The position numbers and the translations under genes are program-made. A DNA stretch of 64,000 bases from Abyssalbus ytuae (GTDB lineage Bacteria; Bacteroidota; Bacteroidia; Flavobacteriales; Flavobacteriaceae): positions 1,860,001 through 1,924,000 of the forward strand of contig NZ_CP094358.1 of assembly GCF_022807975.1 (NCBI RefSeq). Direction: 5' to 3'. A model generated the notes under the pieces. The model saw nothing but the letters and a program-made list of their open reading frames with translations, was not told the DNA's origin and searched no databases. This document shows, piece after piece, positions 1 through 64,000 of the stretch (positions within the stretch are counted from its first letter, which is position 1; every line of letters begins with the position of its first letter).

Positions 1-155
1 AGATTGGTAATCTGGAAAGTTTGGAAATATTGGATTTAGATGACAATGACCAGTTAACAAGTATCCCCCAAGAGGTATGTGATTTGGAAGAAGATCAAGA
101 GACAACGATTAATAAAGATGATGGTGCTATTTGTGAAGGGAGCGAAGATGATTAA
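1..155 (+). CDS. Leucine-rich-repeat protein, C-terminal end (partial)
   Basis: The reading frame is open from the left edge (codons in phase with base 3) and stops at TAA 153-155, so only about 50 C-terminal residues are visible. They hold one LRR unit (LEILDLDDNDQLTSIPQEV) and a short acidic tail with Cys residues, ending in SEDD. The tail matches the end of the LRR lipoprotein encoded at 890-2497 in layout (LTSIP, then VCDL, then an acidic Cys-containing tail), so the two are tandem paralogues. The 55 bases from the third-last sense codon into the 3' flank are identical in both. The N-terminus, signal peptide and repeat number lie outside the window. A role in binding at the cell surface is typical of the family but is inferred here. 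Confidence 0.8.
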   Translation, partial: IGNLESLEILDLDDNDQLTSIPQEVCDLEEDQETTINKDDGAICEGSEDD

Positions 156-201
156 AAGAAGTAACTTTTTGTACCCCGTGTTTTCGGGGTGGTTAAACAT
201 A
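147..201 (+). repeat. 55-bp repeat at the 3' end of LRR gene, copy 1
   Basis: This segment is identical, base for base, to 2489-2543. It covers the last two sense codons, the stop codon and about 46 bases of 3' flank. It includes a small hairpin with arms ACCCCG and CGGGGT (173-178 and 185-190). The same flank continues with lower similarity to a second hairpin at 271-302, as it also does downstream of the second LRR gene. Confidence 0.9.
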
Positions 202-270
202 AAAGATGTATTTTAACCTCACAATAAGCTTAAATTTGATTTTTTTTAGTATTTATTTAGAAACGGAATT

Positions 271-302
271 AAGGGTTGTTATTAAAAACAGCCCTTTTTT
301 TT
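271..302 (+). terminator. Rho-independent terminator of the first LRR gene
   Basis: AAGGGTTGT pairs with ACAGCCCTT (one G-U pair) across a short AT loop and is followed by an uninterrupted run of T. It lies about 115 bases after the stop codon and has a diverged counterpart after the next LRR gene. Confidence 0.7.
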
Positions 303-889
303 ATATATTTTCATGGGAAGGCGATGGAAAATTAGTTCTATTTACAAGGTTAAAAGGGCGAAGTATAAAAATTACATTTCGAATGTTCTCCACCTTTTAG
401 GAGGAAGTCCCCTGCCACAGCGTGGAAAACAGGCAGCAGGCCCCCCTCTTTGAGAGGGGAAAGATTTGCCAGGCAAATCAGGGGTGTGTATAAATATATT
501 TGGTTATATTCCCTGGAAGAACGACACCCATTCTGAATCCTGCATTCCTAATTATAAAAATTATCCGTCACTTGCCCACCCACCCTGTCATCATGAGGAG
601 CGTAGCGAATAAACAATTACACACATCAACATAACATCCATCTCTTTTAAAATCCCAGGCACCAAATTCCAATCAACTCCTCAGCGAATCAACCCAACCA
701 CCGTCACCGGTCATCAACCTTCAAATCATAACTCATAAATTTTCTTTTCCCATGTAACCTTTTGTACCCCTTGTTTTCTTTTATCCCCCTAAAGCAATAT
801 CTATTTTAGGATTCTCTTAGGCGACTTCACATTAAAGATATGTTGAAGAAAAAAGTTAAAAATTTTATTCATACTTAAAACAAAAATCA
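303..889. other. Intergenic mosaic without a recognisable gene
   Basis: About 590 bases separate the two LRR genes. No reading frame here looks like a protein. The stretch contains two back-to-back perfect palindromes (443-479), and a segment near 580-612 with GAGGAGCGTAGCGAATAA, which resembles dispersed intergenic repeats seen in many genomes. At 754-780 is a degenerate copy of the LRR-gene 3' flank (GTAACCTTTTGTACCCC then TTGTTTTC). It looks like accumulated repeat debris plus the upstream region of the gene at 890. No TAnnTTTG box is obvious directly before that gene. Confidence 0.6.
443..479. repeat. Two adjacent perfect palindromes
   Basis: The first has arms CCCCTCT (443-449) and AGAGGGG (453-459) with a 3-base loop. 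The second has arms GATTTGCC (463-470) and GGCAAATC (472-479) around a single A. They are GC-richer than the surroundings. No gene end is close enough for either to be an obvious terminator. Confidence 0.7.
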
Positions 890-2497
890 ATGAAAAAGTA
901 TTTTTATGTATTACTATTCGTTGCCGGGGGTATTTGCATGACCTCCTGCAATAAAGACGACGACAACCCTTCACCAAAAAGCGATGCCAAACAAATCATT
1001 AGTTTTGTTTTTAAGAAGGAAGACAATACAGCTTTGAACGAAGATGTAACAGCAGAAATAAACCAGGAAGACAAAACCATTACTGCTACCGTTCCATTTA
1101 ACACTAACGTAACCTCTTTATTTCCTTTAATCGAAGTTTCTGAAGAAGCGACCGTATCACCCACAAGTGCCCGGGATTTCACCAATGAAGTTACCTATAC
1201 CGTCACTGCTAAGGATGGTACCCAGGCCATTTATAAAATATCGGTTGAAATTGCCCTGAACAATGCCACCCAAATCACCGGTTTTGTTTTTAAGGAGGGA
1301 GACAATAAAGCTTTGAACGAAGATGTAACAGCAGAGATAGACCATGATAACCATACCATCATTGCCAGCATACCTGCCAGTATTGACGTAACCTCTTTGA
1401 CCCCCTCCATAGAAGTTTCCGAAGGGGCTGCCGTATCATCTTCCGGCCCTCAGGAATGTTCCAATGAGATTATCTATACTGTTACCGCACAGGATGATAC
1501 CCAAGTGGCCTATACATTTACATTTAAGTTTACAGCCACCACCGAAAAAGAAGTATTAATAGCCATATATAAGAGTAACCCCTGCAACACCTTAGGATGG
1601 GACATTACCATTGAGGATCTTAGTGAATGGACCGGTATAACGTTAGATGATGAAGGCAAGGTTATTCAATTATCACTCTATGATGAGATTGAGGTAGATG
1701 GGTATGGACTGACTATTCTTCCTGCTGAGATTGGCAAGCTTAGAAGCTTAGAAAAATTAAATTTATCCGGGAACAAGATAACTGAGCTCCCAACTGAAAT
1801 TGGCAAGCTTTTAAAGCTAAAACATTTAGATTTAAAATATAACCCACTTAGCGAACTCCCAACAGAGATCAGTTTACTTGCCAACCTGCAAATATTGTAT
1901 TTATTCGAAACCAAACTAATTGAGTTCCCAAAACAGATTTTACAGTTAACCAACTTAGAAAAATTAGATTTATCCGGAAACCAAATCACCAGTCTCCCCA
2001 TTGAAATCGGGTTGCTTACTAACTTAGAAACATTATTATTATCTAACATCCACCTGGTTAAGTTCCCAGGAGAGATTTTACAGTTAACCAACTTAGAAAA
2101 ATTAAATTTGTCCGGAAACCAAATCACCAGCATCCCTACTGAGATTGAGAAGCTTATCAGCTTAGTAGAATTAGATTTATCTAAAACCCATCTGGTTAAG
2201 TTCCCAGGAGAGATCTTACAGTTAACCAATTTAGAAAAATTAAATTTATCCGGAAACCAACTCACCAGTATCCCTACTGAGATTGGGGAGCTTACCAGCT
2301 TAGTAGAATTAGATTTACAAAACACTACCTTAACTAGCATTCCCTCAGAGATCGGGCTGCTTACAAGCTTGGAATTCTTATTTTTAGAAGATAATCAACT
2401 AACCAGTATTCCGGCACAAGTCTGTGATTTGAAAAATAAGGGAACTATAATTTATAACGACAAAGATGTTACCTGCGAAACAGCTGTAGATGATTAA
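890..2497 (+). CDS. Leucine-rich-repeat surface lipoprotein with two DUF5018-like domains
   Basis: A 535-residue protein with a lipoprotein signal peptide; the lipobox MTSC puts the lipidated Cys at residue 20, followed by an acidic run typical of exported Bacteroidota lipoproteins. Residues about 34-121 and 127-215 are two copies of a beta-rich domain (each with VTAEI and YTVTA), similar to the DUF5018 modules of Bacteroidota lipoproteins. A cap segment (about 222-265, containing NPCNTLGWDI) leads into about a dozen LRRs of 23 residues with the pattern LxxLxxLxLxxNxLTSIPxEI, and the protein ends with a short Cys-containing tail. At DNA level the LRR region contains a 138-bp unit repeated about three times. 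There is no type IX sorting domain. It is probably an outer-surface binding protein; its ligand cannot be read from the sequence. Confidence 0.85.
   Translation: MKKYFYVLLFVAGGICMTSCNKDDDNPSPKSDAKQIISFVFKKEDNTALNEDVTAEINQEDKTITATVPFNTNVTSLFPLIEVSEEATVSPTSARDFTNEVTYTVTAKDGTQAIYKISVEIALNNATQITGFVFKEGDNKALNEDVTAEIDHDNHTIIASIPASIDVTSLTPSIEVSEGAAVSSSGPQECSNEIIYTVTAQDDTQVAYTFTFKFTATTEKEVLIAIYKSNPCNTLGWDITIEDLSEWTGITLDDEGKVIQLSLYDEIEVDGYGLTILPAEIGKLRSLEKLNLSGNKITELPTEIGKLLKLKHLDLKYNPLSELPTEISLLANLQILYLFETKLIEFPKQILQLTNLEKLDLSGNQITSLPIEIGLLTNLETLLLSNIHLVKFPGEILQLTNLEKLNLSGNQITSIPTEIEKLISLVELDLSKTHLVKFPGEILQLTNLEKLNLSGNQLTSIPTEIGELTSLVELDLQNTTLTSIPSEIGLLTSLEFLFLEDNQLTSIPAQVCDLKNKGTIIYNDKDVTCETAVDD
2054..2329 (+). 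repeat. 138-bp tandem repeat within the LRR gene
   Basis: 2054-2191 and 2192-2329 are in register at exactly 138 bases (46 residues, two 23-residue LRRs). They share long near-identical stretches, including the segments encoding FPGEILQLTNLEKLNLSGNQ. A more diverged unit in the same phase precedes them at about 1916-2053. Confidence 0.85.
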
Positions 2498-2543
2498 AAG
2501 AAGTAACTTTTTGTACCCCGTGTTTTCGGGGTGGTTAAACATA
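2489..2543 (+). repeat. 55-bp repeat at the 3' end of LRR gene, copy 2
   Basis: Identical to 147-201. It contains the ACCCCG/CGGGGT hairpin at 2515-2532 directly after the second LRR gene. Confidence 0.9.
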
Positions 2544-2578
2544 GATATGGTCTTTTAGTATTTATTTAAAAGCAAATT

Positions 2579-2606
2579 AAGGGTTGTTATTAAAACAGCC
2601 CTTAAT
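2579..2606 (+). terminator. Terminator-like hairpin after the second LRR gene
   Basis: AAGGGTTGT pairs with ACAGCCCTT as in the 271-302 copy, but the following tract is AATTTAT rather than a clean T-run, so termination may be weaker. Confidence 0.5.
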
Positions 2607-2735
2607 TTATATATTCCTTACTGTACTTACAGTATTTTTTTATACGTTGCAAATTCTCTCCCATACAATATACCTTTTTTTTAAATAGTCAACTTATATC
2701 AAAGATATACAGCTTTTCAAAACCTAAGGTTTTAT

Positions 2736-2743
2736 TACCTTTG
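2736..2743 (+). promoter_or_regulatory. Putative -7 box for yicC-gmk-nadD
   Basis: TACCTTTG matches the Bacteroidota -7 consensus TAnnTTTG and ends 20 bases before the ATG at 2764. No clear -33 TTG element was identified. Confidence 0.5.
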
Positions 2744-2763
2744 CGCTACTTTAAATATTTTGC

Positions 2764-3621
2764 ATGATTAAATCTATGACAGGTTTTGGGAAAAGTGTCA
2801 TTCAGCTTCCCAACAAAAAAATAACCATTGAGTTAAAATCACTTAACAGCAAGAGTTTAGACCTAAACACACGTATTCCTCCCTCCTACAGAGAAAAAGA
2901 ATTGCAAATGCGCAATACTATTGCCAATGTTCTTGTAAGAGGCAAGATAGATATGGGGCTGTATGTTGAGATAACGGGAGAAGAAACTACAAGCCAGATT
3001 AATGCCGGGGTTGTAAAACAATATATAACCCAGCTAAAAAATATTATTGATGGCGATGAAGTTGAACTTTTAAAAATGGCGGTGAGAATGCCAGATGCCC
3101 TTAAAACCGAGAAAGAAGAAGTTGATGAAGAAGAGTTTAAAGTGATTAATAAAGCTTTAAATGAAGCCCTAAGTGAAATTGACAAATTCAGAACCCAGGA
3201 AGGGAAAGTTCTTGAAAATGATTTTATTGAAAGAATAACTGCCATACAAAATTTACTGACAGAGGTTAAGAAAATAGACCCGGAACGAATGGTTGCCGTG
3301 AGGGAACGGCTTGAAAAAGCAGTCACAGAATTAAAAGAAAATGTTGATGAAAACCGCTTTGAACAGGAACTTATATATTATCTTGAAAAATATGATATTA
3401 CAGAAGAAAAAGTAAGATTGGAAAACCACCTTGACTATTTTTTGGAAACTATAAAATCTAACGATTCCAACGGAAAAAAACTGGGTTTTATTTGTCAGGA
3501 AATAGGGCGGGAAATAAATACTATGGGTTCTAAAGCTAATTATGCTCCTTTACAGCAAATAGTAGTGCAAATGAAAGACGAACTGGAAAAAGTAAAAGAA
3601 CAAATTCTAAACGTACTATAA
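2764..3621 (+). CDS. yicC: YicC/YloC family endoribonuclease
   Basis: A 285-residue protein, close to the usual length of the family (about 290). It begins with the diagnostic MIKSMTGFG and ends with the conserved DUF1732 region (EKVRLENHLDYF, then GKKLGFICQEIGREINTMGS). YicC-family proteins are RNA-binding endoribonucleases implicated in mRNA turnover and stationary-phase survival. The gene starts 20 bases after a TAnnTTTG box. Its stop overlaps the gmk start by one base (TAATG), so it is translationally coupled to gmk and nadD. A yicC-gmk order is common in bacteria, which supports the call. Confidence 0.93.
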   Translation: MIKSMTGFGKSVIQLPNKKITIELKSLNSKSLDLNTRIPPSYREKELQMRNTIANVLVRGKIDMGLYVEITGEETTSQINAGVVKQYITQLKNIIDGDEVELLKMAVRMPDALKTEKEEVDEEEFKVINKALNEALSEIDKFRTQEGKVLENDFIERITAIQNLLTEVKKIDPERMVAVRERLEKAVTELKENVDENRFEQELIYYLEKYDITEEKVRLENHLDYFLETIKSNDSNGKKLGFICQEIGREINTMGSKANYAPLQQIVVQMKDELEKVKEQILNVL

Positions 3622-4211
3622 TGGAAGGAGGTAAATTAATTATATTTTCAGCTCCATCCGGTAGCGGGAAAACAACTATTGTAAGACATTTGTTACAGTT
3701 TCCCGAGCTTAACCTGGAGTTTTCTATTTCTGCCACCTCCCGCGAGCCCCGGGAAGGAGAAGAACACGGCAAACACTATTACTTTATTCCTTTAAAAGGC
3801 TTTAAGCAACATATTAAAAATGAGGATTTTATAGAATGGGAAGAGGTGTACAGAGATAATTTTTACGGCACCTTAAAAAGTGAAGTTGAACGTATTTGGG
3901 CCAAAGGTAAAAATGTAATTTTTGATATTGATGTTGCCGGAGGGCTTAGAATAAAACGTAAGTTCCCCCAACAAACTTTAGCCGTTTTTGTAAAGCCTCC
4001 CAGCGTTGACGAATTAAAAATACGTTTGAAGAAGAGAAAAACCGAAAGCGAGGATAAAATAAACATGCGTATAGCCAAAGCATCGGTAGAGCTTGCCACA
4101 GCTCCGCAGTTTGATACAATTATTAAAAATTATGACCTGGACATTGCCAAGGAAGAAGCATACAGTCTTGTGTCAGATTTTATCGGGTTGGAAAAGAAGA
4201 AAGAAGAATAA
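3621..4211 (+). CDS. gmk: Guanylate kinase
   Basis: A 196-residue P-loop kinase that phosphorylates GMP to GDP with ATP in the cytoplasm. The Walker A motif APSGSGKTT spans residues 11-19 (Lys17). The GMP-binding segment SATSREPREGE and the downstream HYYF follow at about 37-55, and the lid region is IRLKKRKTESEDKI. Length matches the family (about 190-210). Its start overlaps the yicC stop and its stop overlaps the nadD start, each by one base, so the three genes form one translational unit joining RNA turnover, nucleotide and NAD metabolism. Confidence 0.96.
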   Translation: MEGGKLIIFSAPSGSGKTTIVRHLLQFPELNLEFSISATSREPREGEEHGKHYYFIPLKGFKQHIKNEDFIEWEEVYRDNFYGTLKSEVERIWAKGKNVIFDIDVAGGLRIKRKFPQQTLAVFVKPPSVDELKIRLKKRKTESEDKINMRIAKASVELATAPQFDTIIKNYDLDIAKEEAYSLVSDFIGLEKKKEE

Positions 4212-4813
4212 TGTCCGCCACAAACTCTTATAAAAAAGTAGGGCTTTACTTTGGTACCTTTAACCCTATACATATAGGGCACCTGGTTATTGCCAATCAC
4301 CTGGCAGAATACAGTGACATGAATGAAGTATGGTTTGTGGTAACACCTCAAAGCCCTTTTAAAACTAAAAAGACGATGCTGGATAATAACCAACGGTTAG
4401 AAATGGTATTCAGGGCTACCGAAGATTATACTACACTTAAACCCAGCAATATAGAGTTTGGCTTACCTCAGCCAAATTATACGGTAAACACACTGGCCTA
4501 TCTTGAGGAAAAATATCCTGATTACGAATTTGCCCTTATTATGGGGGAAGATAACTTGAAAAGTTTTCATAAATGGAAAAACTATGATGTTATACTTCAA
4601 AATCATGATATTTATGTATATCCAAGAATTTCGGGTGGTACTACAGAAACACGATTTAATGATCACTCCCGGATACACTTTATTAATGCCCCGGTAATGG
4701 AGATTTCTTCTACTTTTATTAGAAATGCCATTAAAGAAGGAAAAAATGTGCGGCCTTTATTGCCCTACCCTGTTTGGAAATATTTAGATGAAATGAATTT
4801 TTATAAGAAGTAA
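4211..4813 (+). CDS. nadD: Nicotinate-nucleotide adenylyltransferase
   Basis: A 200-residue nucleotidyltransferase that transfers AMP to nicotinate mononucleotide to give deamido-NAD. The N-terminal GLYFGTFNPIHIGHL (residues 11-25) is the GxFxPxHxGH signature, and the C-terminal ISSTFIR is the second nucleotide-binding motif (family ISSTxIR). GEDNLKSFHKWKNY fits the NadD substrate region. It is the last gene of the coupled yicC-gmk-nadD operon and ends before a bidirectional hairpin at 4911-4932. Confidence 0.95.
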   Translation: MSATNSYKKVGLYFGTFNPIHIGHLVIANHLAEYSDMNEVWFVVTPQSPFKTKKTMLDNNQRLEMVFRATEDYTTLKPSNIEFGLPQPNYTVNTLAYLEEKYPDYEFALIMGEDNLKSFHKWKNYDVILQNHDIYVYPRISGGTTETRFNDHSRIHFINAPVMEISSTFIRNAIKEGKNVRPLLPYPVWKYLDEMNFYKK

Positions 4814-4910
4814 ATTCGTTTTACAGCGGGTACTAAAGCAGATGTGTTTTATAAACCGGACAGGTTGTGTTATGTAAATAATCATCAAAAATATTTAATG
4901 CTGAAATAAA

Positions 4911-4940
4911 AAAACCGCCTTAAAGCGGTTTTTGTTGTTT
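4911..4940. terminator. Bidirectional terminator between nadD and the LysM gene
   Basis: AAAACCGC (4911-4918) pairs with GCGGTTTT (4925-4932), with A-rich sequence before and T-rich sequence after, so it can work on both strands. It lies between two convergent genes. Confidence 0.8.
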
Positions 4941-4953
4941 AATGTCCGGATAT

Positions 4954-5460
4954 TTATTTTTCCAGCGCCGGTATTCTTAACACCTGACCCGGATATATCT
5001 TATCAGGATGTTTCAGCATTGGTTTATTAGCTTCAAAAATAACAGGATATTTCATTGCATCGCCATAAACAGCTTTAGCAATTTTACTGAGAGTATCACC
5101 TTTTTCAACAGTATGAAAAGTTGCTTCTCCCAACTCATGTTCAACCTCCATCCTGTCATCTACCGTAGCTATACCTTCGCTGTTTCCTACTACAAGAATT
5201 ATTTTTTCTTTTTCAGTGGTATCATATGCTTTCCCAGTTACTGTAGCCACATCGTCATCTATAGAAACCTTAAGATCTTCTACTTTTAATTCAAGATCTA
5301 AAATTGTTTGCCTTATTTTAAGGGCTGCGGCCGCCTCTGCTGCTTTTCGGGCTGCTTCCCCGGCAGCTGATACTGCGGCTGCTTCAGCTGCTTTTTCAGC
5401 ATCTGTTTTGTAACCAAACACTTTGGCTCCTGCATTTTTGATAAATGAAAATAATCCCAT
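4954..5460 (-). CDS. kbp: BON and LysM domain protein, Kbp (YgaU) family
   Basis: A 168-residue protein whose start (MGLFSFIKNAGAKVFGY) resembles E. coli Kbp/YgaU. An alanine-rich helical segment of about 25 residues (near 20-45) is followed by a BON domain (about 48-108, with VATVTGKA and GIATVDD). A C-terminal LysM domain (about 113-165) contains HTVEKGDTLSKIAKAVYGDA and ends in YPGQVLRIP. E. coli Kbp is a cytoplasmic potassium-binding protein, and no signal peptide is seen here either. The Ala-rich insertion makes this version slightly longer than the 149-residue E. coli protein. Potassium binding is inferred from the family. Confidence 0.88.
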   Translation of the reverse strand: MGLFSFIKNAGAKVFGYKTDAEKAAEAAAVSAAGEAARKAAEAAAALKIRQTILDLELKVEDLKVSIDDDVATVTGKAYDTTEKEKIILVVGNSEGIATVDDRMEVEHELGEATFHTVEKGDTLSKIAKAVYGDAMKYPVIFEANKPMLKHPDKIYPGQVLRIPALEK

Positions 5461-5655
5461 GGTTTTAATTTGTTTATTTAAGTTAATATATACCTAAATT
5501 TACGAAGTATTCTTATTGATTCAAAAAAACAAACTTAATAAAGGAAATAATCGATGAAAGTTATAAATCTGCCGATTTAAGGTAAAGTAGCAGGCATTTA
5601 ACCATATTTTCCCTGTTAAAGTTTTGCTTTAGCTAAAAGTATTTCAACGATAAAA

Positions 5656-5692
5656 AGAAAACCGCTCCCAACTTAATTGAGAGCGGCTTTCC
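5656..5692 (-). terminator. Terminator after the two-repeat lipoprotein gene
   Basis: On the minus strand, CCGCTC and GAGCGG arms (5681-5686 and 5662-5667) flank a short loop, followed by a TTTTC tract. It lies about 30 bases after the stop of the gene at 5723-6673. Confidence 0.65.
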
Positions 5693-5722
5693 AACTAAAT
5701 AACCAACCAAAAAATCAACTAA

Positions 5723-6673
5723 CTAAACTTTTATTTTTCTTTGCTCGCCTTTGCGTGTAACATTCATAGTTTTGTTTACTATTTTAGTACGCTTACGCGA
5801 GGATGAGGTATCTTTACCTTGTGTGTTTTTTAAATATTGTATATATCCTCTACCTGTAAATTCATAAACCGTGCCAGACTCAGGATGATATAGCTCAATT
5901 GTTCTGTCATCTATAACGTAGAGTTCAAAATAATCATTGTCAAAGTAGTCATAATCTAATGTTAAAGTTTTTAAATAGGTTTCTCCGGGTATATCGTATA
6001 CCGTATACACCCCTTCATAATCCCACTGTAAGTTGTTTACCGGCGTACCTGGAGTATCTATAGAAGAAAGGAAAATATCATTGCCATCAGCCAGGAAACT
6101 TAAGAAGTTTTCATTATCAAAATCATTTAAAGCCCCTTCTTCACTTACATATGTTTTTTCCCAAACATTGTACTCCTGTAAAAAGTAATGAATATTGTCA
6201 TAAAACACATAGTCATAATCAAAATTGCTTGCTAAATAGCCTGTTAAAAAGTAGGAGGTGTCAGTAGGCCGGTGATACAGTTCTATCCTGTTATTGTTTA
6301 ACTGAAAAACTTCCATTCTCCAAATCCCGTCTATATCATGATCTACTTCCAAAGTAGTTCCAGATGTACCGTAATACCCTACATCAATACCCAGGCCATT
6401 ACCCGTAGAACCGATTCCCACTAAATTATTGTTGGCCATGAAAACCCCTCCGTTAAAACTCACGGTAAATGCCTTTTGTAAAAAAGGAACTTCTCCGTTG
6501 CCTTCGGTTTCATGTATATTTACATACCATAAATCATATGAAGCTAAGACTTCACCCAGTGTTACAACCGGTTCGTCAATAATATAATCGTCTTCTACCA
6601 CCACCTCGGTATAGCAGGATGTAGTGAATATTAACACTGTAAATGATAAGAAAAGTAATTTTAATGCTTTCAT
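5723..6673 (-). CDS. Hypothetical lipoprotein with two tandem domains
   Basis: A 316-residue protein with a lipoprotein signal peptide (lipobox TTSC, Cys20) followed by an acidic stretch. I do not recognise a named family. Two domains of about 110 residues appear to be duplicated: each ends with a strand pair of the type NRIELYHRPTDTSYFLTGYL and RTIELYHPESGTVYEFTGRG. The pattern of short beta strands is compatible with a lipocalin-like barrel, but that is a guess. The last 30 residues are strongly basic (SSSRKRTK to RKGEQRKIKV), unlike the acidic body of the protein. It is monocistronic with its own terminator and is divergent from gpsA. Confidence 0.7.
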   Translation of the reverse strand: MKALKLLFLSFTVLIFTTSCYTEVVVEDDYIIDEPVVTLGEVLASYDLWYVNIHETEGNGEVPFLQKAFTVSFNGGVFMANNNLVGIGSTGNGLGIDVGYYGTSGTTLEVDHDIDGIWRMEVFQLNNNRIELYHRPTDTSYFLTGYLASNFDYDYVFYDNIHYFLQEYNVWEKTYVSEEGALNDFDNENFLSFLADGNDIFLSSIDTPGTPVNNLQWDYEGVYTVYDIPGETYLKTLTLDYDYFDNDYFELYVIDDRTIELYHPESGTVYEFTGRGYIQYLKNTQGKDTSSSRKRTKIVNKTMNVTRKGEQRKIKV

Positions 6674-6771
6674 GGTGATGAGTTTTAAAATTTATAATGG
6701 GTAACCAAGCATCATGCCAAAAAAAATAACCAACTGATAATCAATGAGTAATGTTTTTGTTTCTTTTTATC

Positions 6772-6779
6772 TATTTTTG
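6772..6779 (+). promoter_or_regulatory. Putative -7 box for gpsA
   Basis: TATTTTTG matches TAnnTTTG and ends 19 bases before the gpsA ATG, in the 125-base gap to the divergent lipoprotein gene. Confidence 0.5.
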
Positions 6780-6798
6780 AAGTACAGAAAATTAACTT

Positions 6799-7800
6799 AT
6801 GCCAGATAATATTAAATTTGCAGTAATAGGGGGTGGTAGTTGGGCCACTGCCATAGCAAAAATGCTCTGTGAAAACCAAAAAGAAATAGGTTGGTACATG
6901 CGAAGTGTGTATATAAAAGAGTATATTTTAAATGAGCAACATAACCCCAATTATTTAAGTTCGGTAGAGTTTCACACCGATCAGCTAAAATTAAGCAACG
7001 ACATAAATGAAATAATTGAATATGCGGATTATATAATATTTGCCATTCCTTCGGCTTTTTTATATGATGAACTTGCCAAACTTACCGTATCGTTAAAAAA
7101 TAAAGTCATTTTTTCGGCTATTAAGGGAATTGTACCGGAATCAGGTTTAATAGTGGGCGAACATTTTCATGAAAAATACGAAATACCTTTTGAGAATATT
7201 GGTGTTATTACGGGGCCATGCCATGCAGAAGAAGTAGCCCTTGAAAGACTTTCGTACATTACTGTAGCCTGTGCCGATGAAAATAAAGCTAAAACAATGG
7301 CCAAAAACCTTTCCTGTTCCTATATTAAGACCAAAATATCGGATGATATTATAGGAACCGAATACGCAGCCATGTTAAAAAATATTTATGCAATTGCTGC
7401 CGGTATTGCCCATGGTTTAGGGTATGGCGATAATTTTCAGTCTGTTTTAATGAGCAATTCAATACGTGAAATGAGACGTTTTATTAAACGCATTCACAGT
7501 ATGAAAAGAAATATAAATGATTCGGCTTACCTGGGAGATCTACTCGTTACCGGGTATTCTGTTTTTAGCCGGAACAGGATGTTTGGCAATATGATTGGAA
7601 AAGGATATACCGTTAAAAGTGCCATGATGGAAATGAGTATGGTAGCTGAAGGTTATTATGCTGCCAAAAGTGCCCATATAATAACCGAAAAACAAAAGCG
7701 AAAGTCAAAAACACCTATTATTGATGCTGTTTATGGTATTTTATATGAAGGTAAAGAACCAAAAAAAGTTTTTAAAAAATTAACTGATAAGCTGGATTAA
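6799..7800 (+). CDS. gpsA: NAD(P)H-dependent glycerol-3-phosphate dehydrogenase
   Basis: A 333-residue cytoplasmic enzyme that reduces dihydroxyacetone phosphate to sn-glycerol 3-phosphate for phospholipid synthesis. The N-terminal Rossmann motif is AVIGGGSWATAIAKML (residues about 8-23). The conserved segments GPCHAEEVALER and AAMLKNIYAIAAGIAHGLG (containing the catalytic Lys) are both present. Length is normal for the family. It is followed after 32 bases by the GNAT-nitrilase gene and so may be cotranscribed with it. The catabolic counterpart glpD lies about 4 kb away on the opposite strand. Confidence 0.95.
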   Translation: MPDNIKFAVIGGGSWATAIAKMLCENQKEIGWYMRSVYIKEYILNEQHNPNYLSSVEFHTDQLKLSNDINEIIEYADYIIFAIPSAFLYDELAKLTVSLKNKVIFSAIKGIVPESGLIVGEHFHEKYEIPFENIGVITGPCHAEEVALERLSYITVACADENKAKTMAKNLSCSYIKTKISDDIIGTEYAAMLKNIYAIAAGIAHGLGYGDNFQSVLMSNSIREMRRFIKRIHSMKRNINDSAYLGDLLVTGYSVFSRNRMFGNMIGKGYTVKSAMMEMSMVAEGYYAAKSAHIITEKQKRKSKTPIIDAVYGILYEGKEPKKVFKKLTDKLD

Positions 7801-7832
7801 TACAAAATATAGACAGCCATTTAAGACAAAAA

Positions 7833-9362
7833 ATGAAATTAAGCGAAATTGACAAAATAGAATTACAATATCTTCAGCTGGAGGATTATTTGGATATAAA
7901 AGATGTAATGGTGTCGGCATATGTTTCTATGCCGGATATGTATTGGAGAGAAAAACATATTAAAGCTTTACTTGAAAAGTTCCCAAAAGGACAGGTAGTT
8001 ATAAAGGTGAATGGTGAAGTGGCAGGTTGTGCTTTGTCAATTATTGTAGATTATGATAAGTTCGAATATAACCATACTTACAAAGATATAACTGCCGATT
8101 ACACTTTTGACACCCACACAGATAGTGGAAATATACTTTATGGTATAGATGTTTTTATTAAACCCGAATACAGAGGATTAAGATTAGGAAGAAGACTTTA
8201 TGATTACCGGAAAGAGCTTTGCGAACAGCTCAACTTAAAAGGTATTGCTTTTGGAGGAAGAATTCCTAATTACCATAAATACTCAGATAAATTAAGCCCG
8301 AAGGAGTATATTGAAAAAGTAAGAAGAAAGGAAATTCATGATCCTGTTCTTAATTTTCAGGTTTCCAATGATTTTCACCCTACCAAAATACTCAAGGGCT
8401 ATTTAGAAGGAGATGACGCTTCCAAGGAATTTGCAGTTTTACTGGAATGGAAGAATATTTACTATGAAAAACCTGTAAAAAAGGCCATAACGAAAAAAAG
8501 TATAGTCCGGTTAGGTTTGATACAATGGCAAATGAGGCCATACAAAAATGTAGAGTCTTTACTGCAACAGGTAGAATATTTTGTAGACGCAGTATCGGGA
8601 TACAGGTCGGATTTTGCACTTTTCCCGGAGTTTTTTAACGCTCCCTTAATGGCGCAAAACAATCATTTATCAGAACCGGAAGCCATAAGGGAATTAGCGA
8701 AACATACAGAGGAAATTGTACAAAAATTTTCAAATTTATCTATCTCCTATAACATAAATATAATTGCGGGGAGCATGCCGGAGGTTGTAAACGGAAACCT
8801 TTACAATGTTGGTTATTTATGCAAAAGAGATGGTACGATAGAAAGATATGAAAAAATTCATGTAACCCCTGACGAAGCTAAAGTGTGGGGCATGCAGGGA
8901 GGTAATAAATTAAAAGTATTTGACACGGATTGCGGAAAAATAGGGGTGCTTATATGTTATGATTCTGAGTTTCCAGAACTAAGCCGGTTACTTGCCGATG
9001 AAGGTATGGACATTCTGTTTGTGCCTTTTTTAACCGATACTCAAAACGGATATTCAAGGGTTCGCCATTGTTCGCAGGCAAGGGCCATAGAAAACGAGTG
9101 TTATGTGGCAATTGCAGGTAGTGTAGGAAACCTTCCAAATGTACATAATATGGATATTCAATTTGCCCAATCAATGGTTTTTACACCTTGTGATTTCGCA
9201 TTTCCTACAAACGGAATAAAAGCCGAAGCTACGCCCAATACTGAAATGATCTTAATAGCCGATGTGGATATAGATTTACTAAGAGAATTAAATCAATTTG
9301 GAAGTGTCAGGAACTTAAAAGACAGGCGCAATGACATTTATGAATTAAAGAAAAAAGGTTAA
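7833..9362 (+). CDS. GNAT acetyltransferase-carbon-nitrogen hydrolase fusion
   Basis: A 509-residue two-domain protein. Residues about 10-165 form a GNAT domain with the acetyl-CoA loop RGLRLGRRLYD. Residues about 225-509 form a nitrilase-superfamily hydrolase with its Glu-Lys-Cys triad intact: Glu266 in FPEFF, Lys341 in YEKIHVTP and Cys375 in ICYDSEFPE. The same fusion occurs in many bacteria, where it is annotated as a bifunctional GNAT/carbon-nitrogen hydrolase. The hydrolase half most resembles amidases acting on small amides; the true substrate is unknown. The sulfurtransferase gene starts 9 bases after its stop, so the two are probably cotranscribed. Confidence 0.9.
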   Translation: MKLSEIDKIELQYLQLEDYLDIKDVMVSAYVSMPDMYWREKHIKALLEKFPKGQVVIKVNGEVAGCALSIIVDYDKFEYNHTYKDITADYTFDTHTDSGNILYGIDVFIKPEYRGLRLGRRLYDYRKELCEQLNLKGIAFGGRIPNYHKYSDKLSPKEYIEKVRRKEIHDPVLNFQVSNDFHPTKILKGYLEGDDASKEFAVLLEWKNIYYEKPVKKAITKKSIVRLGLIQWQMRPYKNVESLLQQVEYFVDAVSGYRSDFALFPEFFNAPLMAQNNHLSEPEAIRELAKHTEEIVQKFSNLSISYNINIIAGSMPEVVNGNLYNVGYLCKRDGTIERYEKIHVTPDEAKVWGMQGGNKLKVFDTDCGKIGVLICYDSEFPELSRLLADEGMDILFVPFLTDTQNGYSRVRHCSQARAIENECYVAIAGSVGNLPNVHNMDIQFAQSMVFTPCDFAFPTNGIKAEATPNTEMILIADVDIDLLRELNQFGSVRNLKDRRNDIYELKKKG

Positions 9363-9371
9363 TTCTTTTAT

Positions 9372-10211
9372 ATGACATTAAAGAACACTCCCCTGGTTTC
9401 GGTTAAATGGCTTTATGAGCATTTCAATGACGATGATTTAATTATACTTGATGCCAGCCCGAAAACCAATGTATCCGGATTAATTCCTGATTATCCCGAA
9501 TTAAAAATAAAAGGGGCCCGCCTTTTCGATTTAAAGAATGTATTTAGTGACAAAAACCATACGGTAACAAATATGATTCCTAAACCGGAAGTATTTGCGT
9601 TAGAAGCAGGAAAGCTGGGTATAAACAATGAACATAAAATAATTGTGTATGATAATTTGGGTGTTTATACAAGTCCAAGAGTTTGGTGGATGTTTAAATT
9701 GATGGGACATGATAACATAGCTGTACTTGATGGCGGACTTAAAGCATGGGTAGAAGAAAAACATCCTGTGGAAGCTTTTAAGAAAGAGAATATAAATAAA
9801 AAGGGTGGTTTTATCACAGAGTATCATCCCGAAATGGTAAAAGATGCCGATTTTATCTTAAAAAATATAAGCACAAAGGATTTTAAGGTGATTGATGCCA
9901 GGTCATCGGGCAGGTTTTATGGCAGAATTCCGGAACCCAGGGAAAATATGAAGAGTGGTCATATCCCCGGATCTTTCAATCTTCCCTTCCAAACTGTTTT
10001 AAAAAACGGACATTTCCGTTCCGAAAAAGAACTTTCAGATATTTTTAAAACTCTCAAAACAGCTAATAGCCCGTTAATTTTCACCTGTGGATCGGGAATA
10101 ACAGCCTGTATAATTCTACTTGCGTCAGAGTTAGTTTTAACTAACAAAAAAGCTTTGTATGACGGCTCCTGGGCAGAATGGGGATTGGGTGATAAATACC
10201 CTGTTGAATAA
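9372..10211 (+). CDS. Two-domain sulfurtransferase (thiosulfate/3-mercaptopyruvate type)
   Basis: A 279-residue protein with two rhodanese domains, an inactive N-terminal one (with VWWMFKLMGHDNIAVLDGG) and a catalytic C-terminal one. Cys239 sits in the loop CGSGIT, which resembles the CGSGVT loop of 3-mercaptopyruvate sulfurtransferases more than the CRKGV loop of classic thiosulfate sulfurtransferases. Arg-rich segments and the DARSSGRFYG motif of the second domain are present. It presumably transfers sulfane sulfur in the cytoplasm. It follows the GNAT-nitrilase gene by 9 bases and ends one base away from the convergent esterase gene. Confidence 0.9.
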   Translation: MTLKNTPLVSVKWLYEHFNDDDLIILDASPKTNVSGLIPDYPELKIKGARLFDLKNVFSDKNHTVTNMIPKPEVFALEAGKLGINNEHKIIVYDNLGVYTSPRVWWMFKLMGHDNIAVLDGGLKAWVEEKHPVEAFKKENINKKGGFITEYHPEMVKDADFILKNISTKDFKVIDARSSGRFYGRIPEPRENMKSGHIPGSFNLPFQTVLKNGHFRSEKELSDIFKTLKTANSPLIFTCGSGITACIILLASELVLTNKKALYDGSWAEWGLGDKYPVE

Positions 10212-10212
10212 T

Positions 10213-11139
10213 TTATTTGGAATGTTCCAAAAACCAGTCATAAATATCCTGTCCTGCATAAATTCTTCGCCAGGTATCGTGCCCCATATCTTCATGTACT
10301 GTAAAACGAACATCTGGATGGCCCAGCTCTTCCAGCTTATTTATACTTTCATAGAAAAAACGTGTTTGAACTACCTGATCCCTGCCTCCTGCAAAAGCCC
10401 AGACGGGAATTTTTGCTTCGGCCACAGGTTTCATTAAATCAGGATGCCCCCATCCTACTATGGGGTTTATAGCTGCAAAGATATCAGGATGTTTGCTTGC
10501 CATATACCATGTGCCAAAGCCTCCATAACTTAACCCTGAAAGATAATACCGATTGGTATCTGTACTATAATTTTCCTTTACGTAATTTAACATCTCCAAA
10601 AGATCCTTCTCGGATTTATTCCAGCCGTCTCTGGATTCGGTATATGGAATTGAATCAAAATCTACTGCCGCTACGGGAGTCATTTGTTGTTTCATTTTAA
10701 AAATCTCCGGTCTTGGAGGTACACTATCTCCTTCTAAACGTACAGGAATCAATTCACGTTTGCGGTTAGTTATATAATCCAGCCCTATGGTGTCTCGCCC
10801 AAACATATGCATTTGCGGAACGATCATGATAAATGGTAAGTCCCGTTTTTGCACCCATGCTTCATATAACGGGCCGTGAATCATCACATAATCAAGCTCG
10901 TCTTTTCCGTTACCCCGTTCTCCATCGCCATGAAGGAACATAAGTACAGGCCATTTTTTTTCAGATTCTTTATTATAATTTTTCGGCAGGTATAAAAAAT
11001 ACTCCCTTTCTGCTTTGTCAATTGTACTGGTATAAGGTATTCTCAACAACTGTTCCGGTAAAGGAGTCCGGTTTTCCTCAGATTTTGTATTACAGGATAA
11101 TACGGCAAGTACAAAAAAGATAAATAGTAAGTTTTTCAT
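10213..11139 (-). CDS. Alpha/beta-hydrolase lipoprotein (esterase/peptidase-like)
   Basis: A 308-residue protein with a lipoprotein signal peptide (MKNLLFIFFVLAVLSC, Cys16), so it probably sits in the periplasm or on the outer membrane. The hydrolase body has the oxyanion segment MFLHGDGERGNG, the nucleophile elbow GLSYGGFGTW (GxSxG), an acid near GGRDQVV and the catalytic His in EDMGHDTW. The overall pattern resembles the PHB-depolymerase/dienelactone-hydrolase-like esterases common in Bacteroidota, often of polysaccharide esters. No polysaccharide-utilisation genes lie nearby, so the substrate is open. It is convergent with the sulfurtransferase gene at one base distance, with no room for a separate terminator. 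Confidence 0.82.
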   Translation of the reverse strand: MKNLLFIFFVLAVLSCNTKSEENRTPLPEQLLRIPYTSTIDKAEREYFLYLPKNYNKESEKKWPVLMFLHGDGERGNGKDELDYVMIHGPLYEAWVQKRDLPFIMIVPQMHMFGRDTIGLDYITNRKRELIPVRLEGDSVPPRPEIFKMKQQMTPVAAVDFDSIPYTESRDGWNKSEKDLLEMLNYVKENYSTDTNRYYLSGLSYGGFGTWYMASKHPDIFAAINPIVGWGHPDLMKPVAEAKIPVWAFAGGRDQVVQTRFFYESINKLEELGHPDVRFTVHEDMGHDTWRRIYAGQDIYDWFLEHSK

Positions 11140-11327
11140 TGGTCAATGAGTTTGTTTTATAGATAGAACTCTTTCTTTATTCGTAGTGATGCTTTGCCTT
11201 TCAAAAAGTGCCTCATCCGGACAAATTTCATCTCGTTTTCGGTCAAACACAAAAAGTCAAGATAAGTTCATAGTAAATATACCCAAAACATGAAAATGCT
11301 GAGTCAAAAACTTGTGTTTTAACTTTT

Positions 11328-12983
11328 TCAGTCACTAATTTTAGAGTGTTTTATTATTTCTGCCTGTATCTCTTTTCTGAATTTATCAATCATTTCATCA
11401 TCTGCATTAAAAACAGATTTATATTCTTTCAGTACTGCTTCGGTGTATTTATTTACGCTGTCTATGTCAAAATACATTCTTCCGGTACGCCTGATAAAAA
11501 AATCAAGGGGGGTGTTAATTAATTCATATCTTATACAAAAGTGTAGTTCAGCAAGTATTAATTTAGTGTCATTATCTTCTGCATCAAGCTTGTTAAACAA
11601 GCTTAGGATTTCCTCGGTCTGCTTTCCGTAAACACCTGTTAAATACCAACAGGTATAATCACTGAATCCATAGGGTTTTACCCTGCTTTTCAGTTGATTT
11701 ATATAGTCATTTACTTCTTTATAATTTAACCAGGGGCCTCCGTTTAAACCAATTTTTTCAGTTTTGCACTTTTTAGTTTTAATGTTAAAATTGTCCTCCA
11801 GTTGGCGGGCTACGGTATTCACTGTTCTTTCTGCCATTTTTCTGTATCCTGTTAATTTTCCACCTGCAATACTTATTAAACCGGACCCTGAAATAAAAAT
11901 TTCATCTTTCCTGGAGAGTTCTGACGGTGATTTACCTTCTTCATGAATCAGAGGCCGGAGCCCTGCCCAAGATGAGATAACATCCTCCATAGTCAGATGA
12001 ATGCCGGGAAACATATTATTTACTGCAGTAATTAAATAAATTGCATCTGTAGTATCTACATCAATATTATTTTTGTCATTATGATAGTTAGTATCGGTAG
12101 TGCCTACATAGGTTATTTTCCCCCTTGGAATAGCAAATATCATCCGGCCATCAGGAACATCAAAATATACCGATTGTTTTACAGGTAATTTACGATGCGG
12201 AAATACGAGGTGCACCCCTTTGGTTAAGTGTAGTTGTTTTCCTTTTTTCGAATGATTTTTGTCTCTTATCTCATCTACCCAGGGCCCGGTTGCATTTACT
12301 ACCAACTTAGACCTTATTTCATATTTTTCTCCGGTTATTTCATCTTGTGCCTTTAATCCTGACACTTTTTCATTTTCATACAAAAACCCGGTTACATTGG
12401 TATAATTAACCGGTACCGAATTATATTGAAGAGAAGTTTTTATGTTTTCTAATGTAAGGCGGGCATCGTCAGTTCTGTATTCTGCATAGTAACCGGCCCC
12501 CTTGAGTATTTTTTCAGGCAACAAGGGCTCCACATCCAATGCTTCTTTTTTATCGAGCATTTTTCTTTCATCTTCTTCATCTACATTCGCTAAAATATCA
12601 TAAACTTTTAAGCCTATTGAGGTAAGCCATTTACCATAATTTCCGTTTTCTATTAAAGGCAACAGCATTTTTTCAGGAATAACCAAATGTGGGGCTAGTT
12701 TATGTACAATTGCCCTTTCGGATCCTACTTCTTTTACGAGCCAGAAATCAAATTGTTTTAAATATCTTAATCCACCGTGTATGAGTTTAGTGGATTTACT
12801 ACTGGTTCCGGAAGCAAAGTCCCCTTTTTCTATCAGGGCCACTTTCATACCTCTGGAAGCAGCATCCAGTAAAATACCGGCTCCGGTAATGCCTCCCCCG
12901 ATGATAACCAAATCAAACCAGGTTGTTTTTAGCTTAGAGGCAATACTTTCTCTCTCTAAGTTGGTAAATTTTGTTAGTTTCAT
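11328..12983 (-). CDS. glpD: Aerobic glycerol-3-phosphate dehydrogenase (FAD)
   Basis: A 551-residue flavoprotein that oxidises glycerol 3-phosphate to dihydroxyacetone phosphate and passes electrons to quinone at the inner membrane. The FAD-binding motif is DLVIIGGGITGAGILLDAAS near residues 25-44. The family signature GTSSKSTKLIHGGLRYL follows, then IAGGKLTGYRKMAE. The start overlaps the glpK stop by four bases (12980-12983), so it is coupled to glpK. A C-terminal domain typical of GlpD is present. Together with glpK it completes glycerol catabolism to triose phosphate. Confidence 0.95.
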   Translation of the reverse strand: MKLTKFTNLERESIASKLKTTWFDLVIIGGGITGAGILLDAASRGMKVALIEKGDFASGTSSKSTKLIHGGLRYLKQFDFWLVKEVGSERAIVHKLAPHLVIPEKMLLPLIENGNYGKWLTSIGLKVYDILANVDEEDERKMLDKKEALDVEPLLPEKILKGAGYYAEYRTDDARLTLENIKTSLQYNSVPVNYTNVTGFLYENEKVSGLKAQDEITGEKYEIRSKLVVNATGPWVDEIRDKNHSKKGKQLHLTKGVHLVFPHRKLPVKQSVYFDVPDGRMIFAIPRGKITYVGTTDTNYHNDKNNIDVDTTDAIYLITAVNNMFPGIHLTMEDVISSWAGLRPLIHEEGKSPSELSRKDEIFISGSGLISIAGGKLTGYRKMAERTVNTVARQLEDNFNIKTKKCKTEKIGLNGGPWLNYKEVNDYINQLKSRVKPYGFSDYTCWYLTGVYGKQTEEILSLFNKLDAEDNDTKLILAELHFCIRYELINTPLDFFIRRTGRMYFDIDSVNKYTEAVLKEYKSVFNADDEMIDKFRKEIQAEIIKHSKISD

Positions 12984-14470
12984 TGTTTACTCCAATTCAT
13001 TGATGCTGTTACTGACCTTTGCCACCCTTCGTATAAATATTCCCGTTTACTGTCTGCCATGTCAGGAACAAAAACGCGTTCTGTTTCCAAATTTTCAAAA
13101 AATTCTGACTTCTTCCAAAAACCAATGGCTAATCCTGCTAAAAAAGCAGCGCCTAAAGCGGTTAATTCAATTGTTTTAGGCCTCACCACTGTTGCGTTTA
13201 AAATATCTGCCTGAAATTGCATTAAATAATTGTTAGAACTGGCTCCTCCATCAACTTTTAATGAAGTTATTTGAAAGGAAGCATCAATTTGCATAGCTTC
13301 TAACACATCTTTGGTCTGATATGCCAAACTATCGAGAGTTGCCTTAATGATATGGTTTTTCCCCGTGCCTCTTGTTAAACCGAAGATAGCTCCTTTAGAA
13401 TACATATCCCAGTAAGGCGCTCCTAACCCGGCAAAGGCCGGGACTACATATACCGGATTATTTTCTTTTATGGAAGAGGCAATTTCTTCACTCTCCCCGG
13501 AACTTTTTATAAACCCTAAATCGTCACGTAACCATTGTATTGCTGCCCCTGCTATGAAAACGCTGCCTTCCAGGGCATAAAAAATTTTACCGTTCAAGCC
13601 CCAGGCGATAGTTGTTAAAAGTCCGCTTTTAGAAAAAATTGGCTTCTCCCCTGTATTCATTACCATAAAACAACCTGTACCATAAGTGTTCTTTACCATA
13701 CCCTTTTTTAAACATCCGTGTCCAAACAAAGAAGCCTGCTGATCGCCCGCAATCCCTGAGACAGGAATTTCTATACCATTTAGTATTATATTTCCGAAAA
13801 AGCCCGAGGACTGCTTAATTTCAGGGAGAATACTTTTTGGTATTTGAAAAACTGAAAGTAATTTTTCGTCCCATGTTAAATTGTTAATATCAAATAGCAT
13901 AGTGCGGGATGCATTTGAATAATCGGTGGCATGAATATTTCTCCCGGACAGGTTCCATAAAAGCCAGGTATCAATTGTACCGAAAAGTATATTCCCGTTC
14001 TCGGCTTCTTCCCTTAACCCTTTTACATTATCTAAAATCCATTTGATTTTAGGAGCTGAAAAATAAGAGTCTATTGGTAACCCTGTGGTTCTTTTAATAT
14101 ACTCCTGCCATTGTTTCTTTTTTAAATCTTCACAAATACTTGTTGTACGTTTATCTTGCCATACAATTGCATTGTATACCGGTTTACCTGTGTTTTTGTT
14201 CCACAAAACTGTAGTTTCCCTCTGATTAGCTATTCCTATAGCCTTAATTTGCGTACTGTGTATATTGTTTTTATCAATTAACCTGTGCAATACTTCTTTT
14301 TGAGTTTCTAATATTTCCAAAGGATCATGCTCTACCCAGCCAGGTTTAGGATAAATTTGTTTAAACTCTTTTTTAGCAATTGCCTCTACTTTTGCATTTT
14401 TATTGACAAGCAGGGCCCTGGAATTTGTAGTGCCCTGATCTAAAGCTATTATAAACTCATCTGACTTCAT
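12980..14470 (-). CDS. glpK: Glycerol kinase
   Basis: A 496-residue FGGY-family kinase that phosphorylates glycerol to sn-glycerol 3-phosphate with ATP. The N-terminal phosphate-binding motif ALDQGTTNSRA is near residues 9-19. WQDKRT and the C-terminal segment KVDGGASSNNYLMQFQADI match the family. It overlaps the upstream membrane-protein gene (14467-14470) and the downstream glpD (12980-12983) by four bases each, so three genes form one tightly coupled unit. No glycerol facilitator gene (glpF) is visible next to it, unlike many glp operons. Confidence 0.96.
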   Translation of the reverse strand: MKSDEFIIALDQGTTNSRALLVNKNAKVEAIAKKEFKQIYPKPGWVEHDPLEILETQKEVLHRLIDKNNIHSTQIKAIGIANQRETTVLWNKNTGKPVYNAIVWQDKRTTSICEDLKKKQWQEYIKRTTGLPIDSYFSAPKIKWILDNVKGLREEAENGNILFGTIDTWLLWNLSGRNIHATDYSNASRTMLFDINNLTWDEKLLSVFQIPKSILPEIKQSSGFFGNIILNGIEIPVSGIAGDQQASLFGHGCLKKGMVKNTYGTGCFMVMNTGEKPIFSKSGLLTTIAWGLNGKIFYALEGSVFIAGAAIQWLRDDLGFIKSSGESEEIASSIKENNPVYVVPAFAGLGAPYWDMYSKGAIFGLTRGTGKNHIIKATLDSLAYQTKDVLEAMQIDASFQITSLKVDGGASSNNYLMQFQADILNATVVRPKTIELTALGAAFLAGLAIGFWKKSEFFENLETERVFVPDMADSKREYLYEGWQRSVTASMNWSKQ

Positions 14471-14982
14471 TTATATTTCTCTAAATATTCTGTGATTAAC
14501 TTATTTAAATCATTAAAATTACATTTTAATGTATGGGAAGATATTGAAACGGGTGTTCCGTAATTATTAATATTATACAGCATCATTTTTCTTTTAAACT
14601 TACTTTGGGGCCTGTTCACAAACTTTTGGGGATCATGCAGGTGAATAAGCATGATTTTGTTGGACATAATATCAATTATTTCTACATTGCTGATATCTTC
14701 CCACTTTATTAAGCCGAGTTCATATAAACTATCCTGAATACCTTCGGTGCTAATGGTTAACCCGCTCTTAGAACTAAACAACCTCTTTATTAAAAAGATT
14801 GCTCCTCCTCCAAAGAATACCAAACCTGCAATTGCAATTATTTTTATTAATAACGGACTGTATCTTGCCGATGAAATATCAGTAACCAACATAAATATTC
14901 CCAGCAAAACAAATACAATACAGCCTGCTATAGCCAAAATAAGTTTCTTTTTGCTAACCGGAATTACTATTGTATCGTTCAT
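14467..14982 (-). CDS. STM3941-like membrane protein
   Basis: A 171-residue protein beginning with VIPVSKKKLILAIAGC, a first transmembrane helix at about 12-35 and a second at about 45-68. A soluble region of about 100 residues follows, with the pattern GLTISTEGIQDS, LGLIKWEDISNVEI and MLIHLHDPQKF. This matches what I know of the STM3941 family (two TM helices followed by a PH-like domain), whose function is unknown. The gene's stop overlaps the glpK start, so it heads the glpK-glpD unit; this coupling is the only hint of a link to glycerol metabolism. It could also simply be carried along in the operon. Confidence 0.75.
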   Translation of the reverse strand: MNDTIVIPVSKKKLILAIAGCIVFVLLGIFMLVTDISSARYSPLLIKIIAIAGLVFFGGGAIFLIKRLFSSKSGLTISTEGIQDSLYELGLIKWEDISNVEIIDIMSNKIMLIHLHDPQKFVNRPQSKFKRKMMLYNINNYGTPVSISSHTLKCNFNDLNKLITEYLEKYK

Positions 14983-15014
14983 GAGATAAAATTATTATTA
15001 GATTATTGTAGATA

Positions 15015-17372
15015 CTAAGAAGTTGTTTCTATGTTTAAAATTCTTTTAATTTCATTACCATATTCATCAACCACAGTAATCAAATGGTTACCCGGATCGG
15101 GTATGACAGCCATTTCATGAAATGTAGTTGTTTGCCCTATGAAATCATCATCAATATACCAAAAAACGGTAGAATTGGGTTTAGTATGCACTATTTTAAG
15201 TACTACTTCATTTGTTATTCCTTCAAACCCTTTTGTTAAAACCACCCTGCCATCTGTTTTCGGATAGATAAAATCCATGGCAGGAATATCTTCAGAAAAA
15301 CATCCTTTTTTGAAAGGTGGCAGGGTTTTATATGCGGCATTAGTAGTTTTGTAATAATATTCCATAAGCGGAGGCAGAACAAACCAGGAAGAAGTTGTTA
15401 TATTATTTATATTTTCGCATGAAGAGTTTACCCGAAACTGCTTGTTTTTATCCAGATGAATGAGCTGATGGTAAGGACAAACCTCAGAATGTTTTCCGTT
15501 TAAAGGAACATACATTTTTTGCTTTGGACAAATATCTGAAGCCAGATAACCGCTGTTTTTACAAATATCAACTTCAATCAAATCATCATAAGGCATTGAA
15601 AACCAATTAGAATCAGGTAAAATATCGAAAACATCAAATAGAATTGGTGCTGCACTCCCAACTCCGGTTAAATTCGGCCTTCCTTCGCCATCTGCATTAC
15701 CCACCCACACTCCTGCCACATACTTTTTAGTAATACCTATAGCCCAGGCATCCCTGTTACCAAAACTAGTCCCTGTTTTCCATGCTATTTGTTTTGAGGA
15801 ATCGAAAAACTCCCATGCCTCGTTACCTTCCGGACGGTTTACTTCTTTCATAGCATCCAGGGTTAAATAAATACTTCCCGCTCCAAACACTCGTTTTTCC
15901 GGGGTTTTTGAACCAAAATTAACCGGTGGGTTTTTTAATACAACAGGCTCTATATACTCATTGGTATAATATTCGCTGGAAGTAGAATTAAAATGGTTTA
16001 CAGTAGATGCTATGGATGCATAGGTTTTGCATAAATCCCAAAGATTACTTTCAGCTCCTCCCACGATAAGAGTTAATCCATAATAATCAGCTGATTTATT
16101 TAAATCCTCCAGGTTAAATTTTTTTATTTCTTCCCTGAAGCGTTCTAATCCGTAACTTTTAAGCATCCTTACTGCCGGGACATTTAGAGACCTGGCCAAT
16201 GCCCTTTTTGCTTTTACCGCGCCATCATACTGTTTGGTATAATTTTCTGGGCTATAACCGGCTATATAAGTAGGTACATCGGCTACCAGGCTGTTTGGGA
16301 GCACCTCACCTGCATCTAACATCGCAGCATATAACAAGGGTTTTAATACACTTCCGGTACTTCTGGGGGCTGAAGCTACATCTACGAATTTCTGATGGAC
16401 AATATCCGTTGGAGTATTTCCTACATAAGCAATTACATTTCTTGTTTCTACCTCCATTACAATTACTCCGGCATTAAAAACCTGATTCTGTTTTAGTACA
16501 TTGTAATGTCTTTCTATTATATTATTTATATTTTTTTGTGCCGAATAGTTAATAGTTGTTTTTAATCTTTTACCTTCTCCTTCACTTTTAATTAATCTTT
16601 GTAAAAAATGTGGAGCGTGTTGGGGTAACGGAAAAGGTTTTTGAGGCAATTCTTCTGCAAGGGCCAATTGATAGGTAAGACTATCAATTATTTTATTATT
16701 AAAAATCTTTAACAGCAAATCATTACGCTTTTTCAAAAGAATTTCCTGGTTTTTTCCCGGATATATTAATGATGGTGAGTTGGGCAATACTGCAAGAGTT
16801 GCACTCTCTGCCCATGATAAACGGGAAGGCTGAACACCAAAATATCTCCATGAAGCTACATCGAGACCTACTACATTACCCCCAAATGGGGCATGGGAAG
16901 CATACAATTTTAAAATTTCTTCTTTTGCTTCTCTCAATTCAAGTCTTGTGGCAAGAATTATTTCGATAATTTTTTCCAAATAGGTTCTTTCCTTTCCTTT
17001 TCGGGATAACCGGATGACTTGTTGGGTTAATGTACTTCCCCCTCTGACAATTTTTCCGGCTTGTATGTTTTGTTTTAAAGCTTTTATGATAGAAACAGGA
17101 TTAAACCCGGGGTGACTGTAAAAATATTTGTCTTCGTAGTTAAGTATACACTGTTTAAATTTTTCCGGAACACTATCCAAAGAAGGGAATCTCCACTGGC
17201 CATCACCAGCAATCATGGCTCCCAATAATTTACCCTCTTTACTTTCTATAACTGTAGAAGCCGGATCATTAAAAAGTTTATCCGGAAGCGAAAAGTAATA
17301 AATAACAAACAATAAAATTACTATACAAAATGGCAGCTTATGTTTTTTTAAGTATAGAAAAACCTTTTTCAT
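15015..17372 (-). CDS. pbpC: Penicillin-binding protein 1C
   Basis: A 785-residue bifunctional peptidoglycan synthase anchored by one N-terminal TM helix (about 13-30). The glycosyltransferase (GT51) domain shows YEDKYFYSHPGFNP and RGGSTLTQQVIRL. The transpeptidase domain has the SxxK motif SVLK with Ser341 and Lys344, and the KTG motif at Lys532 (AWKTGTS). A C-terminal PBP1C-type domain with Cys residues occupies about 600-785. PBP1C genes are frequently linked to bacterial alpha-2-macroglobulins, and such a gene lies 1.5 kb upstream on the same strand. The OmpA-like gene at 17513 is divergent from it. Confidence 0.94.
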   Translation of the reverse strand: MKKVFLYLKKHKLPFCIVILLFVIYYFSLPDKLFNDPASTVIESKEGKLLGAMIAGDGQWRFPSLDSVPEKFKQCILNYEDKYFYSHPGFNPVSIIKALKQNIQAGKIVRGGSTLTQQVIRLSRKGKERTYLEKIIEIILATRLELREAKEEILKLYASHAPFGGNVVGLDVASWRYFGVQPSRLSWAESATLAVLPNSPSLIYPGKNQEILLKKRNDLLLKIFNNKIIDSLTYQLALAEELPQKPFPLPQHAPHFLQRLIKSEGEGKRLKTTINYSAQKNINNIIERHYNVLKQNQVFNAGVIVMEVETRNVIAYVGNTPTDIVHQKFVDVASAPRSTGSVLKPLLYAAMLDAGEVLPNSLVADVPTYIAGYSPENYTKQYDGAVKAKRALARSLNVPAVRMLKSYGLERFREEIKKFNLEDLNKSADYYGLTLIVGGAESNLWDLCKTYASIASTVNHFNSTSSEYYTNEYIEPVVLKNPPVNFGSKTPEKRVFGAGSIYLTLDAMKEVNRPEGNEAWEFFDSSKQIAWKTGTSFGNRDAWAIGITKKYVAGVWVGNADGEGRPNLTGVGSAAPILFDVFDILPDSNWFSMPYDDLIEVDICKNSGYLASDICPKQKMYVPLNGKHSEVCPYHQLIHLDKNKQFRVNSSCENINNITTSSWFVLPPLMEYYYKTTNAAYKTLPPFKKGCFSEDIPAMDFIYPKTDGRVVLTKGFEGITNEVVLKIVHTKPNSTVFWYIDDDFIGQTTTFHEMAVIPDPGNHLITVVDEYGNEIKRILNIETTS

Positions 17373-17485
17373 TATAACCCTTAAATTCTCTATTTCCAGA
17401 AGTTGCCTAATATTACAAATTCTTTTGTTTATTTGTAGTATAAGTAATTTTGTTTTTCAATTTTAACAATTAAAAGATAATTATC

Positions 17486-17493
17486 TATTTTTG
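17486..17493 (+). promoter_or_regulatory. Putative -7 box for the OmpA-like coiled-coil gene
   Basis: TATTTTTG matches TAnnTTTG and ends 19 bases before the ATG at 17513, in the 140-base divergent gap to pbpC. Confidence 0.5.
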
Positions 17494-17512
17494 CGTCAAA
17501 ACCCTTGAAATC

Positions 17513-18304
17513 ATGAATATAACTTTTATGAAGAAAATTATTTTATCTCTGATGCTTTTATTTTTTAGCACTACTTTTTTAAGTGCTCAAAAAAAGAGCG
17601 AGTTAATTGCAGAAGTTCAGCAATTAAAAACCAAACTGGATTCTACTTCTAACCTTTTGGCTGAAAGTAGAAGAAATGAAAAAGTGAGTAAAACCCAAGC
17701 AGAAGATATACAAATGCAAATGGATCAGTTAAAAGAATCGAATGAAAGTTTGATGAATAATCTCAAAAATTTAACCCAGTTGCAGCAAAAAAACTCAGAA
17801 AATGTTAACAGTGCACTGGAAAGTTTAAAAAGAAAAGAAAAGCAACTTACGGCTTTTACAAACTCAATCTCAGCAAATGACTCTATTGCCCTGGCTACTT
17901 TAACCCAAATTAAACGTACTATGGGTGAAGGCGTAAAGGTAACAGTTAATGAAGGAGCCATTGTAATTGCCGAAAAAACGGAAACCTTATTCGGTGATTT
18001 AAAGAAAGCTGCTTTATCCGAAAACGGAAAACAGTTTTTAACTAAACTGGTTGATGTTTTAAAATCTAACTCTACCTCAACACTTACTGTTGAAAGTTTA
18101 GGTGCTTCGGTTGATTTAAAAACCGCTGCATCGTGGTCTGCCGTTATTGCTGCTGCCCTTCAGGATGAGTTTAAAGTAGCCCCTTCATTAATTAATATAA
18201 GTTTTGCAGAATCGGGGTTTACAGATGAAATACTTTTTAAAATTCACCCTGATTTTGGTAAATTTTATTTGCAGATTCGAGAAACTATGAAAAATAAAAT
18301 GTAA
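17513..18304 (+). CDS. Exported coiled-coil protein with a degenerate OmpA-like C-terminus
   Basis: A 263-residue protein; the likelier start is the ATG at 17528, giving MKKIILSLMLLFFSTTFLSAQ, a clean signal peptide cleaved after SAQ. Residues about 25-120 form a heptad-rich coiled coil (many K/E/Q and L). The C-terminal 130 residues (GEGVKVTVNEGAIVIAEK, LTVESLGASVDLKTAASWSAVI) follow the OmpA-C beta-alpha layout, but the usual peptidoglycan-binding NxxLSxxRA pattern is replaced by DLKTAASWSAVI. It probably spans the periplasm between envelope layers. The gene sits between pbpC and the alpha-2-macroglobulin gene on the opposite strand. The call is by fold pattern only. Confidence 0.65.
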   Translation: MNITFMKKIILSLMLLFFSTTFLSAQKKSELIAEVQQLKTKLDSTSNLLAESRRNEKVSKTQAEDIQMQMDQLKESNESLMNNLKNLTQLQQKNSENVNSALESLKRKEKQLTAFTNSISANDSIALATLTQIKRTMGEGVKVTVNEGAIVIAEKTETLFGDLKKAALSENGKQFLTKLVDVLKSNSTSTLTVESLGASVDLKTAASWSAVIAAALQDEFKVAPSLINISFAESGFTDEILFKIHPDFGKFYLQIRETMKNKM

Positions 18305-18327
18305 ACTTCATAAAGAGAATATGTCAG

Positions 18328-18370
18328 TTTGAGCCTGTCGAAATGTAAAAATATTCACGACAGGCTCAAG
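18328..18370. terminator. Long inverted repeat between convergent genes
   Basis: TTGAGCCTGTCG (18329-18340) and CGACAGGCTCAA (18358-18369) form a 12-bp stem with a 17-base AT-rich loop. It lies between the OmpA-like gene (plus) and the 77-residue ORF (minus) and may end both transcripts. The arm resembles a dispersed intergenic palindrome common in Flavobacteria, so it may be a mobile repeat used as a terminator. Confidence 0.65.
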
Positions 18371-18379
18371 TTTGACAAG

Positions 18380-18613
18380 TTATACTTTTTTCGCGGCCAC
18401 TTTTCTTATACTTGAGTTGATAATTTTTTCCTTTTCAGGAGTTGATGTATGAGAACGCACAGGCCATCCTTCAATGTAATAATCTTTACTTTTCAGAAAT
18501 TTTTGAAAAAGATGTTCATTCATTTCTACCGGAACTGACAGATTGGGATATTTAAGCTTATAATTCCCGTTTTTTACTTCTACTAATCTTAATTTAACAG
18601 GTTTTTCTTTCAT
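18380..18613 (-). CDS. Small hypothetical protein (77 residues)
   Basis: A 77-residue protein rich in Lys (about a fifth of residues) with the core VPVEMNEHLFQKFLKSKDYY and a basic C-terminus (RKVAAKKV). There is no signal peptide or membrane segment, so it is probably cytoplasmic. I do not recognise the family. Its codon use looks like its neighbours', and it has its own upstream gap and a hairpin after the stop, which support a real gene. It lies between the OmpA-like gene and the alpha-2-macroglobulin gene. Confidence 0.55.
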   Translation of the reverse strand: MKEKPVKLRLVEVKNGNYKLKYPNLSVPVEMNEHLFQKFLKSKDYYIEGWPVRSHTSTPEKEKIINSSIRKVAAKKV

Positions 18614-18890
18614 AGCGGTATTATTTTAAAATTAATAGTTAAACGAACTTACTCAAAATAAATACCAGAGAGAATCAATGACATTTTTTTAATCCAAAAT
18701 AGTGTCAAATTTGCAGTTTTATATTTTGTCTTTTGAAATTTTTATTTCATTTTTTAAATATACCATTTGGTTTTTCAAAAAACACTCTTGTTTTTCCTTC
18801 ATGTAAGAGGTCTATTATATAATCCCCCCTGGGAGAAAGGGAGAATATCCCTTTGACTGGCAGGGGTTTGATTTGTATCAGCAAAATTGA

Positions 18891-21800
18891 TTACTGTGTC
18901 ACTTCTATCCATCTTCCTTTTGTTCGTGCCATATAATCATTATCATACATAGCCTCAACCTGAATACCCGGCAAATAGTAGGTACCTAAATAAGACGCAT
19001 TTAACAAAACTCTAAAGGTTTTGCTTTCATATTTCTTCAGGTCAAAATAAAAGTTAATCCTGTCATCTCTTATATCAGTGTAAGTAGCATCATTTTCTAC
19101 AAAATCTCCAAAATCGGTAAAACGTGTGTTTACAATTTCCCAACCGCTCGGAATAATCTGAGTAAGGGCCATATTTTTAACCGGCTCCCCTTTTTTGTTT
19201 GTTATGGTTACCTCAGCTATAAAATCGGTTCCCTGTCCTAACTGATTAACTCCCATTATACTTCCATCACGGCCTTTATATACCACCTGAACACCTAAAT
19301 TTCTTATTTCTTCTTTTTCCTGAGCTACCGGTAAAATACCCGAGTTTAAAACGCGTATAAATACCGTATTATCTTTATTGTTTTTAAGGACAATAGAATT
19401 GTTGCCTTCTTTAATATTCAATCTTCTGTTGGCCAGGGAAAGTGCTGTTGATATACTTTCCGCATTTCCATTAAGTGCAAATGAAACGTTCACACCTTTT
19501 CCTCCAATGTACTTTGCAAACTTGGCCATAGCCAGGAGAGAATATGCCGTACTTTGTGTACTCATCCACCTTTTATCGCTTAATGTTTTTGCGATGGTTT
19601 TAGAAAGTTCCTGCGCCTCTGATTTGCGATCAAGTAATATTAAGGTTTCTAAAGCCATAGCCCTGTTTCTTTCTACCGAACCGTAGGTATAATAATCATT
19701 TTTAACCGGTTGATGATCAATATTAGCTGCACTGAATATTTCGATTGCAGCACTTTTTTGCCCTGTAAGGGCATAAGCTGCTGCCAGACGGTGTTTAGCC
19801 TCGTTTGAAATATAAGGAGTTTCCCTTAATCTGTTCATAGAGGACACATCGGCATTACCTGCCAATGCCAAAGTGTACAACCTGTATGCCTGGGCTAAAT
19901 CGGAAGTGTTTTCAGACTTTCTCCATTGTTTAGCAGCAGTTTTTTGATACTGAATCCAACCTGATTTAAAACCTATAGGCAGTACATATCCTTTTTTCTC
20001 TGCTTCTAATAGAAAATGGCCGGCATAACTGGTCCCCCAGTCATTAGCATAGTTTTGACCCGACCAGTATGAAAATCCGCCACCGGGCAATTGATAATTA
20101 CTTAATTTTTTAATGGCATGCTTTATATTTTGCTGTATTTGAGTCTTCTTATCGTTAGTTAAGTCAAAAATATCAGCTAAAAACAACTGAGGAAATGCTG
20201 CCGAGGTTGTTTGCTCAATACAGCCATGGGGATACTTGATAAGATATTGTAACCTACTGGTAAAATCCATTGGCGGTAAGGTAGAAAATTCTATCTGGGC
20301 AGTATTACTACCTGATATTCCAAACGTTTCCAGGTTAATTGATTGTTCACTACCAGGTTCTAACGTAATATCTGTTACCACCGTAGTTACAGGATTAGGA
20401 TTAACCACATCTATTTCTACCTCATAAGAAGCTTTTTCTCCATTTCCTGAAGCTTCTACTTCAACTTTTCCTATACCGGTAAAATCAGCCACTTCAAGTT
20501 CAAAATACGCCATTTTTTCATCTGGCTGAGAGAATGATACATTTTGAGAGGTTTCTCCGGCAACTCTGAAAGCTTTATTTTCTTTTAAGCGCAGGGTAAC
20601 ATTCTTAACCTTATTTTCCATGGCAAATACTGTAACGGGCAGGGTTACTTTTTCTCCCGGAGTAATTTTTCGTGGTAATGATGCCAATACCATTAAAGGC
20701 TTTCGTACCGGGGTTGCTTTTTCGGCATTCCCATAAGCTTCAATTGATGAATTTCCGGCAACAACCATGGTTCTTACCGAACCCACATATTTAGGAATAT
20801 TTATTTCATGCGTTTTGGTTTCGCCCTCTTTCAAGTTAAAAGGCCCAAAATATAATACCACAGGTTTAAATCTGTTTGCTTTTTTATTTTTAGCGCCTGC
20901 AGCTTCATCATCTCCTCCAATACTGAATATCTGATCTATTCTTCCTCCGTAAGCACCAATTACATCGTCATAAATATCCCATGTTTTTACTCCCAAAGCT
21001 TCCCGGGCATTAAAGTGATCCCATGGACTCGGAGTTTTAAATCTTGTTAAATCCAACAAGCCTTCATCAACTATTGCAAGGGTATAAGTCATTGCCTTTC
21101 CTGTTTTTTCAGATACAGCAACTTTTACTTTTTCTTCCGGACGAAGTACATCGGGCATGTTTATTTGTGGTTCCAGTCTTTTTTCAGGGTTTTCTACAGT
21201 TACCGGGACCAAACCGTATAAACGTATGGGTAAATCGTTTGCTGTATTCGCATGGGGTTGTAGTAAGGTTATATTTATATACACATTAGGGGTATAAATA
21301 TCTCTTATTGGAAGCTCAAATTTGGTTTCTTCTTTTTGTGGTGTTACCCATAATGATTCTAATACTTCACTTCCGTTTTCTATTGTTACCAAAGCTCTGC
21401 CTTCACCACTGCTCGGAAAAGTTACTACGGCTGTTTCTCCTACATTATATGTTTTTTTGTCGGTAGAAAAAACAAGCATGGTAGCTGCTGAAGGGTCTTC
21501 TTTCCTTGATTTTCCTGCCCACCCGGGCCAATCAATATAAATTGCTTTTCCGGTTGCATGACCACCGTTGGAATCTTCTACCCTTACCAGGTAACGTCCC
21601 CACTCCGGATAATTTAATTCGAACTGAAAATTGCCTTTCCCCTGTTCATTGGTGTTTATAGTGGTGCTAAATATATTTTCATTATAACGGCTGCCGTTGT
21701 ATGTAGAAATATTATCTTCCGAAGTATCCCACCACCATTTCCAGTTTATTTTATAAACGGTTACTTTGAGGCCTTTTACTGCTTTAGGCTTACCGTGATC

Positions 21801-24431
21801 ATCCAGGGTTACTACATCAAAATTATGCTTGACCTCGGTTAAAAGCATACCTCTTGCGGCATCACCTTTTGGAGTGGAAAGGCCCACGTATGTTGAATAA
21901 GGAGAGTAGGTTTTTGAAAATACATCGGTACTAAAATCACCTCCGTTCTCATATACTTTGGTCACAAAAGATGCCTTTAGCAGTCCCGGGGATTTCTCAT
22001 TTATCTGGGGACTAAGGGTAAAAGATGCTTTGCCTTCACTATTAATTCTACCGTCAAACACTGTTTGTTCTTCGGAAGAAAATCTTCTTGTAGGGTCGTC
22101 AAAAATATAATCTTCAAATCCCGGAAAACCGGTTTTTTGCTCACTGAATTTAGCTTGTACATCGGCCTTTAAATTTTTGGCAACAGCCCCGTGAAGCCAT
22201 GTAACTTCTAAATTTCCTTTAACAGGTTGATTGCCTGAAAGGGTTTCTCCTTCAAAACCTGCTTTAATTTTTAAGCGATTTGGTTTAATAGTTTCTATTT
22301 TCAGGGATTTTGAAAAAGTTACTCCTCCCACCGATACTTTTGCCTGCCAATTTCCTGTCGGGGCATTTTCGTTTGTTTTAACCGTAAAAGTGTAAACATT
22401 ATTAATTCCATATGTTTTAACTTCCCTGTGAGTAATTTTTCCATAAGGATCGCTAAGTTCAAACTTCACGGGATGATTTGCAGGTAAGTCATTATCGTTA
22501 TCATTAAGCATAAAGGATAAAAACAAAGTATCTCCTGGCCTCCATACTCCTCTTTCACCATAAATAAACCCTTTAATGCCTTTTTTTAGTTTTACACCTG
22601 CAACATCAAATTTACTTACTGATAAAACGTTACCATCATTTAGTTTTACATAGGTTTTTTCAGTTCCTCTTTCTACAATGGCAAACGCTGCGGGAATATC
22701 AGAGTCAAAAATAGAGGTTCCCTCCTCGTCTGTTATTACTTCTCCTATTTGCTGTTGCTGGTAATTATAAAAGATAACTTTTGTTCCCGGTAGCGGAGCT
22801 GTGGTTACTATATTGTTTACACTTACAAAATATGAATTGTTCTCTCCTTTTTTTACCGTAATTCCTAAATCGGAAGCCAATACATTTGCTCCCACTTTTT
22901 TGTTCATGTAGTATGAACTATGGCAGGGATTATCCCTTTCTTCCCAGTCGTAATCATATCCGTAGTAGTATCCGTCTTCATAATAACTTTCAGCTTCATT
23001 CCAGTAACTGGATTCAGCTATTTCCTCGTCAAAATTTTCCTCTTCTGAAGAGATATTATCTTCTGAATTATTATTATCACACTTATAGGCACTGTGTTTT
23101 TTATTAAAACTGAATTCAACCCGGTAAATAGCACCAGGCTCAGGGGTTATCACTTCTTTTAAATCCAGGGAATAGGCTTTCCATTTGCTTATATTTTGTG
23201 ATATATTGCTTTGTAACTGAAGTGTTTTTTTTGCTACCGGCCTGCCAACACGCCTCAACTCATTACTACCATTAAGATTATCCCTCTGTAAAAATTGCAA
23301 TACGTTGTTTTCATAAATTCTGACCACTCTTACTTCTACAGCTTTCAGACTAACTGCTTCAAAGTTTATCTTTAAATTATTTGAAGAAGGTAAAATAGTA
23401 CCGCTTTGAATCATTCTTACTTCGGGTTTTAGCTGTTCAAAAGCAATATTATCCCTGAAAATATTTTTTAGCTTATATCCTTCTGCACTTTGTATGCCCT
23501 GAAATATTTCAAGTAAAGCAGTTCCTGTTATTTCTTTATCCGGATATACTTTAAGAACATTCCTGTCAGCCGAAAACTTCAGCTTTTTTGTTCCTTCAAC
23601 CACCACAAGTCCCTCAAAATTCTGATTTTTCTTAACCGGATCAGAAAAATTTATTTCTATAAATTGTGTTGCTCCGTCAAATACATTTACCTCTACTACC
23701 GAGAAATTATTTTGCCCGGGTATTTTTAAAGTTGATTCTCCTTTTGTATCAATATTGAAAGGGGTTCCATCCCATGAAATTTTTATTTCGGAATCTTCAA
23801 TATTTCTTTTAATACTATCAATTTTAAACGTTAATTGCGTTCCTTCTTTTAAATTTTTATCAAACCTAACCTGAAGTTTTTTATCATTTTGTACCGCAGT
23901 TATTAATTGTTTTGCTGTTTCAATATTTAATTTATCACTGCTTCTTAATGTTCCCTCAAGGTACTGCCAGTCTTTACTGTATGATTGTAAATTGTCTGTA
24001 GCCACATGAAATTGTTGTTTGATGGTTTTAACTTTAAAAGAAAAGTTTTTTAAATCTGAAGGAATATCAGGTATAATTTCATCCAGTTCCAGGGTAAAGT
24101 TATATTCCGTATCCTGCTGAAGTGGACTTTCAGGGATAAATGAAACTGTTTGGTTATCTAAAGCAATTAATCTACCACTGACATTCGGAGTTATTTTAAC
24201 TAAATCCGAAGGTAAATCCATGTTGTTAGTCCATCCCTGAACAGGGTTTTTAAGTACTACCCTTATATCGGAATGAGCTGAAATAATGCCTGGTGAAACA
24301 TCGGTAACATATTCCCGGTACTTATATAGATTACTTATTTGTTCTTTTATTTCTTCTTCGGTGGTTTTCTTCTTACATGAAACAATAAGTAAGATAGCAA
24401 ATATTAAAAATGTAAATTGTTGAAATTTCAT
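18891..24431 (-). CDS. Bacterial alpha-2-macroglobulin family lipoprotein
   Basis: A giant 1846-residue lipoprotein (lipobox IVSC, Cys19) of the bacterial A2M (YfhM-like) class. It has an N-terminal set of macroglobulin beta domains, the MG2/A2M_N region with GFIYGERGVWRPGDTL near residue 640, and the A2M core. The thioester motif GCIEQT is intact, with Cys1404, followed by the alpha-helical thioester domain (NWGTSY-type helices ending near 1650) and a C-terminal receptor-binding-like beta domain. In the family, the Cys-Gln thioester reacts with attacking proteases and traps them. In other bacteria such genes are linked with pbpC, also present here, suggesting protection of the cell envelope while peptidoglycan is repaired. 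Both are on the minus strand, but two genes separate them. Confidence 0.93.
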   Translation of the reverse strand: MKFQQFTFLIFAILLIVSCKKKTTEEEIKEQISNLYKYREYVTDVSPGIISAHSDIRVVLKNPVQGWTNNMDLPSDLVKITPNVSGRLIALDNQTVSFIPESPLQQDTEYNFTLELDEIIPDIPSDLKNFSFKVKTIKQQFHVATDNLQSYSKDWQYLEGTLRSSDKLNIETAKQLITAVQNDKKLQVRFDKNLKEGTQLTFKIDSIKRNIEDSEIKISWDGTPFNIDTKGESTLKIPGQNNFSVVEVNVFDGATQFIEINFSDPVKKNQNFEGLVVVEGTKKLKFSADRNVLKVYPDKEITGTALLEIFQGIQSAEGYKLKNIFRDNIAFEQLKPEVRMIQSGTILPSSNNLKINFEAVSLKAVEVRVVRIYENNVLQFLQRDNLNGSNELRRVGRPVAKKTLQLQSNISQNISKWKAYSLDLKEVITPEPGAIYRVEFSFNKKHSAYKCDNNNSEDNISSEEENFDEEIAESSYWNEAESYYEDGYYYGYDYDWEERDNPCHSSYYMNKKVGANVLASDLGITVKKGENNSYFVSVNNIVTTAPLPGTKVIFYNYQQQQIGEVITDEEGTSIFDSDIPAAFAIVERGTEKTYVKLNDGNVLSVSKFDVAGVKLKKGIKGFIYGERGVWRPGDTLFLSFMLNDNDNDLPANHPVKFELSDPYGKITHREVKTYGINNVYTFTVKTNENAPTGNWQAKVSVGGVTFSKSLKIETIKPNRLKIKAGFEGETLSGNQPVKGNLEVTWLHGAVAKNLKADVQAKFSEQKTGFPGFEDYIFDDPTRRFSSEEQTVFDGRINSEGKASFTLSPQINEKSPGLLKASFVTKVYENGGDFSTDVFSKTYSPYSTYVGLSTPKGDAARGMLLTEVKHNFDVVTLDDHGKPKAVKGLKVTVYKINWKWWWDTSEDNISTYNGSRYNENIFSTTINTNEQGKGNFQFELNYPEWGRYLVRVEDSNGGHATGKAIYIDWPGWAGKSRKEDPSAATMLVFSTDKKTYNVGETAVVTFPSSGEGRALVTIENGSEVLESLWVTPQKEETKFELPIRDIYTPNVYINITLLQPHANTANDLPIRLYGLVPVTVENPEKRLEPQINMPDVLRPEEKVKVAVSEKTGKAMTYTLAIVDEGLLDLTRFKTPSPWDHFNAREALGVKTWDIYDDVIGAYGGRIDQIFSIGGDDEAAGAKNKKANRFKPVVLYFGPFNLKEGETKTHEINIPKYVGSVRTMVVAGNSSIEAYGNAEKATPVRKPLMVLASLPRKITPGEKVTLPVTVFAMENKVKNVTLRLKENKAFRVAGETSQNVSFSQPDEKMAYFELEVADFTGIGKVEVEASGNGEKASYEVEIDVVNPNPVTTVVTDITLEPGSEQSINLETFGISGSNTAQIEFSTLPPMDFTSRLQYLIKYPHGCIEQTTSAAFPQLFLADIFDLTNDKKTQIQQNIKHAIKKLSNYQLPGGGFSYWSGQNYANDWGTSYAGHFLLEAEKKGYVLPIGFKSGWIQYQKTAAKQWRKSENTSDLAQAYRLYTLALAGNADVSSMNRLRETPYISNEAKHRLAAAYALTGQKSAAIEIFSAANIDHQPVKNDYYTYGSVERNRAMALETLILLDRKSEAQELSKTIAKTLSDKRWMSTQSTAYSLLAMAKFAKYIGGKGVNVSFALNGNAESISTALSLANRRLNIKEGNNSIVLKNNKDNTVFIRVLNSGILPVAQEKEEIRNLGVQVVYKGRDGSIMGVNQLGQGTDFIAEVTITNKKGEPVKNMALTQIIPSGWEIVNTRFTDFGDFVENDATYTDIRDDRINFYFDLKKYESKTFRVLLNASYLGTYYLPGIQVEAMYDNDYMARTKGRWIEVTQ

Positions 24432-24483
24432 TACTTATAATAGGTTAATTAAATTATTAGTTTAACAAAAAGAAGAGGCTTTA

Positions 24484-25551
24484 TTATTTGTAAATGCCTA
24501 TATATATTTCACCATTTCTGTCAATACTGGCTCTGTACATACCGGTAGTATTAAATTCCATAGAAATATTTCCGTTTCTGTCTACAGCTATTACTCCGCC
24601 ATCACCCCCTAATTCGGGTAATTTTCTTTGTATAACATCCTTAGCCGATTCAGCCAGGGAAATTTTTTTATATTCCATCATTGCAGAAATATCATAAGCA
24701 ACTACTCCCCGTATAAAATATTCTCCCCAGCCGGTGGACGAAACTGCACATGTATTGTTATTGGCATAAGTACCCGCACCAATAATAGGAGAATCACCTA
24801 CTCTTCCCCATCTTTTATTCGTCATACCTCCGGTAGAAGTTCCTGCTGCCAGGTTTCCATCTTTATCTAATGCTACACAGCCCACAGTGCCAAATTTAAA
24901 ATCTTTTATAGCCGGATCATAAAAAGCCGTTTTTTCATCATGGTCCAGTTCAACTTTCTCTTTCTCCTTTGCTCTTTCTAAAGATTTCATCCTGTTTTCT
25001 GTAAAGAAATAAGACGGATCTACTATTTCCAATCCGTTTTCCTGTGCAAAAGATTCAGATCCTTCCCTTGCAAGCATCACATGTTTTGATTTTTCCATTA
25101 CAGTCCTGGCCAGGCTTATAGGGTTTTTTACAGTAGTGACTCCTGCAACTGCTCCTGCATTCAATGATTTGCCATCCATAATGGAAGCATCCAGTTCATT
25201 TTTTCCTTCATTAGTGAATACGGCTCCTTTACCGGCATTAAACAATGGCGAATTTTCTAAAATACGGATCGTTTTTTCAACAGCATTCAAACTTGTGCCT
25301 CCTTCTTTTAAAATCTTATATCCGGCAGTAACAGCTTCTTTTAATTTATTTTCATATTCCTCTTCTAATTCAGGGGTCATATTCTTTTTAAGAATAGTAC
25401 CTGCACCTCCATGAATTGCAATCGCTATATTCCCTGTTGAAGATTGTTCAATTACGGGGTTTGTTTCTTTTAATGTTTCAGTGGTTAATTTATCATTTTT
25501 ACAATTTGCAAAAAATATCAATAAAAACAGGGGAGTAAATTTTAATCGCAT
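24484..25551 (-). CDS. Isoaspartyl peptidase/L-asparaginase, plant-type (Ntn hydrolase)
   Basis: A 355-residue precursor with a lipoprotein-type signal (MRLKFTPLFLLIFFANC, Cys17). The body starts AIAIHGGAGT, the N-terminal signature of this family, followed by the LNAVEKTIRILE helix and LDASIMDG. The predicted self-cleavage and catalytic Thr is Thr222 in FGTVGCVALD, and the substrate segment GNLAAGTSTGG follows. The enzyme removes isoaspartyl residues from peptides and hydrolyses asparagine. A lipidated, exported form is unusual compared with the E. coli cytosolic IaaA but occurs in Bacteroidota. It lies 52 bases upstream of the A2M gene on the same strand and may be cotranscribed with it. 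Confidence 0.9.
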   Translation of the reverse strand: MRLKFTPLFLLIFFANCKNDKLTTETLKETNPVIEQSSTGNIAIAIHGGAGTILKKNMTPELEEEYENKLKEAVTAGYKILKEGGTSLNAVEKTIRILENSPLFNAGKGAVFTNEGKNELDASIMDGKSLNAGAVAGVTTVKNPISLARTVMEKSKHVMLAREGSESFAQENGLEIVDPSYFFTENRMKSLERAKEKEKVELDHDEKTAFYDPAIKDFKFGTVGCVALDKDGNLAAGTSTGGMTNKRWGRVGDSPIIGAGTYANNNTCAVSSTGWGEYFIRGVVAYDISAMMEYKKISLAESAKDVIQRKLPELGGDGGVIAVDRNGNISMEFNTTGMYRASIDRNGEIYIGIYK

Positions 25552-25669
25552 TAAACAGGTTTTTTAGTGAATCAAAATAAGTTTAGCCAATTCCGACATC
25601 AATTTACTAAATTGTATTTAACTTTTCTGTAATTAAAAATGAGTATTTTTATCTTTTTAAGAAAAAACT

Positions 25670-26215
25670 ATGGCTATTAAAAAACCTTTTAACCTGAATA
25701 AATGGATTGAGGAAAACAGAGAGTTTTTAAAACCTCCTGTAGGAAATAAAAATTTATATAAGGAAGCTGATGATTACATAGTAATGATAGTAGCAGGCCC
25801 TAATGCACGTAAAGACTATCATTATAACGAAACTGAAGAGCTTTTTTATCAACTTGAAGGAAATATTGAAGTGCATATTCAGGAAAACGGAAAGAAAAAA
25901 ATAATGAAGTTAGGCCCGGGTGATATGTATTTACATCCTGCCGGAATACCACACTCTCCTGTAAGACATAAAGATTCAATAGGCCTGGTAATTGAACGCA
26001 AAAGAACAGATCTTGAAGGCAAAGACGGACTTCTTTGGTTTTGTGACAATTGTAATAACAAGCTTTATGAAGTATATTTTCGCCTGAATGATATCGAAAA
26101 AGATTTTTTGAACCATTTCAGAAACTTTTATGAGTCCGAAAAGTTGAGAACCTGCAATAATTGTGGCACAGTAATGCCTGTAGACAAACGCTTTATTGCA
26201 AATGAAGATGATTGA
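25670..26215 (+). CDS. nbaC: 3-hydroxyanthranilate 3,4-dioxygenase
   Basis: A 181-residue cupin that opens the ring of 3-hydroxyanthranilate, the step leading to quinolinate and NAD in the kynurenine pathway. The iron-ligand motif is HYNETEE with His51 and Glu57, and a later His lies in PHSPVRH. Two CxxC pairs near the C-terminus (CDNC and CNNC) form the rubredoxin-like site of the bacterial enzymes. Length is close to the family's 174-186 residues. No other kynurenine pathway gene lies in the window. It is divergent from the isoaspartyl peptidase gene. Confidence 0.94.
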   Translation: MAIKKPFNLNKWIEENREFLKPPVGNKNLYKEADDYIVMIVAGPNARKDYHYNETEELFYQLEGNIEVHIQENGKKKIMKLGPGDMYLHPAGIPHSPVRHKDSIGLVIERKRTDLEGKDGLLWFCDNCNNKLYEVYFRLNDIEKDFLNHFRNFYESEKLRTCNNCGTVMPVDKRFIANEDD

Positions 26216-26333
26216 TTTTTCAACCTTTTTCTTCTAAATCATTAAATTTTTTATTTGTTTTTTTAATTGTGAAAGGAAGTTTTGTTAAAATTTAACTAAA
26301 TTTAAGCATCTATAAATAAAAACCTACTTTCCA

Positions 26334-27230
26334 ATGACAAAAAAAATACTTTGTTTGTTAGGTATCTTTCTAGCAATCATAATCGGTACGTTTTTGTATT
26401 GTGACACATGTTGTGATAGTTGCAGTTTAATGCTGGATGGTTCCGGCACAACTGCTACGGGTCCCTTATATATTAAGGATGAGGACGGAACTTTTGAGTA
26501 CACAAGCAATGACAATTTTAACTTTACCCATTCCGACTACGAAATTTTAACCCCGGTTTCGTATGAAGTAGAAGACGGAGTAAGTAAACTTTTTGCTTAC
26601 TTAGGAGTTTATCCTTCTAAAATTATTGACATTACCGGCTATTACAGTAGTGATGAAACCAATAACTCCGCTTTCCCTAATTTAGGATTTGCCAGAGCTG
26701 CGGCCCTTAAAAATTATTTGGTTTCTAAAGGTATCTCCTCCAAGCAAATAAACATTAAGGGAAGATTAAAAGATGATCTGGAAAACAAGAACGGTACACT
26801 TTTCGGCCCCTTAGGGTTTAGAGTAAGAACTCCCAGTAAACTGTTTTTAATTAAACAGGAACAAGATGTAAAAGCATTACGGGATAAATTAAAAGAAAGT
26901 CCTATAATTTTATATTTTGAACCTGCCCAGGCTAAAATAGACCTGACCGAAAAACAACGTCAGGAAATAGCTGATATTTCTGTGTATCTTGATAAAGTCG
27001 ACGGTGCAGTTTGTATTATTACCGGTCATACCGATAATACCGGAGGACGTGCAACCAATATGCGTTTAGGTCAAAACAGGGCAGATTTTGTTAAAAACTA
27101 TCTGATCAGGAATGGTATTCCTCCGGAAAAGATAAATGCAACATCTGAAGGCCCTGACTCTCCAATTGCCGATAACTCTACAGAAGATGGAAGAGCGGAA
27201 AACAGAAGAACAGTAATTACAATTAACTAA
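26334..27230 (+). CDS. OmpA-family protein with an unusual Cys cluster
   Basis: A 298-residue protein with an N-terminal hydrophobic segment (residues about 4-22) followed directly by CDTCCDSCSLMLDG, a cluster of four Cys in seven residues. The hydrophobic segment may be a signal anchor or an atypical lipoprotein signal. The C-terminal half is an OmpA-C domain (AQAKIDLTEKQRQEIADI, ITGHTDNTGGRATNMRLG) ending in NRRTVITIN, expected to bind peptidoglycan. A first, weaker OmpA-like half may be present at about 60-165 (DITGYYSSDETN and NLGFARAAALKNYL). The next gene starts 18 bases later, so the two are probably cotranscribed. Confidence 0.8.
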   Translation: MTKKILCLLGIFLAIIIGTFLYCDTCCDSCSLMLDGSGTTATGPLYIKDEDGTFEYTSNDNFNFTHSDYEILTPVSYEVEDGVSKLFAYLGVYPSKIIDITGYYSSDETNNSAFPNLGFARAAALKNYLVSKGISSKQINIKGRLKDDLENKNGTLFGPLGFRVRTPSKLFLIKQEQDVKALRDKLKESPIILYFEPAQAKIDLTEKQRQEIADISVYLDKVDGAVCIITGHTDNTGGRATNMRLGQNRADFVKNYLIRNGIPPEKINATSEGPDSPIADNSTEDGRAENRRTVITIN

Positions 27231-27247
27231 ACAAAAAAGATATTATT

Positions 27248-27820
27248 ATGAATTTATGCTTATTAATGCCTGCAATCATAGGTTTAATTTGTGCCTTATT
27301 AGGATATATTTTAGGGAGAGCAACCTCAAGGGGTGCTAAAAATGCTAAAGAAATAGAATCATTAAAAGATAAAAATACTTCTTTACAGACAGAACTTAAG
27401 GAGTGCAAAGAAAAATTACCTTCAACCGAAGAAAAAAGTATTTCGGGAGATAAGGAAATTACAGAAACATCCCCTACTATCACTACCGCTTCGGCTATAG
27501 CTCCTACCCCTGCAGCTGAAGCTGCTTTTAATGCCGAACTGGCCAAATCAGTGTTTGGTAAAGTAATAACACAAAACGATTTAAAAATTATAGAAGGTAT
27601 TGGCCCTAAAATAGCCGAACTTTTTAATAACAATGGCATTAACACCTGGAAAGAATTAGCCGATACCAGTATAGAAAAATGTCAGGAAGTACTAAACAGT
27701 GGAGGAGACAGATATAAAATGCATAATCCGGAAACATGGCCTAAACAAGCTCAGCTTGCCTATGAAGGAAAATGGCAGGAATTATTTGATTTACAAAAGG
27801 CTCTGGACGGAGGAAAATAA
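27248..27820 (+). CDS. Membrane-anchored helix-hairpin-helix-like protein
   Basis: A 190-residue protein with an N-terminal TM segment (LLMPAIIGLICALLGYILG), a charged coiled-coil stretch (about 30-65), a low-complexity linker and a C-terminal domain. The C-terminal domain holds LKIIEGIGPKIAELFNNNGI, a helix-hairpin-helix-like motif annotated in related proteins as flap-endonuclease-like. No nuclease residues are visible. The family is widespread next to OmpA genes in Flavobacteria, as here. DNA binding at the membrane is possible but unproven. Confidence 0.75.
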   Translation: MNLCLLMPAIIGLICALLGYILGRATSRGAKNAKEIESLKDKNTSLQTELKECKEKLPSTEEKSISGDKEITETSPTITTASAIAPTPAAEAAFNAELAKSVFGKVITQNDLKIIEGIGPKIAELFNNNGINTWKELADTSIEKCQEVLNSGGDRYKMHNPETWPKQAQLAYEGKWQELFDLQKALDGGK

Positions 27821-27832
27821 ATAAAAAATTTT

Positions 27833-27866
27833 TAAGAGGCTGTTTAAATGACAGCCTCTTATTATT
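27833..27866. terminator. Bidirectional terminator between convergent genes
   Basis: TAAGAGGCTGT (27833-27843) pairs with ACAGCCTCTTA (27851-27861), flanked by AT-rich tracts. It separates the OmpA/HhH pair from the zinc-ribbon gene. Confidence 0.8.
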
Positions 27867-27880
27867 TAAAAATCAATAAT

Positions 27881-28969
27881 TTATTTAGAAAGTATTAAAA
27901 CCATCAACAATATAATCGCTACAAAAAGTACTAAAAAGAAAATTTTCCAGAACGACAGCGGATAATTACCATAAATACTACCGGTTTGCCCATTTACATA
28001 AAAATGGTATTCTTTACCTGAATAAAAATAAGTGCTGATATATATCGGCAGTAAAATATGTTTGAAGGTTTCATCACTTAAACGTATATCAGTATGATTT
28101 ATCCGTTGGATATCTCCCCCAATATCATTACGTATCCAGCCATAAGCATTCTCTTTGGCCTCCTGAAACGACAGATGGTGAGCATCTTTTAATGAAAGTG
28201 TATATTTTTCCGTGACAAAGCCAGACAAATATTTCTGGTTAAAAGGAACCAATTCTTTATAATTCCAATGCGAAATCCTGGAAGGGATCACAATACTTTT
28301 CCTTTTTGAGGCATTAATGAGAATGTCATCTATAAATCCGCTTACCTGACCAAAAGCAGGTGTCCATCGTGTTTTTCTTTCCTTTATCTGTTTAGGCCCG
28401 TTGGAAGTTTGTACTGTCCTGGTTATGTAGTAATAATCTCCCCTCATTCCTTCATAAGCAGCAAATAAGTTACAATCAAAAGTCCAATAAGGCACATACA
28501 CACCATGTAGTCCTTCGGGATTCAGGGCGGCACGTTTTAGTTTATTGGGTACAAACCATATATTACGAACCCAATCGAGAAATATTTGACGGGCTTTCTT
28601 GTTATCAAGTTTGAAAGGAATCAGAGCTCCCGGTAATATCCAGTCTTCATTCAGAACATCTTCAATAATAAGCGGTTCTCCGCAATAAACACAATGAAGG
28701 GATTTATAATTTTCTTCTACATGTTGATTGGCTCCACAATTTTTACAATGTAGCATGCTTATAGTTTCTGTATAGGCTTTAGAACCCACCACATCCAGAT
28801 AGTTTTTAAGCTCCAGTTCCTCAAAACTACTTTTAGCCTTTTCTATAAATTCTTCATAGCCACAATACTCACATTTCAACTGGTCCGAGCCCGGCTTATA
28901 TTTAAGTTCAGCTCCGCAATTAGGACATGATTTTTTCTCTTCAGATTTTTTAACAGGTTGATCGAGCAT
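27881..28969 (-). CDS. Zinc-ribbon protein with a C-terminal membrane anchor
   Basis: A 362-residue protein with two four-Cys zinc ribbons, CPNC/CEYC (residues about 15-38) and CKNC/CVYC (about 75-98). A globular region follows (LIPFKLDNKKARQIF, PYWTFDCNLFAAYEG, LPIYISTYFYSGKEYHFYVNG), then one hydrophobic C-terminal helix (about 339-360). It is often annotated as a TFIIB-type zinc-ribbon or mistaken for a PriA-like protein. Its arrangement resembles B. subtilis YdjG, which acts with the SPFH protein YdjI at the membrane. The next gene upstream here is exactly an SPFH-GYF protein, which supports that comparison. Its precise role is unknown. Confidence 0.75.
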   Translation of the reverse strand: MLDQPVKKSEEKKSCPNCGAELKYKPGSDQLKCEYCGYEEFIEKAKSSFEELELKNYLDVVGSKAYTETISMLHCKNCGANQHVEENYKSLHCVYCGEPLIIEDVLNEDWILPGALIPFKLDNKKARQIFLDWVRNIWFVPNKLKRAALNPEGLHGVYVPYWTFDCNLFAAYEGMRGDYYYITRTVQTSNGPKQIKERKTRWTPAFGQVSGFIDDILINASKRKSIVIPSRISHWNYKELVPFNQKYLSGFVTEKYTLSLKDAHHLSFQEAKENAYGWIRNDIGGDIQRINHTDIRLSDETFKHILLPIYISTYFYSGKEYHFYVNGQTGSIYGNYPLSFWKIFFLVLFVAIILLMVLILSK

Positions 28970-29008
28970 GTTATTTAAGTGATTAACCTTCTTTGCTTAT
29001 GACTTATC

Positions 29009-29041
29009 AAAGCTACTCCACTCGAAATGAGGAGTAGCTTT
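29009..29041 (-). terminator. Hairpin between the SPFH gene and the zinc-ribbon gene
   Basis: AAAGCTACTCC (29009-29019) and GGAGTAGCTTT (29031-29041) form a perfect 11-bp stem with an 11-base loop. On the minus strand it lies between the SPFH stop and the zinc-ribbon start, without a convincing T-run afterwards. It may attenuate the downstream gene rather than end transcription completely. Confidence 0.5.
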
Positions 29042-29133
29042 CATCCAGAATATTTTTTTAGTTTGTAATACCAATATTAATTTTTCTATATCAAAGCAAG
29101 AAACTTAGTATAAAATAAAAAATTGCAGGTTCA

Positions 29134-30261
29134 TTATGACTCAGGTAAGGGAGGAGGGGTGTTTCCTCCCAAGAAAGATTTTAATTCTTCCACATCTTTT
29201 AAGGATGTCCATGCGGCCATTCCCTGCTTCCAGATCAACGAATCTTTATTGATAGTGCGATTGGCGAACAACTCTTTGAGTTTGTCAAAAGGAACAGGCC
29301 CCATTTGCTGCCCGTTTACCGCGTAATAATATTGTATTTGAACTGGTATGGGAGGCGGTGCCGGAGTACCTGGCTGAGTTATCGGCTGAGTATTCATCGG
29401 GTTCAGAGTCTGTCCCATTTGCTGAGCCAATACAAAACCCATACCCATACCCATACCTGCACCTGCTGTTCCGCCTTCATTCTTTGCTGCAGCCTCCATG
29501 GCCTTAGCTGCCTTGAACTGGGAAAGTTTAGACATATCCAGTTTGTCGAGACGACTGTATTCAAAGATCTCTTTTTTTAGATCTTCTGGCATCGAAACGT
29601 TTTCGATATAAAATTTTTCAAGTCCTATACCGATACGTTCAAATTCGGGCATCATAACCTCCTGGCAGGTCTCGGAAAGTTCAGTAGTATTGGCAGCATA
29701 CAATTCGATAGGCAAATTGGCCTCCCCCACTGTATCTGTAAAACGGGTTGCTATTAAGCTTTTCAAATGTTCACTGATCTCATAATTTGTAAAATGACCG
29801 TCGGTACCAACCACATCAATTATAAATTTACCCGGATCAGTAATTCTGAAAGTGTAGGTTCCGTAAGCTCTTATTTCAACTAACCCGAACCGACCATCAC
29901 TAAGGGTTATTGGATTTTTGGTACCCCATTTCTCATCGGTAAAGATACGGGTACTTACAAAATACACCTCAGCCTTGAACGGACTGTTAAAACCATATTT
30001 CCAACCTTTAAGTGTTGCCAAAACAGGCAGGTTTTGTGTTGTCAGTTCATAAGTGCCCGGTTTAAAAACATCGGCCAGTTGACCTTCATTGATAAAAACA
30101 GCCATTTGTCCTTCTCGTACTATCAGTTTAGCTCCGTTCTTAATTTCATTCTGATAACGTTCAAAACGGTGGACTATAGTATCGTTTGTACTGTCCAGCC
30201 ATTCTACAATATCTATAAACTCGTATTTGAGTTTGTTTTTTATTTCATCAAAAAGCCCCAT
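29134..30261 (-). CDS. SPFH domain protein with a C-terminal GYF_2 domain (YdjI-like)
   Basis: A 375-residue protein. Residues about 25-255 form an SPFH (band-7) domain (IVREGQMAVFINEGQLADV, IEIRAYGTY-type strands and LDKLDMSKLSQFKAAKAM). A Gly/Met-rich linker (GTAGAGMGMGMGFVLAQQM) and a Pro-rich linker follow. Residues about 312-362 form a GYF_2 domain (YYYAVNGQQMGPVPFDKL, then LIWKQGMAAWTSL). There is no signal peptide. Related proteins, annotated as virion core protein or YdjI, are membrane-associated scaffolds that in B. subtilis act with PspA and YdjG. The zinc-ribbon protein gene follows at 28969; no pspA is seen in the window. Confidence 0.85.
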   Translation of the reverse strand: MGLFDEIKNKLKYEFIDIVEWLDSTNDTIVHRFERYQNEIKNGAKLIVREGQMAVFINEGQLADVFKPGTYELTTQNLPVLATLKGWKYGFNSPFKAEVYFVSTRIFTDEKWGTKNPITLSDGRFGLVEIRAYGTYTFRITDPGKFIIDVVGTDGHFTNYEISEHLKSLIATRFTDTVGEANLPIELYAANTTELSETCQEVMMPEFERIGIGLEKFYIENVSMPEDLKKEIFEYSRLDKLDMSKLSQFKAAKAMEAAAKNEGGTAGAGMGMGMGFVLAQQMGQTLNPMNTQPITQPGTPAPPPIPVQIQYYYAVNGQQMGPVPFDKLKELFANRTINKDSLIWKQGMAAWTSLKDVEELKSFLGGNTPPPLPES

Positions 30262-30347
30262 TATTATTGTTATTTAAATTTTGAATATCAAGTTAAGAAA
30301 TTATCTTGTTTCAAATTAATATTTTGCCTGAGCCGAAGTAAAAAACT

Positions 30348-31079
30348 TTAATTCCTGCCTTTCTCCCCCAGATACAATAAATTTACGTTATCGCTTTGCC
30401 AGTATTTTTTGGTATCTATATCCAAAATGGTTAACGGGCTTTTATATGCTGCTCCGGTGTCAACATTCCATACGTTTGCGGCATTTACAGGAACTGTTTT
30501 TCCTATTCGTACAGTAGGTGTATGGCCAATATAAATTTCGTTATACAGTTTTAGTCTTGAAGGATAGAGGTCGTCTTCTATATGAAGATTAGGATTCAAT
30601 GCCAGTGCCATTTCCCACAATGACCTGTCCCAATAAAACATCTTGGAGAAATATTCACTTTCCACCCCTTTAATATTGGTAAATCCGGCATGTAAAAATA
30701 AACGGTTTTTATGATCCAGATAATAATCGTCTAAAGATTCTATAAAATTGATATGAATTTTTCTGATATTTTCAGGTACCTCCGCATAAGCATTTACCGT
30801 TGCCTGACCTCCATGTACAAGCCAGTTTTCATTTTGAGTATTATTTTTAAGCCAATCTAAACACAACTCATCATGATTACCTCTAATAAAAACACAATTA
30901 TATGAAGTTTTAAATTCAATGAGAAAATTAATAACCTCAGGCGACTGGCTCCATCCGTCTACATAATCACCTAAAAAAATTATCAAATCATCTCCTGATA
31001 CTTTTGCCCTTTCTAAAACCTGTTCCAATGCTTTTAATGCTCCGTGAATATCTCCAATAACTAAAGTTCTTCTGTTCAT
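30348..31079 (-). CDS. Serine/threonine-type metallophosphoesterase
   Basis: About 243 residues from the ATG at 31079, chosen because the protein then begins MNRRTLVIGDIHG, the first metal-binding motif. The frame remains open for 48 codons further upstream but that stretch lacks family similarity and overlaps the promoter. The metal-binding signatures GDIHG, GDYVDGW and GNHDE are present, as in PPP-family and ApaH-like phosphatases, with later His residues in LFLHAGF and IGHTP. It probably removes phosphate from Ser/Thr or dinucleotides; the substrate cannot be told. It is divergent from the PfkB kinase gene with a shared 70-base control region. Confidence 0.88.
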   Translation of the reverse strand: MNRRTLVIGDIHGALKALEQVLERAKVSGDDLIIFLGDYVDGWSQSPEVINFLIEFKTSYNCVFIRGNHDELCLDWLKNNTQNENWLVHGGQATVNAYAEVPENIRKIHINFIESLDDYYLDHKNRLFLHAGFTNIKGVESEYFSKMFYWDRSLWEMALALNPNLHIEDDLYPSRLKLYNEIYIGHTPTVRIGKTVPVNAANVWNVDTGAAYKSPLTILDIDTKKYWQSDNVNLLYLGEKGRN

Positions 31080-31132
31080 TTTTGGTGTTTTGGTGGTAGT
31101 ATTAAAACTATCGTGTATCTTTAAAGTTGTTA

Positions 31133-31140
31133 CAAATATA
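31133..31140 (-). promoter_or_regulatory. Putative -7 box for the phosphatase
   Basis: On the minus strand, TATATTTG matches TAnnTTTG and lies 53 bases before the ATG at 31079. It supports the short start over the longer frame, whose upstream ATG would lie beyond this promoter. Confidence 0.5.
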
Positions 31141-31150
31141 TTTTTTACAA

Positions 31151-32101
31151 ATGATAAACGTGTTTTGTATAGGTGAAATTTTGATTGATTTTGTAGCTGA
31201 AAAACAAGGAAATGATCTTTCAAAAGCAGACAATTTTATAAAGAAAGCCGGTGGAGCACCTGCAAATGTAGCTGCAGCAATTAGTAAACTTAAAGGGAAG
31301 TCTTATTTTGTTGGTGCTGTTGGGAAAGACCCTTTTGGATTATTTTTGAAAAACACATTAAAAAATTTAAATGTATTAACTACTCACCTTCAGGAAAAAG
31401 AAATCTTTACCACACTAGCTTTTGTATCAATTGCTGAAAATGGCGAAAGAGACTTTGTTTTTAGCCGGGGGGCTGATGCCTTTTTAGACTACGATCCAAA
31501 CTTCAAAACAAAGTTAAAAGAAAGTTTAGTTCACTTCGGGTCGGCCACAGCTTTTCTGGAAGGAAACCTTGAAAGCACCTATTCTTTATACCTGAATGAG
31601 GCGGTAACCAATGATTGTTTTATAAGTTTCGATCCTAATTTCAGAACTGATTTATGGAAAAACAACGAACAGGATTTTATTAAAAAAAGTATTGCATTTA
31701 TTGAAAAAGCTGATTTTTCTAAATTCAGCATCGAAGAAGCTCAATTGATTTCGGGAGAAACAGATATAGAGAAAGCCTGTGATAAACTTCATAAATACGG
31801 CACCAAAATTATAGCCGTTACCCTGGGAAGTGAAGGCACTTATTTAAGTACACTTTCACATAAAGAAATTATTAAAAGCATAAAAGTGAATCCTATAGAC
31901 ACTACAGGAGCCGGTGATGCCTTTGTGGGTTGCTTTTTGAAACTTGTTGCTGATTTAAAAAACCCTAAAGTGGATTTAGAAGATTTTATTTTACTCAAAA
32001 AAATGATAAAAACTGCTAATGTTGCCGGTGCTTTAACCACCACCAATTACGGTGCGATAGCTTCATTACCCACTATGGAAACAATAAAACGCTATGAATA
32101 A
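31151..32101 (+). CDS. PfkB-family carbohydrate kinase (fructokinase-like)
   Basis: About 316 residues from the ATG at 31151, where the protein begins MINVFCIGEILIDF, the standard PfkB/ribokinase start; the frame continues eight codons upstream without similarity. The conserved KKAGGAPANVAAAIS lies near residue 35. The second PfkB signature near the C-terminus is DTTGAGDAFVGCFL, with the catalytic Asp in GAGDAF. It phosphorylates a sugar, most likely fructose, with ATP in the cytoplasm. Its last 10 bases overlap the end of the convergent AlbA_2-domain gene (32092-32101). Confidence 0.9.
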   Translation: MINVFCIGEILIDFVAEKQGNDLSKADNFIKKAGGAPANVAAAISKLKGKSYFVGAVGKDPFGLFLKNTLKNLNVLTTHLQEKEIFTTLAFVSIAENGERDFVFSRGADAFLDYDPNFKTKLKESLVHFGSATAFLEGNLESTYSLYLNEAVTNDCFISFDPNFRTDLWKNNEQDFIKKSIAFIEKADFSKFSIEEAQLISGETDIEKACDKLHKYGTKIIAVTLGSEGTYLSTLSHKEIIKSIKVNPIDTTGAGDAFVGCFLKLVADLKNPKVDLEDFILLKKMIKTANVAGALTTTNYGAIASLPTMETIKRYE

Positions 32102-33228
32102 CGTACTTTTCTTAAAATGCGTAATGATTCTTTAAGTGATTTATATATGTCTTTATTATAATCTTTAACAAACCATCTGTAATCCTCCAACATCTGTTTG
32201 GCACCTTCAAAACCGTTTAGATAACAAATTAAATGAGTTGCAGGAAGGTCTTTTAAATCTTTTTCATCCCGGGGAGTTAAAGGGAGTTTCTTCTTGATTT
32301 TTTCAAGAATGGCATTATTGGTATTAAAAATATGGTACAATACTTTTTTGTCATACTGAGGGGGCTTAAATATAAGAGTGCTTTCTATTTTATATGTGCC
32401 ATTGTCATCAAATATGATATTTACTGTTTCCAGGGGGTAATACTTTTGCTGTTGTTCCAGTCCTAACTGTACATATTCTGTTATAGTAAAAACCCTGTCA
32501 TTATCAATAATTTCAACCTCATCCAAAGCTGAATAAAAAAGCTTCACCTGTTCATTTATCAGTTCAATATCTACACGGGAATAGTATGTTTTATCTTTGG
32601 CTTTTTTAGGTAATCCTGCCCAACACACTACAAATTGCTCTTTAAAGACTTTATAATGCGATTCCATATCAGGATGCCTCTTATTCATAAAATCAAAAAC
32701 CCCGTTCAGGGTAAGTTCAATATTATTTTTGGCATGTTGTTCTATTTCGGCTACTATGGGAGAGTTTACATCTTTTATCTGAATATCAAAAACTTTGGGC
32801 ATGCTCATACTCCCGTCTCTAAAAAAAACACTCCCTCCCCAATACTTCCATATGTTTTTTCTAAGAGCACATAATTTTCCGTTAGCCCTAATAGTCACTA
32901 ACCCCACAACTTTGCCTTCGGGTAAATGCGGAAAAGGTATATTTTCATATGAAATAATAGGAGCATTTTCTATATAAGCGTTCACAAGATTTTGTATTTT
33001 GCTGTCGTCAAAAAAATCGACACCCACAATCTTATTGTCTTCGTCCTCTACCCCCACCACTATATATGAATTGTTTTTAGGGTTAGAATTTGCCAAAGCA
33101 CAAACGTGTTTTAAAAACTTTGCTTTACCTTCTTTATCACTTATGTTTATGTACCTTTTTTTATCATAAAAACTATTTTCGTCATTATGGGCCAAAAGGT
33201 TTTTTACAAGAAGACGTTTATTAATCAT
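32092..33228 (-). CDS. AlbA_2 (Schlafen-like) domain protein
   Basis: A 378-residue protein. The N-terminal 150 residues match the AlbA_2/Schlafen AAA_4 pattern (a core of KFLKHVCALANS followed by NSYIVVGVEDEDN, then IPFPHLPEGKVVGLVTI). Such domains bind nucleic acids or act with ATP in transcription and defence-like proteins. The C-terminal 220 residues have no motif I recognise. There is no signal peptide. It is convergent with the PfkB kinase gene, with a 10-base overlap, and follows the SDR gene by 33 bases on the same strand, so it may be cotranscribed with that dehydrogenase. Confidence 0.75.
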   Translation of the reverse strand: MINKRLLVKNLLAHNDENSFYDKKRYINISDKEGKAKFLKHVCALANSNPKNNSYIVVGVEDEDNKIVGVDFFDDSKIQNLVNAYIENAPIISYENIPFPHLPEGKVVGLVTIRANGKLCALRKNIWKYWGGSVFFRDGSMSMPKVFDIQIKDVNSPIVAEIEQHAKNNIELTLNGVFDFMNKRHPDMESHYKVFKEQFVVCWAGLPKKAKDKTYYSRVDIELINEQVKLFYSALDEVEIIDNDRVFTITEYVQLGLEQQQKYYPLETVNIIFDDNGTYKIESTLIFKPPQYDKKVLYHIFNTNNAILEKIKKKLPLTPRDEKDLKDLPATHLICYLNGFEGAKQMLEDYRWFVKDYNKDIYKSLKESLRILRKVRYS

Positions 33229-33261
33229 TATCCAATTAATCCGTTCTTATGGGGGTAACTG

Positions 33262-34026
33262 TTAAAATTCTTTTTTAACAATGGTACTGGTTGCCTGGGC
33301 TGTAGACATTACCACCAGGTCTGCAATGTTTACATGCGGGGGTCGGGACACTACAAAATAAATGATTTCAGCCACATCTTTGGGTTTTAAAGGTTCAAAC
33401 CCTTTATAAACATTTTCTGCTTTTTCGGTGTCGCCTTTAAAACGTACCTCACTAAATTCCGTTTCTACCATACCAGGATTTACCGCACCTACCCTAATTC
33501 CATACTGGTTTAAATCAATTCGCATACCCTGATTAATTGCATCAACCGCATGTTTACTTGCACAATAAACATTGCCTTTGGGATATACTTCTTTTCCCGC
33601 AGTAGAACCAATATTAATAATATGGCCATTTTTTCTTTCTACCATTTGAGGGATAATGGCTTTGGAAACATATAATAATCCCTTAACATTTATGTCCAGC
33701 ATAGCATCCCAATCGTCTGTATTACCCTCATCAACAGGATCCAGGCCGTGAGCATTCCCTGCATTGTTTATCAAAATGTCAATTTTAGAAAATTCAGGAG
33801 GTAAAGATTGTATAGCCGCGAATACTTCTTCTTTATTTCTTACATCAAAATTTAAAGTATGTACCAAAACAAAATCATTTAATTCCACCATAAGAGCATC
33901 TAATCTTTCCTGCCTTCTGCCACACAAAATCAAATTAATTCCTTTCTCTGCAAATTCACGGGCTGTAGCCATTCCTATTCCACTACTGGCGCCGGTTATC
34001 AAAGCTGTTTTATTTTCCATAGTCAT
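33262..34026 (-). CDS. SDR-family NADP-dependent dehydrogenase, YdfG-like
   Basis: A 254-residue short-chain dehydrogenase. It has the cofactor motif TGASSGIG (residues about 11-18), NNAG, the Ser in INIGSTAGKE and the YxxxK motif YCASK. RRQERLDALMVEL, MVERKNGHIINIGSTAG and RFKGDTEKAE closely resemble E. coli YdfG, which oxidises 3-hydroxy acids and serine with NADP. The alternative start at 34020 (MENKTALITG) is equally plausible. It is probably the first gene of a two-gene unit with the AlbA_2-domain gene, and is divergent from the MoxR operon. Confidence 0.9.
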   Translation of the reverse strand: MTMENKTALITGASSGIGMATAREFAEKGINLILCGRRQERLDALMVELNDFVLVHTLNFDVRNKEEVFAAIQSLPPEFSKIDILINNAGNAHGLDPVDEGNTDDWDAMLDINVKGLLYVSKAIIPQMVERKNGHIINIGSTAGKEVYPKGNVYCASKHAVDAINQGMRIDLNQYGIRVGAVNPGMVETEFSEVRFKGDTEKAENVYKGFEPLKPKDVAEIIYFVVSRPPHVNIADLVVMSTAQATSTIVKKEF

Positions 34027-34169
34027 AAAGTTAAGCTAATAAACTTAAAACTTCCTTAAAAGTAATTTATCTAATTAACTTTTAACCAATTGTTAACAGG
34101 ATTACAATAAATAAATATTTCAATTTGCATTGTAAAAATGACGTTAGTATATTCACGCCTCTAAAATCA

Positions 34170-35177
34170 ATGAACATGGAAGAAAATAATACAATTGATA
34201 TAAGTGTTATTAATGAAAAAATAGAAAAAGAAAGTGCTTTTATTGACCTGTTAACCGGCGAAATAAATAAAGTTATAGTAGGCCAAAAACACATGGTAGA
34301 ACGTTTGTTAATAGGACTTTTGGGCCAGGGGCATATATTGCTGGAAGGTGTTCCCGGATTAGCAAAAACACTGGCTATAAATACTTTATCAAAAGCTGTT
34401 AAAGGAAGTTTTAGCCGAATTCAGTTTACACCCGACCTTCTCCCTGCCGATGTGATAGGAACGTTAATTTACAACATAAAAGAAAACGATTTTTCAATTA
34501 AAAAGGGGCCAATATTTGCAAATTTTGTGTTGGCCGACGAAATTAACCGTGCACCTGCCAAAGTTCAATCGGCACTATTAGAAGCCATGCAGGAAAAACA
34601 AGTTACTATTGGTGATGAAACTTTTATACTGGATAAGCCTTTCCTTGTAATGGCTACACAAAACCCGGTAGAACAGGAAGGAACCTATCCGCTGCCAGAA
34701 GCACAGGTAGACCGTTTTATGCTTAAAGTCGTTATTGATTATCCTAAACTTAACGAAGAACAACTCATTATCAGAGCTAATCTGAAAGGTAGTTTTGAAG
34801 AAGTTAAACCAGTGGTTTCTCTTGAGCAAATTTTAAAAGCCCAACAGGCTGTTCGGGAAGTTTACATGGATGAAAAAATTGAAAAATATATACTGGATAT
34901 AATTTTTGCAACCAGATATCCTGAAAAATATAAACTCGCCGACCTTAAACCGTTAATAAGCTTCGGAGCATCTCCCAGAGGGAGTATTAACCTTGCAAAT
35001 GCTGCCAAATGCTACGCTTTTATAAAAAGAAGAGGATATGTAATCCCGGAAGACGTCAGGGCAATAGTGCATGATGTACTAAGACACCGGATTGGAATAA
35101 CCTATGAGGCTGAAGCTGAAAACATAACAACCGAAGATATAATTAACAAAATTATAAATGAAGTTGAAGTACCATAA
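34170..35177 (+). CDS. MoxR-family AAA+ ATPase (Bat operon)
   Basis: About 335 residues from the ATG at 34170 (an ATG at 34176 is equally possible). The frame opens earlier with a non-ATG codon that lacks family similarity. The Walker A motif is GVPGLAKT (residues 60-67 from 34170). Walker B (VLADEINRAPAKVQSALLEA) and the sensor/arginine-finger region ATQNPVEQEGTYPLPEAQ follow. MoxR ATPases act as chaperones for vWA-domain proteins, several of which follow here. It heads the Bat operon, with a 93-base gap containing an inverted repeat before the DUF58 gene. Confidence 0.93.
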   Translation: MNMEENNTIDISVINEKIEKESAFIDLLTGEINKVIVGQKHMVERLLIGLLGQGHILLEGVPGLAKTLAINTLSKAVKGSFSRIQFTPDLLPADVIGTLIYNIKENDFSIKKGPIFANFVLADEINRAPAKVQSALLEAMQEKQVTIGDETFILDKPFLVMATQNPVEQEGTYPLPEAQVDRFMLKVVIDYPKLNEEQLIIRANLKGSFEEVKPVVSLEQILKAQQAVREVYMDEKIEKYILDIIFATRYPEKYKLADLKPLISFGASPRGSINLANAAKCYAFIKRRGYVIPEDVRAIVHDVLRHRIGITYEAEAENITTEDIINKIINEVEVP

Positions 35178-35179
35178 AA

Positions 35180-35268
35180 TTTAAGATTTATGAATTACGA
35201 TTTACGATTGTAATATCCGCTGCTGAGAACATAAATCGTAAATCAAAAATCTTCAATCGTAAATTGAA
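35180..35268. repeat. Imperfect inverted repeat in the MoxR-DUF58 gap
   Basis: The gap holds two arms of about 32 bases rich in GATTTACGATT and AATCGTAAATC around a central GCTGCTGAG segment. The pairing has several mismatches. Words of the same kind recur at 51241-51300, suggesting a dispersed intergenic repeat. It could fold in the mRNA between the first two genes of the operon. Confidence 0.5.
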
Positions 35269-35270
35269 AA

Positions 35271-36137
35271 ATGGATACTAAAGAATTACTCAAGAAAGTA
35301 CGGAAAATTGAAATAAAGACACGCCGCTTAAGTGATCATATTTTTGGAGGTGAATATCATTCTACTTTTAAAGGAAGGGGTATGACATTTAGCGAAGTTC
35401 GTCAATATCAATTTGGAGATGATGTAAGATCAATTGACTGGAATGTAACCGCGCGGTACAATGAGCCTTTTGTAAAGGTTTTTGAAGAAGAAAGGGAGTT
35501 AACCATGATGCTGTTGGTAGATGTAAGTGGCTCTGAAATGTTTGGTACTGCAAATCAGTTTAAAAAAGAAATCATCACCGAAATATCTGCCACCCTTGCT
35601 TTTTCGGCAATGCAGAATAATGATAAAATCGGATTGATCCTTTTTACAGATGAAATAGAATTGTTTATTCCCCCAAAAAAAGGAAAATCTCATGTATTAA
35701 GAATTATAAGGGAACTAATTGAATTTCACCCGAAAAGTAAAAAAACCAATATCTCCCAGGCATTACGTTTTTTATCAGGTGTAATGAAAAAGAAAGCAAT
35801 AACTTTTGTGCTATCAGACTTTATTGCCGACGATTATGACCACACGCTGAAAATAGTAGGTAAAAAACACGATGTAACTGGAATAAGAGTGTATGACAAA
35901 AGGGAAGAAAAAATTCCTAATCTGGGAATGGTACAAATGGAAGATGCCGAAACAAGTGAATTAATGCTGGTAAATACCCAGTCAAGATCTGTGAGGACTA
36001 ACTATGCCAAGTATTACCTTGACAGGGTAAATTATTTTCAGAATTCATTTACCAAAAGTGGTTCCGGTTATTTAAGCAGCAGGGTTGATGAAAGTTATGT
36101 GAAAAAACTATTAGGATATTTTAAAAGAAGAGCATAA
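35271..36137 (+). CDS. DUF58 domain protein of the Bat operon
   Basis: A 288-residue protein with the DUF58 signature (RDIRSIDW-like: DDVRSIDWNVTARYNEPFVKVFEEE) and a vWA-like core (LLVDVSGS, with VSGS as a MIDAS-like motif, and LFTDEIELFIPP). MoxR-DUF58 pairs are a standard arrangement in which the ATPase is thought to act on vWA proteins. It follows moxR and is translationally close to the next gene (spacing of zero bases). It is probably cytoplasmic, as no TM helix is visible. Confidence 0.9.
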   Translation: MDTKELLKKVRKIEIKTRRLSDHIFGGEYHSTFKGRGMTFSEVRQYQFGDDVRSIDWNVTARYNEPFVKVFEEERELTMMLLVDVSGSEMFGTANQFKKEIITEISATLAFSAMQNNDKIGLILFTDEIELFIPPKKGKSHVLRIIRELIEFHPKSKKTNISQALRFLSGVMKKKAITFVLSDFIADDYDHTLKIVGKKHDVTGIRVYDKREEKIPNLGMVQMEDAETSELMLVNTQSRSVRTNYAKYYLDRVNYFQNSFTKSGSGYLSSRVDESYVKKLLGYFKRRA

Positions 36138-37808
36138 ATGAAACGCCAAATATTTAAAAAGATAAAATATAATAACACACCTTTTTATAAAGAAGTGTTT
36201 TTTGTGTTTATGTTTTTCTTATTTAATAATTTTCTTTTCTCACAAAAATCACCCACCATAATCACAGCGGTTGATTCAACCAAAATTAAAATAGGCGAAC
36301 AAATTAATTATAAAATTCTTGTTGAAGCCGATTCCACCGCACAGATTGTTTTCCCGGAAGGACAAACATTTTCCCCTCTCGAAATGGTTGAAGAGTATCC
36401 GGTTGATACATTAAAAAACCAGGATAAATTCAATCTTATTAAAAAATATGCCTTAACTCAATTCGATTCCGGACATTACACCATTCCAAAACAACGGGTT
36501 TTAGTAAACAACATACCACATTTTACCGATTCTTTATTAGTAGAAGTTGCATCTGTTCAGGTGGATACAACAAAACAAAAAATGTATGATATTAAGCCTC
36601 TGGTAGAGGTAGAAAAGCAAAGTACAGGTAAATGGGTTAAGTATGCACTATGGTCACTTTTGGCATTATTGCTTATCGGATTTATTCTTTACTGGTTTGT
36701 TTTCAGAAAAAAACCTTTAACAGAAGAAGAAAAAATAGCATTGCTGCCTCCATATGACAGGGCTTTGCTTGAGCTTAAAAATTTGGATGAATCAAAATAT
36801 CTTATTCAATCGGAATATAAAGAATATTACTCTGAACTTACCAATATTGTCCGCTCATATATAGAAGATGATGTTCATATCTCGGCCCTCGAAAGTACTA
36901 CCGATGAGCTTATCAACAAGTTGGAAATGCTTAAAGATGCCGGCAGTTTAAAGATTGACAATGAAACCATTAAACAATTTCAAAGAGTACTGAAAACAGC
37001 CGATTTGGTGAAGTTTGCTAAATCCAAACCAGATTCTACCATAATTGAAAGTGACCGAAAAGCAGTAGAGCAAATTGTAGTAAAAACCAAAGAGGCTATT
37101 CCGGAGCCCACCGAAGAAGAATTGTTAGCCAATGAACAATATCTCGCAGAACTGGAGCAAAAAAAACAAAGAAAAAAAATAATAATTGCCGCAATTGCAG
37201 GTGTTTTTCTTTTGCTTGCCACTACCGCCGGTTTTATAGGATATTATGGTTTTAAGCATGTTAAAGATACCGTAATCGGGCATCCTACCAAAGAATTACT
37301 GGAGGGGGAATGGATCTACAGCGAATATGGGTATCCCTCGATTTCAATAGAAACTCCTAAAGTCCTTAAGCGCATCCAAATACCTTATCCTGAAGAAGCA
37401 AAGCAAATGATACAAAGTAATCAGGCTTTTGCATATGGCAGTATGGTAGACAATTTTTACATTTTGGTTAGCTCCCTTACATTTAATAAAGGAGTAGAAA
37501 ACCCCGATTTGAAAAGCATTATAGAAAACACCATAGCCTCAATGGAAAAGGGAGGTGCAAAAAATGTTGTAGTTAAAGAAGAAAAGTTTACTACCTCTTC
37601 AGAAAAAGAAGGCTTAAAAGCCTATGGTTCGATGGATGTTGAAAACAAATTATTGAATAAAACCGTAAAAAGCGAATATGTTATTTTAAATTTTGCACAA
37701 AATGGGGGGTTTGAACAAGTAATTATTACCTATAAACAAGGTGACAGATATGCGGAAGATATAGTAAACAGAATTATAAACTCAATTGATTTTAAAACTC
37801 AAAGTTAA
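36138..37808 (+). CDS. Two-TM envelope protein inserted in the Bat operon
   Basis: A 556-residue protein. An N-terminal hydrophobic signal (about 22-36) is followed by a BatD-like beta-rich exported domain (about 40-150, with IKIGEQINYKILVEAD), a TM helix (about 168-192), a helical cytoplasmic region with PYDRALLELKNL (DUF4381-like), a second TM helix (about 347-372) and a C-terminal domain of about 180 residues ending in NRIINSIDF. The last domain has no relative I can name. The gene is flanked with zero spacing by the DUF58 gene and batA. In the Bacteroides bat cluster batA follows directly on a DUF58 gene, so this extra member is the less usual part. Confidence 0.75.
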   Translation: MKRQIFKKIKYNNTPFYKEVFFVFMFFLFNNFLFSQKSPTIITAVDSTKIKIGEQINYKILVEADSTAQIVFPEGQTFSPLEMVEEYPVDTLKNQDKFNLIKKYALTQFDSGHYTIPKQRVLVNNIPHFTDSLLVEVASVQVDTTKQKMYDIKPLVEVEKQSTGKWVKYALWSLLALLLIGFILYWFVFRKKPLTEEEKIALLPPYDRALLELKNLDESKYLIQSEYKEYYSELTNIVRSYIEDDVHISALESTTDELINKLEMLKDAGSLKIDNETIKQFQRVLKTADLVKFAKSKPDSTIIESDRKAVEQIVVKTKEAIPEPTEEELLANEQYLAELEQKKQRKKIIIAAIAGVFLLLATTAGFIGYYGFKHVKDTVIGHPTKELLEGEWIYSEYGYPSISIETPKVLKRIQIPYPEEAKQMIQSNQAFAYGSMVDNFYILVSSLTFNKGVENPDLKSIIENTIASMEKGGAKNVVVKEEKFTTSSEKEGLKAYGSMDVENKLLNKTVKSEYVILNFAQNGGFEQVIITYKQGDRYAEDIVNRIINSIDFKTQS

Positions 37809-38810
37809 ATGTTGGAGAACATAGAATTTGCAAACCCACAGTTTTTTTGGTTGCTTTTATTGCTTCCTCTGGCATTGGTATGGTATGTAATAAAGTACCA
37901 TAAAGATACCCCATCAGTAAAAATGTCCAGCCTGAAAGGCTTCAAAATAACTGCTTCTTTCCTAACAAAATTAAAACCCTTACTATATATTTTAAGATTA
38001 TTGGCTTTAGCAGCATTAATTACTGCTTTGGCCAGGCCTCAAACCAAAGACGTTTCTACAAAAACCAAAACTACTAAGGGTATTGATATTGTGATGGCCA
38101 TTGACGTATCCTCAAGTATGCTGGCCAAAGATCTCCAACCCAGCAGGCTGTCAGCTTTAAAAAAAGTAGCAGCAGAGTTTATAGCCGACAGGCCCAATGA
38201 CAGAATAGGACTCGTGGTATATGCAGGTGAAAGTTTTACCAAGACACCTATTACCAGCGATAAATCTATTGTTTTAAACGCCCTTTCCGAAATAAAAAAC
38301 GGTATAATTGAAGATGGAACTGCTATTGGAATGGGCCTGGCTACTGCCGTAAACAGGTTAAAAGACAGCAAGGCAAAAAGCAAGGTAATAATTTTATTAA
38401 CAGACGGGGTAAATACAGCAGGTGCCATAGAACCTCAAACAGCTGCCGGCTTAGCAGTAGAGTTTGGCATTAAAACCTACACTATAGGAATAGGAACCAA
38501 TGGCAATGCCCTTACTCCTATTGCCTATAATTTTGACGGGAGTTTCAGGTATGGTTACAGAAAGGTAGAAATAGATGAAAACTTGCTAAAAAGCATTGCC
38601 AAAGAAACAGGAGGAAAATATTTCAGGGCTACCAACAATAAAAAATTAGAACAGATTTATGATGAAATAAACAAACTTGAAAAAACTGAAATAGAAGAGT
38701 TCAAATATACAAGGTACGAGGAAAAATTCAGACCCGTTGCCTTATTGGCTTTCGGATTAATTTTACTTGAATTATTATTAAAATACACGGTTTTCAGAAG
38801 TTTTATATAG
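37809..38810 (+). CDS. batA: BatA, vWA domain membrane protein
   Basis: A 333-residue protein with N-terminal TM helices (about 8-27 and 53-75), a vWA domain with the MIDAS motif DVSSS at residues 99-103 and the later Thr/Asp contacts (GTAIGMG, LLTDGVN), and a C-terminal TM helix (about 312-330). It is an inner-membrane protein; vWA domains bind partners through the metal ion. Bat proteins were linked to aerotolerance and envelope stability in Bacteroides and other bacteria. It is followed after one base by batB. Confidence 0.9.
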   Translation: MLENIEFANPQFFWLLLLLPLALVWYVIKYHKDTPSVKMSSLKGFKITASFLTKLKPLLYILRLLALAALITALARPQTKDVSTKTKTTKGIDIVMAIDVSSSMLAKDLQPSRLSALKKVAAEFIADRPNDRIGLVVYAGESFTKTPITSDKSIVLNALSEIKNGIIEDGTAIGMGLATAVNRLKDSKAKSKVIILLTDGVNTAGAIEPQTAAGLAVEFGIKTYTIGIGTNGNALTPIAYNFDGSFRYGYRKVEIDENLLKSIAKETGGKYFRATNNKKLEQIYDEINKLEKTEIEEFKYTRYEEKFRPVALLAFGLILLELLLKYTVFRSFI

Positions 38811-38811
38811 A

Positions 38812-39855
38812 ATGTATCAACTAGAAGAAAAAATATATTTCTATTTATTGTTTAGTATACCAATAATCGTGGTACTATACCTGCTATTACAATTTTGGAA
38901 AAAAAGAACACAGAAAAATTTTGCCAGTCCACGTTTGCTAATGCGCTTAAGTCCGGACAGGTCCGTGCTTAAAAGTATACTAAAATTAATAACTGTATTA
39001 ATAGCCACATCCAGTTTAATAGTTGCTTTGGTCAATCCTAAAATTGGCACAAAACTGGAAACGGTAAAACGGGAAGGAGTCGATATAGTTTTTGCAATAG
39101 ATGTTTCCAAAAGTATGCTGGCCGAAGATATTGCCCCAAACCGTTTGGAAAAAGCAAAAAGACTGGTTTCTGAAATTATTAATAATTTAGCCAGTGACCG
39201 GATTGGAATTATAGCTTATGCGGGACAGGCGTATCCGCAATTGCCAATTACAACCGATTATGGTTCTGCCAAAATGTTCTTACAAAGCATGAACACCGAT
39301 ATGCTTTCCTCTCAGGGAACGGCAATCGATCAGGCTATTCATCTCGCCACCACCTATTACAATGATGAAGAACAAACTAACAGGGTGCTGTTTGTAATAT
39401 CCGATGGTGAAGACCATTCCGAAGGGGCCGTAAAAGCGGTAGAACAAGCCGCACAAGAAGGAATAAAAGTATTTACTGTAGGTGTAGGAACTCCCAAAGG
39501 AGGCCCCATACCCCTTAAAATAAGAGGGGTTGTTGAAGCTTATAAAAAAGACAAAAACGGGGATGTGGTAATTACCAAACTCAATGACGCTATATTAAAT
39601 ACCATAGCTGAAAAAGGGAATGGGTCCTATATTAATGGCAGTAATACAGAAGATGTTGTAGAGTTTATAAAAGAAACCTTAGCTCAAATGGATAAAAAAG
39701 AATTTGAAGCAAAACAATTTGCCGATTTTAAAGATCAGTTTCAATGGTTTATAGGTGGTGCCATTTTATTCTTATTTTTAGACATCTTTTTGTTAGAAAG
39801 AAAAACAGCCTGGTTAAAAAGGTTGAATTTATTTAATGAAAAAGAAAATGAATAA
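38812..39855 (+). CDS. batB: BatB, vWA domain membrane protein
   Basis: A 347-residue paralogue of BatA: TM helices near the N-terminus (about 8-27 and 60-78), a vWA domain with MIDAS DVSKS at residues 97-101, GTAIDQAIHL and SDGEDHSEGA, and a C-terminal TM helix (about 305-325). The tandem of two vWA proteins is the standard Bat arrangement. Its end overlaps the BatC start by 20 bases, so it is coupled to it. Confidence 0.9.
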   Translation: MYQLEEKIYFYLLFSIPIIVVLYLLLQFWKKRTQKNFASPRLLMRLSPDRSVLKSILKLITVLIATSSLIVALVNPKIGTKLETVKREGVDIVFAIDVSKSMLAEDIAPNRLEKAKRLVSEIINNLASDRIGIIAYAGQAYPQLPITTDYGSAKMFLQSMNTDMLSSQGTAIDQAIHLATTYYNDEEQTNRVLFVISDGEDHSEGAVKAVEQAAQEGIKVFTVGVGTPKGGPIPLKIRGVVEAYKKDKNGDVVITKLNDAILNTIAEKGNGSYINGSNTEDVVEFIKETLAQMDKKEFEAKQFADFKDQFQWFIGGAILFLFLDIFLLERKTAWLKRLNLFNEKENE

Positions 39856-40732
39856 AGTAACTTACATATTATTTTTATTTGGCTTTCTGTCACTTTCTGC
39901 TCAGGATAAACAGCAGGAAAAGGCTTTAATAGAATCAAATAATTTTACGTTTGAGGGTAATGAAGAAGTTACAGAAGATAACTTTACCGAAGCAGAAGCC
40001 AATTATAGAAAAGCCATATCAAAAAATAGTGAAAATACTATTGCCAAATATAATTTAGGAAATGTTTATTACCAAAAAAACAGTTTAGGAGAAGCCTTTT
40101 TACGTTATAAACAAGCAGGCGATGTAGCCTTAAATAAAAATGAAAAACATAAAGCTTACCACAATATGGGTAATGTTTTTATGAAAAATAAAGAATATGA
40201 TAAAGCTATCGAAGCCTATAAAGAAGCTCTAAGAAATAATCCTTCTGATGACGAAACACGATACAATTTGGCTTTAGCCAAAGGTTTGAAAGAAAAGCAA
40301 CAGCAGGAACAACAAAATGATCAGAATCAGGATCAGGATCAGAACAAAGACCAGGAAAATAAAGATCAGAAGGATCAGGATAAAAACCAGGATCAGGACA
40401 AAAAAGATGAGGGAGAAGATAAAAAGGATGACAAGGGTGAACAGAAAGACGAGAATAAAGAGGAAGGGGATAAAGACAACCAGGGAGAGCAGCCTCAGGA
40501 TGAAAATAACGAAGACAAAAGCAAACAGCCCCAGGACCAGCAATCCCAAAATAATCAGGGAGATAAAAAAGAAGAACAAAATTCCCAACAGCAACCCCAA
40601 CCTAATCAAATGTCACCTCAACAGGTTAAAAATATGCTAAAAGCAATTGAAGACCAGGAAAAGAAAGTTCAGGAAAAAGTAAATGCCCAAAAAATTAAAG
40701 GGGTTCCGGTTTCAACCGATAAAGATTGGTAA
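39836..40732 (+). CDS. batC: BatC, TPR protein with a Gln/Asp/Lys-rich tail
   Basis: A 298-residue protein with a signal peptide (VTYILFLFGFLSLSAQ) and three TPR-like helix pairs (about 45-145; NYRKAISKNSENTIAKYNLG, YDKAIEAYKEALRNNPSDDE). A repeat-rich tail follows (about 155-260), composed almost entirely of Q, D, K, E and N. The start overlaps batB by 20 bases; the ATG at 39848 is an alternative start. The stop overlaps the batD start by one base. It is presumably a periplasmic or membrane-associated partner in the Bat complex; the tail is likely disordered. Confidence 0.88.
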   Translation: MKKKMNKVTYILFLFGFLSLSAQDKQQEKALIESNNFTFEGNEEVTEDNFTEAEANYRKAISKNSENTIAKYNLGNVYYQKNSLGEAFLRYKQAGDVALNKNEKHKAYHNMGNVFMKNKEYDKAIEAYKEALRNNPSDDETRYNLALAKGLKEKQQQEQQNDQNQDQDQNKDQENKDQKDQDKNQDQDKKDEGEDKKDDKGEQKDENKEEGDKDNQGEQPQDENNEDKSKQPQDQQSQNNQGDKKEEQNSQQQPQPNQMSPQQVKNMLKAIEDQEKKVQEKVNAQKIKGVPVSTDKDW

Positions 40733-42528
40733 TGAAAATGAATATGGTTAAAAACTACATAATCGTAATACTTGTTTTAGTTGCAAACTTTTCTTTCGCA
40801 CAAGACGATAATGCCGTTAATTTTGAAGCAAAAGTGAGCAAAGAAACACTAGGTTTAAACGAGCGGTTAAGAATTGATTTTTCCATGAATAAGGATGGGG
40901 ATAATTTTACCCCGCCCGGTTTTGAAGGTTTCAGGGTATTAATGGGGCCTAATCAGTCTATAAGCAATTCATGGATTAACGGCAAGCGAACCTTTTCAAA
41001 AACTTATTCATACATACTTTCCCCTACAGCCAGGGGAAAATTTACCATTAAACAGGCAACAGTTGAAATTGACGGCGATATCTATAAAACCCTCCCCATA
41101 AATATAGAAGTAACCGCAGCCGTCGATAAGCCTAACGAAGAAAAAACCGCTGACGACATTGCAGATGACAATTTGCATTTAGTGGCTGAGGTTTCTAACC
41201 AAAATCCCTATCTTAATCAGGCAGTAAGTATTATTTACAAACTCTATGTAAGTCCGAACATTAGTGTTTCCGATTTTAAACCTCTTGATAATCCAAAGTA
41301 CAACGATTTCTGGTCCCAGGATATTGAAGTAAAAAGATGGAAAGTAGAAAACGGCACTTATAATGGTAAACCATACAGGTATGTAATTTTAAAAAAGGTG
41401 GTGGTATACCCTCAAAAAACCGGGAAACTCAGTATAGAACCCCTTTCACTGGATGTAACGGTTGATGTACCCACCAACCGGCGTGATATTTTTGGTGGCA
41501 GGTTGTACACCCAAACCCATAAAACAGTATCAGCCGGGTCCAGGGCAATAAATGTAAAAGCCCTTCCTGAAAAAGGTAAACCGGCAGACTTTACCGGAGC
41601 TGTAGGGCAATTTGATTTTAATGTTATAACCTCTAAAACAGATTTGAAAGCATCGGAGTCATTAACAGTAAAAGTAAATGTTGACGGAAAAGGAAACCTT
41701 AATCTCTTTGAACTTCCATCATTAAGCCTTCCCAGTTCACTGGAAGTTTACGAACCCGAATTTGATAAAAAAGTATCTACTTCCATATCGGGTATGCAAG
41801 GCACGGTTTCTAACAGCTATACCGTAGTACCTCAATACAAAGGCAAATATCCTATTCCCAGTGTTTCTTTCTCATATTTTGATCCTGTACAGAGGAAATA
41901 TAAAACCATTTCTTCCCAGGAAATACTTATCAACGTATTTGAAGGACCTGTTAATTCCGGTGAAAGTACTTCTTCATCTCCCGTAGCAACAAATTATAAA
42001 CAACCCGTAATGGCTACAGGAAATCAATTTCAGTTTATAAAATTAAATGCAAATTTAAAGCCCGTAAAAGAGAAAATATTTTTTAAATCTACTTTGTTTT
42101 ATAGTTTACTCTTTGGTCCGCTACTTTTAATTCCGCTATTTATTATCGTTGGTAAAAAGAAAAAAGCTATTCAAAGTGATGTTGAAGGAAACAGAATACG
42201 TAAAGCCAATAAACTTGCTAAAAAATATTTATCCGAAGCAAAAAGGGCTATAGGCAAAAAAGAAGCTTTCTACGAAGCAATGGAAAGAGCATTGCACAAC
42301 TACCTTAAAGCCAAATTAAAAATCGAAACCTCAGATTTAAGTAAAGATAAAATAAGCGAGTTGCTAACTTCCAGAAATGTTAATGATGAAACAGTAAACA
42401 ATTTTATTTCATTGTTGAACAGTTGTGAACTGGCCAGATACACCCCTACAACAGAAGTTACCATTCAGCAGGATTATGAAAAAGCAGCCAATGTTATTTC
42501 ACAAATTGATAAGCAAATAAAAATATAA
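40732..42528 (+). CDS. batD: BatD, exported beta-domain membrane protein
   Basis: About 598 residues from the ATG at 40732, whose A is the last base of the batC stop; the frame opens six bases earlier with TTG. A signal peptide ends in FSFAQ. The exported part has repeated beta domains (VSKETLGLNERLRIDFSM, VSNQNPYLNQAVSIIYKL and VNVDGKGNLNLFELPSL). A TM helix (about 437-458) and a cytoplasmic helical region (about 470-598, with YEAMERALHNYLKAKL) follow. This is the oxygen-tolerance (BatD) layout. Confidence 0.9.
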   Translation: MKMNMVKNYIIVILVLVANFSFAQDDNAVNFEAKVSKETLGLNERLRIDFSMNKDGDNFTPPGFEGFRVLMGPNQSISNSWINGKRTFSKTYSYILSPTARGKFTIKQATVEIDGDIYKTLPINIEVTAAVDKPNEEKTADDIADDNLHLVAEVSNQNPYLNQAVSIIYKLYVSPNISVSDFKPLDNPKYNDFWSQDIEVKRWKVENGTYNGKPYRYVILKKVVVYPQKTGKLSIEPLSLDVTVDVPTNRRDIFGGRLYTQTHKTVSAGSRAINVKALPEKGKPADFTGAVGQFDFNVITSKTDLKASESLTVKVNVDGKGNLNLFELPSLSLPSSLEVYEPEFDKKVSTSISGMQGTVSNSYTVVPQYKGKYPIPSVSFSYFDPVQRKYKTISSQEILINVFEGPVNSGESTSSSPVATNYKQPVMATGNQFQFIKLNANLKPVKEKIFFKSTLFYSLLFGPLLLIPLFIIVGKKKKAIQSDVEGNRIRKANKLAKKYLSEAKRAIGKKEAFYEAMERALHNYLKAKLKIETSDLSKDKISELLTSRNVNDETVNNFISLLNSCELARYTPTTEVTIQQDYEKAANVISQIDKQIKI

Positions 42529-42529
42529 A

Positions 42530-43294
42530 ATGAGAAGTATAATTGTTGCCATATCGTTCTTCTTATCATTCTTTACAGTATCATCTCAACAAACCGACAA
42601 TTTGTTTGAGAGTGCTAACCAGTTATATAACGATGGTAAATACCAGGAGGCCATAAACAATTATCTCAAAATAATTGAAAACGGTGAGCATTCGGCCTCG
42701 CTATATTTTAATCTAGGAAATGCTTATTATAAATTAAACCGGGTAGCCCCGAGTATATATTACTATGAAAAAGCCCTGCAATTATCACCAAACGACAGTG
42801 ACATAACAAACAATCTCCTGTATGCACAAAACATGACTGTAGATGCTATTGAAGTACTGCCGCAAACAGGGTTTTCTAAAATATTACAAGGTTTAATAGG
42901 AAAAGTATCATACAACACCTGGGCAATAACCTCAATTCTGTGTATGCTACTGTTTGTTATTACTTTTCTTGTTTATTATTTCTCTTCTTATCAAAACAAA
43001 AAGCGTTTATTCTTTATAATAAGTATTACTTCCCTGCTCTTTTCACTGCTTAGTCTGATTTTTGCATTTACCGGCTACAATTATGTAAACAGTAAAAAAC
43101 CTGCTATAGTTTTTGCTAAAGAAACAGGAGTAAATGCCGAGCCAAACCATAGAAGCAATGAAATCTTTGTTTTGCATGAAGGCACCAAAGTAAATGTGGA
43201 AGAGGAAATGGGAGAATGGAAAAAAATTAAATTAGCCGACGGAAAAACAGGTTGGCTGCCTTCTACCGAAATAAAAGAAATTAAAGATTTTTAA
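42530..43294 (+). CDS. batE: BatE, TPR and SH3 domain membrane protein
   Basis: A 254-residue protein with a signal peptide (IIVAISFFLSFFTVSSQ), a TPR region (about 22-90; LFESANQLYNDGKYQEAINN), two TM helices (about 130-150 and 160-180) and a C-terminal SH3-like domain (about 190-250; VNAEPNHRSNEIFVLHEGTKVNV and DGKTGWLP). It is the last gene of the Bat operon, one base after batD. It probably completes a membrane assembly of MoxR, DUF58 and Bat proteins. Confidence 0.88.
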   Translation: MRSIIVAISFFLSFFTVSSQQTDNLFESANQLYNDGKYQEAINNYLKIIENGEHSASLYFNLGNAYYKLNRVAPSIYYYEKALQLSPNDSDITNNLLYAQNMTVDAIEVLPQTGFSKILQGLIGKVSYNTWAITSILCMLLFVITFLVYYFSSYQNKKRLFFIISITSLLFSLLSLIFAFTGYNYVNSKKPAIVFAKETGVNAEPNHRSNEIFVLHEGTKVNVEEEMGEWKKIKLADGKTGWLPSTEIKEIKDF

Positions 43295-43326
43295 AATACT
43301 TTAACATAAATTAAGAGCTTTAATAT

Positions 43327-43334
43327 TATTTTTG
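43327..43334 (+). promoter_or_regulatory. Putative -7 box for the SulP/carbonic anhydrase cluster
   Basis: TATTTTTG matches TAnnTTTG and ends 19 bases before the ATG at 43354. It suggests a start of transcription separate from the Bat operon. Confidence 0.5.
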
Positions 43335-43353
43335 CATCTATTCGTTGAAAAAA

Positions 43354-43656
43354 ATGCTAAAATTTTTCATTCACATATTATTTTCTTTAGTATTGTCTTT
43401 TTCAATACTCGCTCCCTCCGTTGTAAATTTATTCAACGGAGAGGAAAAATATGTGTTTATTAATGATGCAAATGATGATGAAAACAAGACGGAATACAAA
43501 ACAAACCTGGAAGAAAAAGATTTGATTTCATATGATATTTTCAATTTTTTCATAAATTTTGAAAAAGAAAAAAATAAAGTATCCGGTTTGTATATTCCCA
43601 GTCATTCTGATCTGGAACTAAAAATAATCTTACCTCCCCCCGAACATAGTATTTAA
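43354..43656 (+). CDS. Small exported or membrane protein upstream of SulP
   Basis: About 100 residues from the ATG at 43354; the frame opens nine bases earlier with TTG. The N-terminal 25 residues are hydrophobic (FFIHILFSLVLSFSILAPSVV), and the rest is very rich in Asp, Glu, Lys and Asn, ending in the proline motif ILPPPEHSI. I do not recognise a family. A TAnnTTTG box lies immediately upstream and the SulP gene begins 64 bases after its stop, which suggests cotranscription and a possible accessory role in the transporter cluster. Confidence 0.6.
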   Translation: MLKFFIHILFSLVLSFSILAPSVVNLFNGEEKYVFINDANDDENKTEYKTNLEEKDLISYDIFNFFINFEKEKNKVSGLYIPSHSDLELKIILPPPEHSI

Positions 43657-43720
43657 GTTTTTGCTTAAAAAATTATTTGTTTAACTAATCCTGAGAAATT
43701 CAGGAAAAACTTACTTAACT

Positions 43721-45313
43721 ATGTTTAAAAATTTAAAAAATGACATGCCAGCGAGTATTGTCGTATTTTTTGTTGCATTGCCTCTGTGTCTGGGTATTGC
43801 CTTGGCCAGTGGTGCTCCATTATTTTCGGGACTTATTGCCGGAATTATAGGAGGTATTGTGGTGGGTGCCCTTAGTGGTTCTCATATTGGGGTGAGTGGC
43901 CCCGCAGCCGGTTTGGCGGCAATAGTATTGGTAGCCATCGGAGACCTGGGCGGATATGAAAATTTTCTGGTTGCCGTTGTATTAGGTGGTGTTATCCAAT
44001 TACTTTTTGGTATTTTAAAAGCAGGGGTCATAGGGTATTATTTCCCTTCTTCTGTAATTAAAGGGATGCTAACCGGTATAGGGATTATTATCATTTTAAA
44101 ACAAATCCCACATTTCTTTGGGTATGATTCTGATCCCGAAGGAGACTTTGCCTTTTTCCAGATTGACGGGCAAAATACATTTTCCGAAATCCTAAATTCA
44201 ATCAATTACATTACTCCCGGTTCCGCAATTATTGCAATAATAGGCTTGGCTATATTAATATTTTGGGAAAAAGTACTTTCCAAAAAAGCCAAAATATTCC
44301 AATTAATTCAGGGACCTTTGGTGGCAGTAGTTATTGGTATTCTTTTTTATGTCTTTACTAAAGGAACTTCTTTTTTAGGTATACCCGGGGAAAATTTGGT
44401 GAGTGTTCCCATTCCGGAAAATATAGATTCTTTTTTCGGCCAATTCAGTTTTCCGAATTTTGGTGTTATTACGAATTCTGATATATGGATTACAGCATTT
44501 ACCATTGCTTTGGTAGCCAGCCTGGAAACTTTGCTTTGCGTTGAGGCAACAGACAAACTCGATCCTGAAAAAAGAGTTACTCCTACAAACAGGGAACTAT
44601 TGGCACAAGGTACCGGAAATATATTTTCAGGACTTATTGGGGGTTTACCTATTACACAGGTAATTGTGCGTAGTTCAGCCAATATTCAATCTGGAGGTAA
44701 AACCAAGCTATCAGCAATAATTCATGGCTTTTTGTTGCTTATTTCAGTAATACTCATACCAAGACTGCTCAACATGATTCCGTTATCAGTGTTGGCAGCA
44801 ATTTTATTCATGGTAGGATACAAACTTGCTAAACCTGCACTTTTTAAAAAAATGTACAAGTTAGGCTGGAAACAATTTGTTCCGTTTGCAGTTACAGTAG
44901 CCGGGATTGTTTTTACCGACCTGCTAACAGGTATTGGTTTAGGTCTTGGGGTAGGAGTTGTCGTTATTCTTTTAAAAAGTTATCAAAATTCTCATTTCCT
45001 TCATATTGAAGATAAGAGCAATGGTAAACATAAAATTAAAATGACATTGGCAGAAGAAGTTACTTTTTTTAATAAAGGTGCTATTTTAAAAGAGCTAGAC
45101 AGCCTGCCAAGAGACACCTATCTGGAATTAGATCTTATGAAAACCAGGTATTTGGATTATGATATTATAGAAATTCTGGAGGATTTTTCCCATATAGCAA
45201 AAGAACGAAATATAGATATCAAACTGGTATCTAAACGTGGTGTGGAAGAAAATCCGACGAGCTTTATTAAATTCTTCAGAACACGACCAAAATCAAGCAT
45301 TAGTTTAAGTTAA
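43721..45313 (+). CDS. SulP-family anion (bicarbonate-type) transporter
   Basis: A 530-residue protein with 10-12 TM helices over the first 430 residues, starting with DMPASIVVFFVALPLCLGIALASG, and the family segment GSHIGVSGPAAGLAAIVLVA. The C-terminal 110 residues form a STAS-like domain (KMTLAEEVTFFNKGAILKEL, then YLDYDIIEILEDF). SulP proteins exchange or import anions; those next to a carbonic anhydrase are typically sodium-dependent bicarbonate transporters. It precedes a Usp gene by 10 bases and a second SulP gene. Bicarbonate as substrate is an inference from context. Confidence 0.9.
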   Translation: MFKNLKNDMPASIVVFFVALPLCLGIALASGAPLFSGLIAGIIGGIVVGALSGSHIGVSGPAAGLAAIVLVAIGDLGGYENFLVAVVLGGVIQLLFGILKAGVIGYYFPSSVIKGMLTGIGIIIILKQIPHFFGYDSDPEGDFAFFQIDGQNTFSEILNSINYITPGSAIIAIIGLAILIFWEKVLSKKAKIFQLIQGPLVAVVIGILFYVFTKGTSFLGIPGENLVSVPIPENIDSFFGQFSFPNFGVITNSDIWITAFTIALVASLETLLCVEATDKLDPEKRVTPTNRELLAQGTGNIFSGLIGGLPITQVIVRSSANIQSGGKTKLSAIIHGFLLLISVILIPRLLNMIPLSVLAAILFMVGYKLAKPALFKKMYKLGWKQFVPFAVTVAGIVFTDLLTGIGLGLGVGVVVILLKSYQNSHFLHIEDKSNGKHKIKMTLAEEVTFFNKGAILKELDSLPRDTYLELDLMKTRYLDYDIIEILEDFSHIAKERNIDIKLVSKRGVEENPTSFIKFFRTRPKSSISLS

Positions 45314-45323
45314 AAAGAATATC

Positions 45324-46139
45324 ATGGAAAACAGAAAATTCAAAATACTATTGCTTTCAGATTTAAAAGACACCTCCGGTAATATTTTAAAAAATACAGC
45401 TGCTTTGGCCAAAATGATTAATGGAGAAATTGATTTCTTCCATATCAAAAACCCTTCTGAAGTGGTTGATAAGGAAAATCAACTATCGGCAGTAAGAACT
45501 ATTAACGCCACTTATTTAGATTCTAAAAAACATATAAACGCCCTAGTTAAACCTATTGCAAAATCTTATGGGGTGAAAATAGAAACTAATTTTACAATTG
45601 GCTATGTTAAGGACGAAATAAATAAATATATACATTTTTTTAAACCGGATATAATTGTGCTTGGTAAAAGAAAGAATGTTCCTTTAAAACTTATGGGAGA
45701 TAGTATAACGCAATTTGTACTGTCTTCCTTTAATGGAGTTGTGGTTATTGCGTCTCACAATCAGGTTTTGGAATCCGATCAGGAATTATCACTAGGTATG
45801 ATGAATGCGACAAAAAAAACCTTAAAAATGCAACTGATTGAAAAGTTATTAATGCAAACAAATAAACCTTTAAAGTCTTTTAAGGTTCTTAAAGGAGACA
45901 ATCCTTCTAATGCAGAAGATATTATTAACGATAAAAAAGTAGTAGAATTTGTTTTTGACTACAAAGACGATGTTATTAATACCGTCTCAAAGTACCTTTT
46001 GAAAAACAAAATAGATGTGTTATTTGTCAATAATGATTTAACAAAAAAGGACAAAAAATCCGGTTTTAACATTAAAGATGTTATTGGTAAATTAAGTGTT
46101 CCGTTAATGTATGCAGGAAGTTCCAATTACAGCTCATAA
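45324..46139 (+). CDS. Universal stress protein, two-domain
   Basis: A 271-residue cytoplasmic protein with two tandem Usp folds of about 135 residues. The first has KILLLSDLKDTSGNILKNTA, FFKPDIIVLGKRKNVPLK and a SITQFVLS-type end; the second is more degenerate. The nucleotide-loop motif GxxGxxxxG is not clear in either domain. It lies between two SulP transporter genes, 10 bases after the first, an arrangement compatible with regulation of transport. The partner is unknown. Confidence 0.8.
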   Translation: MENRKFKILLLSDLKDTSGNILKNTAALAKMINGEIDFFHIKNPSEVVDKENQLSAVRTINATYLDSKKHINALVKPIAKSYGVKIETNFTIGYVKDEINKYIHFFKPDIIVLGKRKNVPLKLMGDSITQFVLSSFNGVVVIASHNQVLESDQELSLGMMNATKKTLKMQLIEKLLMQTNKPLKSFKVLKGDNPSNAEDIINDKKVVEFVFDYKDDVINTVSKYLLKNKIDVLFVNNDLTKKDKKSGFNIKDVIGKLSVPLMYAGSSNYSS

Positions 46140-46298
46140 CAATAAACATCTGTTATGGTGCACACAAAAGTAAATAACACCTGAAGAACCTCAATATAGA
46201 AAGAATGGTCAGCAAAGGTTTCAAAGAAAAATTAAAAGTTGATAAGAACCTGCTAAAGCATGTTCGGAAAAACTTTAATATATTAAACCTAATTAAAT

Positions 46299-48134
46299 AT
46301 GAAAAATTTGTTTTCTAATTTCAAAGGAGATGCTTTTGGTGGAATTACCGCAGGCATTGTTGCTTTACCTTTAGCTCTTGCTTTTGGAGTAAGTTCCGGA
46401 CTAGGCCCGAGTGCCGGTTTATACGGAGCTATATTTATTTGCTTTTTTGCTGCACTTTTTGGGGGCACTGCCACACAAATTTCCGGGCCAACCGCCCCTA
46501 TGACTGCCGTTAGTATGGTAATTATTGCGGGCATAATTAATGTTTTTGACGGAAATATTACCAAAGCATTGCCTGCCATTTTAATGGTGTTTTTAATGGC
46601 TGGTTTAATGCAAATAGGTCTGGGTCTGGCAGGTTTGGGAAAATACATAAAGTACATTCCTTATCCTGTTGTATCGGGGTTTATGACAGCCATTGGAGTT
46701 ATTATTCTTATAACACAAATTTTACCTTTGGTGGGATATTACCCTAAAGAAGACATAGAATTTGTAAATATGTATAAACCCCAGGCCGAAGAGGTACTTT
46801 TAGACAAAATACTGAAGGAAGAAGCCGGTGAGGGACTGCTGGTGTTAGAAGATTTTAAAGAAACCATAAAAAGAGCCGAAAACATTACAGATGATGAAAT
46901 TCTTACTGAAGCAAAAAATTTAGCCTCTAAAGCAGCTTCAGGAGTGATGGGAACGGTCAAAACCTTTGCTCGTGCTATGGCCAATATAAATTTACTCGAA
47001 TTAATTTTGGCACTTTTAACCATTGGGATAATATACGGCTTTAAAAAAATAACCAAAGCAGTACCCAGTACATTGGTAGCCTTAATCGTAGTATCGGCAG
47101 GAGCTTATATTTTAGATTTAAATTACAGGCCTATTGAAGAAATTCCCGGTGATTTTCCCATGCCCCATTTAGAAATGTTTACCGGCTTTCAGTTAGGAAT
47201 GGTAAGTCCGTATATATTTACGGCTCTTTCCCTGGCTTTTTTAGGATCAATAGATTCATTGTTAACCTCTATTGTTGCCGATAATATGACTAAAACAAGG
47301 CATAATTCCAACAAAGAGTTAATTGGCCAGGGTATAGGAAACAGTATTGCTGCCATTTTCGGAGGTATTCCGGGAGCCGGAGCAACAATAAGAACTGTGG
47401 TCAATATCAACTCAGGAGGTAAAACCAAACTTTCAGGAATGATAGCAGCCGTACTATTATTAATCATATTGCTGGCTTTAGGCCCAATAGCTTCTAAAAT
47501 CCCTGCTGCCGTACTTGCAGGCATATTAGTAACCGTGGGTATTGGTGTAATGGACTATAAAGGGTTACGGGCTATTCGAAAAATCCCTAAACAGGAAGTA
47601 ATTATAATGCTGGTAGTACTTATACTGTCAGTTTTCTGGAATTTAGTATATGCTGTGGGTATTGGGCTGGTACTTGCTGCACTTGTATTTATGAAGAAGA
47701 TGGGAGATGTTACTGCCCGCGAATCGGATGTAAAACCTCTCACACAGGAAAAAGCATGGGCCGATGAAGCAATTTTTCCAAAAGAACTTAAAGAAGAAGT
47801 ATTTATAAAACATATTAAAGGCCCTCTCTTTTTTGGTTCTACAACCGAGTTTCTTCAGCTTTCCAAGCAAATACCGGCAACGGCCTCCCATGTCATTATC
47901 AGGATGGACCGGGTGCCTTATATAGACCAATCAGGATTATATGCACTCGAAGAAGTGATGTTGGATTTAAATAATAAAGGCATTACAGTTTTAATGGTAG
48001 ATATCAAGTCTCAGCCAAAATATCTGATGGATAGTATAGATATTATACCCGACCTTATATCAGAAGATCATATTTTTAGTTCCTTTAAAGAATGTACAAC
48101 GTGGATTAAAAACAATGTAGAAGATAAATATTAA
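46299..48134 (+). CDS. SulP-family anion transporter with STAS domain
   Basis: A 611-residue transporter. It has a typical SulP core (GGITAGIVALPLALAFGVSSG, then GLYGAIFICFFAALFGGTATQISGP; TM helices across about 1-465) and a C-terminal STAS domain (about 500-600; VIIRMDRVPYIDQSGLYALEEV). A 90-residue insert (about 150-240) lies between TM helices, longer than in the first SulP gene's product. It is followed after 22 bases by the carbonic anhydrase gene, with which it may work in bicarbonate/CO2 uptake. A 160-base gap to the upstream Usp gene leaves room for its own promoter. Confidence 0.92.
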   Translation: MKNLFSNFKGDAFGGITAGIVALPLALAFGVSSGLGPSAGLYGAIFICFFAALFGGTATQISGPTAPMTAVSMVIIAGIINVFDGNITKALPAILMVFLMAGLMQIGLGLAGLGKYIKYIPYPVVSGFMTAIGVIILITQILPLVGYYPKEDIEFVNMYKPQAEEVLLDKILKEEAGEGLLVLEDFKETIKRAENITDDEILTEAKNLASKAASGVMGTVKTFARAMANINLLELILALLTIGIIYGFKKITKAVPSTLVALIVVSAGAYILDLNYRPIEEIPGDFPMPHLEMFTGFQLGMVSPYIFTALSLAFLGSIDSLLTSIVADNMTKTRHNSNKELIGQGIGNSIAAIFGGIPGAGATIRTVVNINSGGKTKLSGMIAAVLLLIILLALGPIASKIPAAVLAGILVTVGIGVMDYKGLRAIRKIPKQEVIIMLVVLILSVFWNLVYAVGIGLVLAALVFMKKMGDVTARESDVKPLTQEKAWADEAIFPKELKEEVFIKHIKGPLFFGSTTEFLQLSKQIPATASHVIIRMDRVPYIDQSGLYALEEVMLDLNNKGITVLMVDIKSQPKYLMDSIDIIPDLISEDHIFSSFKECTTWIKNNVEDKY

Positions 48135-48155
48135 TTTAAAAAAATATAATTTATT

Positions 48156-48782
48156 ATGAATTTAGAGAATGTATTTAACAACAACGAAAAGTGGATAAAA
48201 GAAAAATTAGAAGTCGATTCTAATTATTTTGAAGAGCTTGGTAAAGGGCAAAGTCCTGAGCTGCTTTATATAGGTTGTTCAGACAGCCGTGTAACTGCCG
48301 AAGAGCTTATGGGGTTAGGTCCCGGCGATGTATTTGTACACCGTAACATTGCCAATATGGTTATCAGTATAGACCTTAATGTTATGTCGGTAATAAATTA
48401 TGCGGTAGACCATTTAAAAGTGAAGCATGTAGTTGTTTGCGGGCATTATGCCTGCGGAGGTGTAAAAGCTGCCATGCAATCGGCCGATCTGGGAATATTA
48501 AACCCCTGGCTAAGAAACATTCGCGATGTATACCGCCTTCATAAAAAAGAATTAAGCAATATTGAAGATGAAGAAAAAAGATACGACAGGCTGGTAGAAT
48601 TAAATGTACAGGAACAATGCGTTAATTTAATTAAAACAGCAACTGTTCAAAAAGCCTTTAGAGACCGCGGATTAAAAGTTCACGGATGGGTATTTGATGT
48701 ACATACCGGAAAATTAATAGATTTAAAAATTGATTTTGAAGGTATATTAAAAAACATTATGGAAATTTACCACCTCGATTAA
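48156..48782 (+). CDS. can: Beta-class carbonic anhydrase
   Basis: A 208-residue zinc enzyme that interconverts CO2 and bicarbonate. The zinc ligands Cys41, Asp43 and Arg45 are visible in CSDSR, and His97 and Cys100 in HYACGG. VFVHRNIANMV and HLKVKHVVVCGHYAC match the family. It directly follows the second SulP gene (22 bases) and ends before a perfect bidirectional terminator. Together they form a plausible inorganic-carbon supply module, for carboxylation reactions or pH balance, in a heterotroph. Confidence 0.95.
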   Translation: MNLENVFNNNEKWIKEKLEVDSNYFEELGKGQSPELLYIGCSDSRVTAEELMGLGPGDVFVHRNIANMVISIDLNVMSVINYAVDHLKVKHVVVCGHYACGGVKAAMQSADLGILNPWLRNIRDVYRLHKKELSNIEDEEKRYDRLVELNVQEQCVNLIKTATVQKAFRDRGLKVHGWVFDVHTGKLIDLKIDFEGILKNIMEIYHLD

Positions 48783-48800
48783 AATTCATACGATACCTTT

Positions 48801-48836
48801 AAACCTCGCAGGTTTTAAAACCTGCGAGGTTTTTAT
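48801..48836. terminator. Strong bidirectional terminator
   Basis: AAACCTCGCAGGTTTT (48801-48816) is followed immediately by AAAACCTGCGAGGTTT (48817-48832), a perfect 16-bp inverted repeat without a separate loop, then more T. It separates the carbonic anhydrase gene and the convergent hypothetical gene. Confidence 0.85.
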
Positions 48837-48848
48837 TTATTGTCGGAA

Positions 48849-49349
48849 TCATATTAAATTAACCACTACCTGAAAACCAATACTGTAAATATGCGTTTTG
48901 CTTCCTTCCAAAGTTTTTAATGCGGGTATAAACTCACTGTATAAACCTATGGCATGCCTTTCGTCTAAATTATAAAGTACATCTCCTGTTAATATTCCTG
49001 TTATAGCGTTGTTTTTTATAGACGGCTCATCGGAAAACTCTCCGTTTCTTAAATGAGCAGCCCCGGCACTAAGTAAAAAGTCAAAGTCCGTTCTCTCTTC
49101 AAATTGCCATACAAATTGCACAGCAGTTTTAAAGTAAGTTAACTTCTCCGTCATAGACTGCGAAAAGTTTACCTGTAACCCATAATGATAACTTATCATC
49201 CGTCGGATAGTGAAATTTAATTCAGTAAACTGAAAATCGTTTATATCTTTAGAACTATTTAATGACCCCCTAAAATGCGGATGCCACGACTGGGAATATA
49301 AACTACAACTAAGGAGGCAACAAATAGCTATTAACAGGAATGTTTTCAT
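48849..49349 (-). CDS. Exported protein, probable outer-membrane beta barrel
   Basis: A 166-residue protein with a signal peptide (FLLIAICCLLSCSLYSQ). The mature part is rich in aromatic residues alternating with polar ones (LNFTIRRMISYHYGLQVNFSQ, then VQFVWQFEERTDFDFLLSAGA and YSIGFQVVVNLI), as in small 6-8-strand outer-membrane proteins. The C-terminus ends in VNLI rather than the usual aromatic Phe. I do not recognise a family. An LSC in the signal region could also allow lipidation at Cys15. It stands alone between the terminator and the gene-poor island. Confidence 0.6.
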   Translation of the reverse strand: MKTFLLIAICCLLSCSLYSQSWHPHFRGSLNSSKDINDFQFTELNFTIRRMISYHYGLQVNFSQSMTEKLTYFKTAVQFVWQFEERTDFDFLLSAGAAHLRNGEFSDEPSIKNNAITGILTGDVLYNLDERHAIGLYSEFIPALKTLEGSKTHIYSIGFQVVVNLI

Positions 49350-49855
49350 TTATCTTTTTTTATTTAAGCCCCTGCAAAATTTCTGTAATTGAAATAATAC
49401 AAACTATCAGGGTTATTTCATTTTTCAAAAAATATTTAAAATAATCAGCAGCATTTTTAGAGGTAGGTCTTCACCATTCAAAAACTGAACAAAGAAATTT
49501 GCAGTAAGAATACCCTATGCATCATCTCCGCCTCTTAAATTAAAAAGCCTCTCATCACGTTAACATTTTTCAAACTCATTTTGGCTTTCTGTATCAGGAA
49601 GTTCAAAGAATTGCTATCAAATCTGGTGTGATAGCCATTAAAAAGGGGCTGGATGTCAATTTTCCGGTTTCAACAGGTGGTCTTCCACATGCTCTCACTT
49701 CAAATTTTGTGCAGAGCAAAATCTCTTATCTTTTCTCAAACAACCCCCATCTTTTCCATGTCAATAAAATCAGCGAAAGGGTTAATGATTGATTCATAAC
49801 TGTAATTAAGAAAAGTTTTTATTTGAAACCTGTATTTTTCTTGATATGATAAATT
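49350..49855. other. Gene-poor segment, probable decayed DNA
   Basis: No intact gene is visible. On the minus strand the frame around 49820-49540 reads like protein interrupted by several stops (for example NPFADFIDMEKMGVV, then a stop, then KIRDFALHKI, then later IDIQPLFNGYHTRFDSNS). This may be a second decayed gene next to the one at 49856-50266. The plus-strand 68-codon frame ending at the TGA near 49791 has no start codon. I could not assign a family. Confidence 0.4.
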
Positions 49856-50266
49856 CTAAAAACCGATAGATTGATTTGTCTGTGCACCGGATAAACCAGC
49901 ACTAAACCCAATACCTGTTTGAATTGTGGTTTTAAACAAATGTCTCACGGCATTTTTTTCATTTCATAATACATTGCCAGCAGGGCCGGATTATTGATGG
50001 GAAATCGTAAATTATCAACATTTTGAAATGGTAGATGCACTATGTTTTATGTCATAGTTTTCACAACTTAAATCCCAATTATCAGGCTGTCTTACAACAT
50101 CAATTTCCATTCTACTTATTTTTCCCACAACTCAAAGATACAATTAATTCAGTTCCGTTGAATGTTTGCTTTTACAGTATTTTTCCCCTATTAGCTGCAA
50201 GTTCCCTTGTTTTATCCTCTTTTTTGCAGCAAGACACCAATACATAAAATAAACTGTAATATGACG
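49856..50266 (-). pseudogene. Decayed lipoprotein gene with three frameshifts
   Basis: Read on the minus strand, four consecutive protein-like segments lie in different frames. First comes a lipoprotein signal with YVLVSCCKKEDKTRELAANR and, after an in-frame TAA at 50172-50174, TFNGTELIVSLSCGKNK. Then come SRMEIDVVRQPDNWDLSCEN, then VHLPFQNVDNLRFPINNPAL, and finally HLFKTTIQTGIGFSAGLSG up to a TAG at 49856-49858. The last frame change falls at a run of A (ATGAAAAAAATG near 49950), and the first near GGGAAAAATAAG. The combined product would be about 130 residues. The Cys pair after LVS would be the lipidation site. Possible errors in homopolymer runs in the assembly cannot be excluded, but the in-frame stop argues for decay. 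The family is unknown. Confidence 0.6.
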
Positions 50267-50370
50267 GATTTAACTAAAAATTCTACTTTTTACTTTAAAA
50301 AACACAGAATATATTCTCAAAAAAATCAGTACATCATTAACAAGATTTTAAAAAATAAGCAGCTAAAAAA

Positions 50371-50657
50371 ATTTCGTAGTTATCTATTTAACAGAATATA
50401 GTTAGAAATTTAACACTTTATGCTTATTATTCTTATAAAATATAGCTACGAAACAACTATTTCGTAACTAAAAAACAGCAAAAACATAAGTATAAAAGTA
50501 AAAACCCCTGCCTAAGGCTTAATAAAAACATAGTTACAAAACAAAAAACTTCTAGTTATAAAAATAAAATTCCCTAACTAGGAAATAAACATTTTGTAGT
50601 TACAAAAAATATTTTTGTAAGCACGAAAAAAAATTTCGTAAGCACAAAATTGAAAAA
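50371..50657. repeat. Cluster of short imperfect palindromes (TTTYGTAnnTACRAAA-like)
   Basis: At least seven related words lie in about 290 AT-rich bases: ATTTCGTAGTTAT (50371-50383), TAGCTACGAAA (50442-50452), TTTCGTAACTA (50460-50470), ATAGTTACAAAAC (50530-50542), TTTTGTAGTTACAAAA (50592-50607, a perfect 7-bp-arm palindrome), TTTTTGTAAGCACGAAAA (50612-50629) and TTTCGTAAGCACAAAA (50634-50649). The common core is TTT(C/T)GTA followed by its complement TAC(A/G)AAA. No gene start lies within it. It looks like a multi-site binding array or degenerated repeat units. Confidence 0.65.
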
Positions 50658-50726
50658 TATACAGGTAAAAACTTTACGGAAAGTAAGGGAAAACCTTAAT
50701 AAATTACGGGATGGCTTTTTGAAATT

Positions 50727-51167
50727 TTAGGATGGAAATATTGAAAAGGATGAAGTGGAAATTAAAACTCCGGGGTAATTGAAAAAGGCAGAAGCTTTAA
50801 GGGAGGTAAGGAGGGTAAACCTGCTGTTACCTTTACTGCCGTATGCAGCTACTGCTTTTTGATTATTAACAGGAGGGTTTGTTATTTCCTGTGGAATAGT
50901 ATGGCTGTAACGGCCGTAACCCATGCCTGTTGAAAAGGATTCAACAACAAAGGTACTTACGGAAAAAGTCCTGTCAATAAACATCTTTTTATAGATGAAG
51001 TTGTAATGAATTGCCCTGTGAAAGCTAACAGTAATAAGTTTGTTTATGAATAAGGGAATAAAGAAGTATAAGAGGTATGAAAGATAATTCACTAGAAACC
51101 TGCCGGCATTATAGCCGGCAGTCCCAGAAGCGTTTAGCTTATCAACAAGAGGGTATTCTTTGTTCAT
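50727..51167 (-). CDS. Doubtful ORF, 146 residues
   Basis: An ATG-started frame of 146 codons in the gene-poor island. Residues about 28-48 are hydrophobic (YLSYLLYFFIPLFINKLITV) and a Tyr-rich segment is seen, but there is no signal peptide, no family resemblance and no TAnnTTTG box. The hairpin CTGCCGGC/GCCGGCAG at 51100-51121 falls inside it. It may be a fragment of old DNA or chance. Confidence 0.25.
   Translation of the reverse strand: MNKEYPLVDKLNASGTAGYNAGRFLVNYLSYLLYFFIPLFINKLITVSFHRAIHYNFIYKKMFIDRTFSVSTFVVESFSTGMGYGRYSHTIPQEITNPPVNNQKAVAAYGSKGNSRFTLLTSLKASAFFNYPGVLISTSSFSIFPS
51100..51121. repeat. GC-rich hairpin
   Basis: CTGCCGGC (51100-51107) and GCCGGCAG (51114-51121) form an 8-bp stem with the loop ATTATA, unusually GC-rich for this AT-rich island. 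Confidence 0.6.
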
Positions 51168-51377
51168 ACTGGGGAGTAAGATACTTTTTAATTAAAAAAG
51201 GCCAAAGGAATGGGGGTACACAAAAGGTTACGGAATAGACGATTTACAGTTTTTGAGTTGCGATTTGAAAGATGGATGACAGATGTTAGGTTAATTTATG
51301 TATTTGTCGATTTGTTGATTTAACACTTCAATATAATGCAGAATTTTTGTGCTTCTAACTTTTAACTTCGTACTTCA
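51168..51377. other. Intergenic segment with dispersed-repeat-like words
   Basis: No gene. Read on the minus strand, 51232-51211 gives GTAACCTTTTGTGTACCCCC, very similar to the flank repeat of the LRR genes (GTAACTTTTTGTACCCC). Words such as GATTTACAGTTTTTGAG and GCGATTTG at 51241-51270 resemble the repeat in the MoxR-DUF58 gap. Confidence 0.5.
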
Positions 51378-51878
51378 TTACACTTCTTCCTCCTGCCCTT
51401 CTTTTAGAACCAATTTAAAAACAAAAGCTCCTATACTTTTTACCGGGTGGTATAGTGCGGAATTTTCTATAGTTTCTTTTTTTATAAACTCTACCGTATT
51501 ATTGGTTTTATCAAAAAAAACTAAAACCGCCCCCAAAATAACCGCAAATTTTAATCCTCCAAAAACTGCTCCTAAAATTTTATTTAATATCCCCAAAGAA
51601 GCAAAATCTGCAATTTTGGTTAATAGTTTTCCAGCCAGCGAAACCGTTATTATTATAACTACAAAGGTAATGGCAAATGCGGCCAGGTTAATATATTTCT
51701 CCTCCCAGTTTACCCGGGATGAAAGATAATCGCCTACAAAATATGAAAAATGAATAGCACCATATACACCTACAATTAACGCTACCAGTGAAGCTACCTC
51801 AACAAAAAGCCCTTTCATAAGGCCCCGCACTGCACCATAAAGTATTAATCCACCCAGAATTATATCAATAAAACCCAT
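51378..51878 (-). CDS. CvpA family membrane protein
   Basis: A 166-residue inner-membrane protein with four TM helices, beginning MGFIDIILGGLILYGAVRG and containing the family pattern GLMKGLFVEVASLVALIVGVYGA, then FVVIIITVSLAGKLLTKI and a C-terminal LGAVFGGLKFAVILGAVLVFF. CvpA proteins are linked to colicin V export and envelope homeostasis; their biochemical role is not settled. It is monocistronic here and divergent from the hypothetical gene at 51945. Confidence 0.9.
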   Translation of the reverse strand: MGFIDIILGGLILYGAVRGLMKGLFVEVASLVALIVGVYGAIHFSYFVGDYLSSRVNWEEKYINLAAFAITFVVIIITVSLAGKLLTKIADFASLGILNKILGAVFGGLKFAVILGAVLVFFDKTNNTVEFIKKETIENSALYHPVKSIGAFVFKLVLKEGQEEEV

Positions 51879-51918
51879 TTATCAATTCATTTTAACAAAT
51901 ATAATTATTTGATCTTTC

Positions 51919-51926
51919 TATTTTTG
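51919..51926 (+). promoter_or_regulatory. Putative -7 box for the 118-residue gene
   Basis: TATTTTTG matches TAnnTTTG and ends 18 bases before the ATG at 51945, in the 66-base gap to the divergent cvpA gene. Confidence 0.5.
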
Positions 51927-51944
51927 TGTCCTTATTAATATTCT

Positions 51945-52301
51945 ATGTCCAGAGACGAAAAATTAAAAGAAAGATGGGAATTACTGGTAGGTAAACTTTC
52001 AAACCAGTTTGCAGATGGCGACAGTTTGGAACTGGATTCAATAATATACTTAATTGGGGTTCAGGAACTGGGTAAATTGCACCGTTCTTTTAAAAAAGAT
52101 GAAAAAATAAACCTGATGCATATAGCTATTTGCCGTTTGCTGGAACCTTACGGTTATTATGAATTTGACTTTTTTGACGAGGAAGGATGGCCACATTATA
52201 CTGTAAAAGAACAATTACCCCCACTTAAAGCTGGGGAACAAGCTGTTTTAATGAAGGAGGCTATTGTAAATTATTTTATAGAAAAGGAGTTTATTGATTA
52301 A
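51945..52301 (+). CDS. Conserved hypothetical cytoplasmic protein
   Basis: A 118-residue protein without a signal peptide or TM helix, largely alpha-helical, with LERDSIIYLIGVQELG-like (LELDSIIYLIGVQELG) and EPYGYYEFDFFDEEGWPHY. The aromatic, acidic patch FDFFDEEGWP is striking. It looks like a Bacteroidota-specific conserved hypothetical of unknown function. Its last 11 bases overlap the end of the convergent M23 peptidase gene (52291-52301). Confidence 0.65.
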   Translation: MSRDEKLKERWELLVGKLSNQFADGDSLELDSIIYLIGVQELGKLHRSFKKDEKINLMHIAICRLLEPYGYYEFDFFDEEGWPHYTVKEQLPPLKAGEQAVLMKEAIVNYFIEKEFID

Positions 52302-53094
52302 CGGGCCTGTCACCTTTTTTAAGTATTGTTTTTTTACCTCCTGCCTTATAGTAAGTGCTTACCGAAGTTTTTCGGTCTCCCCGGTTGCGGGTATATACCT
52401 CTACATGTAAATGTGCCCCTGTGGCCCAGCCTGTTTTACCACTGTATCCTATAAGGTCTCCCCTTTTTATTTTATCTCCCGCCTTCACCAAAGCTCCGTT
52501 TTTCTTTAAATGTGCATATTCGGCAAAACTATGGTCATCATGTAAAACGGTAATATAATTAGCCATTTTCAGGCATTCATCAGAAGGGCAACCCACATTG
52601 GAGTCTTCTTTTACATCTACCACCAGGCCCTCTCTTATAGCGTACACCCCCGTTCCTTCGTTCATGGTAAAGTCTAGGGCTCTGACTCCCTGATGAGATA
52701 CATTGCCAAAATACCCCTGTGATACAACATAGGAAGCTCCTTTTTTAAAAGGGAGGTTATAAATATAATGGTCGTTATGCCTGGCATTAACATCTCCCAT
52801 AAAGGAGTTGGTTTTAAATGAATACCCGTATTTTTTAAGTCCCGGTTTCATTTTTATTGTAAGAAGCAGGATTTTTGATTTTCCTGCAACAACTTCAGCC
52901 ACGGGCAATTTTTTATCAGAAGTAAACCCGGTAAGCGCAGCATCAATAGTAACGGTATAGGGAGCATACGATTTATTTTCTGCATATACAAAAACCTTAT
53001 CCTCTGCCCTTTCGCTATTAATAATAAGGTCTTCATTTTGTGAAAACCCTGTACTTAAAGTCAAAAAAAGAAAAAATAACGGTAATATTTTCAT
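52291..53094 (-). CDS. M23-family metallopeptidase
   Basis: About 267 residues from the ATG at 53094, where a clean signal peptide begins (MKILPLFFLFLTLSTGFSQ); a frame open to 53118 would add eight residues. The C-terminal peptidase has the zinc motifs HQGVRALDF (HxxxxxxxD) and HLHVEV (HxH), with GYSGKTGWATGAHLHVEV. It is expected to cut peptidoglycan cross-links or act as a regulator in the periplasm. An N-terminal beta domain of about 110 residues precedes it. It is divergent from pheS and convergent with the 118-residue gene. Confidence 0.9.
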   Translation of the reverse strand: MKILPLFFLFLTLSTGFSQNEDLIINSERAEDKVFVYAENKSYAPYTVTIDAALTGFTSDKKLPVAEVVAGKSKILLLTIKMKPGLKKYGYSFKTNSFMGDVNARHNDHYIYNLPFKKGASYVVSQGYFGNVSHQGVRALDFTMNEGTGVYAIREGLVVDVKEDSNVGCPSDECLKMANYITVLHDDHSFAEYAHLKKNGALVKAGDKIKRGDLIGYSGKTGWATGAHLHVEVYTRNRGDRKTSVSTYYKAGGKKTILKKGDRPVNQ

Positions 53095-53154
53095 TTTTAT
53101 AAGCATAAACCTTCTCATTAGAGAAATAAATTAAATTCAAAGAGTAAAAAATTA

Positions 53155-53162
53155 TAAATTTG
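53155..53162 (+). promoter_or_regulatory. Putative -7 box for pheS
   Basis: TAAATTTG matches TAnnTTTG. It places transcription start near 53168, just before an in-frame ATG at 53177. Confidence 0.5.
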
Positions 53163-53218
53163 TCCTCTCAAAATCAATGCCGAAATTATTTAGCAGGGCA
53201 ATTTACAAATATTTGAAA

Positions 53219-54238
53219 ATGATTGACAAGATTAAGGAGCATATTGAAGAGGTTGAAAAATTTAAAGCTGAGAGTAAAGAAGCCATAGAATCTTTTAGAA
53301 TAAAATACCTGGGTAAAAAAGGAATATTAAATGATTTTTTTGCCGAGTTTAAAAATGTGCCGGTTGAACTTAAAAAGGAATTCGGACAAACTATAAATAA
53401 ACTTAAAGAAGCTGCTACAGAAAAAGTAACTTCTTTGAAAGAAGAGCTTGAAAGCAAGGTTGAAGAAAAAGGCATTTATGGTGATCTTACCCGTCCGGGG
53501 GAGATAATAGAACTGGGTGCCCGTCATCCTATTTCCATAGTAAAGAACCAGATAATCGATATTTTTTCACGAATAGGGTTTAATGTATCCGAAGGCCCTG
53601 AGATAGAAGACGACTGGCATAACTTTACAGCTTTAAACCTTCCTGAATACCATCCGGCACGTGATATGCAGGATACGTTTTTTATTCAAACCGATCCGGA
53701 TGTTTTATTACGTACCCATACCTCATCAGTACAGGTAAGGTATATGGAAGAAAACAAACCTCCCATACGCACTATTTCCCCGGGAAGAGTTTACAGAAAT
53801 GAAGCTATTTCTGCCCGGTCACATTGCTTTTTCCACCAGGTGGAAGGGTTATATATTGACAAAGATGTATCGTTTGCCGATTTAAAACAAACCCTCCAGT
53901 ATTTTACTACCGAAATGTTTGGCAAATCTAAAATAAGGCTTCGCCCTTCATACTTCCCTTTTACCGAGCCTAGTGCCGAGGTTGATGTGTATTGGGGCTT
54001 AAACAACGAAATTGATTACCGTATTACTAAAGGTACAGGATGGCTGGAAATTATGGGCTGCGGTATGGTAGACCCCAACGTTTTGGAAAACTGCGGGATT
54101 GACTCCAAAGAATATTCCGGTTTTGCTTTCGGTATGGGAATAGACCGTATTGCATTATTACTTTACCAAATTCCCGATATAAGAATGTTAAGTGAAAACG
54201 ATATCCGGTTCCTCGAACAATTTAAAAGCACCCTGTGA
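53219..54238 (+). CDS. pheS: Phenylalanine-tRNA ligase alpha subunit
   Basis: About 339 residues from the ATG at 53219, where homology to PheS begins ([15 protein letters not shown]); 14 codons upstream lies another in-frame ATG (53177). The N-terminal coiled coil (about 1-90) contacts tRNA. The class II catalytic core has [19 protein letters not shown], motif 2 around [19 protein letters not shown] and motif 3 ([19 protein letters not shown]). It joins phenylalanine to its tRNA together with PheT, not seen in the window. Its stop overlaps the start of the next gene by four bases (GTGA). Confidence 0.95.
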
Positions 54239-54630
54239 AAAAAGATATAGAAATTCCTGTTTCAACAGGGGTTTACATAGCCATTGCACATGAATGGAAT
54301 GAAGATTTTCTGGCAAGGGAATGGAATTCTTACCTCATTAATGACAATGAGTTTGATATTGAAATGGTGCTTATTGTTACCAAAGGATATACAGATGAAG
54401 TAAAGACTTCAACCATGCGGCATGGTATTGGTAAAGTTAAGGCCAGATCATTCACCAAAATAGAAATGATTCAGGAAGAAGTTCTTAAGCTAAATAATGA
54501 GTTTTATGTAACATACTTTCACAATAATAAATTGTTTGAAAAGAAGTTTTTTATTGAAAAAGATTCGTTTTTTAGTAAAAGTTTACAATCTGTTCCTTTT
54601 CTTGAAGAAGAAGGCATTATTTTAACATAA
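54235..54630 (+). CDS. Hypothetical protein coupled to pheS
   Basis: A 131-residue protein starting with GTG, overlapping the pheS stop by four bases (GTGA), so it is probably translated by reinitiation. There is no signal peptide. The sequence has [20 protein letters not shown] and [23 protein letters not shown] in an alternating beta/alpha layout. I do not recognise the family; its coupling to pheS hints at a translation-linked role but could be accidental. Confidence 0.7.
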
Positions 54631-54768
54631 TCCATCAAAATTATTTATCCCCTAATTTTACACCGTTGATTTTGAATATATTTTAATCTGACGGCTTCTT
54701 AATTGCTTAATTATCATAGGATTAGTATATGGTTTTAATTAATTTTAATAACCTTTAAAACTTTTCTT

Positions 54769-55959
54769 ATGAAACTTTCTAACAACAGCCGCAGAGAATG
54801 GTTAAAGAAAGGGGTGTTATCTGTAGGTGCTCTTGCACTTACTCCCCATGATATCTGGAGCCATAGAGTAAAAATTGCCAGGGAACACAAATTGCCTTTT
54901 GTATTTGAGGCTTCCACCTTCAGTGAATATACTCCTCCTGTAATCCCCGATCTGGATAGCTTAAAAGCCAGGCTATTGTGGAATGAAAATCCTTACGGTC
55001 CGTCGCCAAAAGCTGCTGAAGCTTTTAAAAATGCCGTAGAAAAAGGCAATCATTATTCGTGGAATACTTTAAATGCCTTAATTCAGAAAATTGCTGATAA
55101 AGAAGGCGTAAATATTAATCAGATAATGATGGGGCCCGGTTCATCAGACCTGTTAGAAAAAACAGCCTTACTTCACTTTATGAAGGGAGGTAATATTGTT
55201 ACCGGAGACCCTTGTTATATGTCGCTGGTACACGTTGCAACAGCAACCGGTGGAAAGTGGAAGCCTATAAAGCTCACCAGTAGATATGAACACGATCTTA
55301 AGGCCATGGAAAAAGCCATAGATAGTGAAACAAAAATGGTTTACATTACCAACCCCAACAACCCGACTGCCACTACTACCCCGGCAAAAAAACTTTACGA
55401 ATTCTGTGAACGGGTATCCGAAAAAGTTCCTGTGTTTATTGATGAAGCTTACCTCGAATTGTCTGAAAACGGTTTGCAGGACAGTATGGCGCCTCTGGTA
55501 GCTAAAGGAAAAAATGTATTTGTATCGCGTACTTTTTCAAAAATTCACGGAATGGCAGGCTTGCGTATCGGATATATGTTAGGAAATGAAGAAGAACTGA
55601 AAAAAATCAATGCAATTACACGCGGAGGAATGGGTATAACCGGGCCTTCAATTATGGCCGCTTCTGCCAGTATGGACGATAGCGATTTTCTTTCTATGTG
55701 TAAAATGAAAATAAAAGAAACACGTGAGTATACCTTTAACCTTTTAAAAAGCAAAAACATTCCTTATATGCCTTCTGAAACCAACTTTATTATTTTTCCT
55801 GTGGATATGGAGGGCGACGAGTTTTTACAAAAAATTTACGACAGAAAAATTGCAGTACGCATGTTCAAATTCTGGGATAAAAACTGGTGCAGGGTGAGTA
55901 TGGGTACCATGGATGAAATGAAACTGTTTGCTGAAGCAATTAACGAAATAATTGTTTAA
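54769..55959 (+). CDS. PLP-dependent aminotransferase with Tat-type signal
   Basis: A 396-residue class I/II aminotransferase related to histidinol-phosphate aminotransferases. The PLP-binding Lys is Lys258 in SRTFSKIHG, and GPGSSDLLEK, YITNPNNPTATT and DEAYLELSENG are typical of the family. The N-terminus (SRREWLKKGVLSVGALALTP) looks like a twin-arginine signal, which is unusual for an aminotransferase and suggests an exported enzyme. The substrate is unknown. The AEC-family gene follows five bases after its stop, so they form an operon; the pairing suggests linked metabolism and transport of an amino acid derivative. Confidence 0.85.
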   Translation: MKLSNNSRREWLKKGVLSVGALALTPHDIWSHRVKIAREHKLPFVFEASTFSEYTPPVIPDLDSLKARLLWNENPYGPSPKAAEAFKNAVEKGNHYSWNTLNALIQKIADKEGVNINQIMMGPGSSDLLEKTALLHFMKGGNIVTGDPCYMSLVHVATATGGKWKPIKLTSRYEHDLKAMEKAIDSETKMVYITNPNNPTATTTPAKKLYEFCERVSEKVPVFIDEAYLELSENGLQDSMAPLVAKGKNVFVSRTFSKIHGMAGLRIGYMLGNEEELKKINAITRGGMGITGPSIMAASASMDDSDFLSMCKMKIKETREYTFNLLKSKNIPYMPSETNFIIFPVDMEGDEFLQKIYDRKIAVRMFKFWDKNWCRVSMGTMDEMKLFAEAINEIIV

Positions 55960-55963
55960 CATT

Positions 55964-57094
55964 ATGGAGATGGCCATAAGCAAAACTCTTGTTTTTTTAA
56001 CCTTTATTCTTATTGGTGTCCTGCTTAAATTTAAGTTCAATAAGAAAGAAGAAACCGATGGTATAAAAAAAATAATCCTTAACCTGGCCCTACCTGCCAC
56101 AATTTTTGTTTCACTACTGGAAATTGATGTTAATCTTGAATTTCTCTTGTTACCCGTTTTAGCCCTGGGTTTGAATATTCTTTTGTTTTTTGCTTCACCT
56201 GTAATTGTGAAAATTTCAGGAATACCAAAAAATTCTTCTGCATCCAGAACAGCAATGATGCTTCTTCCTTCATTAGCTCCCGGTTTATCATGTTTTCCTT
56301 TTGTACTGGAATTTTTAGGTTCAGATTCACTAGCAGCGGCAGCCATGTCAGATCTGGGAAATAAATTATTTGTCCTGGTCATTTTATACCTCATCGCTAT
56401 GCGTTGGTTCTATAAAAATGTACAAACAAAAGGAGTCAACAATACCAGGGGTGAAAAAGTGCGTTCCCTTTTAAAACAATTAATAACCGAACCTGTTAAT
56501 ATGGTTATATTGGTGGCTGTTGTACTGGTAGCACTGGATATAAAACTGGATAATTTCCCTGTGTTTGTAAAAAATACGATAGAAGGACTGGCAATAATAA
56601 TGACTCCTTTAATACTGTTATTTATAGGGTTGGCACTAAAAATTAAAAAAAATGAATTAGGAGTAATTCTTTCCCTTCTGGTATTCAGGGCTGGTTTGGT
56701 ATTGGTTATAATTGGGTTATTTGTATTATTAGCTGACATTACCGTTGAAGAAAATATCCTTCTGGCGGCAGCTTTTTCACTTAGCGCCTGTAGCTTTTGG
56801 CCGTTTATGCATATCTCATACGTAGATTATGCAGAGAATAAACTGAAGATTAAAGAAAAAACTTTTCATCTTAAATTTGCCCTGGCTATTTTAGCTTTTT
56901 CTCTTCCACTTTCTGTTATACTTATTCTTCTTATTTTAAGTAGTGGCAGTTATTTTGCCAATCCTCTCAGACTTATCATTTTTGGCAGTGCTTTGCTAGT
57001 CGTTTCTGCATTACTTTCATTGGTAAAAAAAATATCTCTTGGCAAATTTTCAGCCAACATATCCTTGCAACAAGAAATAGCCGGCGATAAATAG
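55964..57094 (+). CDS. AEC-family permease (auxin efflux carrier-like)
   Basis: About 376 residues from the ATG at 55964 (the frame opens 12 bases earlier with TTG; ATG 55970 is possible). About ten hydrophobic TM segments alternate with short loops (LVFLTFILIGVLLKFKF, LNLALPATIFVSLLEI, MMLLPSLAPGLSCFPFVLEF, VNMVILVAVVLVALDI, ILLAAAFSLSACSFWPFMH). The pattern of two halves separated by a polar region fits the AEC family of malonate, acetolactate or auxin-like anion exporters. The substrate may be the product of the upstream aminotransferase, but this is speculative. Confidence 0.75.
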   Translation: MEMAISKTLVFLTFILIGVLLKFKFNKKEETDGIKKIILNLALPATIFVSLLEIDVNLEFLLLPVLALGLNILLFFASPVIVKISGIPKNSSASRTAMMLLPSLAPGLSCFPFVLEFLGSDSLAAAAMSDLGNKLFVLVILYLIAMRWFYKNVQTKGVNNTRGEKVRSLLKQLITEPVNMVILVAVVLVALDIKLDNFPVFVKNTIEGLAIIMTPLILLFIGLALKIKKNELGVILSLLVFRAGLVLVIIGLFVLLADITVEENILLAAAFSLSACSFWPFMHISYVDYAENKLKIKEKTFHLKFALAILAFSLPLSVILILLILSSGSYFANPLRLIIFGSALLVVSALLSLVKKISLGKFSANISLQQEIAGDK

Positions 57095-57338
57095 TTTTGT
57101 ATTAAAATTTGAAAGGCTTTTAATTATTTTGTTTTGTCAAATTCAAGCTAATTTCCTTAAAAAAGAGGTTAGGTCCCCTTCTTCCGGAAAGACAAAAACT
57201 TTTTCAGATAGTTTTAAGAAGATGACAACGAATTCTGTTCTTGTAAAATCCTCAATTTTATGATGGTATAATTGATTTTTATTCAATTTAACTGCTTATT
57301 TTTTTCATTTTATTAATTAACAAATCATTAACTCTTTT

Positions 57339-57373
57339 TTGGTTCGTTTTGTTCCGAACTAAATTTAATTTTG
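57339..57373 (+). promoter_or_regulatory. Predicted operator and -7 box of the efflux operon
   Basis: Arms TTGGTTCG (57339-57346) and CGAACTAA (57355-57362) make an imperfect palindrome with an 8-base centre; a TTG sits at 57339-57341. TAATTTTG at 57366-57373 matches the TAnnTTTG -7 box, 26 bases before the ATG at 57399. The palindrome therefore lies where a repressor would block the promoter. The rest of the 304-base gap upstream (57095-57338) shows no gene and only a weak inverted repeat. Confidence 0.6.
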
Positions 57374-57398
57374 ATTTCATTTTTTATATAAAATATTT

Positions 57399-57908
57399 AT
57401 GTCTTCAGATGAAAATTTAATCAAACAGAAAAAAAGACTTATTGAAGAAATGGGAGTATATTTTGAAAGCTCTGGTGCTATGCCTCCTCTTTCTGCACGA
57501 ATTTTTGCTTATATGGTAGTAACCGGAAACAAAGGAGTTTCTTTTGATGATATTTTAGAAGAATTACAAGCCAGTAAAAGTTCTATTTCCACCAACTTAC
57601 AACTTTTGCAATCAAATGGCAGAATAAACTATTATACCAAGCCCGGAGAAAGGAAACGGTATTTTAAAATTGATGACAATCATATAATAACCCGTATTAA
57701 CGAAAAAATAGATGAATGGGAAAAGGAAAAAGTACTTCATTTAAAAGTGTTGGACTATAAAAGAACCATTTTAAAGAAAGAAAACAAACCAGAGGAAAAT
57801 GAGAAGAGTATTTCCTTTAATACAATTTATCTGGACCATATTGAAACTATGATAACAAGTCTTTATAAGTTAAAAACAAATTTTTTACAAATAATTAATC
57901 AACAATAA
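57399..57908 (+). CDS. GbsR/MarR-family transcriptional regulator
   Basis: A 169-residue DNA-binding protein with a winged helix-turn-helix (about 15-95). It opens with LIEEMGVYFESSGAMPPLSARIFAYM, and SFDDILEELQASKSSISTNL is the recognition helix region. GERKRYFKI follows, then a C-terminal coiled coil for dimerisation. The family includes GbsR-type repressors. It is the first gene of the efflux operon and its stop overlaps the adaptor gene's start by one base. The palindrome in the promoter is a likely binding site for it. Confidence 0.88.
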   Translation: MSSDENLIKQKKRLIEEMGVYFESSGAMPPLSARIFAYMVVTGNKGVSFDDILEELQASKSSISTNLQLLQSNGRINYYTKPGERKRYFKIDDNHIITRINEKIDEWEKEKVLHLKVLDYKRTILKKENKPEENEKSISFNTIYLDHIETMITSLYKLKTNFLQIINQQ

Positions 57909-59035
57909 TGAAGCTATATAAATATTTTAAACTATTCTTCACAATTCTTGCTCTAACTTTAATGAGTTGTGGTGGTAAGCAGGAAAATAAGCAGTTGGGA
58001 CAACAACGTGCTTTGCCCTTGCCTGTAACTACGGTTGAAAATAAAACTATTATCGGATACCAAACATATCCCACAAGCATTGAAGGCATAATAAATAGTA
58101 GCATAAGAGCTAAAGTTTCAGGTTATATCCAAAAAGTTTTAGTGGATGAAGGTGAAAAAGTTAAAAGAGGGCAACCTCTTTTCAAGTTAGAAACACAATC
58201 GTTAAGTCAGGATGCAGCGGCTGCTAAAGCCCAAATAAATGTTGCCCAGGTTGAAGTTGATAAACTTGTTCCTTTAGTAAAAAAAGGTATTATCAGCAAT
58301 GTACAACTTGAAACTGCAAAAGCCAATCTGGCTCAGGCCAAAAGTAACTACCAAAGCATTACAGCTAATATTGGGTATGCTACTGTTAAAAGTCCGGTAG
58401 ACGGAATTGTAGGCGCCATACCCTTTAGAGAAGGTACGTTGGTTAGTCCGGGAGATGTGACACCCCTAACCACAGTTAGTAATATTGAGCAGGTTTACGC
58501 TTACTTTTCAATGAATGAAACAGATTATTTAAATTTTCTGCAAAAAACCAAGGGAGAAAATTTACAGGAAAAGATTGGTAATTTTCCTGAAGTTGAATTG
58601 ATTCTTGTCAATGGTGATACATATAACCAGAAAGGAAAAATCCAGACGGTAACCGGTCAAATAGATCAAAACACAGGCACGGTGAGTTTCAGAGCTGTTT
58701 TTGATAATCCAAATCAACTTATTACCAATGGGAACAGTGGGAAAATTAAAATTCCTGTTGTTTACAAAGACTCCCCTGTGGTTCCCCAGGCAGCAACATT
58801 TGAACAACAAGGACAAATTTTAGTTTTTAAGGTTAATCAAGAAAACAAAGTACAGTCTTCGGTAATTAATGTAAAGGCAACTGTAGACAATCTGTACGTG
58901 GTAGCGTCCGGCATTAAAGCAGGGGAAAAAATTGTAGCAAAAGGAATTGGAAAGTTACGTAATAACTCTCCCATTCAACCCACCAATGTTCCCTTTGACA
59001 GTGTAATACAACCTATAGAAAAATTATTCAAATAA
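57908..59035 (+). CDS. RND efflux periplasmic adaptor (lipoprotein)
   Basis: A 375-residue membrane-fusion protein with a lipoprotein signal (lipobox LMSC, Cys21). The biotinyl-lipoyl-like motif (IRAKVSGYIQKVLVDEGEKV, then GQPLFKLET), a helical hairpin (about 95-150; AAKAQINVAQVEVDKLVPLV) and a beta-barrel/MP domain (ATVKSPVDGIVGAIPFREG) follow in the usual order. It joins the inner-membrane pump to the outer-membrane channel. It is encoded between the regulator and the pump, 16 bases before the pump. Confidence 0.94.
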   Translation: MKLYKYFKLFFTILALTLMSCGGKQENKQLGQQRALPLPVTTVENKTIIGYQTYPTSIEGIINSSIRAKVSGYIQKVLVDEGEKVKRGQPLFKLETQSLSQDAAAAKAQINVAQVEVDKLVPLVKKGIISNVQLETAKANLAQAKSNYQSITANIGYATVKSPVDGIVGAIPFREGTLVSPGDVTPLTTVSNIEQVYAYFSMNETDYLNFLQKTKGENLQEKIGNFPEVELILVNGDTYNQKGKIQTVTGQIDQNTGTVSFRAVFDNPNQLITNGNSGKIKIPVVYKDSPVVPQAATFEQQGQILVFKVNQENKVQSSVINVKATVDNLYVVASGIKAGEKIVAKGIGKLRNNSPIQPTNVPFDSVIQPIEKLFK

Positions 59036-59051
59036 CCAGAATTTAATATAT

Positions 59052-62000
59052 ATGTTAAAGACATTTATCGAAAGGCCTGTATTATCTACAGTTGTTTCAA
59101 TTATTATAGTAATATTGGGTGTCTTGGGAATCAGTACGCTACCCATAGAACAGTATCCGGATATCGCTCCTCCTACCATTACTGTTAGTGCAACTTATCC
59201 TGGTGCAAATGCCGAAACAATACTGGAAAGTGTCATCACTCCTATTGAAGAACAAATTAACGGGGTAGAAGGAATGACTTATATTACATCTTCTGCCACC
59301 AATAACGGTACTGCTCAAATTACGGTTTATTTTGACCAGGAAACCGATGCAGATATTGCTGCTGTAAATGTACAGAATAGGGTTGCGCGGGCAAATCCCT
59401 TATTACCTCAAGAAGTGATACAAACAGGTGTTCTAACACAAAAACAGCAAACAAGTGCGTTAATGTTTCTTTCCTTTTACACTACCAACAAAAATTATAA
59501 TGCCACTTTTTTACAGAATTATTTAAAAATTAATGTTACACCAGAATTACAAAGGATAAGAGGTGTAGGAAATGTAAATGTGTTTTCCAGCCAGGATTAT
59601 GCTATGCGTATTTGGATTAAACCCGAAAAACTTGCCGCTTACAACCTTATCCCTTCTGATATTACTGCGGCTTTAAAAGAGCAAAATCTGGAAGCAGCGG
59701 CCGGTTCTTTAGGTCAAAACAGCGGGGAAGCATTTTCATATGTAATAAAATACAGCGGCCGTTTTAAAACCCAACAACAATATGAAGACATTATTATAAA
59801 AGCTTTAGGGAATGGTCGTTTTTTAAGGTTAAAAGATGTTGCATCTGTAGAATTAGATTCACAATCATATGCGGTAAGTGCTACAACAAATGGTTATCCA
59901 AGCATTGCCATGGCCATATATCAAACCAAAGGGTCTAATGCACAGGAAATAATCCATAATATAAGGGAGAAATTAGATGAATTAAAAAAAAATTTCCCGA
60001 AAGGCATAGAAATTTTTATTCCATATGATACCAATCAGTTTTTAGAAGCTTCTATAGATAAAGTTTTACATACATTAATTGAAGCCTTTATTTTAGTGTT
60101 CATTGTAGTATTTGTTTTTCTGCAGGATTTCAGGTCTACATTAATTCCGGCTATAGCTGTTCCGGTATCAATTGTTGGTACTTTCTTTTTCTTAAACTTA
60201 TTTGGTTACTCAATCAACCTTTTAACCCTATTTGCATTAGTTCTGGCAATTGGTATTGTGGTGGATGATGCGATAGTTGTAGTAGAAGCCGTTCACGCAA
60301 AAATAGACCAGGGAGGAGTAAAAACTGCTAAAGAAGCCACTTTAAAAGCCATGCATGAAATTTACGGCGCTATTATTTCCATAACACTCGTAATGGCAGC
60401 CGTGTTTGTTCCGGTAACGTTTGTACAAGGCCCTACCGGTGTGTTTTACGAGCAATTTGGTATTACACTTATCGTGGCCATTTTAATTTCTGCTGTGAAT
60501 GCCCTTACACTAAGTCCTGCTCTGTGTGCCTTGTTTTTAACTGTAAAACACGACGAAACATCACATAAAAACTTTTTACAACGCTTTTATAAAACCTTTA
60601 ATACGGCTTTTAATTCCGGTGTAGAACGTTACGGACATTCTATAAAATTTATATACAAAAACAAATGGGTTGCCGTTCTGCTTTTACTTATACCGGTTAT
60701 TGGCATGTGGTGGGCTTCACAAACCACGCCCACAGGTTTTGTACCTAATGAAGACAGAGGCATTATTTTTATGAATGTAGAATTACCTCCGGGAGCTTCT
60801 ACAGACCGAACCCGACAAGTAAATGATGAAATGTATAATAAATTCAAAAAATTGCCGGGTGTGGAAGGTGGAGCTATAATATCCGGGGTGAATTTATTAA
60901 GTGGCCAGGGAAGTAATTATGGCTTAGGTTTTATTAAACTTATAGATTGGTCGGAACGTAAAGCCGATTCTTTATCTACCGATGCAATTACTAAAAAACT
61001 TTTTGGAATTGCTGCTTCAGTACCTGATGCAAACATTCTTTTCTTTGCTCCTCCCAGTATTCCAGGATTTGGTATTTCTTCCGGATTTGAAGTTAATTTA
61101 CTGGATCGTTCAGGAGGAGATTTCACAGACCTTGACAAGTCTAATCAAGAATTTATAGGTGCTTTAATGCAACATCCCGAAATACAGTATGCACAATCCT
61201 CTTTTAACACCAGGTACCCCCAATATGAAATGGAAATCAATGTACCCCTCGCTAAAGAGTTAGGAGTGCCAATTAATAGCATTTTTTCAACATTACAAGG
61301 ATATATTGGCAGTGTATATGCATCAGACTTTACGAGGTTTGGTAAGCAATACCGGGTATACATCCAATCTTTACCGGAAAACCGATCGGATAAAAATTCA
61401 CTAAACGAGTTATACGTCCGCACAGGGAATGGAGAAATGGCTCCTATTACTGAGTTTGTAAGTTTAAAACGTGTATACGGGCCTCAATCTGTAACCCGGT
61501 TCAACTTATTTAATTCTACTAAATTAAGTGGTGCTGTAAACCCCGGATACAGCACTGGTGATGCCATTAGAATACTAGAAGCGGAGGCTGAAAAATTACC
61601 AAATGATTATTCTATAGCTTATTCCGGCTTAACACGTGAAGAGGTAAATGCAGGAAACCAGACTGTTTTAATTCTTATTCTATCTATAGTCTTTGTGTAT
61701 TTTCTGTTATCAGCTCAATATGAAAGCTATTTATTACCTTTTACGGTTTTACTTTCCCTCCCCCTTGGAATGTTTGGAGCCTATATCAGCACTAAATTTA
61801 TGGGCCTGGAAAATAATATATACTTTCAAATAGCATTAATAATGCTAATAGGGTTACTGGCAAAAAATGCTATCCTTATTGTTGAATTTGCTTTACAAAG
61901 GAGGAAAAAAGGAGAAACCATACTAGACTCTGCACTTAAAGGGGCAAAAGCAAGATTGCGCCCTATTTTAATGACTTCTTTTGCTTTTATTTTAGGCTTA

Positions 62001-62204
62001 ACACCATTAGTGACAGCAAGAGGAGTAGGAGCTGCCGGAAACAGGTCTATTGGTACAGGGGCTGCCGGAGGCATGCTTATAGGAACTATTTTGGGTATTC
62101 TGGTAATTCCCATCTTATTTATTCTATTTCAGTGGTTACAAGAAAAGTTTAGTGGAGCACCTGTTGAAATCAAAAATGATATTGAATCCTCCAAAGAAAA
62201 TTAA
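59052..62204 (+). CDS. RND multidrug efflux pump (HAE-1 family)
   Basis: A 1050-residue inner-membrane proton antiporter of the AcrB/MexB type. It begins MLKTFIERPVLSTVVSIIIV and contains the porter segments with GVEGMTYITSSATNNGTAQI. The TM helix 4 motif LALVLAIGIVVDDAIVVVEA carries the paired Asp residues expected for proton relay. A second half repeats the pattern (LIGLLAKNAILIVEFA) and a C-terminal GGMLIGTILGILVIPILFIL ends the TM core. Length is normal for the family. Substrates, presumably hydrophobic toxins or antibiotics, cannot be inferred. It is followed after 6 bases by the TolC-like gene. Confidence 0.96.
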   Translation: MLKTFIERPVLSTVVSIIIVILGVLGISTLPIEQYPDIAPPTITVSATYPGANAETILESVITPIEEQINGVEGMTYITSSATNNGTAQITVYFDQETDADIAAVNVQNRVARANPLLPQEVIQTGVLTQKQQTSALMFLSFYTTNKNYNATFLQNYLKINVTPELQRIRGVGNVNVFSSQDYAMRIWIKPEKLAAYNLIPSDITAALKEQNLEAAAGSLGQNSGEAFSYVIKYSGRFKTQQQYEDIIIKALGNGRFLRLKDVASVELDSQSYAVSATTNGYPSIAMAIYQTKGSNAQEIIHNIREKLDELKKNFPKGIEIFIPYDTNQFLEASIDKVLHTLIEAFILVFIVVFVFLQDFRSTLIPAIAVPVSIVGTFFFLNLFGYSINLLTLFALVLAIGIVVDDAIVVVEAVHAKIDQGGVKTAKEATLKAMHEIYGAIISITLVMAAVFVPVTFVQGPTGVFYEQFGITLIVAILISAVNALTLSPALCALFLTVKHDETSHKNFLQRFYKTFNTAFNSGVERYGHSIKFIYKNKWVAVLLLLIPVIGMWWASQTTPTGFVPNEDRGIIFMNVELPPGASTDRTRQVNDEMYNKFKKLPGVEGGAIISGVNLLSGQGSNYGLGFIKLIDWSERKADSLSTDAITKKLFGIAASVPDANILFFAPPSIPGFGISSGFEVNLLDRSGGDFTDLDKSNQEFIGALMQHPEIQYAQSSFNTRYPQYEMEINVPLAKELGVPINSIFSTLQGYIGSVYASDFTRFGKQYRVYIQSLPENRSDKNSLNELYVRTGNGEMAPITEFVSLKRVYGPQSVTRFNLFNSTKLSGAVNPGYSTGDAIRILEAEAEKLPNDYSIAYSGLTREEVNAGNQTVLILILSIVFVYFLLSAQYESYLLPFTVLLSLPLGMFGAYISTKFMGLENNIYFQIALIMLIGLLAKNAILIVEFALQRRKKGETILDSALKGAKARLRPILMTSFAFILGLTPLVTARGVGAAGNRSIGTGAAGGMLIGTILGILVIPILFILFQWLQEKFSGAPVEIKNDIESSKEN

Positions 62205-62210
62205 TTACAA

Positions 62211-63614
62211 ATGAGAAAACAAAACATATATAATTTACTATTACTGGTAAGTATTTCGGTAGTATTAACTTCTTGTTTTTCAACCAAAAATTATCAACGT
62301 GCAGAAGATGAACTGATGAATAAGAATGCTTTTAAAAAAGATTCTGTTGCTCATGACACTGTGTCCATGGCATTAATATCCTGGAGGGAATTATTTACCG
62401 ATCCTATTCTCCAAAGTTATATTGAAGAAGGATTAACCAATAACATAGATATAAAAATTGCATTACAACAAATAATTGCAGCCGAAGCCTATTTAAAGCA
62501 GGGAAAAGCTGCATATTTTCCAACATTAACGGGAAATGCACAATATACACATCAGGAAAATTCGGAAAACAGTCAATTTGGGAGTAGCTTTCCCTCTTTA
62601 GATTCGTATGAACTAAGCGGCACGCTTTCCTGGGAAGCCGATATCTGGGGGAAAATACGTAGCAACAAACGTGCTTATCATGCATCTTATTTACAAACCG
62701 TTGCTGCACATACAGCTGTGAAAAGTGAATTAATAGCCCAAATAGCAGACATATATTATCAATTGATTTCTGTAGATGAACAAATAAAAATTACTGAAGA
62801 AACTATTAAAAACCGGGCACAAAGTGTAGAAACTACTAACGCTTTAAAAGAGGCCGGCAGTGTAACAGAAGTAGGTGTTAAACAAACAGAGGCACAGCTA
62901 TATACAGCCCAGGCTTTATTAATTGACCTAAAAAACCAGTCATGGCTGTTAGAAAATACCTTGTCTGTTTTATTGGGTAAAACCCCTGAAAGTATCACCA
63001 GAGGCTCTCTTGAAAATCAGCATATTCCTAATTCTTTAGCCACCGGTGTTCCTTCTCAATTACTAAGTAATCGGCCGGATCTTATTGCGGCAGAATATGA
63101 TTTAATACAAGCTTTTGAGTTGTCTAACGTTGCCCGCAGCAATTTTTACCCTTCATTAACACTAACTGCTTCAGGTGGTTTACAGAGCCTGGAGTTTGAT
63201 AATTTTTTTAATGCCAACTCCTTGTTCGCAACTATTGTTGGCGGAATAACACAACCTGTTTTTAATAGTAGAAAAATCAGGTCTCAATATGAAGCTTCTC
63301 TTGCTCAACAAGAACAAGCCAGATTGCGCTTTAAACAAACTTTTTTAACTGCAAATAAAGAAGTTTCAGATGCATTATACTCATATAAAGCTGCTACCGA
63401 TAAAATAGAAATCAACCAAAAAGAATACAAAGCATACTCCCTAGCAAGTGAATATTCTAATGAATTATTAAATAACGGTTTGGCAAATTATCTTGAAGTT
63501 TTGCGTGCCCAGGAATACGCTTTAAACTCACAATTAGGATTGGTTACCTCAAAATATGACCAGTTAAAATCTATAATTAATTTATATAAAGCTTTAGGCG
63601 GAGGTTGGAAGTAA
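62211..63614 (+). CDS. TolC-type outer-membrane efflux lipoprotein (NodT-like)
   Basis: A 467-residue outer-membrane channel subunit with a lipoprotein signal (lipobox LTSC, Cys22). It has the OEP-family layout: LISWRELFTDPILQSYIEEG, then the long helices with ADIYYQLISVDEQIKITEET and LKEAGSVTEVGVKQTEAQL, and the second repeat with LLSNRPDLIAAEYDLIQAFE and ARSNFYPSLTLTASGGLQSL. It completes the tripartite efflux system. A T-rich hairpin overlaps its stop. Confidence 0.94.
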   Translation: MRKQNIYNLLLLVSISVVLTSCFSTKNYQRAEDELMNKNAFKKDSVAHDTVSMALISWRELFTDPILQSYIEEGLTNNIDIKIALQQIIAAEAYLKQGKAAYFPTLTGNAQYTHQENSENSQFGSSFPSLDSYELSGTLSWEADIWGKIRSNKRAYHASYLQTVAAHTAVKSELIAQIADIYYQLISVDEQIKITEETIKNRAQSVETTNALKEAGSVTEVGVKQTEAQLYTAQALLIDLKNQSWLLENTLSVLLGKTPESITRGSLENQHIPNSLATGVPSQLLSNRPDLIAAEYDLIQAFELSNVARSNFYPSLTLTASGGLQSLEFDNFFNANSLFATIVGGITQPVFNSRKIRSQYEASLAQQEQARLRFKQTFLTANKEVSDALYSYKAATDKIEINQKEYKAYSLASEYSNELLNNGLANYLEVLRAQEYALNSQLGLVTSKYDQLKSIINLYKALGGGWK

Positions 63615-63629
63615 AAAACCTCCGTTTTT
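63599..63629 (+). terminator. Terminator of the efflux operon
   Basis: CGGAGGTT (63599-63606) pairs with AACCTCCG (63617-63624) and is followed by five T. The 5' arm lies inside the last codons of the TolC-like gene. Confidence 0.75.
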
Positions 63630-63637
63630 GTTTTTGT

Positions 63638-64000
63638 ATGATAAAAAAAGAAGAATTTTTAAAGTTATCAATAGAAAAATTTCACCAATTCGGAAGTAAT
63701 AGTTTTACTATGGATGAACTGGCTAAAGAGCTGGGTATATCTAAAAAAACAATTTATCAACTTTTTGGAAACAAAAATGAATTGGTCTCTGAAAGTGTGA
63801 AGTTTTATTTAAAAAAAATAGAAGGGGAAATCAATCAGGTTATTGAACAAAAAAAATCAGAACCTTTAATTTGTATAGTTTCTATATACAAAATTGGCTT
63901 TGCCCAGATGAAAAAAATCAGCTCTCCTTTTTTATTTGAACTAAGAAAATACCATCCGACGGCAAATCAAATTTTTGAAGACTTCCGAACAGAAATAATT
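63638..64000 (+). CDS. TetR/AcrR-family regulator (partial, cut by window end)
   Basis: The frame opens at ATG 63638 and stays open to the window end (121 codons). The N-terminal helix-turn-helix is typical: FTMDELAKELGISKKTIYQLFG (first about 46 residues), followed by KNELVSESVKFYLKKIE and a helical ligand domain. TetR proteins normally repress efflux genes; this one lies 23 bases after the stop of the TolC-like gene, behind its terminator. It may add a second level of control to the pump or act elsewhere. The C-terminus is outside the window. Confidence 0.85.
   Translation, partial: MIKKEEFLKLSIEKFHQFGSNSFTMDELAKELGISKKTIYQLFGNKNELVSESVKFYLKKIEGEINQVIEQKKSEPLICIVSIYKIGFAQMKKISSPFLFELRKYHPTANQIFEDFRTEII

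Follow-up and report, generated by a model that had tools for sequence, protein, structure and literature searches.

The replication origin of plasmid R6K contains 22-bp iterons, and in centromeres of the ParR/parC type, a small protein that binds DNA is linked to an array of short repeats. Within the HU superfamily, HU proteins are mostly non-specific binders, and IHF and other sequence-specific members bend DNA at specific, single asymmetric sites. HU-HIG genes are expanded in Bacteroidota, where their role is unsettled; the family was reportedly defined in a 2017 paper by Burroughs et al. REP/RAYT repeats are extragenic palindromes (PMC3733652).

Here we analysed a 64,000-nucleotide stretch of the Abyssalbus ytuae genome (hereafter referred to as the window), which spans positions 1,860,001–1,924,000 of a single contig of 4,365,036 bases (4.37 Mb) and contains a cluster of short palindromic words. 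Like plasmid-origin iterons, which are direct repeats of ~17–22 bp in helical phase, the window array and its kin have a repeat unit of roughly two helical turns and adjoin a gene for a presumed cognate binding protein. However, the protein is of the HU type rather than a winged-helix Rep, and the array is chromosomal, lies 3′ of the gene and has dispersed copies. The pairing of a small DNA-binding protein with arrayed short repeats also recalls ParR/parC, although the fold here is HU and the array is mostly downstream of the gene rather than in its promoter. IHF and similar proteins share the superfamily and the site-specific bending, which is presumed here, but their single asymmetric sites differ from gene-linked phased arrays with private motifs. 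The gene beside one copy of the array (C5) is a member of HU-HIG (PF18291), and the relatives described below are its homologues at E ≤ 1e-15; in the literature covered, which took in few subscription papers and was read at the level of titles and the openings of abstracts, we found neither a linked array for this family nor a report of HU genes with linked, private, phased arrays. REP/RAYT repeats are likewise extragenic palindromes, whereas the present array has a strict 22-bp pitch, and none of the listed motif sites is close to this genome's Y1 transposase gene. The component parts (the HU superfamily, iteron arrays and extragenic palindromes) are of already known kinds.

Our preferred explanation, which we regard as fairly probable, is that the window cluster is an iteron-like array that would be bound by a linked HU-HIG protein, the window holding a dispersed copy in which the HU gene has decayed. 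For many HU-HIG genes, a linked, private, helically phased array provides a putative DNA target that is evident directly from the sequence; if the proteins do bind, a histone-like protein would be evolving its target specificity together with its own target.

A periodic array in the window

The original prediction described a dense cluster of variants of one palindrome, TTT[CT]GTA-N2-4-TAC[AG]AAA, within about 290 bases. Its density is borne out: eight TTTYGTA/TACRAAA half-sites occur within 50371–50657, as against a maximum of three elsewhere in the window (287-bp stretches sampled). The possibility had been raised that AT-rich DNA is equally dense in the word, which within the window it is not (at most two half-sites in 184 overlapping stretches with GC ≤ 0.27). 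In 500 dinucleotide shuffles of the region, the mean was 0.51 half-sites and the maximum three. On these counts the cluster is real. The centre of the word is in fact 2 bp (TTTYGTA-N2-TACRAAA) and frequently asymmetric (AGCA, GTTA). Taken literally, with N3 and as many as three mismatches, the pattern was not enriched over the whole window (41 found versus 37.7 expected).

The spacing had been called irregular, which was mistaken. The cluster comprises 13 units of 16 bp with the consensus TTTYRTARKYAYRAAA (50372–50649, + strand), starting at 50372, 50394, 50416, 50438, 50460, 50482, 50504, 50526, 50548, 50570, 50592, 50613 and 50634; the pitch is 22 bp, except for the final two steps of 21 bp. 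Walking from the best unit in steps of 20–24 bp gave a summed score of 171 for the 13 units, compared with 128.3 ± 4.9 (s.d.; maximum 148) for 2,000 shuffles scored by the same walk, with a consensus derived from these 13 sites and steps fitted in the array and the shuffles alike; eight other step ranges gave a lower mean score. Twelve of the 13 units score 11–16 of 16, and the weakest, at 50504, scores 8. The three best units (50592–50649, + strand), which score 16/16 each, are 21 bp apart, and the first of them is a perfect palindrome.

Dispersed copies and their gene context

The array belongs to a repeat that is dispersed in the genome, where a DNA search revealed seven near-complete copies: the window's own (about 50342–50706, + strand; ~365 bp), which includes the array and a 56-bp tail, and six others at 87–95% identity to it. 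In addition, we found one diverged copy (C8, at 3522341) and five short arrays (S1–S5; L039–L043) of 2 to 6 units at 21/22 bp, giving about 13 repeat loci. The interval 50371–50657 is thus the dense part of a repeat that extends beyond it on both sides, and four copies (C1–C4, the window's among them) are longer still (~930–980 bp), reaching ~51275 in window coordinates. A genome-wide count, as the original prediction had advised, located the motif mainly in these arrays: 28 of the 30 sites of the exact 16-mer TTTYRTARGCAYRAAA lie inside them, the two others being at 1237441 and 1614764. With up to one mismatch, TTTYRTARGCAYRAAA has 57 sites versus 24 for the reversed control, and two-unit sites at 22 bp with up to three mismatches number 10, as against 0 for the reversed pattern. 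In a loose motif count, the control exceeded the pattern. Across genome_contigs, in a scan that may exclude the own genome, the exact pattern had 0 matches.

Most arrays lie at gene 3′ ends, and not before the genes of one regulator, a placement that had been considered beforehand. With genes taken as mechanically called frames of at least 125 codons and the presumed relic frames of C1–C4 counted, the neighbouring genes are convergent at nine of the 13 arrays and tandem at the other four (binomial p = 4e-6); of the intergenic bases in the sample, 13% are in convergent spaces. If the relic frames are disregarded, C2 is divergent, C4 is convergent or tandem depending on the length cut-off, and at least eight of 13 arrays are convergent (p = 6e-5).

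This arrangement bears on the idea that the arrays are operators of an unlinked repressor or other regulator (BlaI-like or another HTH protein), which we consider very improbable. The dyad half-sites do resemble HTH operators, phased sites would suit cooperative binding, and C2 stands between divergent genes if its relic frame is ignored; however, 12 or 13 of the 13 arrays are between convergent or tandem genes, and in other genera the arrays accompany genes of the HU-HIG type. BlaI/MecI operators, which would be expected in promoters of blaI/blaR-type genes, were rejected as a candidate, the one family match over the cut-off in the genome (3215828) being ~47 kb from the nearest array.

The window copy is located in a 2.6-kb stretch bordered on the left by a gene whose product we take, from its sequence, to be carbonic-anhydrase-like (48156–48782, + strand) and on the right by a presumably CvpA-like gene (51378–51878, − strand). 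In five of 80 relative loci (L087, L110, L111, L119 and L126), a homologue of the former (77–84% identity) directly faces the CvpA-like gene, and the two matches end ~50–150 bp apart, as against 2.6 kb in the window; direct facing was not found in the other 75 loci. The 2.6-kb stretch also contains a 166-aa secreted-type gene (48849–49349).

Such a longer stretch in the window, together with the bias to convergent genes and the dispersed copies of homogenised sequence, would also be expected of a passive MITE- or REP-like repeat that gathers at harmless gene 3′ ends, with the palindromes as marks of mobilisation and the HU gene as a chance passenger. Moreover, none of the family's 298 other genomes gave a DNA-level match to the repeat, with scoring of two candidates in each, or to the two-unit pattern with up to two mismatches. 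We nevertheless consider this explanation unlikely. The link to HU genes recurs in other genera with other motifs, the one long frame of the element is without a Pfam domain, and neither clear terminal repeats nor a target duplication could be recognized by eye; the left border near 50342 is not sharp, and the right border differs between copies. The sole Y1 (RAYT-type) transposase match in the genome (PF01797, at 822920), flanked by other hairpins as judged by eye, has none of the 57 listed sites nearby, and a REP/RAYT identity is not supported.

A phage origin was also set aside: the exact two-unit pattern had 0 matches in viral_contigs, and single HU proteins from three genomes had no relatives there in a search mode that finds close relatives only. 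Three phage records did give matches. The sequence at the long element's right end (TATACAAAAGGTTACGGAATTTACGATTTACGG, L057:1500–1560) also occurs on its own at 2476903, away from any array found. The word CCC-N-GTAAATAC-N-GG, which resembles a hairpin, is found at the border of three of the five short arrays (L040:4899, L041:5061 and L042:5115) and of an array in another genus (L198:2078).

The HU-HIG gene of C5 and the 146-aa frame

In C5, an intact HU-HIG gene (PF18291, 118.6 bits versus a cut-off of 26.2) is transcribed towards the array, which is on its 3′ side. An HU-HIG family search of the genome yielded three matches, of which the C5 gene is the only full-length one; the two others are shorter HU-like genes, and no significant phased array was found 3′ of either. 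The C5 protein matched no solved structure at E ≤ 0.01.

In C1–C4, the position of the HU-HIG gene is occupied by a 146-aa frame (50727–51167 in the window, − strand), again with the array 3′ of it. The frame is open in all four copies and has no Pfam match in the three that were scanned, the window's included (C2, outside the scan, is 98% identical to C1), and its resemblance to HU-HIG is confined to the C-terminal third and weak by profile. The region upstream of it (51168–51275 in the window, − strand) is 68–80% identical between C1–C4 and the upstream region of the C5 HU-HIG gene; the frames themselves are ~45–48% identical to the C5 gene, below the value for the upstream regions. The window and C5 both have an array of 21/22-bp pitch 3′ of the gene position, and the window lacks the intact HU-HIG gene that C5 possesses.

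Among C1, C3 and C4, the frames are 72–76% identical at the nucleotide level, without indels, and the arrays 89–94%; the arrays of C1–C5 are 89–95% alike. Between C1 and C3, the array (92%) is better conserved than the frame (72%), whereas in the pair C1 and C2 it is the less conserved of the two (array 94.8%, frame 98.0%). The arrays thus have a separate history, as if they had been homogenized or selected apart from the gene, or both. Substitutions in the frame are nearly even over the codon positions (NG86 dN 0.24–0.32 and dS 0.47–0.60 among C1, C3 and C4), which speaks against an intact gene; yet it has no indels, and no stop arose in it (P = 0.004 in a neutral simulation). The frame is probably an HU relic or a very diverged paralogue.

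The original prediction held that neither binding by a dimeric protein nor leftover repeat units fits the cluster. Both may apply: the cluster is a copy of a dispersed repeat, and the sites of this repeat form an array in helical phase that is linked to the gene of an HU-superfamily DNA-binding protein.

Phased arrays beside HU-HIG-type genes in several genera

Relatives of the C5 protein, taken on similarity to it alone, were present at E ≤ 1e-15 in 23 of 397 genomes, at 36 places including the own one, all of which were read. As a motif-free test, we compared the self-match at lags of 12–45 in 450 bp with 200 shuffles. Downstream of the genes, 19 of 35 loci (one locus was too short) were significant at p ≤ 0.005, 15 of them at a lag of 21 or 22 (14 of 34 loci without the own one); upstream, eight of 35 were significant, four at these lags. 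The 20 loci without a significant 21/22 signal downstream include a few with a lag of 42/44 or an upstream array. Downstream of pheS, in a control sample of 80 PheS relatives from Flavobacteriaceae and other Bacteroidota, seven of 77 loci were significant and none had a lag of 21/22 (100 shuffles, threshold 0.01). Among 278 genes in a 400-kb sample of one genome (G253), 18 reached p ≤ 0.005, four with a lag of 21/22, one of which faces an HU array. The HU loci differ from these genes at a Fisher p of 6.6e-13, or 1.2e-12 after leaving out the own HU locus and the gene facing an HU array. The linkage of phased arrays to HU-HIG-type genes recurs in several genera.

In unit counts, chains of at least three units beat all 30 shuffles in 26 of 36 loci, downstream in 22. 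Since up to 72 regions were each compared with 30 shuffles, two or three of the 31 hits (22 downstream and nine upstream) are expected by chance. A count of palindromes downstream of HU genes was too noisy as a measure. In the 400-kb sample of G253, its two private motifs form arrays of at least three units only beside their own HU gene; elsewhere in the sample, a private word has one weak two-unit match, and a control word likewise one. Some other genes likewise have repeats phased at 21/22 bp (L254, L261 and L263), which speaks against exclusivity to HU. The L254 example, also in G253, is a 21-bp phased array of GCTTTAACAAATCT-like words (L254:6740–6930) between a frame that is not HU-HIG by profile, downstream of which it lies, and a presumably recA-like gene, upstream of which it lies; phased arrays are thus not exclusive to HU genes.

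The words differ by gene (CAAACGTTTG in L205, GGTGCGCACC in L202, AAACATAGCTATGTTT in L220 and AAAAGCACCGGTGCTTTT in L216), and their similarity follows the identity of the proteins (r = 0.24, Mantel p = 0.0012, 26 loci). Locus pairs with 92–95% protein identity (two near-duplicates, 95% and 92%) have 18 of 22 positions in common, and among eight pairs at 65–73% identity, six share 9–13 positions and two share 15–16. Shared descent of neighbours also yields a correlation of motif and protein, and explains part of it. Palindromic symmetry of the unit reaches p ≤ 0.023 in 13 of 22 downstream arrays; the greedy unit consensus is not significantly palindromic in the own array (p = 0.30) or in that of the nearest homologue, L198 (p = 0.54). 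Rows of sites beside the HU genes of relatives, with a different word in each, suggest a histone-like protein paired with its own DNA landing strip.

The L198 protein is 59% identical to the C5 protein, and its gene has a 22-bp array with the related core TARGCAY at its 3′ side. The core is on the same strand as the HU gene in L198 and on the opposite strand in C5. This flip between genera argues for a role at the DNA level: such a flip would be unexpected if the core acted as part of the HU mRNA, whereas a role in DNA binding could persist. A scan of the retrieved loci for this core found chains of at least three units at three of 29 relative HU loci and at 0 of 80 pheS loci; the shuffled control had one chain in 5.56 Mb. 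Downstream of the second HU-HIG-type gene of G218 (L228:8440–8570; also L221) there are TARGCA units and, beyond them, 21-bp TGTCCTGTGAATTTTGAAAAT repeats that are possibly a transposon end.

The strand of the core also weighs on the idea that the arrays are structured RNAs, multi-hairpin 3′-end elements that end or stabilize convergent transcripts. The location at gene 3′ ends, a terminator-like stem within the C5 array and folding z-scores of −4.3 (+ strand RNA), −3.8 (− strand RNA) and −4.4 (+ strand DNA) would suit such an element. However, tandem palindromes fold on either strand regardless, covariation is weak (a double change in 2 of 86 and 4 of 80 pairs), an RNA would not need an exact 22-bp pitch, the orientation of the core relative to HU differs between genera, and the window has 0 Rfam matches at gathering thresholds. 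We therefore consider an RNA element improbable.

Linkage, helical phase, symmetry and co-variation with the protein suggest binding by HU-HIG. In the proposed mechanism, the module would consist of an HU-HIG gene and an array, often 3′ of it, with a motif private to that gene. An HU-HIG dimer would occupy each dyad-like site, and at a pitch of two helical turns the bends would add in phase, to form a wrapped nucleoprotein patch. The linked gene would have decayed or diverged in four copies, including the window's, and the C5 protein would bind the C1–C5 arrays in trans; all ~13 arrays, mostly at gene 3′ ends, may be occupied by this one intact HU-HIG protein. Candidate effects are a roadblock between convergent genes and nucleoid anchoring, or the arrays may do nothing useful for the host. 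More broadly, and tentatively, HU-HIG proteins may be fast-diversifying, sequence-specific, self-addressed histone-like proteins, each keeping its own phased array by its gene as a co-diversifying pair, and the arrays may spread in trans, as in this genome, as address tags or selfish nucleoprotein elements.

Outside the family, 11 HU loci from plasmid records (ten from Bacteroidales and one from Treponema) included four with a lag of 20–23 or 45, upstream in L238, L240 and L246 and downstream in L244, which is no more than suggestive of arrays beyond the family. Other lags were also seen downstream, 14 in L239 and L242 and 27 in L246. In L238, L239, L242 and L243, all from Bacteroidales, the HU genes adjoin N-acetylmuramoyl-L-alanine amidase genes; at three of the four loci, DUF4248 genes are neighbours as well.
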